A DNA stretch of 35,603 nt, taken from positions 1 through 35,603 of the forward strand of contig DATIZR010000072.1 in the NCBI GenBank assembly GCA_035516965.1, given 5' to 3'. Every line of letters begins with the position of its first letter. The first letter of the stretch is position 1. A program made the translations under genes and the position numbers. The notes beneath the pieces were generated by a model, which saw nothing but the letters and a program-made list of their open reading frames with translations, was not told the DNA's origin and did not search any database. This document shows positions 1 through 35,603 of the stretch, one piece after another. The DNA comes from Nitrospirota bacterium. Its GTDB lineage: Bacteria > Nitrospirota > UBA9217.

Positions 1-2
1 TA

Positions 3-854
3 AATAACGGGATAACGATTGTCTGTGAAGAATGTTCATATCCGCCGAACACACCAAGCCCGTTGGCTACTCTTAATAACTTTCAGATTGTTAATGGTGG
101 CCAAACAACACATGCTCTATTTGAAGCAGCGCAGGAAAATAAAGATAAAATAAAATCCGTACTCCTTCTTGTCAGAATATGCGAATCTAAGAAGGACTAC
201 CATATAACAGATAAGATTAGTGAAACTACAAATAGCCAAACGCCAGTTAGATCGCGCGATCTACACGCGAACGACCGGATACAACAAAAACTCGAAGAAC
301 AATTCAAGGCCATTGGCTACTATTATGAGCGCAAAAAGAATCAACACCAGTCGCAGGCTAAGGCGAAAAGGCTTGATGGCGAATTATTGGGACAGATTTG
401 CTTGGCTTACTATCACGATATGCCATCAGAAGCAAAGAATCAGAAGGCAATCGTATATGGCGATAAATACAATGATGTTTTCAAAGAAAACGAGATCAGT
501 GCTGTAAAGATGTTATTGCCATACAGACTTTTCCTGCCACTTGAGAAAATGAAAAAAGAAATCCAACGGAAGAAAAGAAACAAAGAAGCCATAAATGAAA
601 AAGAAGCGTTCATTTCACGCGCAATCTTTCATCTATTGAATGTCTGCAAGTTAATCGTTGAGAAGAAACACGTAAATATGGCCATAGACAAGAATATAGA
701 TAGGGTTCTTAAACAGGCCATTGCTATTGTCAATAAGGTAGTAGTAAAAGAAGCCAAGAAACGTGGCGAACTCTATACTCATGATAAGTTTTTCAAGGAA
801 ATTCAAACAAACAAAATAATCCGCGAGTTTGCTTTAAAACAGCTGGAAAAGTAG
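3..854 (+). CDS. AIPR family protein, C-terminal part (5' end outside window)
   Basis: The frame is open from the window edge and has no plausible start inside it, so the true N-terminus lies upstream. It begins with NNGITIVCEE and reaches FQIVNGGQTTHALFEA after about 30 residues; this pair of motifs is typical of the AIPR family (abortive infection phage resistance protein, PF10592). A conserved SETTNSQTPVRSRDL stretch follows, then a lysine-rich helical C-terminus. Family members usually have 500-700 residues, so about half is visible. The family is linked to phage defence and is often found beside restriction or abortive-infection genes; the biochemical activity is not established. The gene is visibly AT-rich compared with everything to the right of 3 kb, which suggests horizontal transfer. 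The family call is firm; whether the full gene is intact cannot be seen. Confidence 0.8.
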   Translation, partial: NNGITIVCEECSYPPNTPSPLATLNNFQIVNGGQTTHALFEAAQENKDKIKSVLLLVRICESKKDYHITDKISETTNSQTPVRSRDLHANDRIQQKLEEQFKAIGYYYERKKNQHQSQAKAKRLDGELLGQICLAYYHDMPSEAKNQKAIVYGDKYNDVFKENEISAVKMLLPYRLFLPLEKMKKEIQRKKRNKEAINEKEAFISRAIFHLLNVCKLIVEKKHVNMAIDKNIDRVLKQAIAIVNKVVVKEAKKRGELYTHDKFFKEIQTNKIIREFALKQLEK

Positions 855-945
855 ATCAGGATAGTAATAACCTGACTCGATAGCGACGCGTTGATACGAG
901 TATAGGCAAGATATTAATTTCAAAACCTTTGGACTGTTGATTTGC

Positions 946-1140
946 ATGGACATACTATACAAATACAGATCAGCAAATGAGTTTACCGAGAATATTTTAA
1001 AAAATAATTCTATTTGGCTTTCAAGGCCAGATAGCCTAAATGAGGGATCATCACTGGGGTCGGACCAAGCTAATTACTTGAAACTTGAAGTAATGAATAG
1101 AAAGACTGGTCGATTTTTAGCCTTAGAATGCTCTTTTTGA
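946..1140 (+). pseudogene. DUF2971 protein, truncated N-terminal remnant
   Basis: The first 35 residues from the ATG (MDILYKYRSANEFTENILKN, then NSIWLSRPDSLNEG) match the usual start of DUF2971 proteins, which open with an LYKYR motif and an I/L-W-F/L-S-x-P-x-x-F/L-N motif. After that the frame loses the family pattern and stops at 64 residues, whereas family members have 250-350. The break coincides with an inverted-repeat element beginning at 1059. DUF2971 proteins are often found in mobile and defence-associated islands; their function is unknown. AT-rich like the preceding AIPR gene, with which it probably shares an origin. A weak upstream site only; probably not translated usefully. Confidence 0.6.
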
Positions 1141-1292
1141 CAGGCAAAAGATAGCTTGAAGGAGAGAAGCGAGATGCGGATGCTGCTTCTTACAGGCCGC
1201 TTTTGGGGCAGGAAAAGAATGGTTTTAAGCGCAGAAAATATCTTCTTTTTGGAAGGATAGCATTTGAAAAGCAAAAGCTAGCGTGGTCCGAC
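1059..1292. mobile_element. 234-bp element with 14-bp terminal inverted repeats (MITE-like or REP-derived remnant)
   Basis: GTCGGACCAAGCTA at 1059-1072 is mirrored by TAGCGTGGTCCGAC at 1279-1292; 13 of 14 positions pair. The interior has no convincing coding frame on either strand and no recognisable transposase. The left end sits exactly where the DUF2971 remnant loses similarity. No clear target-site duplication is visible. It could be a miniature inverted-repeat element, or the outer ends of a decayed unit mobilised by a REP-associated (RAYT) transposase. Classification is inference from end structure alone. Confidence 0.45.
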
Positions 1293-1319
1293 ATGGAAAT
1301 TGATATCTTTGTAGAGATT

Positions 1320-3146
1320 TTATTCATCCTGTGAAAAAATTACCACCGTGTACGGCCCAATGCCGATTCCGCCGGAGCAGGGCAGCCCGTCGGCTCCTTC
1401 CGCACGGGTTACGACGTCAGTGGTGGGATGGTTGGCAAAATGGGGGTCATAATTGTAGGAGTCACTGTTAAAGCGGGTCTTCCACAACCCTGCTCGCGGA
1501 AAACCGATGACATAACCATCGCGATTTTGGTTCGTCATATTAACCACCACAATGGAGCTATCTTTTGGGCCCTGTTTGTCCGAACGATGGAAGGCGATGA
1601 CTTTGGCCTCATGGTCAACATGATAGATATGCATGGTTTGACCGCATAACCCCCGCGTTACGCCTGAGAGGTTGCGTCGCAGGGCAATCAGGTCCCGATA
1701 CATGCTGAGAATACCATTTTCCGCGGCAGTTCTAGACCAATCAATCGGGTCCTTATCCTGAAACCAGCGATCTTCAAGCAACTCCTGTCCTTGAAAAATC
1801 ATCGGAATGCCAGGCGAAGTAAGAACAAGCGCAGCTCCTAATGTGGAACGCTTCTTGGAAAACCAGCTGTCCACATTACCCGGCCATATCTCTTCCGGCA
1901 CGCGTGCCCGGCCATTCGCAACCTCGTCGTGCGACTCAGTATAAATGACCCGCCTGAAGACGTCCGGGTCGTAGCGGTGCTCGATAGCTTTGACGACCTC
2001 GCCTAGATCACGGTCTTTATCATCACGTACGATGACGGCCTGACGAACGGGGTGAACAAATTCGGCATCCCATTGCGCATTGAAGCCTAAGCCGCCCGCT
2101 CCCGCATCTTTAGTAACCCAGGGGTTATTCCTCATGCTCTCACCGATGCTGATCTTGCCCGGAAATTTTTTTTGGATTTCCCCATTGATCCACTGCATCA
2201 GGCTCCAGCCTTCGGGAATATCATTAGCCGGATTTCCTTCATTACCGTCAATGCTGCTGATATAGATTATCATGTCCCAACGCAGGCCGTCGACGTGATA
2301 TTCCTCGAACCACATGAGAGCGTTATCGCGTAAATACTGGCGCACTTCACTGCGGCCATAATCAGGTCGTGTATCGCCCCAGGGTGTTTTCGAGCGGTGA
2401 TCGTTGTAAAAGTAAATCCCACCCTTCTCATTTTCGCTCCAACCGTCAAACTGCCACAGATCAAGATTGTCCGGACCAAAGTGGTTGTAAACGACATCTA
2501 CGATGATGGCGATCCCTTGATCGTGGGCCGACTTGACAAATCGCTTAAAAGCATCCGGTCCGCCATAAATGCTTGCGATGGTAAAAGGATGTGACGGATT
2601 GTACCCCCACGAAAAATCGCCCGCAAATTCCTTGATCGGCATCACTTCGATAGCATTGATACCTAGTTCTTTAAGGTAAGGAAATTTTTCAATGGCACTT
2701 TCAAACGTCCCCATGTGTCCTTTCTCTTTAACGTGAAAGGTACCGACGTGCATTTCGTAAATGACAAGCTCATTTCCCGTGGGCATCTGGAAGGTATCAC
2801 CACCCCAATCGAAAGCTTGAGGCCCATAGATGATCCCGTTGCCCGTTGCGTTCGTCACCTTTCTGGCATAAGGATCAATGCGAGAGAGAGGAGGGAGCTT
2901 CCAATCAGCTGGCGTGTGAATCACATATCGGTACTCGTCTCCCATTTTTGCCTCTGGCACGTCAATAGACCAGTATCCGTTCTCCTCTCTGGCCAGAGAT
3001 GGAGAAGTTTCCTTCCAGCCATTGAAGGAACCGACCACGTAAACCCTTTCAGCATGCGGCGCCCATACCCGAAAGGTCACACTCCTTGCATGGGGAATGG
3101 CCCCCATGCCCGATTGTCTTAATATTGTGCGATCTTCTTCTGCCAT
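1320..3146 (-). CDS. GH13 alpha-amylase-family protein, glycogen-branching-enzyme-like
   Basis: A 608-residue protein. Residues 20-110 are an N-terminal CBM48/E-set domain (VTFRVWAPHAERVYVVGSFN). Residues 125-510 form the GH13 barrel with region I DVVYNH (about 217-222), the nucleophile Asp291 in VDGLRWD, the general acid Glu336 in SIGES and the transition-state Asp407 in ESHDEV; a beta-rich C-terminal domain follows. The HDEV form of the last motif is common in 1,4-alpha-glucan branching enzymes, but length and overall pattern also fit trehalohydrolase-like or uncharacterised GH13 members, so the exact reaction on alpha-glucans is left open. No signal peptide, so cytoplasmic. The start is the ATG after GGAGGGGAAA. 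Its base composition looks less GC-rich than the genes to its right. The GH15 gene 3 kb away suggests a shared role in glycogen or maltodextrin metabolism. Confidence 0.85.
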   Translation of the reverse strand: MAEEDRTILRQSGMGAIPHARSVTFRVWAPHAERVYVVGSFNGWKETSPSLAREENGYWSIDVPEAKMGDEYRYVIHTPADWKLPPLSRIDPYARKVTNATGNGIIYGPQAFDWGGDTFQMPTGNELVIYEMHVGTFHVKEKGHMGTFESAIEKFPYLKELGINAIEVMPIKEFAGDFSWGYNPSHPFTIASIYGGPDAFKRFVKSAHDQGIAIIVDVVYNHFGPDNLDLWQFDGWSENEKGGIYFYNDHRSKTPWGDTRPDYGRSEVRQYLRDNALMWFEEYHVDGLRWDMIIYISSIDGNEGNPANDIPEGWSLMQWINGEIQKKFPGKISIGESMRNNPWVTKDAGAGGLGFNAQWDAEFVHPVRQAVIVRDDKDRDLGEVVKAIEHRYDPDVFRRVIYTESHDEVANGRARVPEEIWPGNVDSWFSKKRSTLGAALVLTSPGIPMIFQGQELLEDRWFQDKDPIDWSRTAAENGILSMYRDLIALRRNLSGVTRGLCGQTMHIYHVDHEAKVIAFHRSDKQGPKDSSIVVVNMTNQNRDGYVIGFPRAGLWKTRFNSDSYNYDPHFANHPTTDVVTRAEGADGLPCSGGIGIGPYTVVIFSQDE

Positions 3147-3249
3147 TTTCCCCTCCAATGTTTAATCTTTCCTGTCGGACCGGGCGCACTGATTAAACAG
3201 AAAGGAATGTCTTGCCAGGTGATCAGTTCGTCAGCCTGGCTCAGTTGAA

Positions 3250-3345
3250 CTACGAGATCGCATCGCGAAAGACGGCCTTGCCTTCAGCCCGGGCTTTTCT
3301 GCGACCGTCTTCAGGTCTTCCCATGCCTCATCGCCGGCGGTCTTA
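3250..3345 (-). pseudogene. Broken duplicate of the neighbouring coiled-coil gene (C-terminal fragment)
   Basis: On the minus strand this stretch reads LKTAGDEAWEDLKTVAEK and then, after a one-base frame change, ARAEGKAVFRDAIS followed by a stop. This parallels LKTASDAAWEDLKKGAEK and AWADVKTAYHDASS at the C-terminus of the intact gene at 3712-4002. The similarity is also plain in the DNA (GGTCTTCCCATGCC is shared). Upstream of about 3345 it disappears. A tandem duplication followed by truncation and a frameshift explains it best. Confidence 0.7.
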
Positions 3346-3387
3346 AGATGAGAGAACTTGACCCTGAAGACCCGGGTCCCCCACGAA

Positions 3388-3537
3388 CTACAAGACTTTT
3401 TCCCCCCGGATGATCCTGACCAGCACCACGACGATTGCGATCACCAGCAAAACATGGATGAACCCACCCATCGTGTAATTGCTCACCAAGCCCAGCACCC
3501 ACAGAATCAGTAGTACCACGGCGATTGTCCACAACAT
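3388..3537 (-). CDS. Lmo0937-type small membrane protein (49 aa)
   Basis: A 49-residue peptide beginning MLWTIAVVLLILWVLGLVSN and ending RIIRGEKVL. It contains two hydrophobic segments (about residues 3-19 and 25-42) separated by a short NYTMGG turn. The pattern matches the small Lmo0937-family (DUF5670-like) membrane peptides found in many bacteria, whose function is unknown. A perfect AGGAGG lies 5 nt before the ATG, so translation is well supported despite the short length. It sits between the coiled-coil gene and its broken duplicate; similar peptides often occur near general-stress genes, so a stress role is possible but inferred. Confidence 0.85.
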   Translation of the reverse strand: MLWTIAVVLLILWVLGLVSNYTMGGFIHVLLVIAIVVVLVRIIRGEKVL

Positions 3538-3711
3538 ATGATCCTCCTTTTGGATTGCTCATGCCCGTTGCCCACGCGCTCATCGGTCCGGCAATCTATG
3601 CGTACCTGAACTCAATCACCCGATGGGCAACCGGTTCTTAGGCTTCTCAAACCCTTTGCGTCGTTGACGGGTTTGGTCACTAGGTCCTTCCGGCTGTTTT
3701 CCCGCCCCTGC

Positions 3712-4002
3712 TCATTTGAACCTCGAGCTCGCGTCGTGGTAGGCCGTCTTCACGTCAGCCCAGGCCTTCTCCGCGCCTTTCTTGAGGTCTTCCCATGCCG
3801 CATCGCTGGCGGTCTTCAACTCTTTCAGCTTCGCCTTGGCTTCATTCTGCTTGCTCTGCAAGACCTCGATGGTTTTGTAATACTCGATCTTCGCGTCGGC
3901 CTTGGCATTGTCCGCCTTGGCCTTGAGCAGGCCGATCTGTGCGCCCCATTCCTTCAACTGCGCATCAAGCTTTTCTTCGTATGCTTTTCTTTTGTCGTTC
4001 AT
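3712..4002 (-). CDS. Small coiled-coil protein (96 aa)
   Basis: A highly charged, Ala/Lys/Glu-rich protein with no signal peptide. Nearly the whole chain is predicted helical with a heptad pattern (EKLDAQLKEWGAQI, then LQSKQNEAKAKLKELK). The C-terminus carries a W-containing motif, SDAAWEDLKKGAEKAWADVK, resembling small stress-associated coiled-coil proteins that are widespread near CsbD-like and Lmo0937-like genes. The ATG was chosen over a GTG three codons upstream because AGGAGG lies 8 nt before it. A decayed partial copy lies downstream at 3250-3345. The function is unknown; the context next to a small membrane peptide is consistent with an envelope or osmotic stress role. Confidence 0.75.
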   Translation of the reverse strand: MNDKRKAYEEKLDAQLKEWGAQIGLLKAKADNAKADAKIEYYKTIEVLQSKQNEAKAKLKELKTASDAAWEDLKKGAEKAWADVKTAYHDASSRFK

Positions 4003-4144
4003 AGCAACCACCTCCTGAGTTTAATTTGGAAGTATTGACTCTTCTCTGCCTTTTTTCCCTTCTCGCGACCAGCAGCACGATGCCTGCAACAACGAGGACC
4101 ATGCCTGACTGAACAACCTCGCGACTTTGTTCCGTCCGATGACC

Positions 4145-5770
4145 TCAGAACTTCTGACTCTTGCTGAACAGCCCGGAGGCTCCGCTGGGTGCGGGCGGCA
4201 TCACCTCGACGATCTGCGGCCTGCTGCTCCCGTCATAACAGCGCACCGTAAAGTTGTGCTTGCCGGACTGGAACGGCCAGTCATAGCGCCAGAGCACCCA
4301 TGTCGTTTGCGACAGGGGAGTCCTGATCGCGGCCTCCTGCCAGGGGCCGTTATCAACCTGCACCTCGACCTTCGAGATCCCGCGGGCTCCCGCGTGGGCG
4401 ATCCCGCCGATGGGCACCAGTTTCCGCTGATCGGCGCTGATGATGGTCATATCAACGGCGATGGTGTCGATCACGGACGTTGCCTTCATCTTTGCGACCT
4501 TGTCCCAGCCGCGGACCACCCAGTAGCCCGGCTCCCAGTGGTCCATCGCCTCGATGGTCTCGATCCATTTGGGCTGCTTCATCCCGTGGAGGTCCGGCAT
4601 GTAGACGCGCAGCGGAAAGCCGTGGTCCTCATGCAGCGGCACACCGTCCCAGGCATAGGCCAGCATAACCCGTTCGTCGGCCATGACCGTTTCCAGTGCC
4701 AGGGTCTCAAAAAAGCCGTCGGCGGAGCTGATCTTCAGGTGCGTGGCGCCGGGCTTCAGGCCGAGGTCGAGCAGGAAGCTCTTCAGGCTGACGCCGGTCC
4801 AGCGCGTCGTGCCGATCAGGTCCCCGCCCACGGGGTTTGAGATGCAGGACAGCGTGACGAACTGGTGCATGGGTTCGTAGCGCCGGAGCTCGTCCAGGGT
4901 GAGGGACAGGGGCTTATCGACCAGTCCCTTGATCTTGAGCCGCCACATCATCCCGTCGATCTTCGGCGGAGTCGTGTTGATATCGATGCGGTAGTGCCGC
5001 TCCAGGGGAGTGTATTCGGGCCGCGTGCCGGGCGCGGGCTTGACCGCTGCGTTTGCGTTCGGCAGAGCGTGCGTTGAGGACCAGGGCATGAGGCTCTCCA
5101 TTTTCATCCGGCTGTGGCGCTCCGACAGGAGGCCCACCATCGCCCCGCTCACCGTGATGGTCGCCGTGAACCCGGCAAGACGGATGATGAATTGGCGCCG
5201 ACTGACCCGCTGAACGGAGGATTCAAGGTCCGAACCCTGTTCACCGGTAACGCTGAAACCGGCCAGCCTCAGGTAAGTCCAGCCGAGTGCCATCCCCCAT
5301 AAGGCAAAGACGAACAGGATCCAGAGCGCACTGACCACCGGCGGAGCCACGGCGGTCTTGCCGAGCGAGGCGCTGATGAGCACGGCGGGAATGGCCGCGA
5401 ACAACCCGACGAGGAGGCCCAACGGGTAACTTAACCGGCCGCGAAGAACGCGCAGCACGCCGAAGAGAACCGCACCGGCAACAACGCCGGTGACAAAGAG
5501 GCCGACGATCCCCATGGCCTGCTCCATGAGCTTGGCGACGACCGACGTGGGGCCCAGGGAGAGACCGCGGATGGCGGCCACCATGGCGCCGATGACGAAT
5601 TCAATGAACGCTCCCGGCAGGACGCGGGTCGTCCAGTCGAACACGTCAAAGGGGACGAAGGGCAGGTCCGCCAGCCGCCATCCCGCGTAAAAGACGGCGA
5701 TCAGCGCCGCGGTCACCAATGCCCCGACCAGCGATCCCATGAGAACTCCCGGCGTGCCACGCATTTTCAT
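4145..5770 (-). CDS. Membrane-anchored sulfite-oxidase-family molybdopterin oxidoreductase
   Basis: A 541-residue protein. Residues 1-170 hold about five hydrophobic helices. A twin-arginine-like motif (SRRQFI, Arg191-Arg192) then precedes a further hydrophobic stretch at 195-214. Residues 260-430 form the sulfite-oxidase-type molybdopterin domain; Cys309 in TLSCISNPVGGDLIG is the expected molybdenum ligand, and downstream LHEDHGFPLRVYMPDLHGMK is typical of the fold. Residues 435-525 resemble the Mo-co dimerisation (Ig-like) domain. The catalytic domain should face the periplasm. The substrate cannot be named: the family includes sulfite oxidases/dehydrogenases and the MsrP-type methionine sulfoxide reductases. 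No heme or cytochrome partner gene is adjacent. The start is supported by GAGG 8 nt upstream. It lies between the two glycoside hydrolases without an obvious functional tie. Confidence 0.88.
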   Translation of the reverse strand: MKMRGTPGVLMGSLVGALVTAALIAVFYAGWRLADLPFVPFDVFDWTTRVLPGAFIEFVIGAMVAAIRGLSLGPTSVVAKLMEQAMGIVGLFVTGVVAGAVLFGVLRVLRGRLSYPLGLLVGLFAAIPAVLISASLGKTAVAPPVVSALWILFVFALWGMALGWTYLRLAGFSVTGEQGSDLESSVQRVSRRQFIIRLAGFTATITVSGAMVGLLSERHSRMKMESLMPWSSTHALPNANAAVKPAPGTRPEYTPLERHYRIDINTTPPKIDGMMWRLKIKGLVDKPLSLTLDELRRYEPMHQFVTLSCISNPVGGDLIGTTRWTGVSLKSFLLDLGLKPGATHLKISSADGFFETLALETVMADERVMLAYAWDGVPLHEDHGFPLRVYMPDLHGMKQPKWIETIEAMDHWEPGYWVVRGWDKVAKMKATSVIDTIAVDMTIISADQRKLVPIGGIAHAGARGISKVEVQVDNGPWQEAAIRTPLSQTTWVLWRYDWPFQSGKHNFTVRCYDGSSRPQIVEVMPPAPSGASGLFSKSQKF

Positions 5771-5835
5771 GTTCTGTTCCTCTCTTTCTCGATGGATAGG
5801 GTTGTTATTATCAGTGTCATAATGATCTTGGACCC

Positions 5836-6100
5836 ATCTGCGTAAATCTTTATAATCTGCGGATAAAATTCTTTTAGAACCTATCTATCCGCAGATGTCG
5901 TACCCTGCTGTTGCCAAAACGCGGGCACAAGCAGATGGACGCAGAAAAAAATGAAAAGACTTCTGGGTTTAAAACGGCAAGCCGAATCTAACGACTCTGC
6001 TTCTCACATTCATTCAGAATCTATCTGCGTTAATCTGCCTGCACCCAGCGCTTACGAGCGGGACCGCGAGTGCAGGGCGCGTAATCTGCGGATAAAAAAT
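5836..6100. repeat. Dispersed ATCTGCG-type intergenic repeats, no gene
   Basis: This 386-bp gene-free interval is filled with fragments of one repeat type. ATCTGCGTAAATC followed by TAATCTGCGGATAAA occurs at 5836-5867. ATCTGCGTTAATCTGC at 6023-6038 and GTAATCTGCGGATAAA at 6081-6096 are two halves of a second copy separated by a palindromic insert. Partial inverted fragments (ATCCGCAGATG near 5888, GCAGATGGACGCAG near 5931) lie between. Such repeats are a known feature of some environmental genomes; function unknown. No credible coding frame. Confidence 0.7.
6038..6076 (+). repeat. 39-bp palindromic element, copy A, inserted in another repeat
   Basis: The ends CCTGCAC and GTGCAGG are perfect 7-bp inverted repeats, and an inner CGCT-TACG-AGCG hairpin lies between them. 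The element splits an ATCTGCGTTAATCTGC...GTAATCTGCGGATAAA repeat into halves. A second copy in the opposite orientation lies at 16581-16621, sharing the first 10 and last 11 bases plus an internal ACGAG. REP-like by structure. Confidence 0.65.
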
Positions 6101-6155
6101 ACGGTTTCTGACATCTTATGTAGCTCTTTCAACGGCACGTATCCCGAGCTGCGCG

Positions 6156-8153
6156 TCACCAGGGCAAGAGCGGCTGTCCGCAGGTGGGACACCGCTCCAC
6201 TTCCCGGTGTTTCCTCAGATATTGCTGCACCGCGATGATGAAAGCGGCGTGGCTCCAGACGAGGGGGGAGACCGAGACCGCTTCTCCGCTCAGGGGGTCC
6301 ACCTGCTCCGCGAGGACCCCCGACCGCAGCGCCCTCTCGGTAACCCATTTCAATACGCCGATCGACTCCCGCAGCTGGGTCCCGGTCTTCGCCTTTTCGA
6401 CCAGGTATTGGGCATACCAGAGCGTGCTGATGATCCAGGGGTTGCCGGGGATGTCCGGGCTTGGCGCGGCCGCGCTCTGATAACGGTCGAGTTCGTACCG
6501 TGCCAGCCCGCCGAGCGTTGTCTTGCACCAGAGCTTTTCTTTCAGCGCCTCGATGGTATTGACGACCTTCTCGTCGGATGCCGGGAAAACTCCGAAGGCG
6601 AAGAGCCCGCAGAGGCTGGCATCGAGCTTGAGGTCCTTCTGAGGCGATCCGTCATGGTCTGAAATTCCGTTCATGAACCTCCCGGCTTCCTGGTCAAAGA
6701 GATGCTCCTCAAGCGCTCCCTTGAACCTATCGGCCGCTGCCTGGTATTTCTCCCAGAGCTCCGTTTCGCCCAGGGCCGAGGTAAAATTGGCGGCCGCTTT
6801 CAGCCCGGCGATAACAGCGCAGGTGGTAAAGGTGTGAATGCCGAGGCGCTCTTCCCAGAGGTCGTACGAGGGCAGGGGGAGCCACGTTCTCTGATCTGCG
6901 AAATCGCACAGGAAGTCCGCGCCGGCCTTGATGACCTTCCGGTACAGGGGCTTGATGAACTCAACGTCCTGGTACAGTTTATAGTGCTCCCAGAGCGCCC
7001 AGAGCACGAGCCCCGTCTCGTCCTCCTGGATGGGGAGATGGGGCTTTCCTTCCAGGACCCAGGGATGCCACGAACTGGCGAGGGAGCCGTCGGGGTTGTA
7101 CTTGTGCATGAAAAAGCCGTTCCGCCCGATGATCTCGCCGCAGAATGCAAAGAACTTCTGCGCCGGTATCGGGAAGCCGGCGAGGTCGAGGGCGTGCGCC
7201 GCAAGCGCGCCGTCCCTTGGCCACATGTACGCATAGGTGTCCCGGGAGAACTGAAGGATGTCGGAGTCATTCGCGGCTATGACCGCGCCGTTGTCGCTGA
7301 TGTGCGTCCTCAGGATGAGGAGGCTCCGCGTATACAGCCGGGTGACGGCATCGGGCAGATCGCCGAATTTCATGCGCTCCCGGTCGAGCCACAGCTTCCA
7401 GTAATCGGCTGTCCTCGCGATGAAATGTCCCGGCGTTCTCCGGACGACGAGATCGTTCAACCGCTTCACGCCTTTCCAGTCAACGCAGGCCGCCATCCAG
7501 TACCAGGCCTGCGCAGTCTGGTCGGGCGGGATTGTCATATGCACGGCGCAGACCGAGTCCACCGAACCCTGCGAAACAGGATTGCCGGAAAGAACTCCGT
7601 CTTCGGCGTCGACCCAGGTTCCGCTCAGACCCTTTGATTCTTTTATCCCCGTTGCAAACTGGTCGACACCGACTCCCTTTTCCGTCAGGGCATTGACGAA
7701 AAAATATCTTTTCCCCTTGTAATGGAGAAGCCCCTTCTCTTCCGGCTTGAAGCAGACCGTATCGCCGATCTCCGAGCCGTAGATGTGGAAATCATGATGG
7801 AAAAAGAGGCGGAGCTCGATGGGCTGCGGCGTGAGGTTCTTTACAGAGATCTCCCGCACGTAGAGATTCTCGTGGAAGTCAACGACATCCCTCATCGTGA
7901 TGTTCAGGCCGAGGGAATTGCTCACAAGCCCGATCCTGGCCACGAGGGTGTCATCCTCGTAGTCCAGCGAGCGCTCCCATCCCTCCCCGTCGATCCAGGA
8001 GAATACGCCGTTCGCCCAGACGCCGACCCTGAAGGCATGGCCCTGGGCGTGGTTCTCACTGCCCACGCTTGGGAAGCAGAGCTCCCGCACAAGCCCTGTC
8101 TTATCATACAGGATCAACAGGGAGCCGTTCCCTATCGGTATGTCCCTCGGCAT
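6156..8153 (-). CDS. GH15 glucoamylase-like glycoside hydrolase
   Basis: A 665-residue protein. Residues 1-240 form the N-terminal beta-sandwich typical of prokaryotic GH15 enzymes, and residues 265-640 form the (alpha/alpha)6 barrel. The catalytic pair is visible: the general acid Glu in YDLWEER (about 434-435) and the general base Glu616 in VLAEQVDP. Substrate-site signatures DTYAYMWPRDGA (about 305-316) and HPWVLEGKPHLPIQEDET (about 363-380) are present. The family hydrolyses alpha-1,4/1,6-glucans or trehalose, or is a glucan dextranase; cytoplasmic, because no signal peptide is seen. The enzyme ends with ERCPTCGQPLLPW, a single CxxC pair unusual for the family. AAGG lies upstream of the ATG. 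It is likely to work with the GH13 protein nearby in glycogen/maltodextrin turnover (inference). Confidence 0.9.
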   Translation of the reverse strand: MPRDIPIGNGSLLILYDKTGLVRELCFPSVGSENHAQGHAFRVGVWANGVFSWIDGEGWERSLDYEDDTLVARIGLVSNSLGLNITMRDVVDFHENLYVREISVKNLTPQPIELRLFFHHDFHIYGSEIGDTVCFKPEEKGLLHYKGKRYFFVNALTEKGVGVDQFATGIKESKGLSGTWVDAEDGVLSGNPVSQGSVDSVCAVHMTIPPDQTAQAWYWMAACVDWKGVKRLNDLVVRRTPGHFIARTADYWKLWLDRERMKFGDLPDAVTRLYTRSLLILRTHISDNGAVIAANDSDILQFSRDTYAYMWPRDGALAAHALDLAGFPIPAQKFFAFCGEIIGRNGFFMHKYNPDGSLASSWHPWVLEGKPHLPIQEDETGLVLWALWEHYKLYQDVEFIKPLYRKVIKAGADFLCDFADQRTWLPLPSYDLWEERLGIHTFTTCAVIAGLKAAANFTSALGETELWEKYQAAADRFKGALEEHLFDQEAGRFMNGISDHDGSPQKDLKLDASLCGLFAFGVFPASDEKVVNTIEALKEKLWCKTTLGGLARYELDRYQSAAAPSPDIPGNPWIISTLWYAQYLVEKAKTGTQLRESIGVLKWVTERALRSGVLAEQVDPLSGEAVSVSPLVWSHAAFIIAVQQYLRKHREVERCPTCGQPLLPW

Positions 8154-8286
8154 GCCATCTTACCTTTTCGGCGTTTTAGTGATGAAAGAATGAGAGCTGC
8201 GCGATGAGCCGGCCAAATGGATCTCTTTCAGAAATATATCATAGGATCGGGCGGGTAAGTACGAGCAGGTCACTAAAATCTTTTTT

Positions 8287-8379
8287 CGTCTTTGCGAACG
8301 AAGCGAAGCAATCTCAGCGTTAAGTAAATCAATAAATTCGAGATTGCCACGTCGCGAAAAAAGCTGCTCGCAATGACAG
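8287..8379. repeat. Long imperfect palindromic intergenic repeat (GCGAAGCAATCTC type)
   Basis: The left arm (GTCTTTGCGAACGAAGCGAA, then GCAATCTC) pairs imperfectly with the right arm, whose reverse complement starts GTCATTGCGAGCAGC and also ends GCAATCTC; an AT-rich centre separates them. This matches a widespread class of intergenic palindromes in environmental Gram-negative genomes. It creates a spurious 78-codon frame on the minus strand. It occupies the spacer between the GH15 gene and the kinase gene. Confidence 0.65.
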
Positions 8380-8443
8380 TTTGAGAGTACAGGCACGGGA
8401 GCAGGATAAAACCAAAGTCTGAGTACAGTTCCGAGGGAGATGA

Positions 8444-9928
8444 CTAGAAAGAAGCCTCGTGGACCGGCAGGGTGAACGTGAAGGTCGTGCCCCTGTTGAC
8501 CCGGCTGCTGACCTCGATGCCGCTCCCGTGAAGCTTGAGGATTCTCTTCACAATGGCAAGGCCGAGTCCTGATCCCGATTCGTTCGCCAGTGCGCTGCGA
8601 TCGCGCTGGGGAAAACGGTCGAACAGATGGGGAATGGCCTCAGAAGGAATGCCCAAGCCGGTATCGGATACCTGCACCTTCACCCGGTCATTCTCGAGAG
8701 AAGCGGCGACGCTGATCATTCCGTCCCTCGGCGTAAAGCGCAGGGCATTTTCGATCAGATTGTCGAAAACCCGTTCGGTAAGCCCGATGTCGGCGGAAAT
8801 CAGGGGGAGGTCCCCCGTGATGTCCATCCGGAGCGCGACCTTTCCCTTCTCCGCAGCGAGCTTGAACTTCTGGAGTATGTCCTGGATGAGTTCCGCCAGG
8901 GAAAAGGGCTCAAGCCGGACCTGGACATCGGGCGAATCCAGCTTCGCCAGTTCAAAGAGCCCGGCCACGAGCTTGCCGAGCTGGTCGGAGCGCTTGATGG
9001 CGGTCGCAAGATAGCTCCGCTGCTCCCCGGCCGAAAGCGATCCCTCTTTCATCAGCAGCGTCTCGAGATAGCCATGGAGCGAGGCGAGCGGGGTGCGAAG
9101 ATCGTGGGCGATGTTCGCCAGGTATTCCCGCCGGTGCCAGTCTGACTGTTTCAATTCCGCTATCAGAAGAACGATCCGGTCCGCCATCTCCTTGAAGATG
9201 ATCGAGAGTCTGTCGATCTCGTTTCCCGATGCGGTCTTGACGCCCCGCATGAAAGGGGGAGCCGCGGAGAAATCATACCTTCGGAAGTCCTCCATCGCCG
9301 ATGTAAGCTGCCGGAGCGGCCTCGTCATCCGGTTGAACAGGAGGAGCGCCGCCAATAAGGCAAACAGCAGGCCACCCGCGGCGGCCCAGAGACTGAGACG
9401 GAGGATGTAGCTGCCCCGGAGCATCTGGGCCTCGGTATCGAATTCCTCGCCTGCCAGGATGATGTACAGATAGCCCTGCATCCGGTTGTCCAGGGTGATC
9501 GGAGCCGCGGAAAATATCTTCTTCTGGGAAGGGTCGCGCGGGTCGTCTCCCAGGATGGGCAAAGCAGGGGCGCCCGCAAGCAATTGCCTGACGGGCTCCA
9601 GGGAGACCGATTTCCTCTTCACCTTGCCGGGCGGCGCGGAGTATGCCACGATCCTGCCCTCCGGGTCGAGCAGATAGACCTCGATCACGGGGTTCACGAC
9701 CATGAGCATGTGAAAAATGTTTCGCAGGGCCTCTTCATCGACCCTGCCGTCCTTCATCAGGATCTTTTCCGAAACCAGGTGCTGCGCCAGGATCCGGTTG
9801 AGCCTCTGGTTCACCTCCTGGAAATAGAGCCGGGTGGTGTAGAGCGTGAGCAGGAGGTACAGGACGCCGACAAGCAGGAAAAGCCCGAGCAGCACAGCGG
9901 CCAGTCTCGTATAGAGGTTCTTGAACAT
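8444..9928 (-). CDS. Membrane sensor histidine kinase, partner of the adjacent OmpR-type regulator
   Basis: A 494-residue protein. TM1 is about residues 8-29, a periplasmic sensing region spans about 30-172, TM2 about 177-198, then a HAMP linker and the kinase core. The phospho-accepting His275 is in ANIAHDLRTPLASLHGYL; the N box is NLIENALRFTP, G1 is DTGLGIP, F is FDRF and G2 is GSGLGLAIVKRI, so all catalytic boxes are intact. The periplasmic part contains IEVYLLDPEGRIVAYS and resembles a single Cache/PAS-like fold; the ligand is unknown. Encoded 175 bp downstream of the response-regulator gene on the same strand, so a cognate pair is expected. GGAG lies 9 nt before the ATG. Confidence 0.92.
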   Translation of the reverse strand: MFKNLYTRLAAVLLGLFLLVGVLYLLLTLYTTRLYFQEVNQRLNRILAQHLVSEKILMKDGRVDEEALRNIFHMLMVVNPVIEVYLLDPEGRIVAYSAPPGKVKRKSVSLEPVRQLLAGAPALPILGDDPRDPSQKKIFSAAPITLDNRMQGYLYIILAGEEFDTEAQMLRGSYILRLSLWAAAGGLLFALLAALLLFNRMTRPLRQLTSAMEDFRRYDFSAAPPFMRGVKTASGNEIDRLSIIFKEMADRIVLLIAELKQSDWHRREYLANIAHDLRTPLASLHGYLETLLMKEGSLSAGEQRSYLATAIKRSDQLGKLVAGLFELAKLDSPDVQVRLEPFSLAELIQDILQKFKLAAEKGKVALRMDITGDLPLISADIGLTERVFDNLIENALRFTPRDGMISVAASLENDRVKVQVSDTGLGIPSEAIPHLFDRFPQRDRSALANESGSGLGLAIVKRILKLHGSGIEVSSRVNRGTTFTFTLPVHEASF

Positions 9929-9958
9929 GACATTCTTCTCCGGCTAAAACTGGTCTTC

Positions 9959-10010
9959 CAACCACAGGTTCGCTTCGCGAACAGACGGATGAACACCGAT
10001 AAAAAATGAG
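9959..10010. repeat. Short dispersed repeat in the regulator-kinase spacer
   Basis: The spacer carries AACCACAGG, a small TTCGC-TTC-GCGAA hairpin, then ACAGACGGATGAACACCGAT and AAAAAATG. The outer parts resemble the ACAGATGAACACAGATAAA-type intergenic repeats seen in many genomes, here apparently split by the hairpin. Only one copy is in the window, so the assignment is tentative. Confidence 0.35.
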
Positions 10011-10103
10011 CTTCAGGCGTTGAGATAGCGAACCCGGGCCCATCCGATTGCGCCTGTCCTGCCCTCGAACGGTTTCACCCAGGGTCGTGGTCCGTGGTTC
10101 CCT

Positions 10104-10826
10104 TTACGGTTCTTTCTCCCCTTCCCCTCCCTCGGAGAACTTGTAACCGACACCGCGGACGCTCAAAATGTAGCGGGGCGCCGCGGGATCGTCCTCGATC
10201 TTTGCCCTGAGGCGATTTATATGGGAATTGACCGTGTGCTCGTAGCCCTCGTATCCATAGCCCCATACAACGCTCAGCAGTTCCGATCTCGTATAGACCC
10301 GGCCGGGATGGCGGGCAAAGTGGTGCAGGAGGTCGAACTCCTTGGCAGTGAGCGCCACCGGTTCTCCCTTGAGCGCAACCTTTCTTTTCGCCGCATCGAT
10401 CACGAGATCCCCGGCGGTGATCGCCGTCTGCGGCTCCTTCGAAGCCTCCGATCGGATCGCTTCCAGGCGCCGGAACAGGGCCTTGACCCGCGCGAGAAGC
10501 TCCCGGATACTGAAGGGCTTGGTCAGATAGTCATCGGCGCCGATCTCGAGTCCCAGGACCCGGTCGAGCTCGGAAGATTTCGAAGTCAGCATCAGGATCG
10601 GCGTATAGGCGGAGCCGGCCCTCACCTGCCGGCAGATCTCCAGGCCATCGACGCCGGGAAGCATCAGATCAAGGATGATCAGGTCGAAGTGCCGCGCGAA
10701 GGCCTGTTCGAGGCCTGCTTTGCCGTCATGGGCCAGGCTCACTTCATACCCCGCGTCCCTCAGGTGAAGCTCGACGAGGCGGGCGATGTCTTTATCATCC
10801 TCAATGACGAGGATCTTCCGCGGCAT
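10104..10826 (-). CDS. OmpR/PhoB-family response regulator
   Basis: A 240-residue protein. The receiver domain (residues 3-120) carries the acidic pair in VIEDDKD, phospho-accepting Asp53 in LIILDLMLPGVDG, the switch Thr in MLTSKSSE and the conserved Lys in DYLTKPF. Residues 140-235 form a winged-helix DNA-binding domain (LTAKEFDLLHHFARHPGRVYTR, then VNSHINRLRAKIE and ILSVRGVGYKF). The ATG with AAAGGAG 9 nt upstream was chosen over an in-frame start 11 codons earlier. The kinase gene follows on the same strand. Four TGTGACG boxes upstream suggest autoregulation and control of the divergent repeat-protein gene. Stimulus unknown. Confidence 0.93.
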   Translation of the reverse strand: MPRKILVIEDDKDIARLVELHLRDAGYEVSLAHDGKAGLEQAFARHFDLIILDLMLPGVDGLEICRQVRAGSAYTPILMLTSKSSELDRVLGLEIGADDYLTKPFSIRELLARVKALFRRLEAIRSEASKEPQTAITAGDLVIDAAKRKVALKGEPVALTAKEFDLLHHFARHPGRVYTRSELLSVVWGYGYEGYEHTVNSHINRLRAKIEDDPAAPRYILSVRGVGYKFSEGGEGEKEP

Positions 10827-10866
10827 GCGATAGTACTCCTTTCTGCTTAAGAATATCATAAAACGG

Positions 10867-10922
10867 TGTGACGCCGCACTAATAAGGAATGCCCATGCCT
10901 AATGGGCACGAGACATGTGACG
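10867..10922. promoter_or_regulatory. Two single TGTGACG boxes near the regulator promoter
   Basis: TGTGACG at 10867-10873 and again at 10916-10922. On the minus strand the first lies 6 bp upstream of a possible -10 box (TATGAT, 10860-10855) of the response-regulator gene, in a region with no good -35. OmpR/PhoB-type regulators bind short direct repeats of about this length, so self-binding is plausible but inferred. Confidence 0.45.
10890..10908. other. Small hairpin TGCCCAT-GCCTA-ATGGGCA
   Basis: A perfect 7-bp stem with a 5-nt loop between the two single TGTGACG boxes, upstream of the response-regulator gene. It could be a second protein-binding palindrome. No T-tract, so not a terminator. 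Confidence 0.4.
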
Positions 10923-11010
10923 CGCATTAAAAGGGCCATTTGAAGCAGCGCTCGTGCATGAGAATAAAAACCGGGGATAAAGAGGATAAAAGTAGCACTA
11001 TATTGTGGGA

Positions 11011-11028
11011 TGTGACGTAATTGTGACG
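11011..11028 (+). promoter_or_regulatory. Tandem TGTGACG operator, 11-bp repeat
   Basis: TGTGACGTAAT is immediately followed by TGTGACGCAA, two heptamers spaced 11 bp apart on the same helix face. This is the classic architecture of OmpR/PhoB-family binding sites. It lies 104 bp before the start of the secreted repeat-protein gene and about 42 bp before a possible -10 box (TATACT, 11071-11076), so an activator site for that gene is the simplest reading. Confidence 0.55.
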
Positions 11029-11131
11029 CAAATGTTATTGCAATAAACGGAGTGTTATTCCCCGGCGTGATATACTAGGAGTTATACAGTTGCAGAATCG
11101 TGAAACAAGTCCTGACGAAAGAGGTGCTACC

Positions 11132-11572
11132 ATGAAAAAAAAACTTATTCTGACGATTACAATCGCAGCTACCCTGTTCACGGGTTCAGCCTATGCAGGC
11201 GAGGGCGGCCCCGCAGCCAGGGAGGAGAATGGCATTACGGTGTTCAGCACGGGTCCCATAGCATTCGACGATGGCGCAATAGGACCGGCAGTTATGGGTG
11301 ATGCCTATGTTGAAGGCTCCGCAGCGGGTGGCATGCGGGAAGATGAGTCTGCACTCGAGCCGAACAATGGCATTACCCTGTTCAGCATCGGTCCCGTGGC
11401 ATTGGACGATGCTGCAATAGGACCGGCCGCAATAAGCAGCCCCACTGTTGAAGGCTCCGCAGCGGGTGGCATGCGGGAAGATGAGTCAGCTCTCGATCCG
11501 TATAACGGCATTACCCTGTTCAGCACGGGCCCCGTGGCGTTCGACAACGGTACCACCGAACCCCTGCGATAG
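11132..11572 (+). CDS. Secreted protein of three 46-residue repeats
   Basis: A 146-residue protein with a signal peptide (MKKKLILTITIAATLFTGSA, cleavage near AYA-G). The mature part consists of repeats of exactly 138 bp: the NGIT(V/L)FS(T/I)GP(I/V)A motif begins at 11229, 11367 and 11505. Units one and two continue with (V)EGSAAGGMREDESAL; the third is cut short after AFDNGTTEPLR. Long stretches are identical in the DNA, suggesting recent expansion. Rich in Gly, Ala, Asp and Glu, so acidic and probably extended. No known family recognised. The ATG follows GAGGTG. Its divergent position from the two-component regulator and the tandem TGTGACG site suggest control by that regulator. Confidence 0.8.
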   Translation: MKKKLILTITIAATLFTGSAYAGEGGPAAREENGITVFSTGPIAFDDGAIGPAVMGDAYVEGSAAGGMREDESALEPNNGITLFSIGPVALDDAAIGPAAISSPTVEGSAAGGMREDESALDPYNGITLFSTGPVAFDNGTTEPLR

Positions 11573-11650
11573 GATCGTACAGGTAGGGTTGCAGGGCCGT
11601 CATGCACTCTCAGGACAGGCGAAGTAAAAGGCCTGTTCGCGCATTGATCG

Positions 11651-11687
11651 ATTCTCTGGCAGGCTGTTCTGCAGTCTGCCAGAGAAT
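11651..11687. terminator. Strong 12-bp hairpin downstream of the repeat-protein gene
   Basis: ATTCTCTGGCAG is followed by a 13-nt loop and the exact complement CTGCCAGAGAAT. It begins 79 bp after the stop codon. There is no T-tract on either side, so a rho-independent terminator is uncertain; an mRNA-stabilising 3' hairpin or protein-binding palindrome is possible. Confidence 0.45.
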
Positions 11688-11950
11688 GCGATTGTCGGGC
11701 ATGATCACGACAAAAGGCATGCGGAGTGAATAAACGCGTTCCATCCCCTTTCTTCCCCGAGGCCTCAGGGTCTTCGCGACCGGTGTCGGTGTGGAGAAGA
11801 TCATGAGGCAGTCCATCGGCATTCCGGTTCCCTGTTCCTGCAAAGTCCTCGTGCGGCCGTTGTCTTTCCTGGTTCCACCTCCCGGTTTCGGTTGTGACGG
11901 CATTAAAGATATCCGGAGAAATGCCGATACGATATCAGCGGGAGGTCGGC
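11688..11950. other. Intergenic stretch without a supportable gene
   Basis: Short open frames occur on both strands but lack ribosome-binding sites, similarity to known families and consistent codon choice. The only local signal is the GGAGG at 11941-11945 serving the next small gene. Confidence 0.5.
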
Positions 11951-12151
11951 ATGGTAAAGGTATACGGTATTTTCCAGATCACCGGATCCGGGGAATGGAA
12001 GCTGAGCATCGAAGTACACCAGGACGGGCGCCTCGCAGGTTTTGTGGAGCGTGTAAGAACGCGGTCTGGTAAGTGCATCCGGACGCGGAATCTGCAGGGC
12101 GAGGTCATGGAAGGCGAATGTCTCGCGTGGCTGTCGAAACAGACTGCGTGA
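11951..12151 (+). CDS. Hypothetical protein (66 aa)
   Basis: Starts MVKVYGIFQITGSGEWKLSI and continues EVHQDGRLAGFVERVRTRSG, an alternating pattern suggestive of a small beta-rich domain; it ends EGECLAWLSKQTA. The ATG has GGAGG with 5-nt spacing, better than the upstream in-frame alternatives. No signal peptide or membrane segment. No family recognised. It converges on the large peptidase gene, 58 bp from its end. Confidence 0.55.
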   Translation: MVKVYGIFQITGSGEWKLSIEVHQDGRLAGFVERVRTRSGKCIRTRNLQGEVMEGECLAWLSKQTA

Positions 12152-12209
12152 TGGATTTATCGGGGTCCCGGCAGCGTTTTTCCGGCTGAGGGGCAGTAAC
12201 TGCGGCGTT

Positions 12210-15200
12210 CTACCGCGCTTGAACCGCGGTCTGCACCGTCATTTCTTTCCCGTTCCTCGTAAAGCTGATCGATAACTTCTCACCGGGTTTTGCTCTCTTC
12301 AAGGCGTCAGAGAAATCCTTCAGATCATTCACCGCCTGCGAGTCGATGCCCGTGATGACATCGCCCTCCCGCATTCCCGCAAGCGCCGATGGAGATCCTT
12401 CGGCCACACCCGACAGCCTGACTCCCTTGCCGTGAAAAGAAAAATCCGGGATCGTCCCGAGGCTCACCTTGCGCTCGGTCTTCGGTCCTGCCGGTGGTGC
12501 TTCCCCGGGCTTCAGCGTCGAAGTCAAAGGCGCTTCGCGTCCTGAAAGATATTCGACGACCTCTTTGGTCACCGATGCCGCCTTGACGAGTCCGGCGGAA
12601 TCGATCGTGTCGATCGTATCCGATGGACGATGATAGTCGAGGTGAGGCCCTGAAAAGAGCTGGACAGCGGGCACGCCCGCTTCCTGGAAGCTCATCTGAT
12701 CGCTCGAGTCGAGATTTTCCGAGACCATATCGATCTCGACGCCGGTCACGAACCACGCGCCCCGGAAGATGTGCACCCACTCCTTCGCCGAGCTTCCGCC
12801 GAGCACGAGCAGTTTCTTCCTGCCGAGCCTGCCCACGGTATCGAGGTTCACCATGCCGATGCAGTTCGAGACAGGATAGGCGCGCCCGTACTTGATGTAA
12901 TAGTTCGACCCGAGCTTGCCTTCCTCCTCGCCGGTGAACGCCGCAAAGACGATGTTCCGGTCGGGTTTCAGGGTTTCCTTCAGCACCCGCGCAAGCTCCA
13001 GCAGCACGGCCACGCCGCTGGCATTGTCATCCGCGCCGGGATGGATCCTGCCCCGGTCCTCGGTCCGGCCGATGTTCATTCCCATTCCCAGGTGATCATA
13101 GTGCGCTCCGATGACGACGCTCTGGCTGCTGAATTTCCGGTTCATTCCGCGGATGACGCCGATCACGTTCTTCATCACGATCCCGCGTGAAGGGTCTTTC
13201 CAGGCCTGGAAAAAACTTCCGTCATCACCACCCGGCAGCAGCCCCGCCTGCTTGAACTGTAGAGCGAGGTATCCGGCGGCCCTGTCGATCTCCGGCGTGC
13301 CGATCTCCCTGCCCTTGAGCATTTCGCCCGCCAGGAGCCTGATCGTTTCCATCATCCGTTCTTCCGAATAGACCGGCGGCAGCGAAGCCAAAGCCTCACG
13401 CGGGGCGAGCCTAGCCATCTCGACATGCTTGGCATCCAGGAAGGCGGTGAGCGGAGAATCGACAACGGGCCAGCGGCCTTTTGCGACATTCGCGGGCTCG
13501 TCGCCTTCGAAGGCGAGATAGCTGTACTTGTGATAGTGGGGGAGCTTCCGGCCGAGACCGGGGAGCGGTTCCGGCCGGTCAGCGGCGATGAACAGCAGAC
13601 CCGCGTCCCTGTTCCCGGGATTCCGGGCGGTAAGAACCACGGAGTGGTTCATCTTCGCGATCGCGGTCCTGTTGATCCTGATGGCCTTGGCCCCGAACGA
13701 GACCTCGTACTCCTTCCACGCGGGCTCCAGGCCTTGCAGGAACCTGTTCTCCCATCCCAGGACAGCCACTGCCCGGTCGATCGGCAGTTTCGAGACCTCA
13801 CTGTCGAGCTTCACGTCGACCGCATCAGGGCCCGCGTCAGCAAGGTCCTGCGCAAATGCCCGGTATGCATCGAGCATCTTTTTGCCCGCGATTGCAGGCA
13901 GAATGACGAGCATCTTCTTCGCCCCCAGCGGCTGGGTGATAGCAGGAGGGACCTCGCCGCGGTCGAGCCTGCGGAACAGGTCGAACTCGGGGTCGATGTC
14001 GAGCCGGAGCGCGCGTGACGGGACAGCCAGCTCGAACTCCCTCTCGCCCTCGTTCATTTCCACGACAGTCTGGTACGCCTGTTCCGCGTGCTCCAGCGTC
14101 ACGGCAACGGGAATATGCATGCGGTAGGGTCTTCCCTGCTGGACCTGCCTCATCCGGAATGCGATTATCGAGCCGTTGCCATCCTTCGATCCCTGTCCGT
14201 TGCTCCTTGGCCGTACGTTCTCCAATCGTATCTCCGGCGCCCCGGTCTTCGTTATCCATTGGTCGAATTCCGCCTTGAGATCTCTACCCGAGGAGGCAGA
14301 GAAGCTTTTATCGATATCAGCGAAGGTGGCGTAATGGAATTTGTAGTCCCGGTAAAAATCGCGAAGGCCCTTGATGAAGGCCTTGTCTCCCAGCTCGAGC
14401 CTGAGCATATGGAAGAACATGAGCGCCTTGCCGTATCCCACCGCCTCCGTCGAGGGGCTGTGACGCGCCGTGAACCGGGTAAGCGGGAAGTCGCGTCCGC
14501 TCGAGACGTAATCCGCGTATTTCTGGAGCGTGGTCAGGCGGTAGTCCGCTCCCTGGCCCTGCTGCTCCTTCAGCAGATGGTCGGCGAGGTAGGCGGTGAT
14601 CCCCTCCGACCAGTTGCCCTTCTCGTACACCGGGTACACGCTGTTGCCCCACCAGTTGTGCAGGATCTCGTGGGGATAGGAGGTGTTGATGATAAAAGGC
14701 AGCCGGAGCACGGTGGGGCCGAGAAGGGTGAAGGACGGCATGCCGAAGCCGGTCTCCCAGAAGTTCTCGACGAGCGCGAACTTGGCGTAGGGATAGGGTC
14801 CGATCAGCCTGTCGTACATCGCGATGTACTGCATCGTGGCGTCCAGGTACCTGGACGCGAGACCCTCGTCGGGTGTGCGGAGATAGACCATGGCCGTGAG
14901 CTTGCCCTTTGTCTTCTCATACGTCTTGAACCGGGAAGCGATAAGATAGATTTCGTTCTGCGGCTCCGGCGAATCCCATTCAACGCTTTCGCCGGTTTTC
15001 ATCCTGTCCCGGAGCCTGCGGCCGCCCTGGCTGACCGCGTCCCATTCAACGGGCAGGACGATCGTGAGGGTAAAAGTGAAAAAATCGGTTTCGAGCAGGG
15101 GATACCATGCCGAGCTTGCGGCAAGGTACACGCCCTCCCCGGCGATACTGCCCGGCGTCTGGTCGAACCCCCGGGCCTGGTTCTGGCTCGCGATGAGGGG

Positions 15201-15644
15201 ATGGTAGATGCTTCCGGAATAGGCGACGGTGAACGTGTTTGCCCCCCGGGGCAGCGTGACGAGGAACACTTCGAGAGGCGCGTCCGCATCCTGTCGGGCT
15301 TTCTTCCGGATGTGCACACCGGGATCAGGGGATGACGGATTGAGTCCCGCGTGCAGGGCAAAGGTGAATTCCCGCGGGAAGTCCCCGGGCACCGTGATCG
15401 TGTCGGAGGCGCTCAGCTTGTGGCGTCCGGGATCGAGTGACACCGTGAGCGTATGATGAGGCAGTCCGGCAGCGTGAAGGACGAGGGGATGCCAGGCGAG
15501 GAGCAGGACAATGGCGAGCATGAACAGCGGGCGCGGGAGGCTGTTCTGCCTGAGCCTGAGGACGTATCCGGCGCGTTCGGTCAAGCAGCGGGAATCAGGC
15601 GTCGAACAGCATCGAGAAGGGCGGCCATTGGGCGTCCGAGGCAT
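12210..15644 (-). CDS. Fused M1-like / M28 metallopeptidase with C-terminal PDZ domain
   Basis: About 1,144 residues. A hydrophobic signal/anchor (LFMLAIVLLLAWHPLVLHAA, about 40-59) follows a 38-residue basic leader, so export is expected. Residues 65-480 form an M1 (gluzincin) unit with HEILHNWWGN (about 326) and the third zinc ligand in NWSEG; the second His and the Glu are 18 residues apart, against the usual 19. The usual GAMEN exopeptidase motif is replaced by GFGMPSF. Residues 760-1030 form an M28 unit with ligands and catalytic residues in AHYDHLG, GADDNASG, TGEEEG, NLDTVGR and HLDYHRPSD. Residues 1060-1144 are a PDZ domain (AGMREGDVITGIDSQAV). Likely an envelope aminopeptidase. AAGGAG fits either this ATG or a GTG one codon earlier. 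A near-perfect promoter lies just upstream. Confidence 0.88.
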   Translation of the reverse strand: MPRTPNGRPSRCCSTPDSRCLTERAGYVLRLRQNSLPRPLFMLAIVLLLAWHPLVLHAAGLPHHTLTVSLDPGRHKLSASDTITVPGDFPREFTFALHAGLNPSSPDPGVHIRKKARQDADAPLEVFLVTLPRGANTFTVAYSGSIYHPLIASQNQARGFDQTPGSIAGEGVYLAASSAWYPLLETDFFTFTLTIVLPVEWDAVSQGGRRLRDRMKTGESVEWDSPEPQNEIYLIASRFKTYEKTKGKLTAMVYLRTPDEGLASRYLDATMQYIAMYDRLIGPYPYAKFALVENFWETGFGMPSFTLLGPTVLRLPFIINTSYPHEILHNWWGNSVYPVYEKGNWSEGITAYLADHLLKEQQGQGADYRLTTLQKYADYVSSGRDFPLTRFTARHSPSTEAVGYGKALMFFHMLRLELGDKAFIKGLRDFYRDYKFHYATFADIDKSFSASSGRDLKAEFDQWITKTGAPEIRLENVRPRSNGQGSKDGNGSIIAFRMRQVQQGRPYRMHIPVAVTLEHAEQAYQTVVEMNEGEREFELAVPSRALRLDIDPEFDLFRRLDRGEVPPAITQPLGAKKMLVILPAIAGKKMLDAYRAFAQDLADAGPDAVDVKLDSEVSKLPIDRAVAVLGWENRFLQGLEPAWKEYEVSFGAKAIRINRTAIAKMNHSVVLTARNPGNRDAGLLFIAADRPEPLPGLGRKLPHYHKYSYLAFEGDEPANVAKGRWPVVDSPLTAFLDAKHVEMARLAPREALASLPPVYSEERMMETIRLLAGEMLKGREIGTPEIDRAAGYLALQFKQAGLLPGGDDGSFFQAWKDPSRGIVMKNVIGVIRGMNRKFSSQSVVIGAHYDHLGMGMNIGRTEDRGRIHPGADDNASGVAVLLELARVLKETLKPDRNIVFAAFTGEEEGKLGSNYYIKYGRAYPVSNCIGMVNLDTVGRLGRKKLLVLGGSSAKEWVHIFRGAWFVTGVEIDMVSENLDSSDQMSFQEAGVPAVQLFSGPHLDYHRPSDTIDTIDSAGLVKAASVTKEVVEYLSGREAPLTSTLKPGEAPPAGPKTERKVSLGTIPDFSFHGKGVRLSGVAEGSPSALAGMREGDVITGIDSQAVNDLKDFSDALKRAKPGEKLSISFTRNGKEMTVQTAVQAR

Positions 15645-15678
15645 CACTGTTTTCTCCTTATCGTGATAGAATGATTTT

Positions 15679-15707
15679 ATTATACCCGCGAAATGTGTTC
15701 ATATCAA
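15679..15707 (-). promoter_or_regulatory. Strong sigma70 promoter of the peptidase gene
   Basis: On the minus strand TTGATA (15707-15702), a 17-bp spacer and TATAAT (15684-15679). Transcription would start about 28 nt before the ATG, leaving room for the AAGGAG site. Among the best consensus promoters in the window. Confidence 0.8.
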
Positions 15708-15872
15708 TCGCACCGGTCTCATCTCCTGTCGTTATGAATTTTGAGTCGCCGAAAAGACCGCCAACCGGTTTCAGCAACATGGTATCATAGGAACACGCGG
15801 CCTCGGCAGCGAAGAGAGCGCGGGGATTGAGTTCATCGGGCTGTGACGGCTGAAGCAGAACAGGGAGGGAAC

Positions 15873-16463
15873 ATGATCCGCTATACCGGTGTGAACCACC
15901 TAGCCCTGGCCACGGGGAACATGGATGAGACCATCCGGTTCTGGAGGGACCTGCTCGGCATGAGGCTCATTGCCGGCCTCGGCAAGCCCGGCTACCGCCA
16001 GTACTTCCTCCAGGTCTCGGACCACGACATGATCGCTTTTTTCGAATGGCCCGGCGTGAGCCCTGTCGAAGAGAAGGAGCACGGGCGTCCGGTGAAGGGG
16101 CCCTTTGCCTTCGACCACGTTGCCTTCGGCGTGCAGGACGAGGACGAACTCTGGAAACTGAAGGAGCGGTTCGAGGCCGCCGGGATATGGGTCTCCGAGG
16201 TCATCGACCACGGGTTCATTCACTCGATCTATTCCTTTGACCCCAACGGCATTCCCGTGGAGTTCAGCTATTATGTCCCCGGCACCGATGTGCGGAAGAG
16301 CCCTCTCATGGCGGACCGGGAGCCAACGCTCCTGGCAAGGGAGGGCGCCGAGCCGCGGTTCGACCGGTGGCCTGCCGCTGCAGCGCCGACGCCGAGAGAG
16401 AAGCGCAGGATCTACCCCGGCGCGGGAAGCGAGCTGTTCCACGGGAAAAAGACAAACGCATGA
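15873..16463 (+). CDS. VOC-superfamily (glyoxalase/dioxygenase-fold) protein
   Basis: A 196-residue protein. Residues 1-125 form two beta-alpha-beta-beta-beta modules of the vicinal oxygen chelate fold: MIRYTGVNHLALATGNMDET starts the first and FAFDHVAFGVQDEDEL the second. Candidate metal ligands are His in VNHLAL and in FDHVAF and Glu in IPVEFSYY, as in ring-cleavage dioxygenases and glyoxalase-type members. A Pro/Arg-rich tail of about 65 residues ends REKRRIYPGAGSELF. The substrate is unknown. The ATG is preceded by AGGGAGG; an earlier in-frame GTG/ATG lacks this support. Convergent with sodC. Confidence 0.82.
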   Translation: MIRYTGVNHLALATGNMDETIRFWRDLLGMRLIAGLGKPGYRQYFLQVSDHDMIAFFEWPGVSPVEEKEHGRPVKGPFAFDHVAFGVQDEDELWKLKERFEAAGIWVSEVIDHGFIHSIYSFDPNGIPVEFSYYVPGTDVRKSPLMADREPTLLAREGAEPRFDRWPAAAAPTPREKRRIYPGAGSELFHGKKTNA

Positions 16464-16523
16464 ACATGCTTGTCCCCGTCCGAACGGGTTCGAGTCCGGG
16501 ATCGAACCTGGGCGAGGACCTGT

Positions 16524-16653
16524 ATCCCGCGACTTGCAATCCCCCGGCTCCTGCCGGAGATAATGCGTCGTAGTCCGCACCCTGCACTCGCGCTTATCAC
16601 ACTCGTCAACTCTGGGTGCAGACGGGAAATCGTATTCTTAAAGCGAGCCCCGG
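16524..16653. repeat. Direct repeat unit, copy 1 (interrupted)
   Basis: Begins ATCCCGCGACTTGCAATCCC, continues with CCGGCTCCTGCC and TAATGCGTCGTAGTCCGC, and resumes after an insert with ATTCTTAAAGCGAGCC. The same blocks recur at 16733-16818. The 41-bp palindromic element at 16581-16621 sits between the two halves of this copy. Non-coding on both strands. Confidence 0.7.
16581..16621 (-). repeat. Palindromic element, copy B, inserted in another repeat
   Basis: Read on the minus strand it starts CTGCACCCAG, contains ACGAG and ends GCGAGTGCAGG, matching the element at 6038-6076 at both ends, with a 3-base length difference in the middle. It interrupts copy 1 of the direct repeat, as copy A interrupts a different repeat family. 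Confidence 0.65.
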
Positions 16654-16696
16654 GGACTCCTCTGATCTGAAACAGTTTCTCTCTCGGGTATCACAC

Positions 16697-16727
16697 AACA
16701 AAGGCGGGGAGGGCCCCCGCCTTTGTT
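16697..16727. terminator. Bidirectional-type terminator hairpin between the VOC gene and sodC
   Basis: AACAAAGGCGGGG pairs perfectly over 13 bp with CCCCGCCTTTGTT around a 5-nt loop. T- or A-rich flanks are short. It lies between the two copies of the direct repeat, in the spacer of two convergent genes, where a shared terminator is expected. Confidence 0.7.
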
Positions 16728-16732
16728 ATTGA

Positions 16733-16818
16733 ATCCCGCGACTTGCAATCCCCCGGCTCTTGCCAGGGGTAATGCGTCGTAGTCCGCGGGAGGTCGCGTT
16801 CTTAAAGGGAGCCACCGG
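16733..16818. repeat. Direct repeat unit, copy 2 (uninterrupted)
   Basis: ATCCCGCGACTTGCAATCCC, CCGGCTCTTGCC, TAATGCGTCGTAGTCCGC and then GTTCTTAAAGGGAGCCACCGG, contiguous here. Comparison with copy 1 shows where the palindromic element was gained. A small GCCACCGGCTCC/CTGCCGGTGGGGGC hairpin follows at its end. Confidence 0.7.
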
Positions 16819-16856
16819 CTCCTGCCGGTGGGGGCTCCACTCATTTTGTCGATGAG

Positions 16857-17384
16857 CTATTTGATCACTCCGCAGGCCACCCTGCCACCGCCGCCTCCGA
16901 GGGGCGCCGGCGCGTCCGCGTAATTGTCTCCGCCCGCATGGATCATGATCGAGCGGCCCCTCACGTCAGACAGCTTGAGGCGCGGCGCGACCACGGGAGC
17001 CGTCGCCTTGCCGTCCTTGTCCACGACGAGAGCGGGCAAATCGCCGAGATGGCCCTTGCCCATGGGGCCTTCGTGCTTGCCGGACGCCATGGGATCATAG
17101 TGTCCGCCGGCCGCGAAACCCGCAGCAGGTTTTCCGTCCTTCATGCCCGGACCGCAGTCCGGTTTGTCGTGCACATGAAAGCCGTGGACTCCCGGTGCCA
17201 GGTCCGTGAGGGCAGGGGCCAGCTTGAGGCCCTGAGGCGTGTCGCTCAGGGTGATGGAGCCGATCGTCTTGCCGATGCCCTGATCGGAAATGAGGTTCAG
17301 GGGAACCACGGTCTCGTCTGCGAACAGGGCGGGAGCGAGTGCCAGGACCATGCCGAGCGCTGCTGCTGCAATGAACAGTTTCAT
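16857..17384 (-). CDS. sodC: Cu/Zn superoxide dismutase, periplasmic
   Basis: A 175-residue protein with a signal peptide of about 22 residues ([20 protein letters not shown], cleaved near FA-D). Copper ligands are His70 and His72 (GFHVH), His95 (GGHYDP) and His149 (MIHAGGDNY). Zinc ligands are His95, His104, His112 and Asp115 (KGHLGDLP). Cys77 and Cys171 can form the family disulfide. It converts periplasmic superoxide to peroxide and oxygen. The start has AGGAGG upstream; an in-frame start 19 codons earlier would bury the signal peptide. A possible -10 box (TATACT) lies at 17437-17432 without a good -35. Confidence 0.95.
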
Positions 17385-17521
17385 GGGTAATTCCTCCTTT
17401 CGGCGGCAGAGCAATGCCGCGTCATTTTCCAAGTATACCACAGAGAAACTGCTGCTCCGCTGAGTCGGCGGCCGTGATCCTTGTTTTCCAGCCGTCTCGG
17501 AATGCTACGGATGAAAAGCAT

Positions 17522-18010
17522 TCAATCCGACGTTTTCGGCATCATGCCGAACTGCCCTCCGGCCGGAGCGACCACCTCGAGCCTGTCTATGCCGTGTTTG
17601 CTGAACTCCTCCATATACCGCTCTTCGATTGGTGTTTCCAGGTCGAACCGCTGATCGGCGGGCAGCGTGCTCAGGTTCTCGAATCCGCCGACCTGGCGCG
17701 CCACGTCCCGCTCGGTGAAACGAAAGATCAGTTCGTGCCAGAAGGTCTCGTCCGCGTATTCGTCCAGGAACGTGTGGACCAGGGACGGCTCCGGGGAGTC
17801 TGAGGCGGGAACATATTTCCCCAGGTCGGCATCATGCACGATCCTGCTGCCCTGTCCCATGGCATCGGCGAGGGCGTAGATCTTCTGGATCACCTTTTCG
17901 TGCTCCCTGGTCCGGGCATCGCCGTCCTTGTGATCGGTAAGGACCGCGCTGGCTATGATGATCAGGTCCAGCAAGAGCGCATATTCTTCCCTGGTGATTT
18001 CCACGTTCAT
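17522..18010 (-). CDS. Conserved hypothetical protein (162 aa)
   Basis: A soluble acidic protein with no signal peptide. It begins MNVEITREEYALLLDLIIIA and has a conserved-looking core DETFWHELIFRFTERDVARQ followed by EERYMEEFSKHGIDRLEV. The E-E-Y-x-x-L-L-D start and the F-W-x-E-L-I-x-R-x-x-x-R-D core recall an uncharacterised, mostly helical family that I have seen in anaerobic and environmental Gram-negatives, but I cannot name a domain. AGGAAAG upstream supports the start. About 210 bp separate it from the hybrid kinase gene on the same strand; no functional link is visible. Confidence 0.7.
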   Translation of the reverse strand: MNVEITREEYALLLDLIIIASAVLTDHKDGDARTREHEKVIQKIYALADAMGQGSRIVHDADLGKYVPASDSPEPSLVHTFLDEYADETFWHELIFRFTERDVARQVGGFENLSTLPADQRFDLETPIEERYMEEFSKHGIDRLEVVAPAGGQFGMMPKTSD

Positions 18011-18220
18011 GAAAGCCTTTCCTGCCGTTGTTCGGCATCAGGGACAAGGACGGGCCGACCGGAGGCGGGCTCGTCCTCCCGGCCGGTCATGCAGCCATTC
18101 CATCATGCAGCTTCCGGCAAACCGCGCATCGAGGCGCAGACAGCGTTCTCCGCGTCCGTCTCGGGCGGAGAGGAATGCCGGAACCGCTCCCGTGCGGTAA
18201 ACTACTACTTCCGGCGACGG

Positions 18221-21200
18221 TTATTCCAATAAGGCGTTGAGTGCGTCCCGAAGCTCTTTCACGTTGTAGGGTTTCTTGAGGAACGCCTTGAAGCCCTGTT
18301 CACGATGGCTCGCGATTGCGGAATCATCGGAATATCCGCTCGATACGACAGCCCGCACTTCCGGGTCGATCTCACGCAGTTTCCGCATGGTCTCCATCCC
18401 TCCCATGCCACCCCGGATCGTCAGGTCCAGGATGACGACGTCGAAGGGCCTGCCCGACGCTTTTGCCTCCCGGTAGGCCTTGAGCGCCGCTTCTCCGTTC
18501 TCTACAAACACCGCCTCATGGCCGAGCTCGTGCAGCAATTCCCGAGTGACCATCCTGATCACTTCTTCATCGTCCATGACGAGGACCCGTCCCCGTCGGG
18601 AGCGGACGGGCGTTGCAGGCAGGGGCGGGGCCTCGGCCGCACGCTCGGACGCGGGGAGATGGATCGTAAAGGTCGAGCCCTTTCCCAGCTCCGAGGCGAC
18701 GTTGATCTCCCCGCCGTGGTTCTTGATGATGGAGTAGGAGGTTGCGAGACCGAGCCCGCTCCCCTTTTCCTTGGTTGTGAAATAGGGGTCGAATATCCGC
18801 AGGAGATGATCTTGAGGAATGCCGGTTCCCTGGTCACTGATCAAGATCTCCACAAGGCTGCCGTCAGTTGCCGGCGCGTTCCGCGCCGAGAGAGCGATCG
18901 TGCCGCCGAGCGGCATCGCCTGGTCGGCGTTCAGCACGATGTTCTGGATCACCTGGCCGATCTGACCTGCGTCGGCCTCCACCGGGTTGAGACCCTCGTC
19001 TATGGAAAGGGTATAGTCATTGTGGGATCCGCTCAGAGCCAACCTCACCGCGTTCTCGATCACGGGCCTGAGCTCAATCACTTTCTTCAGCGGCTTCCCT
19101 CCTTTGGAAAAGGTCAGGAGCTGGTTGGTCAGGTTGACCGACGCATGCAGCGCCTTTTCGGCCTGTTCGAGCATGGCGAGCGACTTTTCCCGCTGGTCAA
19201 AGGTCAGCTTGGCCATGGAGATGAAACCGAAAACACCCTGCAGGAGATTGTTGAAGTCATGGGCGATGCCGCCGGCAAGTGTGCCGATGGACTCGATCTT
19301 CTGTGTCTTGAGCCTTTCATCTTCAAGGAGGCGTTGGTCCGTGGTGTCCCACACAATACCGTTGATCCTCACCGGCTGTCCTTTGTCGTCGCGGACCAGC
19401 CTGCCGCGGGCCGTGACATAATGAACGCTTCCTTCAGGCCAGATAACGCGAAACGCCGACTCGTAGTGCACATTTTGCTCAATGGTCCGGGCGAGCGAAG
19501 CCTTGATCTTCTCGTGATCCTCGGGATGCACTGCCCGGAAGAACTCCGCTTCGGTCCCGGAAAACGTAGCCGCTTCGATCCCCAACAGTTGACAGGTCAG
19601 GTTGTCCATATAGCGCCTGTTCTCCTTGATCTCCCAGCGCCATACGCCCATATGGGCCGATTGCAGCGCAAGGTCGAGCCGTGCCTGGTTCTCGCGCAGT
19701 GCCTCCTCCGCCCGCTTCCTCTCCGTAATATCCTGGATCACGGCCAGGGAGCGGACAACGCTGCCGGAGGCGTCCCGCTCGGCCGTCGCGGAAAGGAGCA
19801 CGTCCGCCACATCGCCGTTCTTTTTTACCATCTGGAACGAAACGTCCTGCACCGCGCCGTCCCGGAAAAAAGCAGGCTGGACGACCTCCAGAGAGTACTT
19901 TCGCGATGCGTCCGTTAAGAAATCCGTCACCTTCCTGCCGATCACTTCCTGTCGCTCATAGCCAAGGGTCTTCAGCCAGTGATCATTCACGTCGACGACG
20001 ACCCCGTCCCGGTCTATGGAGTGGAGCAAAACCGGCGTCTCATTATAGAGACGCCGGTATTTCTCTTCGCTCCGCATCAGGGCAGATTCAGAACGCTTGC
20101 GTGCGGTGATGTCCTCGAACGCGGCAGCCATGGTGTTCGGTGCGGTCCGGAAGGCATGCACCTCGAATGCGCCCCGGATGTCGCCTTCGTGGTATGCGAT
20201 GCTTTCCGTTTGCCAGGCTGTTCCCGTGGCAGCCGTTTCGCGATAGCGCCGGGGCACCTCGGTATCCTTCAGCGCCGGGAACGCCTCTTCGATCGTCTTG
20301 CCGATGAAGATGCTGTTGTCAACACCGAGGATCCCGTCCGCCGCAGGATTGGCGCCGATGAATACCAGGCGGCCGTCGGGCTCCAGGTGATACAGGTGCA
20401 TCCCGATCGGAAGCGATTCGACGATGCTGCGAGTCCTGTTCTCCGACTGGCGCAGCACCTCCTCCGTGAGTTTGCGCTCGGTGATGTCCGTTGAAATGCC
20501 GCAGAGGGCGGAGATCGTTCCTCTGCTGTCCCGCAGCGGCAGCTTGACGGTCCAGTAGGTTCTGGGCTGCTCGTCAGACGAGGCGAGTCCGGTCTCCTCC
20601 CGGGCCACCGTTTCGCCCCGCTCTATGACCAGGCGGTCGCTCCGCATGATCTCCTCGACCGATGCGGCCGAAAAGAATGCCGCGTCGCCTTTGCCCAGGA
20701 TCTCCTCCGCTTTCTTGCCAAAGAGATCGCACACCTTGCGGTTCACATACGTATAACGGTACTGCGTATCCTTGATGAAAATGTAGGCGCCGACATTGTC
20801 CAGGATGGTATTCAGGCGGCGTTCGCTGTTCCTGAGCGCCTCCTCGGCCCGCTTACGCGTGCTGATGTCCGTGATCACGCCGATCAGGCCGAGTTCGTTG
20901 CCCCGGGCGTCATGGAAGCGGCGGCATGCAAGGTGGCCCCAGAATTCGGTGCCGTCCTTGCGCCGGTACAGCCGTTCGAGGTCCACGGACGGGATCTTGC
21001 TCGCCAGCAGGGCCAGCATGTTCTTCCGGCCGCTTTCCCGCTCCGCGGGATGAACAAGATCCACATATTCGCTCCCGATGAGTTCTTCCATCGTGCGGCC
21101 GAACATCTCGGCCATGCGCCTGTTGGCGTGGGTGATTCGACCGCTTTTGTCCAACCAGCCGATCGCCACACTCGCGGTGTCCATGATCTGCTGCAGCATG

Positions 21201-21709
21201 GCCCCGCGCTCGGCGATCTCATTCTCCGCCGTCTTCCGCCGGGTGATATCCCTCAGGATCGCGAGGGTGCGGTCCTCGCCGTCCTCCCGATACGTGGAGA
21301 CGCTGACCTCCATGTCGAACTCGGAGCCGTCAATGCGCAGGCCGCGCGTCTCGTAGGCCGACGGCGCGGATTCGCCGCGTGCGCGACTAAGGGTGTACTC
21401 CCTGACCTGATCGCGGTTCCCCGGAGCGATACGGTCGAGGACCGGTTTGCCCGCGAGTGAGGCCCCCCGGGGAAACCCGAACAATTCAAGATATGCGGGA
21501 TTTTCGAACAGATGAACTCCGGCCTTTGAGACCCCGATGGCGTCCCGTGAGTTCTCGAAGACAGCGCGGAAACGGGCCTCGATCTGCTGGGGCTCAGCCG
21601 GCTTCGCGGACCTGGTTGCTGGTCCGGACGCATTGCTTCCTGAAACGGTCCGCCGAGCCCCGCCTGACCGGGTGCTTTTCTTGTGAGACGATTTGCTCTT
21701 GTCTTTCAT
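18221..21709 (-). CDS. Cytoplasmic hybrid histidine kinase with six PAS domains and a receiver
   Basis: A 1,162-residue protein with no membrane segment. A basic Ser/Lys/Arg-rich leader (1-40) is followed by six PAS domains at about 45-160, 165-290, 295-412, 420-540, 545-665 and 670-795, joined by the usual DITxRKRAEEAL-type linkers. The dimerisation/phospho-acceptor region carries His817 in GGIAHDFNNLLQG, the form seen in NtrB-like kinases. The ATPase domain has N box NIVLNADQAM, G1 DQGTGIP and G2 GSGLGLA. The C-terminal receiver (about 1040-1162) has DDEE, Asp1095 in VVILDLTIRG and Lys1146 in LKKP. Signals could be redox, light or small molecules; no heme or flavin motif stands out. The neighbouring receiver-PilZ protein is a possible partner. 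GGGAG lies 7 nt before the ATG. Confidence 0.93.
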   Translation of the reverse strand: MKDKSKSSHKKSTRSGGARRTVSGSNASGPATRSAKPAEPQQIEARFRAVFENSRDAIGVSKAGVHLFENPAYLELFGFPRGASLAGKPVLDRIAPGNRDQVREYTLSRARGESAPSAYETRGLRIDGSEFDMEVSVSTYREDGEDRTLAILRDITRRKTAENEIAERGAMLQQIMDTASVAIGWLDKSGRITHANRRMAEMFGRTMEELIGSEYVDLVHPAERESGRKNMLALLASKIPSVDLERLYRRKDGTEFWGHLACRRFHDARGNELGLIGVITDISTRKRAEEALRNSERRLNTILDNVGAYIFIKDTQYRYTYVNRKVCDLFGKKAEEILGKGDAAFFSAASVEEIMRSDRLVIERGETVAREETGLASSDEQPRTYWTVKLPLRDSRGTISALCGISTDITERKLTEEVLRQSENRTRSIVESLPIGMHLYHLEPDGRLVFIGANPAADGILGVDNSIFIGKTIEEAFPALKDTEVPRRYRETAATGTAWQTESIAYHEGDIRGAFEVHAFRTAPNTMAAAFEDITARKRSESALMRSEEKYRRLYNETPVLLHSIDRDGVVVDVNDHWLKTLGYERQEVIGRKVTDFLTDASRKYSLEVVQPAFFRDGAVQDVSFQMVKKNGDVADVLLSATAERDASGSVVRSLAVIQDITERKRAEEALRENQARLDLALQSAHMGVWRWEIKENRRYMDNLTCQLLGIEAATFSGTEAEFFRAVHPEDHEKIKASLARTIEQNVHYESAFRVIWPEGSVHYVTARGRLVRDDKGQPVRINGIVWDTTDQRLLEDERLKTQKIESIGTLAGGIAHDFNNLLQGVFGFISMAKLTFDQREKSLAMLEQAEKALHASVNLTNQLLTFSKGGKPLKKVIELRPVIENAVRLALSGSHNDYTLSIDEGLNPVEADAGQIGQVIQNIVLNADQAMPLGGTIALSARNAPATDGSLVEILISDQGTGIPQDHLLRIFDPYFTTKEKGSGLGLATSYSIIKNHGGEINVASELGKGSTFTIHLPASERAAEAPPLPATPVRSRRGRVLVMDDEEVIRMVTRELLHELGHEAVFVENGEAALKAYREAKASGRPFDVVILDLTIRGGMGGMETMRKLREIDPEVRAVVSSGYSDDSAIASHREQGFKAFLKKPYNVKELRDALNALLE

Positions 21710-21848
21710 GAAGCCACTCCCGCCAGCGAACAGCCCGGCAGCCCCATCCGGGAAACATTCGTAACGAAATTATACAGGAAAACAGCATGATTGGCGAGAA
21801 CATGAGCCAGACAGGGACCGGTGCCGCGGACTTCCGGCGGGTTGTCGT

Positions 21849-22922
21849 CTACTCCGTCCAGTCGGCAATGAAGATGTCTGTCTCATGGGGTTTCTGCGCG
21901 TTACGGTTCGAGGCCCAGACGAGCTTCTTCCCGTCCGGTGAGAACATGGGGAAGCTGTCGAAGACGCTGTTGTAGGTGATGCGCTCCAGCCCCGTGCCGT
22001 CGCTGTTGATGAGGTAGAGTTCGAAGTTATGGCCGAACTGCCCGATGTCCGCGTGCCAGTCGTCCCTGTTGCTCGCGAAGATGATGCGCCTGCCGTCGTG
22101 ATGCCAGGAGGGCGCGAAGTTGGTCGCCCCGTTGTGCAGGATCATCCGCTTGTTCGATCCGTCGGAATCCATCACCCAGAGGTCGAGCGGGAAGGCCAGG
22201 ATGTAATTCCTTTCCATGCAGTCCTTCCATTGCGCCTTTTCCGCCTCGGTCTCGGGGTACCAGGCCCGCCATACGATCCTGCTGCCGTCCGGCGAGAACC
22301 ACGGTCCGCCGTTGTAGCCCGTGCGGTCCGTCAGGCGCCGCAGGCCCGTTCCGTCGCTGTTCATGACATAGACGTCGAAGTTACCCTCCCGCTGCGAACC
22401 GAAGACGATCCGGTTCCCGTCCGGAGAGACCACGGGCTCGGCGTCGTATTTCGGATTATCCGTGATTTTCTTCAAATCTTTTCCGTCGGCCCTCGCCGTG
22501 AAGATGTTGTAGGGGTAGAGCGGCCATACATAACGGGCGCCCTTCGGCATCGCTGGCTTCGGCGGGCAGTCGCCGGGCAAATGGCTTGTGGAGGCAAAGA
22601 TGATCCTGCCGGAAGGCAGGAAGAAGGAGCACGTATGGGCGCCGTGGTCGGGGCTGACCCGGTGCTTGTCCGAACCGTCGCTGTTCATGATCCAAATCTT
22701 GTCGCAGCCGGATCCGCCCCGGCTGGACTGGAAGATGAGTTTTTTACCATCAGGGGAAAAATAGGCCTCGCCGTTGTCTCCGTCGAAGGTAAGCTGGGTG
22801 ACGTTCGTCATGTGGCGGTCAACGAAGGGCCTCGCCGGCAGTGTCTCCTGCCGGTTCACCGTACAGCAGGACAGCAGGATGGCGAGGAGAAGGGGGGTGA
22901 AAGGGGTGAACGTTCTGTTCAT
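21849..22922 (-). CDS. TolB-like beta-propeller lipoprotein
   Basis: A 357-residue protein. The N-terminus has a hydrophobic stretch with a lipobox (LLLAILLSCC), so lipidation at Cys is expected. At least five PD40/WD40-like blades are visible through the repeated FSPDGKKLIFQS-type motif (near residues 57, 168, 215, 278 and 326). This is the fold of the TolB C-terminal domain and of many periplasmic binding propellers. No TolB N-terminal domain and no tol-pal genes nearby, so it is not TolB itself. Probably a protein- or glycan-binding scaffold on the envelope. GGAGG lies 9 nt before the ATG. Confidence 0.85.
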   Translation of the reverse strand: MNRTFTPFTPLLLAILLSCCTVNRQETLPARPFVDRHMTNVTQLTFDGDNGEAYFSPDGKKLIFQSSRGGSGCDKIWIMNSDGSDKHRVSPDHGAHTCSFFLPSGRIIFASTSHLPGDCPPKPAMPKGARYVWPLYPYNIFTARADGKDLKKITDNPKYDAEPVVSPDGNRIVFGSQREGNFDVYVMNSDGTGLRRLTDRTGYNGGPWFSPDGSRIVWRAWYPETEAEKAQWKDCMERNYILAFPLDLWVMDSDGSNKRMILHNGATNFAPSWHHDGRRIIFASNRDDWHADIGQFGHNFELYLINSDGTGLERITYNSVFDSFPMFSPDGKKLVWASNRNAQKPHETDIFIADWTE

Positions 22923-23020
22923 GAGGATCAGCCTCCGTTCCGCTGGCGTGCACGGCGAGCCGTTCTTCCGAAGACATCAGCACTGACGGAAATAACGGGC
23001 GGGAAGAGTAGAGACGAAGG

Positions 23021-23689
23021 TCAGCAGCAGCTCAATCCCGTGAGGTAGAAGCCGTTCTCCTGCTTTGATACCCAGCGAACGAGTGCCGGACGGGGAGCCG
23101 CGTGAGCCTGGGAAGCCACCTGGACGAGCTGCGTGCGGTCCAGGGACACGGGCAGATTGAGACAGTACCCGTTGGGGCTGATGTCCCGGGCAAAGCAGGT
23201 CATGACATAGTTTTCCCACCGTACCTGGATGGGCGCATGCGAGACGGCTCTCCGCGGTTCCTTCCTCCGGTCGTCCACCGGCAGGGCCAGGTCGGCCCGC
23301 TCTTCGCATTCGGCAATCCAGCCTTCCAGTTCGACGAGGTTCACGGGCTTGTCGAAATAGGCGCATCCCAGCGCCCTGATCGCTTCAACCTTTTCTCCCT
23401 CAAGATACCCGGAGATCAGTGCCTTGTTGGCGGGGATCAGCCTGCATCCGCGCAGCGCCTGGGCCTTGAGCAGTTCGATGCCGTTCATGCCGGGCATCTT
23501 GTAGTCCGTGATGATCAGATCGGCGCAGGGCTGCTCTTTCGTGCAGGACCCGTCCTTCCCATCCTCCATCGGGCAGACCACGGGCTCGGTCAGGGCAACC
23601 ACGTCGTACCCCAGTGACTGAAAAAAACTTTTGAACATGGTGATGATGATCGGATCATCGTCGAACACAATGGCGCGCCGTTTTCTCAT
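23021..23689 (-). CDS. Receiver-PilZ fusion protein with cysteine-bearing insertion
   Basis: A 222-residue protein. Residues 4-125 form a response-regulator receiver: FDDDPI acidic pocket, phospho-accepting Asp62 in LIITDYKMPGMNG and Lys in YFDKPVN. Between beta2 and alpha2 lies an insertion-like loop with Cys39, Cys49 and Cys55 (VVCPMEDGKDGSCTKEQPCA). Residues 135-222 form a PilZ domain with the RRKEPRR motif and DISPNGYCL, the RxxxR and D/NxSxxG pair that binds cyclic di-GMP. The protein ends LSCC. It may link phosphorelay input to a c-di-GMP response. Encoded about 100 bp upstream of the TolB-like gene on the same strand. GAGG lies 6 nt before the ATG. Confidence 0.88.
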   Translation of the reverse strand: MRKRRAIVFDDDPIIITMFKSFFQSLGYDVVALTEPVVCPMEDGKDGSCTKEQPCADLIITDYKMPGMNGIELLKAQALRGCRLIPANKALISGYLEGEKVEAIRALGCAYFDKPVNLVELEGWIAECEERADLALPVDDRRKEPRRAVSHAPIQVRWENYVMTCFARDISPNGYCLNLPVSLDRTQLVQVASQAHAAPRPALVRWVSKQENGFYLTGLSCC

Positions 23690-23902
23690 GGACGTCCTCT
23701 CACGGAGGAATTATGGCAAGGCCGTAATGGTGAAGATGGAGAAAGAGAACTGTTGTTAACTGAAAGTATAATCGGCTTTGCAGTATTGTCAAGGTCCTCG
23801 CTGAAGAGCGGAATATTTGAATAGTTGAAACTCATGGAAAATCGGGGATTCATGGCCTGAAAACCCTGTTGACACGCCAATGGTTCGATGTGACTGTTGC
23901 CC

Positions 23903-24076
23903 ATGCTCAGGCGTGAAGTCCTTATCATTCTGATAATGATCGCCCTGGCTTTCGTTCTTCCCTACCAGCCTGTCCAGGCCACCCCGTCAACCATCGATGC
24001 TATCAAGTCATGCGGCGCCCTGCTCTGGGGCTGTGACATTGCGGGCAAGCGAACAGCTCTGCGCCTTGATCCGTGA
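23903..24076 (+). pseudogene. N-terminal relic of a periplasmic solute-binding protein (57 codons)
   Basis: A short frame with a clean signal peptide (LIILIMIALAFVLPYQPVQA) followed by STIDAIKSCGALLWGCDIAG, which matches the mature start of amino-acid-type ABC solute-binding proteins (IRxxGxLxWGxDxxGG). Similarity stops after DIAG and the frame ends 11 codons later; nothing resembling the remaining 200 or so residues follows before the PilZ gene. A decayed gene start is the best reading; a small exported peptide is a weaker alternative. Confidence 0.5.
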
Positions 24077-24177
24077 GGATAAGCTCCTCCGGAATGTTTC
24101 GTTCATCATGATCTGTACCCGATACGGACGAGGGCAGGGAACAAGGGGCCCGATGCAGGGCAAATGAAGTCCTCACG

Positions 24178-24561
24178 GTGCCCGTCACACCGCCGATCCT
24201 GATCGAAAAGGCGCAGCAGCTCCTTTCCGTACCGGGCAGGAAATCGCTCAGGCTGCTCCTGACGCTCTCCGTTCAGGGGAGCGGGCGGGATTCGCCCTTT
24301 TACTGCAGGTCCGAAGACATCAGCGTCACGGGCATGCTGGTCGAGACGGACCGGCCTCTCGAGAACGGGGATCGCGTGTCCTGCGCGCTGACGCCTCCCG
24401 GCTCCGTCGAGGTCAGGGCCTCGGGCGAGGTGGTCCGGGTCATCAGGCCTGCGCTCGATTCGAACCTCTACCGCTCCGGGATCAGGTTCCTTGATCTCAC
24501 CGACGAGGCACGGGCGGCGATAGAATCCATTGCCGGGAAGAAAGCCGTCCTTCCGGCCTGA
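24178..24561 (+). CDS. Single-domain PilZ protein
   Basis: A 127-residue protein, nearly all PilZ domain. It has RKSLRLLLTL for the first arginine motif and SEDISVTGMLVET for the D/NxSxxG motif, then alternating strands to GIRFLDLTDEARAAIESI. Expected to bind cyclic di-GMP, though the arginine motif is looser than in the receiver-PilZ neighbour. It is read from a GTG with no clear Shine-Dalgarno site, so the start is uncertain. Divergent from the receiver-PilZ gene, 490 bp away; the pair suggests c-di-GMP control of surface or motility functions encoded elsewhere. Confidence 0.8.
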   Translation: MPVTPPILIEKAQQLLSVPGRKSLRLLLTLSVQGSGRDSPFYCRSEDISVTGMLVETDRPLENGDRVSCALTPPGSVEVRASGEVVRVIRPALDSNLYRSGIRFLDLTDEARAAIESIAGKKAVLPA

Positions 24562-24711
24562 TCATTTCCCGCGGGATTCTCTCCCCCTCTCCTGCATTTC
24601 TGAAAAATCACACTATCCCGGAAAAAAGTCCTGCGAGCCGCCGGCATCCCGGTGGAGAGGCGCTATACTAAATAATAGGGAGGGCAGGCATTGACATGCG
24701 AGGTCGGGGTC

Positions 24712-25149
24712 ATGAAGAAAGAGTTCTCCGAGAGGTTCAATGATGAAGTTGAAGGGTACCGGCGGGCGCTCCTGTACCATGCCCGCACCGCGGAGTGGGA
24801 GACGTTCAAGATGAAGGCCGGCAGTCTTTTCGACTATGTTGAGGTTGTCGAGGTCTCCGAGGTCGAGCGCCGCTTCTTCAAGCTGTTCACGTCGATCCTT
24901 GTTGCGCTCGTCGGTGTCGTGATCGCGGTCATGAATATCGACGTGGCTGTCCATCCCGACCTGCAGCGGGTGAGGTATACGATCATTTTGCTGGGGATGG
25001 CCGCCTCGTGCTTTGAAGTGTACTTTTTCCTGGGTTTCAGGAGGTACCGGGCGGCGAAAGCAGCGCACTATCATCAAAGGAGGGACGCGTTCATCAGGAA
25101 CATCGAGCAGGATTTCAGGCTGGCTGCGGCGGAGCGAGACGCCGCGTGA
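24712..25149 (+). CDS. Small two-helix membrane protein
   Basis: A 145-residue protein. The N-terminal 60 residues are soluble and charged (EFSERFNDEVEGYRRALLYH), then two transmembrane helices at about 62-85 (LFTSILVALVGVVIAVMNI) and 95-117 (TIILLGMAASCFEVYFFLGF), then a basic helical tail. Both ends are predicted cytoplasmic. No family recognised. The ATG follows GAGGTCGGGGTC; an upstream in-frame TTG after GGGAGGG is an alternative that would add seven residues. Ends 36 bp before the dioxygenase gene and may be co-transcribed with it. Confidence 0.65.
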   Translation: MKKEFSERFNDEVEGYRRALLYHARTAEWETFKMKAGSLFDYVEVVEVSEVERRFFKLFTSILVALVGVVIAVMNIDVAVHPDLQRVRYTIILLGMAASCFEVYFFLGFRRYRAAKAAHYHQRRDAFIRNIEQDFRLAAAERDAA

Positions 25150-25185
25150 GCAACGACCCCCCTGAAGACCGTGGAGGAAATCGCC

Positions 25186-25983
25186 GTGGATAATAAAATG
25201 CCGGTCCTGTTCATCGGCCATGGCTCCCCGATGAACATCATCCTGGACAACAGCTACACGCGAAGCCTCTCCGCACTGGGAAGGCAGCTCCCGCGTCCAA
25301 AGGCCATCATGGTGGTATCGGCCCACTGGCTCACGAACGGGACGCGCGTTACCTGCACGAAAAAGCCGAAGACGATCTACGATTTTTACGGCTTTCCCGA
25401 TGAGCTCTATGCGCTTGATTATCCGAGCCCGGGGGCTCCCCACGAGGCGCAGGCGGTGACCGAGGCGGTCACGGACGTCCCTGTCTCCTGCGACCGGGAG
25501 TGGGGGCTGGACCACGCGTCCTGGGCAGTGCTGAGGCACCTGTACCCCGCGGCGGACATTCCCGTGTTTGAAATGAGCCTGGATTACTCGTTCAATGAAT
25601 GGCATCCCAAGCCGCTCCAGTATCACTACGACCTGGCGCGGGAGCTGTCCGTGCTGCGCAGAAAGGGCGTATTGATCATCGGAAGCGGCAACATCGTCCA
25701 CAATCTGGGCATCATCGATTTCGAGAACATGGACGCCGAGCCCTATGCCTGGGCCCTTGAGTTCGATGACCGGGTCAAGAAGCACCTGCTCGCACGGAAC
25801 CACAGGGACCTCATCCGGTATGACGGAAACGGGAAGGCGTCGGCCCTGGCCGTGCCGACGCTGGATCACTATCTGCCGATGATCTACGCGATCGCGCTGC
25901 AGGAGAAGGACGATGAACTGACGTTCATCCATGAAGGGATCCAGAACGCGTCGGTCTCGATGCGTTGCTTCCGGATAGGGTAG
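25186..25983 (+). CDS. ygiD: LigB/DODA-type class III extradiol dioxygenase family protein
   Basis: A 265-residue protein. It opens with MPVLFIGHGSPM, the hallmark of the 4,5-DOPA dioxygenase/YgiD group. Metal-ligand histidines are visible in IGHGS, SAHW and, as catalytic residue, LDHASW; the region IGSGNIVHNLG is also conserved. Family members cleave catechols at the extradiol position in plants; the E. coli homologue YgiD is a zinc-containing enzyme of the same fold. The natural substrate here is unknown. The GTG start with GGAGG 8 nt upstream is preferred over a GTG five codons earlier. Confidence 0.9.
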   Translation: MDNKMPVLFIGHGSPMNIILDNSYTRSLSALGRQLPRPKAIMVVSAHWLTNGTRVTCTKKPKTIYDFYGFPDELYALDYPSPGAPHEAQAVTEAVTDVPVSCDREWGLDHASWAVLRHLYPAADIPVFEMSLDYSFNEWHPKPLQYHYDLARELSVLRRKGVLIIGSGNIVHNLGIIDFENMDAEPYAWALEFDDRVKKHLLARNHRDLIRYDGNGKASALAVPTLDHYLPMIYAIALQEKDDELTFIHEGIQNASVSMRCFRIG

Positions 25984-26036
25984 GGGCTGGCGGAAGAGAG
26001 CGTGCCGACCGGCTCTTGCGGTGCGCGGAAGAATCG

Positions 26037-28052
26037 TTATTTGAGAATCTGGAACAGATTGCTGTAGTCATCGGTCCAGGCCTGCAGATCAGGCCGCCAG
26101 GGCAGCTTCTCGGCGGCGTCCCGAATGGAGGGCGCGGCTATCGGTTTTGAGGACAGGAGCGCCCAGCGCGTAGCGTAGAGGTTGTTGTCCTCATCCTTCT
26201 CCGTTCTGATGAGAATCCCCTGCTTGCCCAGTTCCCTCCGAAGCTTCTCGACGACCGGCGCCAGGTCGAGGTGGGAGTTCGTGATGTGCAGCGCGAGGAT
26301 CCCCCGCGGCTTGAGATGCCGGAAGTAGAGCTCGATGGCCTGTTTCGTCAACAGGTGCACGGGCACCGCGTCACCGGAAAAGGCATCCACGGCCAGGACA
26401 TCGTAGTTCTGTGCAGGCTCGCGCTCGAGCGAAAGGCGTCCGTCGCCGAGCACGACTTCCACGGACCCCCGGCAGTCGGCCAGGTACGTGAACTCCGTGC
26501 GGGCTATCCGTAACACGAGGGGATTGATCTCGTAGAACCGGAACAGGTCTCCCGGCTCGGCATAAGCGGCCAGGGAGCCCGCACCGAGTCCGATCACGCC
26601 CACCTTGATCGGCGATTGCCGCCGGGATTGCAGGGCGAGGCCGATGCCCGTCCCGGGTCCGTAGTACGTGACCCGGTCGCGCCTATGTCCCGGCGCCATG
26701 AGCTGCATGCCGTGGTCCACGGTCCCGTGGACCAGGATGCGGTGTTCCTCGTCCGTTCCCCGGTCGTACTCATTCACCCGCAGACCTCCATAAAAATTTC
26801 TGACCGCAATGCGCGCTGTCTCGCCGTATTTCGTCATATACCTGCCTCCGGTGAAAACCACGGTAACGGCGACGCACCAGCCGAGGGCGAGGGCCAGGCG
26901 GTCCCTCCGGTAATCGAGCAGGAACAGCATCAGGACCGCGCACGCGCCAAGGGCGAGGGGAAGCTCGAAATACGCCGGCATGGTGTTCGGCGCTACGAGC
27001 CCGACGAGGACGCCGCCGAAGGCGCCGCCGAGGGAGAGCATGAGGTAGAACGACGTCAGGTGGTGCGGCGAAGGCTTGCGGCGCACCAGTTCGCCGTGAC
27101 AGTACATGCAGCAGATGAACAGGCCCGCGGTAAAGACGGGAATGACCGTTCTGAGGTTCGTCTGCGAGTTCCAGGCGATCAGCCCGTATGCCATGGTGCC
27201 CAGGGCGGCCGGCAGGAGCCACGCAAAGATGCGGCGGCTGTAGATCCGCTCGAAATCAAAGGTAAGCACGAACGTCAGCAGATACAGGGAGAGCGGCACG
27301 ACCCAGAGGAACGGGATCGAGGCCACGTTCTGCGTCAGGTGATTCGTGACGGCGAGAAGGAGCGTCGAGGCGCAGCCGGCGAGCAGGAACCAGAGGAGCT
27401 GCTGCCCCGCCCGGGGCGGGCCGTTGTCCCCGCTGTCCGCAAGGCCCTTGGCGGCGCAGGCCTGCTCGCCGGGGCTCCGGCTGCTCAGGAAGGCCGAGGC
27501 GACCGCGAGCACGCCAAAGACGATGTATGCCGCCGACCATCCCTGCGACTGTTGCCCGAGGGTGACCTTCGGCTCCACGATGACGGGATAGGCCAGGAGG
27601 CCGGCAAGGGACGCCAGGTTGGAGAGTGCGAACAGCCGGTAGGGGAGCCCCGCCCGGTATTTCCGGCTGTACCAAGCTTGGAGGAGCGGGCTTGTCGAGG
27701 AGAGCAGGAAGTACGGCAGCCCGACGGAGAACGTGAGCAGGCCCAGGATGCGCATAACGGGGTCCTCGCTGCCAACAGGTTTCCATGAAAGGGCGGGCGC
27801 GATCGGCAGGAACGGAAGGCTTGCGCAGAGCAGGGCGCCGTGCACGAGGGCCTGCGCTTTCGGTTTGAGCGAACGGATCGACCAGTGGGCGTAGAGATAG
27901 CCGCCGAGGAGCGTTGTCTGGAAAAAGAGCATCGCCGTGATCCAGACAGCGGCGGATCCGCCGAACCACGGCAGGATCATCTTGGCGATCATGGGCTGGA
28001 TCTGAAACAGCAGGAAGGCGCTCAGGAATATCGTTGTGGCGGAGAGAAGCAT
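26037..28052 (-). CDS. Fused MFS-like / spermidine-synthase-like membrane protein
   Basis: A 671-residue protein. Residues 1-405 contain 10-12 hydrophobic helices of the fused-MFS type (starting LLSATTIFLSAFLLFQIQPM). Residues 430-660 form a soluble Rossmann domain like spermidine synthase: nucleotide-binding VIGLGAGSLAAY (about 486-497), the acidic EINP (508-511) and VDAFSGDAVP (555-564). The true polyamine-synthase DxxDP motif is not present; DAFSGDAVP is the form usual in this fused family, so real aminopropyl transfer is doubtful. No Shine-Dalgarno site precedes the ATG; TATAAT lies only 11 nt upstream. Co-directional with the DUF554 gene, 62 bp apart. Confidence 0.88.
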   Translation of the reverse strand: MLLSATTIFLSAFLLFQIQPMIAKMILPWFGGSAAVWITAMLFFQTTLLGGYLYAHWSIRSLKPKAQALVHGALLCASLPFLPIAPALSWKPVGSEDPVMRILGLLTFSVGLPYFLLSSTSPLLQAWYSRKYRAGLPYRLFALSNLASLAGLLAYPVIVEPKVTLGQQSQGWSAAYIVFGVLAVASAFLSSRSPGEQACAAKGLADSGDNGPPRAGQQLLWFLLAGCASTLLLAVTNHLTQNVASIPFLWVVPLSLYLLTFVLTFDFERIYSRRIFAWLLPAALGTMAYGLIAWNSQTNLRTVIPVFTAGLFICCMYCHGELVRRKPSPHHLTSFYLMLSLGGAFGGVLVGLVAPNTMPAYFELPLALGACAVLMLFLLDYRRDRLALALGWCVAVTVVFTGGRYMTKYGETARIAVRNFYGGLRVNEYDRGTDEEHRILVHGTVDHGMQLMAPGHRRDRVTYYGPGTGIGLALQSRRQSPIKVGVIGLGAGSLAAYAEPGDLFRFYEINPLVLRIARTEFTYLADCRGSVEVVLGDGRLSLEREPAQNYDVLAVDAFSGDAVPVHLLTKQAIELYFRHLKPRGILALHITNSHLDLAPVVEKLRRELGKQGILIRTEKDEDNNLYATRWALLSSKPIAAPSIRDAAEKLPWRPDLQAWTDDYSNLFQILK

Positions 28053-28063
28053 TTCGAGGCGGG

Positions 28064-28069
28064 ATTATA
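28064..28069 (-). promoter_or_regulatory. -10 box 11 nt before the fused MFS ATG
   Basis: Perfect TATAAT on the minus strand with only CCCGCCTCGAA between it and the ATG. No convincing -35 is seen. If used, the transcript would have a leader of about five bases or none. Confidence 0.45.
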
Positions 28070-28114
28070 ACACAACCGGCGGGCCGAGTCTTGCGAAAAA
28101 TGGCCGGCCATCGC

Positions 28115-28792
28115 TCACGGGGCGCTCCAGAGTCCGTAGGCCACGATAAGGAGCAGCCCCGGCAGCAGGTCAAGCGTCTTGGTGCTTTTGAGCTTCAGCA
28201 GGTTCAGGCCGATGGCGAGAACGATGATCCCGCCCAGGCCGTCGATGTTGCTCATCATGCGCTGCGTGGCGAGGGCGGTCAGGCTGCCGGAGAAGAGGGT
28301 CAACGCCCCCTGGACCACGAAGACCGTGACGGCCGAGAACGCGACCGACCTGCCGTAGCGCGAGGCCAGGAGGAAAGACGCGAAGCAGTCCATGACCGAC
28401 TTGGTCCTGATCAGCGTGCCGTCGCCGTTCAGCCCGTCCTTGAGCGAACCGATGATGGTCATGGAGCCGACGCAGAACAGGGTGCTGGCCATCACAAAGC
28501 CCTCGGTGTCGTACCTTCCCGAGAAGAAGGCGTTGTTCATGCGGTTCAGGGCATTGTTCACCCGGTCCTCAAGCCTGAATGCGCTGCCCGCCAGCGCGCC
28601 GAGCACGAGGCAGAACACGATCGGGATGATATCGCCGCCGTTCAGGCACATTCTGAGCCCGACGACGGCCGTGACCAGGCCGAGCACGGTGAACACGGCT
28701 TCCTTGACGTTCTCGTTGACCTTTTCCCCGGCCAGGAGGCCGAGCAGGCTGCCGCCTGCCACGAGCAGGCTGTTGAACACATACCCTTTCAT
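28115..28792 (-). CDS. DUF554 family membrane protein
   Basis: A 225-residue protein with about six or seven transmembrane helices (VFNSLLVAGGSLLGLLAGEK at the start, FCLVLGALAGSAF, SMTIIGSLKDG, VVQGALTLFSG and LLPGLLLIVAYGLW). Conserved glycine-rich motifs GSMTIIGS and the N-terminal GSLLGLL identify DUF554 (the YqgA/YdfK type), a probable transporter of unknown substrate. The hydrophobic pattern repeats in two halves. There is no Shine-Dalgarno site; a TATAAT box ends 8 nt before the ATG. Confidence 0.9.
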   Translation of the reverse strand: MKGYVFNSLLVAGGSLLGLLAGEKVNENVKEAVFTVLGLVTAVVGLRMCLNGGDIIPIVFCLVLGALAGSAFRLEDRVNNALNRMNNAFFSGRYDTEGFVMASTLFCVGSMTIIGSLKDGLNGDGTLIRTKSVMDCFASFLLASRYGRSVAFSAVTVFVVQGALTLFSGSLTALATQRMMSNIDGLGGIIVLAIGLNLLKLKSTKTLDLLPGLLLIVAYGLWSAP

Positions 28793-28800
28793 GGGGCTGT

Positions 28801-28806
28801 ATTATA
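28801..28806 (-). promoter_or_regulatory. -10 box 8 nt before the DUF554 ATG
   Basis: Perfect TATAAT on the minus strand, preceded by the AT-rich GAATAAAAAGCG and followed by ACAGCCCC and the ATG. The spacing would place the transcription start at or beside the start codon. Confidence 0.5.
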
Positions 28807-28927
28807 CGCTTTTTATTCGCTGAGGGAACCGGATAATGCAGGCCCGCTGCACCGCGGCAGGTTCAATTGCAGAAAAGGGGAATTACTTGCGTACAACATT
28901 TTCAAATCGCATCATTTAAAATTCTAA

Positions 28928-28956
28928 TTGAGTATTTTTTAAAGTTGTGGTAAGGT
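28928..28956 (+). promoter_or_regulatory. Sigma70-type promoter of the small periplasmic protein
   Basis: TTGAGT, a 17-bp AT-rich spacer and TAAGGT, in an AT-rich island about 50 bp before the ATG. The -10 is imperfect, but spacing and AT content fit. Confidence 0.5.
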
Positions 28957-29005
28957 ACGACACCGTAGCGTTTACCAATAATCCCTGAAGGAGGAGTAGA
29001 AAAAG

Positions 29006-29317
29006 ATGAAGAAGATCGCAGCAGTTTTTGTGGTAGTGCTTATGGTTGTTTCACTGGTTTCCCTGGTTTTCGCAGCAGGCATGGATATGCAGAAGGGCAC
29101 CATCAAGAGCGTGGATGCAAAGGCCGGTACGGTCGTTTTCTGCGCTGAAGGCACCAACGCTGACATGACCCTGAAGGCCGACAAGGCCGTCGACCTCAGC
29201 AAGGTAAAGGCCGGCGACAAGGTCCAAGTATCCGTCGAGAAGGACACGCTGAAGCACGTCATGGCCGCGCCGGCAGCCGCTCCCGCAGCGAAGCCCAAGG
29301 CTCCCGTGGGCTGCTAA
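29006..29317 (+). CDS. Small periplasmic protein with OB-like core (103 aa)
   Basis: A signal peptide (MKKIAAVFVVVLMVVSLVSL, cleavage near VFA-A) precedes a 60-residue beta-rich core: MQKGTIKSVDAKAGTVVF, then VDLSKVKAGDKVQVSVEKD. The pattern resembles small periplasmic proteins of the CusF/DUF-type OB fold. An Ala/Pro/Lys linker ends in PVGC. There are two cysteines in all (CAEG in the core and the last residue). A strong GGAGGAG site, an own promoter and a strong terminator mark a single-gene unit, probably well expressed. Metal binding is possible but not shown. Confidence 0.8.
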   Translation: MKKIAAVFVVVLMVVSLVSLVFAAGMDMQKGTIKSVDAKAGTVVFCAEGTNADMTLKADKAVDLSKVKAGDKVQVSVEKDTLKHVMAAPAAAPAAKPKAPVGC

Positions 29318-29339
29318 CCATTCCGAATCATCCTTGAAA

Positions 29340-29371
29340 GGGGTCTCCCGTCCGGGAGGCTCCTTTTTTTT
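29340..29371 (+). terminator. Rho-independent terminator after the small periplasmic protein gene
   Basis: GGGGTCTCCC, a 4-nt loop and GGGAGGCTCC form a 10-bp stem with two G-U pairs, followed at once by eight T. It begins 23 bp after the stop codon and ends 13 bp before the next gene's ATG. Confidence 0.85.
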
Positions 29372-29384
29372 GCCCAACGACCCT

Positions 29385-29837
29385 ATGAGACTCTGGTCTT
29401 TTCATCCCAAGTATCTTGACCCGAAAGGCCTGGTCGCGCTCTGGCGCGAGGCATTGCTGGCACAACAGGTGCTGCGCGGCAGCACCATAGGCTACCGGAG
29501 CCATCCCCAGTTGGAGCGCTTCAAGGCCCACGCGCGTCCTAAAGAGGCGATCGCTACCTATCTCCGGTCGATCTGGCGAGAAGCCCGGGAGCGCGGCTAT
29601 TGCTTTGACGCGGCCAGGATCGGACCCGGAAAGACGACCAGCCGCATTGCCTGTACGGAAGGCCAGCTCGGGTACGAATGGAAACACCTGCTCGGGAAGC
29701 TGAAAATGAGGGACCCGGAGCGCTACCGTGAACTTCTGTTGGCATCCCTGCCCGATCCGCATCCGTTCTTCATCATCGTTCCCGGTGACATTGCAGCCTG
29801 GGAGGCGGCCCCTGGCCGCGGGAGGCAGGTAAAATAA
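29385..29837 (+). CDS. Pyrimidine dimer DNA glycosylase / endonuclease V-like protein
   Basis: A 150-residue protein that matches the Pyr_excise (PF03013) group: MRLWSFHPKYLDPKGLVALW, then REALLAQQVLRG and the conserved GYRSHPQLERFKAH. T4 endonuclease V uses Thr2 as nucleophile; here residue 2 is Arg, as in many bacterial relatives, so activity on UV dimers is uncertain. The ATG lies only 13 bp after the preceding terminator and has no Shine-Dalgarno site; an in-frame GTG or ATG further upstream would begin inside the terminator. Expression may depend on terminator read-through or a weak internal signal. Confidence 0.75.
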   Translation: MRLWSFHPKYLDPKGLVALWREALLAQQVLRGSTIGYRSHPQLERFKAHARPKEAIATYLRSIWREARERGYCFDAARIGPGKTTSRIACTEGQLGYEWKHLLGKLKMRDPERYRELLLASLPDPHPFFIIVPGDIAAWEAAPGRGRQVK

Positions 29838-29946
29838 AACAGAAGGGATCACAATATCCCTTGATTTACCGGGGAGTTTATTCTATTATTGGGCGTCCGA
29901 GAAGGATGGAATCAATAAAACCTGCTGAAATGGGGAGGAACACGGA

Positions 29947-30168
29947 GTGAACAAGGTGAACCAGGAAGAGCTCGCGCAGAAGATCCAGAAATTGAAAGCG
30001 GCCGCTGCAGAGAAGAGCAAGAAGGCCGAAGGAAAAAAATCCGACGCCGGCGTGCGCGAAGCCCGGAAAAAAGTGAAGAGGGCGCAGCGGAAACTCCGTG
30101 CAGCCAAAGCTTATAAGTCCGTGAGCAAGAAATCGGAAGCAAAGCCTGAAGAAAAGGCCTCGGCGTAG
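29947..30168 (+). CDS. Small lysine/alanine-rich basic protein (73 aa)
   Basis: A highly basic, fully helical sequence: NQEELAQKIQKLKAAAAEK, then ARKKVKRAQRKLRAAKAYK. Some 30% of residues are Lys or Arg. It resembles small nucleoid-type or ribosome-associated proteins, or histone-H1-like tails, without matching a named family. The GTG start has GGAGG 8 nt upstream. Ends 13 bp before rlpA and is probably co-transcribed with it. Confidence 0.65.
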   Translation: MNKVNQEELAQKIQKLKAAAAEKSKKAEGKKSDAGVREARKKVKRAQRKLRAAKAYKSVSKKSEAKPEEKASA

Positions 30169-30181
30169 AACGGGTGCGTGC

Positions 30182-30913
30182 ATGCGAAGCGTGGTCGGGG
30201 GCAGCAGGGCGGGGATGCGCCAGGGTCTGATGCTCGCTGTTCTCCTGCTGGCAGCGGCATGCGCGGAAAAGCAGTTTCCGGCGGCATCCTCTTCTGTATC
30301 CCCGTCTGTTCCCCCAGCAGCGCCGGCTGCTGAGGCCCGGTCCGCTCAAACACGGACGGCTTCAGCGCAGACTGTGACTTACCAGGAAACGGGGATAGCC
30401 TCCTGGTACGGCAGGGAATTTCAGGGCAGGAAGACGGCCAGCGGCGAAATTTTCGACATGAATGCCCTCTCGGCAGCTCACCGCACCCTGCCGCTCGGCA
30501 CGGTCATCCGCGTCACCAATCTCGAAAACCTCAAGAGCATCAAACTCACGGTGAACGACCGAGGACCTTTTAGCGGCAACAGGGTCCTGGACCTCTCCTA
30601 CGGAGCTGCCCGCGAGCTCGGCTTTATCGCACAAGGCACGGCACGGGTCAGGATCGAGGCGCTGGAGCAGCCGAACGGGAACGCGACCTATACGGTTCAG
30701 GCAGCGGTCTTTACCGAAGCGGAGAGCGCCCAGCTGCTGAAGGACCGGCTTTCCCGGAAGTACGAGGTCATCACGATCACTCCTTTTGAGACGAACCTCG
30801 GGAGGCTCTACCGGGTCCGGGTCGGTTCGTACGGAACCCTGGAGAAGGCTGAACTGGTCGCAGGCAAGCTGAAACTGGAAGGGCTCGAGCCCTATGTTGT
30901 GCGGAAGGACTGA
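30182..30913 (+). CDS. rlpA: RlpA septal-ring lipoprotein with SPOR domain
   Basis: A 243-residue protein. The signal peptide ends in lipobox LLLAAAC (Cys27), then a Ser/Pro/Ala-rich linker (30-65). Residues 70-155 form the double-psi beta-barrel: GIASWYGREFQGRKTASGE, then AAHRTLPLGTVIRVTN and VNDRGPF with the catalytic Asp. Residues 165-243 form a SPOR domain (YTVQAAVFTEAESAQLL, RVRVGSYG) that binds denuded peptidoglycan at division sites. RlpA proteins act as lytic transglycosylases on such glycan in Pseudomonas. The start codon is uncertain, with ATGs at 30182 and 30215, neither with a strong Shine-Dalgarno site. Confidence 0.92.
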   Translation: MRSVVGGSRAGMRQGLMLAVLLLAAACAEKQFPAASSSVSPSVPPAAPAAEARSAQTRTASAQTVTYQETGIASWYGREFQGRKTASGEIFDMNALSAAHRTLPLGTVIRVTNLENLKSIKLTVNDRGPFSGNRVLDLSYGAARELGFIAQGTARVRIEALEQPNGNATYTVQAAVFTEAESAQLLKDRLSRKYEVITITPFETNLGRLYRVRVGSYGTLEKAELVAGKLKLEGLEPYVVRKD

Positions 30914-30974
30914 GCAGCGGAGCGAAATGAGAGAAGGAACAGGGCAAATTCGATGCATCGTGCAGGTGTGAATC

Positions 30975-32471
30975 ATGAAGATCGCTGTCGTTACGAGTAC
31001 TCTTGAAAAGGTCGTGACCGAGGGGGCAGTCATCCCGGTCTTCGAAGATGAGAAACTCTCCGGCGTCGTCGAACGGATGGACCGGATGCTGGGCGGCGCG
31101 ATCGCCAGGCTCGTGAAAAAGGGCGACTTCAAGCCCACGGCCGGCAGTGTCCATCTCCTCTATCCGGAGGGCAAACTCGCGGCGGAGCGGCTGATGCTTG
31201 CGGGCCTCGGCAAGCGGAGCGACCTGACACTGAACAGGATCAGGCAGGCGGCGGGCAGGGCGTCGTCCGCCCTGCGCTCGGCTGGAGCCGGGGATATCGT
31301 GATCGAAGGGGACGGCTTCGGCTTTGATAACGAGGAGAGGGCCCAGGCCCTTACCGAGGGAGCCATGCTCGGCCTCTACCGGTTCCTGCAATACAAGACC
31401 GGGGAGGAGAACCGGAAAAAAGAGGTACGCACGGTCTCCCTCATGACGGAACGCGCGGATTCCGTCAAAGCAATGCAGCGGGGCGCGAAGGCCGGCGAGG
31501 TGATCGCCTGGTCCACGATGATGGTGCGGGACATGGTCAGTTCGCCGCCGGCGGACATGACGCCCGCGATCGTCGCGTCCCGCGCGAGGGAAATCTCCCG
31601 TGAGTACGGCCTGAAGCTGCAGATACTGGAGCGCGGGCAGATGGAGAGACTCGGTATGGGCGCACTCCTCGGCGTCGCATCGGGCAGCGTGCAGCCACCC
31701 AAGTTCATCATCATCGAGTACCGGAAGGGCGGCAGCAAGCCGTTCATCGCGCTCGTGGGCAAGACCATCACCTTCGACTCGGGTGGCATCTCGATCAAGC
31801 CCCCGGAGAACATGGACAAGATGAAGGACGATATGGCGGGCGGCGCCGCGGTGCTCGGCGCGATCCGGACCGCGGCCGCGCTCAAGCTCCCGCTCAACAT
31901 CGTCGGCCTCCTCCCGGCAACGGAGAACATGCCCAGCGGAAGCGCGTACAAGCCGGGCGACATCCTGCGCACCCTGTCGGGCCAGACGATCGAGATCATC
32001 AACACCGACGCGGAGGGCAGGCTGATCCTCTCCGATGCGCTCACGTACGCCTGCCGGTTCAAGCCCGCCGTCATCGTGGACATCGCCACGCTGACAGGCG
32101 CCTGCAGGGTCGCCCTCGGCCAGGAGGCTACGGGCATGCTCGGCACCGACGAGCGGTTCAAAGAGATGGTCCGCGCGGCCGGCGAGAAAACCGGTGAGCG
32201 CGTGTGGGAGATGCCGCTCTGGGAAGGCTATTATGAAAACATCAAGAGCGACATCGCTGACATGAAGAACGCCGGCGGCCGGGACGGCGGCGTGATCACC
32301 GCTGCGGCACTCCTCTCGAAGTTCGTGGAGAAGTATCCCTGGGTGCACCTCGACATCGCGGCCACGGCCTGGACCGACAAGGACCGGCCCTACACCCCGA
32401 AAGGCGCCACGGGCATCGGCATGCGGCTTCTGACGCAGTTCCTGCGTGATTACGCGGCGGATGGCCGGTAA
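30975..32471 (+). CDS. pepA: Leucyl aminopeptidase (M17)
   Basis: A 498-residue cytoplasmic aminopeptidase. The N-terminal domain (1-170) precedes the catalytic domain (about 185-495). The two-metal site is visible: Lys263 and Asp268 in VGKTITFDSGG, Asp286 in MKDDMAGG, and Asp345 and Glu347 with Arg349 in NTDAEGRL, the M17 signature. It removes N-terminal residues from peptides; in some bacteria PepA also binds DNA in site-specific recombination. AGGTG lies just before the ATG. Probably follows rlpA in one transcript (61 bp gap). Confidence 0.96.
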   Translation: MKIAVVTSTLEKVVTEGAVIPVFEDEKLSGVVERMDRMLGGAIARLVKKGDFKPTAGSVHLLYPEGKLAAERLMLAGLGKRSDLTLNRIRQAAGRASSALRSAGAGDIVIEGDGFGFDNEERAQALTEGAMLGLYRFLQYKTGEENRKKEVRTVSLMTERADSVKAMQRGAKAGEVIAWSTMMVRDMVSSPPADMTPAIVASRAREISREYGLKLQILERGQMERLGMGALLGVASGSVQPPKFIIIEYRKGGSKPFIALVGKTITFDSGGISIKPPENMDKMKDDMAGGAAVLGAIRTAAALKLPLNIVGLLPATENMPSGSAYKPGDILRTLSGQTIEIINTDAEGRLILSDALTYACRFKPAVIVDIATLTGACRVALGQEATGMLGTDERFKEMVRAAGEKTGERVWEMPLWEGYYENIKSDIADMKNAGGRDGGVITAAALLSKFVEKYPWVHLDIAATAWTDKDRPYTPKGATGIGMRLLTQFLRDYAADGR

Positions 32472-32569
32472 GGTTCCGTCGAGGCTTGTATCCCCGCTGA
32501 TCGCTTCCCATCAGGATGCGGGTTCCCGTTCTTCAGCAGGTATCCTTCCGAACTGCAGGAACAAAAGCC

Positions 32570-32598
32570 TTGACTCTTGTTCGTGCTGCTTCTACAAT
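32570..32598 (+). promoter_or_regulatory. Sigma70 promoter of the kinase-fold gene
   Basis: TTGACT, a 17-bp spacer and TACAAT; the expected transcription start is about 22 nt before the ATG at 32628. Both hexamers match the consensus at 5 of 6 positions. Confidence 0.7.
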
Positions 32599-32627
32599 GT
32601 GGCAACTTTTGCAGGACAGGTTGCCCC

Positions 32628-33251
32628 ATGATCCCCGAGCTGTCATATGCCGAAGCGTTCTCGAACCTTGAGCGGATGCTCGTAAAGGGAAGGGCGCTGA
32701 AGGCCGACATATTCATCACGCAGGTCCGCGGCAGGCGTTTTGTGGTGAAGGATTTCAGCGGCAAGGGCTTCCTCGAGCGGAACCTGGTGGGCCGCGTCGT
32801 GACCGCGCGTGAGCTGCGGGCTTACCGGTCGCTGGCAGGCGTCGAGGGGATCCCGGGTCAGTACAAGCGGCTCGGCCCCTTTTCGATCGCGATCGAATAT
32901 CTCGAAGGGCGCGACCTGGGCAGCATCAACCGCGGCGAGATCGGTCCCGGAGAGATCCGGCAGTTCGAAGCGGTCATCGAGGCGCTACATGCACGCGGAT
33001 GGGTCCACCTCGATTTGCAAAAGAGGTCGAACATCCTTCTGGTGGACGGAAAGGTCGCTGTCGTGGACCTCGCTTCGGCGCTGCATCCGGGCGGCGTTCC
33101 TCTCGTCGGACGCTTGCTTACGGCGCTCCTGGGCCTTGCGGACCGGATGTCGCTCATCAAAATGAAGAGCATCTACGCGCCGGATCTCATCACCGGCCGG
33201 GAACAAAAATGGCTCAGGCTGCGGAACCTGACGATGCCGCGGAAGTGGTAA
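32628..33251 (+). CDS. Small kinase-fold protein (RIO/LPS-kinase-like)
   Basis: A 207-residue protein. The core motifs of the protein-kinase-like fold are present: VVKDFS for the ATP-binding lysine, IEYLEGRDL for the hinge, VHLDLQKRSNILL for the catalytic loop (the Asp and Asn) and VAVVDLAS for the metal-binding Asp. The short form and motif choice recall RIO1/lipopolysaccharide-kinase (InaA/WaaP) relatives, which phosphorylate heptose or proteins. The substrate is unknown. AGGACAGG lies upstream of this ATG; an earlier in-frame start lacks support and would overlap the -10 box. Followed after 31 bp by the methyltransferase gene, likely co-transcribed. Confidence 0.75.
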   Translation: MIPELSYAEAFSNLERMLVKGRALKADIFITQVRGRRFVVKDFSGKGFLERNLVGRVVTARELRAYRSLAGVEGIPGQYKRLGPFSIAIEYLEGRDLGSINRGEIGPGEIRQFEAVIEALHARGWVHLDLQKRSNILLVDGKVAVVDLASALHPGGVPLVGRLLTALLGLADRMSLIKMKSIYAPDLITGREQKWLRLRNLTMPRKW

Positions 33252-33282
33252 ACAAAGAAGCGTTTGACGGAAGGAGACCCTC

Positions 33283-33852
33283 ATGGCCGTAAAAGGCACC
33301 CTGCAGTATAAGCTCACGAAGATAACGACGAAGACCGTGCTGGCGGCCGTGGTGGCCGCGGTCCTGTTCTATCTCGCGAAGGACAAGCAGCTCGCTCCTG
33401 CCTGGTTCATTCCCGGCGCCGTGGTCACTTTCCTCGGCGAGGGGCTGCGGTTGTGGGCGGCGGGCCATCTGAGGAAGAACAAGCAGCTGACGACGACCGG
33501 GCCGTACTCCTATGTCAAGAACCCGCTCTACATCGGGACACTGCTCATCACGATCGGGTACAGCGCCATGGCACAGAACATCTATATCCTGATCGGCGGG
33601 TTCGTCTGGTTCTTCATTTACTACGCACCGTACAAGAAGAAGCAGGAGAACGAGAAACTGGTGGGCAGCTTCGGCGAGGCCTGGACCGTGTATGATAAGG
33701 CCGTTCCCGATTATCTTCCCCGCGTGAGCCCCTACCCCGCCAGGGGAGCGAACCGCTGGAGCTTCGACGTGGTCAGGGAGAACTCGGAGCACGAGACCGC
33801 CATCGGTGTGTTCATCGGGTTCGCCGTCCTTCTCTATCTGCTGATGAAGTAA
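33283..33852 (+). CDS. Isoprenylcysteine carboxyl methyltransferase-like membrane protein
   Basis: A 189-residue integral membrane protein with four or five helices (about 17-32, 40-60, 85-115 and 168-187). The signature of the ICMT/PEMT-type methyltransferases is clear: LRKNKQLTTTGPYSYVKNPLYIGTLL, with the downstream YYAPYKKKQENEKLVGSFGEAW carrying the E-x-x-L element. It should transfer a methyl group from S-adenosylmethionine; bacterial members have unknown acceptors. AAGGAG lies 7 nt before the ATG. A terminator 43 bp after the stop closes the two-gene unit with the kinase-fold gene. Confidence 0.85.
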   Translation: MAVKGTLQYKLTKITTKTVLAAVVAAVLFYLAKDKQLAPAWFIPGAVVTFLGEGLRLWAAGHLRKNKQLTTTGPYSYVKNPLYIGTLLITIGYSAMAQNIYILIGGFVWFFIYYAPYKKKQENEKLVGSFGEAWTVYDKAVPDYLPRVSPYPARGANRWSFDVVRENSEHETAIGVFIGFAVLLYLLMK

Positions 33853-33894
33853 ATCCCCGACTCGACCGATCTGGATTCACCTCGTGCCGGATTG

Positions 33895-33917
33895 CCGGGG
33901 AACACGTCCCCGGTTTT
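33895..33917 (+). terminator. Rho-independent terminator after the methyltransferase gene
   Basis: CCGGGGA, a 5-nt loop, TCCCCGG and then TTTT: a perfect 7-bp GC-rich stem with a short T-tract. Confidence 0.8.
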
Positions 33918-33963
33918 CTCATTCCTGCGACGCGGCCTTCATATTTTCGAACCACCCTCCGCA

Positions 33964-33992
33964 TTGACAGGTCTCCATCCTTTTGCTACTGT
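33964..33992 (+). promoter_or_regulatory. Leaderless-type promoter of dihydrofolate reductase
   Basis: Perfect TTGACA, 17-bp spacer, TACTGT, then ACCATC and the ATG at 33999. The start codon is 6 nt after the -10, where transcription itself should begin; no Shine-Dalgarno site can fit. Confidence 0.7.
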
Positions 33993-33998
33993 ACCATC

Positions 33999-34472
33999 AT
34001 GATCACATCCCTCATCGCTATCATGGCCGAGAACCGCGTGATCGGGAACAGGAGCGCCATTCCCTGGCACATCCCGTCGGACCAGAAACGGTTCCGGCAG
34101 ATAACCATGGGGCATCCCGTCATCTTCGGCCGGGTGACCTTCGAGATCATCGGGCGCCCGCTGCCGGGAAGAAGGAACATCGTGCTGACCAGGCAGGCGC
34201 GATACAACTTCCCGGGCGTGTCCGTCGCCCACAGCCTCGAGGAGGCGTTCGTGTCCTGCAGGGGGGAGGAGGAGGTCTTCGTGTGCGGCGGCGGGACGGT
34301 CTTTCGCGAGACGATCGCCTTTGCGGACCGCATCTATCTCTCGATCATCCACCGTCCTTATGAGGGGGATACGTTCTTTCCTGTTGTGCCTGATTATTTC
34401 CGGGAGGTTGCCAGGGAGGAGATACAGGAGGCGCTCCCGTACTGCGTTGTCCAATATGACCGGACGCGCTGA
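33999..34472 (+). CDS. folA: Dihydrofolate reductase
   Basis: A 157-residue enzyme that reduces dihydrofolate to tetrahydrofolate with NADPH. It has the N-terminal SLIAIMAENRVIGNRSAIPW, the catalytic Asp28 in IPSDQKRFR, the GRVTFEIIGRPLPGRRNIVL nucleotide-binding region and CGGGTVFRETI. The length is normal. No thymidylate synthase gene adjoins it in the window. The usual MGRxT(W/Y) is changed to FGRVTF, a mild variation. Expected to be transcribed from the promoter directly abutting the start, without a leader. Confidence 0.95.
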   Translation: MITSLIAIMAENRVIGNRSAIPWHIPSDQKRFRQITMGHPVIFGRVTFEIIGRPLPGRRNIVLTRQARYNFPGVSVAHSLEEAFVSCRGEEEVFVCGGGTVFRETIAFADRIYLSIIHRPYEGDTFFPVVPDYFREVAREEIQEALPYCVVQYDRTR

Positions 34473-34500
34473 GGCGGGAGCGCAGGAGAAGGGAACGGCA

Positions 34501-35205
34501 TCAGTGTGCTGCGGACTTCGGTTCCTGGAATTTCCTGAATTCAGGGCGCGTGAACATTCCTTCGAAGCGGGCGTCCGAAGCGAGCGCTTTCAGGTCCTGA
34601 TCGAACTTTCCGCTGTTCATGGCCGTCTCCAGCCGCTCGCTCGCGTACTCATAATTTCCCAGCAGATAGTTGGCCTGGAAGAGCATCCAGTCCACGTGGA
34701 TTGAATTCGCCATCGCCACCTTCTTCGACTCCCTCAGATACGTATCGGCCAGCTGATAGTTCTTCCGGTTGAGCTCCGATTCTCCCAGAATAACATAGGG
34801 GACCGAATCGCGCGGTTTCGTCGCGATGTACTGCCTCAGGAATTCGAGCGCGTTATCCCCGTCCTTCTGGACGTGGATGAAATACAGCCCCATGTACGCC
34901 TGCGTGGCGCCGAACTCGAGCGCCTTCCTGCAGAAGGCCTCTTCCTGCTCGGGAGTGTTGCTCTCGACGGCCGCAAGCTGAAGATAGGCATGGCCGATAG
35001 AATGGCGGGCTTCTTCAGAATACTGTTTTGTACTGTCTATCCTGTTCACGATCTTCTCGAATTGGCCTGCCTGAGTAAGTTTTTCAAAATCTTTGCAGAC
35101 GCCGTCCTGCTCCTTGCACCTGGAGGGTTCCGAGGCAGAACCCGCAATGGCTGCGCTTATGCTCGCAAGGATCGTGATGAAACCAATGAACACAAACTTC
35201 CTCAT
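34501..35205 (-). CDS. Secreted TPR-repeat protein
   Basis: A 234-residue protein. A signal peptide (MRKFVFIGFITILASISAAI, cleavage near AGSA) precedes a short cysteine pair region (RCKEQDGVCKDF) and four or five TPR-like helix pairs (ARHSIGHAYLQLAAV, NALEFLRQYIATKPRDSVPY, LADTYLRES, NYLLGNYEYASERLETAM). Probably a periplasmic scaffold; partners unknown. The ATG with GGAGG 6 nt upstream was chosen over an in-frame start 54 codons earlier that would pass through the spacer. Convergent with folA; the two stop codons are 28 bp apart. Confidence 0.82.
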   Translation of the reverse strand: MRKFVFIGFITILASISAAIAGSASEPSRCKEQDGVCKDFEKLTQAGQFEKIVNRIDSTKQYSEEARHSIGHAYLQLAAVESNTPEQEEAFCRKALEFGATQAYMGLYFIHVQKDGDNALEFLRQYIATKPRDSVPYVILGESELNRKNYQLADTYLRESKKVAMANSIHVDWMLFQANYLLGNYEYASERLETAMNSGKFDQDLKALASDARFEGMFTRPEFRKFQEPKSAAH

Positions 35206-35309
35206 GTCGTTCCTCCGGATCACGTAATCATGGCCCTCGGGACCGGGGGCCGAAGAACACTGTATCATATTTTGGATTCCAACGGGGGGGAAAAGTGATC
35301 GCGCAAAAA

Positions 35310-35337
35310 AAAGGGCGGAGCCTAAGCTCCGCCCTTT
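35310..35337 (-). terminator. Rho-independent terminator of the gene at the right edge
   Basis: On the minus strand AAAGGGCGGAGC, a 4-nt loop, GCTCCGCCCTTT and a further run of T (positions 35309-35305). A perfect 12-bp stem 16 bp after the stop codon of the partial gene. Confidence 0.9.
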
Positions 35338-35353
35338 GGAGAGATCGTGAAAA

Positions 35354-35603
35354 TTACTGCACGACACCGCCGATCACGGCCGGTGCGCCCGGGGCCGCCG
35401 GTTCGGCAGTCGTCGGGTCGGTGAACATGGTCATGTCGGGCAACGTGTAGCCGCCGAAGCCCGTCAGAGCAAGTGTATCGCAAGCGTTCGGATCCGCATC
35501 CTGCAGCATTCGCTGCTCGATCTCGAGCGGCTTCACATAATACGTGTTGGAGTCGGAGTCGGTCACCTCCGTGAGAGAGCCGTCGGCCTGCAGGGCCGGG
35601 ATG
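35354..35603 (-). CDS. Unknown protein, C-terminal 82 residues (5' end outside window)
   Basis: The frame is open to the window edge (IPALQADGSLTEVTDSDSNT) and there is no good internal start, so it is the end of a longer protein. Visible sequence is acidic and rich in Pro, Ala, Gly and Thr, with NACDTLALTGFGGYTLPD and a repetitive end TTAEPAAPGAPAVIGGVV. It resembles the tail of an exported or surface protein, but no family can be assigned. A strong terminator follows. Confidence 0.7.
   Translation of the reverse strand, partial: IPALQADGSLTEVTDSDSNTYYVKPLEIEQRMLQDADPNACDTLALTGFGGYTLPDMTMFTDPTTAEPAAPGAPAVIGGVVQ

What the first reader, a model, noticed from the sequence alone, without database searches (positions are those of the whole stretch)
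16524..16818. Two direct repeats around a terminator, one split by the palindromic element (copy B)
Comparing the interrupted copy 1 with the intact copy 2 shows exactly where a 41-bp palindrome was gained. It is the second time in this window that the same palindrome lies inside another repeat, so insertion into repeats looks systematic.
Basis: seen in the sequence. Interest (0 to 1): 0.6.

Follow-up and report, generated by a model that had tools for sequence, protein, structure and literature searches.

The report
Tiny mobile hairpin nested in mini-transposons
A hairpin-forming DNA element of only about 44 letters has repeatedly inserted itself, at one precise kind of site and facing one way, into other repeats (including a 110-letter mini-transposon) in a family of uncultured Nitrospirota bacteria, which makes it one of the smallest apparently mobile DNA elements and a tractable case for working out how such elements move.

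Summary
Window 16524-16663 and 16733-16841 are two copies of a dispersed ~110-bp, two-hairpin mini-element ("M"). Copy 1 is split after AGTCCGC by a 45-bp element ("E", 16579-16623); copy 2 is empty. M has about 14 long copies in this genome (5-6 filled) and occurs in 7 of 13 family relatives. E has about 30 copies here. Each also occurs in genomes without the other, so E is not an ancestral part of M. One orthologous M locus is filled in one species and empty in another. In one genome, M cores with 146 shared identical bases are empty or carry two different E variants. E always sits at the same site and orientation in M. Across 64 distinct sites it follows YR-C (C at -1 in 58/64) with no target duplication, and removing it best restores tandem repeats at exactly the inferred junction. 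E also nests in itself. Closest precedent: the Nostoc small dispersed repeats. Most likely mechanism: a non-autonomous single-strand hairpin moved in trans by a Y1/HUH transposase; the enzyme is inferred, not shown. Insertion into repeats is systematic, through a short target motif.

The parts
16524..16663 (+). Mini-element M, copy 1 (filled, decayed): left hairpin arm ATCCCGCGACTTGCAAT..., split by E; right hairpin internally deleted
16579..16623 (+). Element E, copy B (45 bp: ACCCTGCACTCGCGC...CTGGGTGCAGAC), inserted after YRC (CCGC) of M
16697..16727 (.). 13-bp perfect inverted repeat (AACAAAGGCGGGG / CCCCGCCTTTGTT) between the two copies; possible bidirectional terminator of the convergent genes, not part of E or M
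   Evidence: not called by the terminator scan
16733..16841 (+). Mini-element M, copy 2 (empty, complete: ATCCCGCGACTTGCAAT...GGGGGCTCCACT); shows the empty site AGTCCGC^GGGAGGTCGCG at 16787/16788
6037..6078 (-). Element E, copy A (42 bp), inserted in the tandem repeat CCGCAGATTACGC^AGATTAACGCAG
15843..16463 (+). Glyoxalase-family gene, converging on the intergenic repeats
16857..17441 (-). Cu/Zn superoxide dismutase gene, converging from the other side

Best explanation
E is a non-autonomous mobile element of 42-45 bp, essentially one imperfect hairpin with a short unpaired 3' tail (RCCC-NNC-AY ... RT ... GNN-GGGY-GCARGC). It inserts precisely, in one orientation, on the 3' side of YRC and usually before RRA, without duplicating the target. 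This motif occurs inside the ~110-bp mini-element M, inside 7-9-mer tandem repeats, and inside E itself, so E accumulates in repeats and nests. Window copy 1 of M received (or kept) an E at this hotspot; copy 2 did not. Shown: the families, precise boundaries, site and orientation constancy, recurrent events, absence of target duplication, and the conserved hairpin. Inferred: that E moves as a single-strand hairpin processed in trans by a Y1 (HUH) transposase of the IS200/IS605-REP type, several of which every E-bearing genome encodes. Confidence: mobile, site-specific hairpin about 0.9; Y1/HUH enzyme about 0.45.
For: Genome-wide family and split copies. Independence of E and M across genomes. 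Orthologous filled/empty locus (L085/L088, flanks 93-94% identical). G001 M cores that share 146 identical bases with different or no E. On the M tree, 13 filled/empty changes, at least 5 forced by supported branches, filled copies not clustered (78/500 shuffles as low). Target: C at -1 in 58/64 distinct sites (binomial p about 3e-29), Y at -3 51/64, R at -2 50/64; rejoined flanks form tandem repeats better than any of 200 partner shuffles and better than every mis-cut. Covariation of the hairpin: 95.8% cells paired, 19 double changes, 0/500 shuffles. Y1 transposases in all seven E-bearing genomes; reverse transcriptases in none of them. Literature: IS200/605 and REP enzymes act on single-strand hairpins, with cleavage chosen by pairing to a short guide (PMC6006769, PMC8266576).
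Against: No Y1 gene, or any other gene, has been found flanked by E or M ends. E has one hairpin, whereas IS200/605 ends are two, and it lacks the GT[AG]G tag of REPs. Y1 genes also occur in genomes without E, so co-occurrence is weak evidence. All genomes are draft MAGs. Gain and precise loss cannot be told apart at single loci.
Confidence: 0.6

Rival explanations
1. E spreads through an RNA intermediate, copied into target DNA by a reverse transcriptase, as I recall was proposed for the cyanobacterial small dispersed repeats.
For: Same general behaviour (small, structured, in tandem short repeats and minitransposons, self-nested); directional insertion without target duplication would fit.
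Against: PF00078 reverse transcriptases were found in none of the seven E-bearing genomes and only in five E-free relatives. Drafts are incomplete, so this is not absolute.
Confidence: 0.15
2. One ancient compound M+E element spread, and the empty copies arose by precise loss of E.
For: Site and orientation of E in M are always the same; precise loss is possible for hairpins by replication slippage or HUH excision; one orthologue keeps only the left half of E (L266/L267).
Against: E occurs in genomes without M and mostly outside M; M copies of G007/G010 are all empty; near-identical M cores carry quite different E variants; E target sites outside M are restored to tandem repeats by removing E.
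Confidence: 0.12
3. E is moved by an unknown recombinase (for example a serine/tyrosine recombinase or an IS110-like enzyme guided by RNA) rather than by a Y1 transposase.
For: Strong sequence specificity of the target and no duplication; no helper identified. IS110/IS1111-type elements are known to target REP palindromes (general knowledge; Tobes and Pareja list IS-into-REP cases, PMC1525189).
Against: No full-length element with E ends was found in G000 or relatives; IS110 genes were not searched.
Confidence: 0.2
4. Assembly artefact or chance similarity.
For: All genomes are draft MAGs and hairpins can assemble poorly.
Against: The same junction appears in independent assemblies, genera and contexts; chance expectation is zero.
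Confidence: 0.02

Closest known systems
Small dispersed repeats (SDRs) of Nostoc, Elhai et al. 2008 (Genome Res 18:1484; paper not held, content from memory; PMC4390886 confirms precise insertion of SDR5 between bases 3 and 4 of HIP1)
   Same: Very small structured element; precise insertion into a short motif; inside tandem short repeats, inside minitransposons and inside itself; limited to one clade
REP sequences / REPINs with RAYT (TnpAREP) transposases (PMC3116915, PMC8266576, PMC6006769)
   Same: Intergenic imperfect hairpin of similar size with a short unpaired tail; many copies; Y1 transposases in the genome
   Different: No GT[AG]G tag, no RAYT gene flanked by E, and E is found as a single precisely inserted hairpin
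CGTC-tagged palindromic repeats incl. dRS3/RPE (PMC3733652)
   Same: Short palindromes without dedicated transposase; some families sit inside other palindromes
   Different: E has no CGTC tag; repeats resembling CGTC REPs are a separate family that flanks E at a few loci
IS200/IS605-type MITEs
   Same: No target duplication, fixed 3' side of a short motif, orientation constant; M itself has left and right hairpins like such ends
   Different: E is a single hairpin and no transposase with matching ends was found

Membership tests
Small dispersed repeats (SDR) | Structured element supported by compensatory changes | tested here: met
   4 pairs, 19 cells with double changes, 0/500 shuffles
Small dispersed repeats (SDR) | Embedded in tandem short repeats, in minitransposons and in itself | tested here: met
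Small dispersed repeats (SDR) | Length 21-27 nt (from memory) | tested here: not met
   42-45 bp
Small dispersed repeats (SDR) | RNA intermediate | tested here: inconclusive
   no PF00078 reverse transcriptase in E-bearing draft genomes
REP/REPIN with RAYT | GT[AG]G at the 5' foot of the hairpin | tested here: not met
   flanks on either strand are YRC or GCYTGC
REP/REPIN with RAYT | RAYT gene flanked by the same repeats | tested here: not met
CGTC-tagged palindromic repeats | Unpaired CGTC tag at one end | tested here: not met
   no CGTC at either end of E
IS200/IS605-type MITE (E) | Insertion 3' of a short motif without target duplication | tested here: met
IS200/IS605-type MITE (E) | Two subterminal hairpins (left and right end) | tested here: not met
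   single hairpin
IS200/IS605-type MITE (M) | Left and right hairpins in the same orientation | tested here: met
   both have CCGGCTCCTGCCGG cores
IS200/IS605-type MITE (M) | Parent element with the same ends | tested here: not met
   none in the searched genomes
DDE-type MITE | Terminal inverted repeats with target duplication | tested here: not met
   no duplication at empty/filled pairs

The most novel reading that the evidence does not exclude
A 44-nt hairpin carries, in its own stem and 3' tail, everything needed to be excised and to find a YRC^RRA target. That would make E a minimal single-hairpin transposon moved by a dedicated but unrecognised enzyme, mechanistically distinct from REPINs and from two-ended IS200/605 elements.
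Probability: 0.2. Interest if true: 0.75.

Novelty: new variant of a known kind. Interest (0 to 1): 0.5.

Why it matters
How repeats of under 50 bp spread in bacterial genomes is an old open question. Here the element is small, its boundaries and target are defined to the base, empty and filled versions of the same site exist between species and between near-identical copies in one genome, and the conserved hairpin differs from the visible palindrome. That gives direct, testable substrates for candidate enzymes. It also extends the Nostoc type of nested very small repeats to Nitrospirota.

Tried and rejected
Target duplication: rejected, because when the base before E is not C the base after E does not follow it (L169, L190, L226). 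The CTGCAC/GTGCAG palindrome as the conserved stem: rejected, C4-G45 is broken in 22/66 and double changes are no more than a shuffle gives. Y1 genes as parents of E or M: no E or M ends near 4 + 27 + 18 Y1 loci. Autonomous elements with E or M ends: none among partial matches. Viral carriage: no E or M match in the viral contigs. Rfam: nothing near a gathering score. Orthology of the window's intergenic region in G001: SOD found but what follows it shows neither E nor M and is not clearly orthologous. Orthologues of E sites outside M in genus g8: several share E; others lack it, but the intergenic sequence is too diverged for a clean junction, so they were not used as proof. Laying out the whole own genome was not available.

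Full report
WHAT IS THERE. Window 16464-16856 is an intergenic stretch between two convergent genes, a glyoxalase-family gene (15843-16463, +) and a Cu/Zn superoxide dismutase (16857-17441, -). It holds two direct copies of a repeat, M. The first 58 bases of the copies are 91% identical. Copy 1 (16524-16663) is interrupted after AGTCCGC by 45 bp (16579-16623, element E); copy 2 (16733-16841) runs uninterrupted through AGTCCGCGGGAGGTCGCG. Copy 1 has also lost the middle of its right hairpin. Between them lies a 13-bp perfect inverted repeat, perhaps a shared terminator, unrelated to E or M. The other E in the window is at 6037-6078 (minus strand), in a tandem repeat.

M AND E ARE TWO INDEPENDENT DISPERSED FAMILIES. 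A search of the window's own 3.8-Mb genome with copy 2 finds about 14 long copies of M, 5-6 of them split at the same point, plus short 45-47-bp derivatives in which left and right arms are joined within the shared CCGGCTCCTGCCGG core. A search with E finds about 30 copies, most of them outside M. In 13 relatives of the same family, M occurs in G001, G006, G007, G008, G010, G011 and G013; E occurs in G001, G004, G008, G011 and G012 by the E search, and in G013 inside M. G007 and G010 have M, always empty, and no detectable E; G004 and G012 have E and no M. A scan of 84,980 prokaryote species for a degenerate E pattern hit only Nitrospirae MAGs (GWC2_57_9, BP4.bin67, clean5362, DBS2-1.bin42). 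No match was found in viral contigs.

PRESENCE/ABSENCE. The cleanest case is an orthologous M locus in two species of genus g8. L085 (G013) carries a 44-bp E; L088 (G011) is the exact empty site; flanks are 93-94% identical. In G001, M cores that share 146 identical bases occur without E (L108) and with two different E variants (L134, L086; the filled cores hold two extra bases at the junction), while a close relative carries a third E type (L113). On a tree of 58 M cores the filled/empty state needs 13 changes, at least 5 forced by well-supported branches, and filled copies are not clustered (78 of 500 shuffles as low; the tree is poorly resolved overall). Recurrent events at one site are therefore shown; the direction of any single event is not.

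TARGET AND BOUNDARIES. In 68 distinct flank contexts (64 used for statistics) E follows YRC: C at -1 in 58/64 (background 24%), R at -2 in 50/64, Y at -3 in 51/64, then mostly RRA. The flanks are target, not element: the empty M sites contain them, and removal of E from many other sites restores tandem repeats, e.g. CCACGAAGTCAC^GAAGGCGCGAAG, CCGCAGATTACGC^AGATTAACGCAG, CGCAGAGAACGC^AGAGGTCGCGGAGG, CCACGGATGAACAC^GGATAAACACGG. A self-similarity score across the rejoined junction is higher than in all 200 shuffles of partners and falls with every mis-cut tried. There is no target duplication. E also inserts into E, at CAC^TCG in the loop (L099; related nested forms L020, L052, L054, L057). The part of M that receives E, CGC^GGGAGGTCGCG, resembles the tandem-repeat target CGC^AGAGGTCGCGGAGG, which explains why M is a hotspot.

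STRUCTURE. A shifted hairpin that starts at the first base of E (column 1 with 41, CCC with GGG, then 6-36, 7-35, 8-29, 9-28) has 95.8% of cells paired, four pairs with changes on both sides and 19 such cells, none reached by 500 shuffles except one for the pair count. The strongest single covariation is C9-G28 to T9-A28 (49 versus 12 sequences). Relatedness of the copies weakens such tests, and the structure was chosen on the same alignment. The tail GCARGC stays unpaired.

MECHANISM. Shown: precise, oriented, duplication-free insertion next to a short motif, of a hairpin with an unpaired tail. Inferred: single-strand processing by a Y1/HUH transposase acting in trans. IS200/IS605 and REP enzymes recognise such hairpins and choose the cleavage site by pairing to a short guide (PMC6006769, PMC8266576). 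All seven E-bearing genomes encode 2-6 Y1 proteins, but none lies next to E or M ends, and E-free genomes have them too. A reverse-transcriptase route is less likely because no PF00078 protein was found in any E-bearing genome, against five of the seven E-free ones.

COMPARISON. Working like: the very small mobile repeats of Nostoc (Elhai et al. 2008; paper not held; from memory: 21-27 nt, within tandem heptamers, minitransposons and themselves; PMC4390886 confirms that SDR5 inserts precisely between bases 3 and 4 of HIP1). As a member: size and sequence differ, so I call it a new variant. It is not a REP (no GT[AG]G tag, no flanked RAYT), not a CGTC repeat, and not a two-ended IS200/605 MITE. 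PMC3733652 notes a few REP families sitting inside other palindromes, so nesting alone is known.

LIMITS. All genomes are fragmented MAGs, counts are lower bounds, and enzyme identity is open.

Noticed in passing
window 11228-11641: Three tandem 138-bp units (AATGGCATTAC...), 81-83% alike over the shared part, inside or beside an ORF; coding-like repeats.
   Followed up: no
L015, L016, L017, L019, L021, L072, L128: 45-47-bp derivatives of M in which the left arm is joined directly to the right arm within the shared CCGGCTCCTGCCGG hairpin core.
   Followed up: partly
G001 loci L107-L113, L131-L134, and L103 (G008): M copies carry an additional inserted module of their own between GCGCTT and AAGCAGTTCC (CCTCGCGACCGTGAAGAATGAGGCGTCGCGAG and variants), so M seems to have more than one insertion slot.
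   Followed up: no
L185, L191, L198, L232-L234, L238: In G001 and G012, E is part of a larger repeat CTCGCTAACCC[E]ACCCCGCAGCAAGCTGCGGGGAATGCGCTC.
   Followed up: no
L037, L038, L052, L054, L057: E lies between two repeats that look like CGTC-type REPs (GTCATTCCGGGCTTGACCCGGAATCCAG ... CTGGATTCC...GGAATGAC).
   Followed up: partly
L266, L267 versus L164: Orthologous site in G008 keeps only the left half of E, cut within the hairpin loop; looks like an internal hairpin deletion.
   Followed up: no
L135 (G006) and L290 (G011): Nearly identical short IS200-type elements (TnpA about 147 aa) with left hairpin GAATCCCCCGTGGCTTGCCACGGGG and right end GGGGCGGGGTAGTTCACT; the ends slightly recall those of M (GAATCCC..., ...GGGGCTCCACT).
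   Followed up: partly
L061: A Y1 transposase gene whose C-terminal 300 bp is repeated directly downstream with three copies of a 31-bp repeat (ATAAACTTAGCCTGACCCCATTGGTGCTCCC).
   Followed up: no
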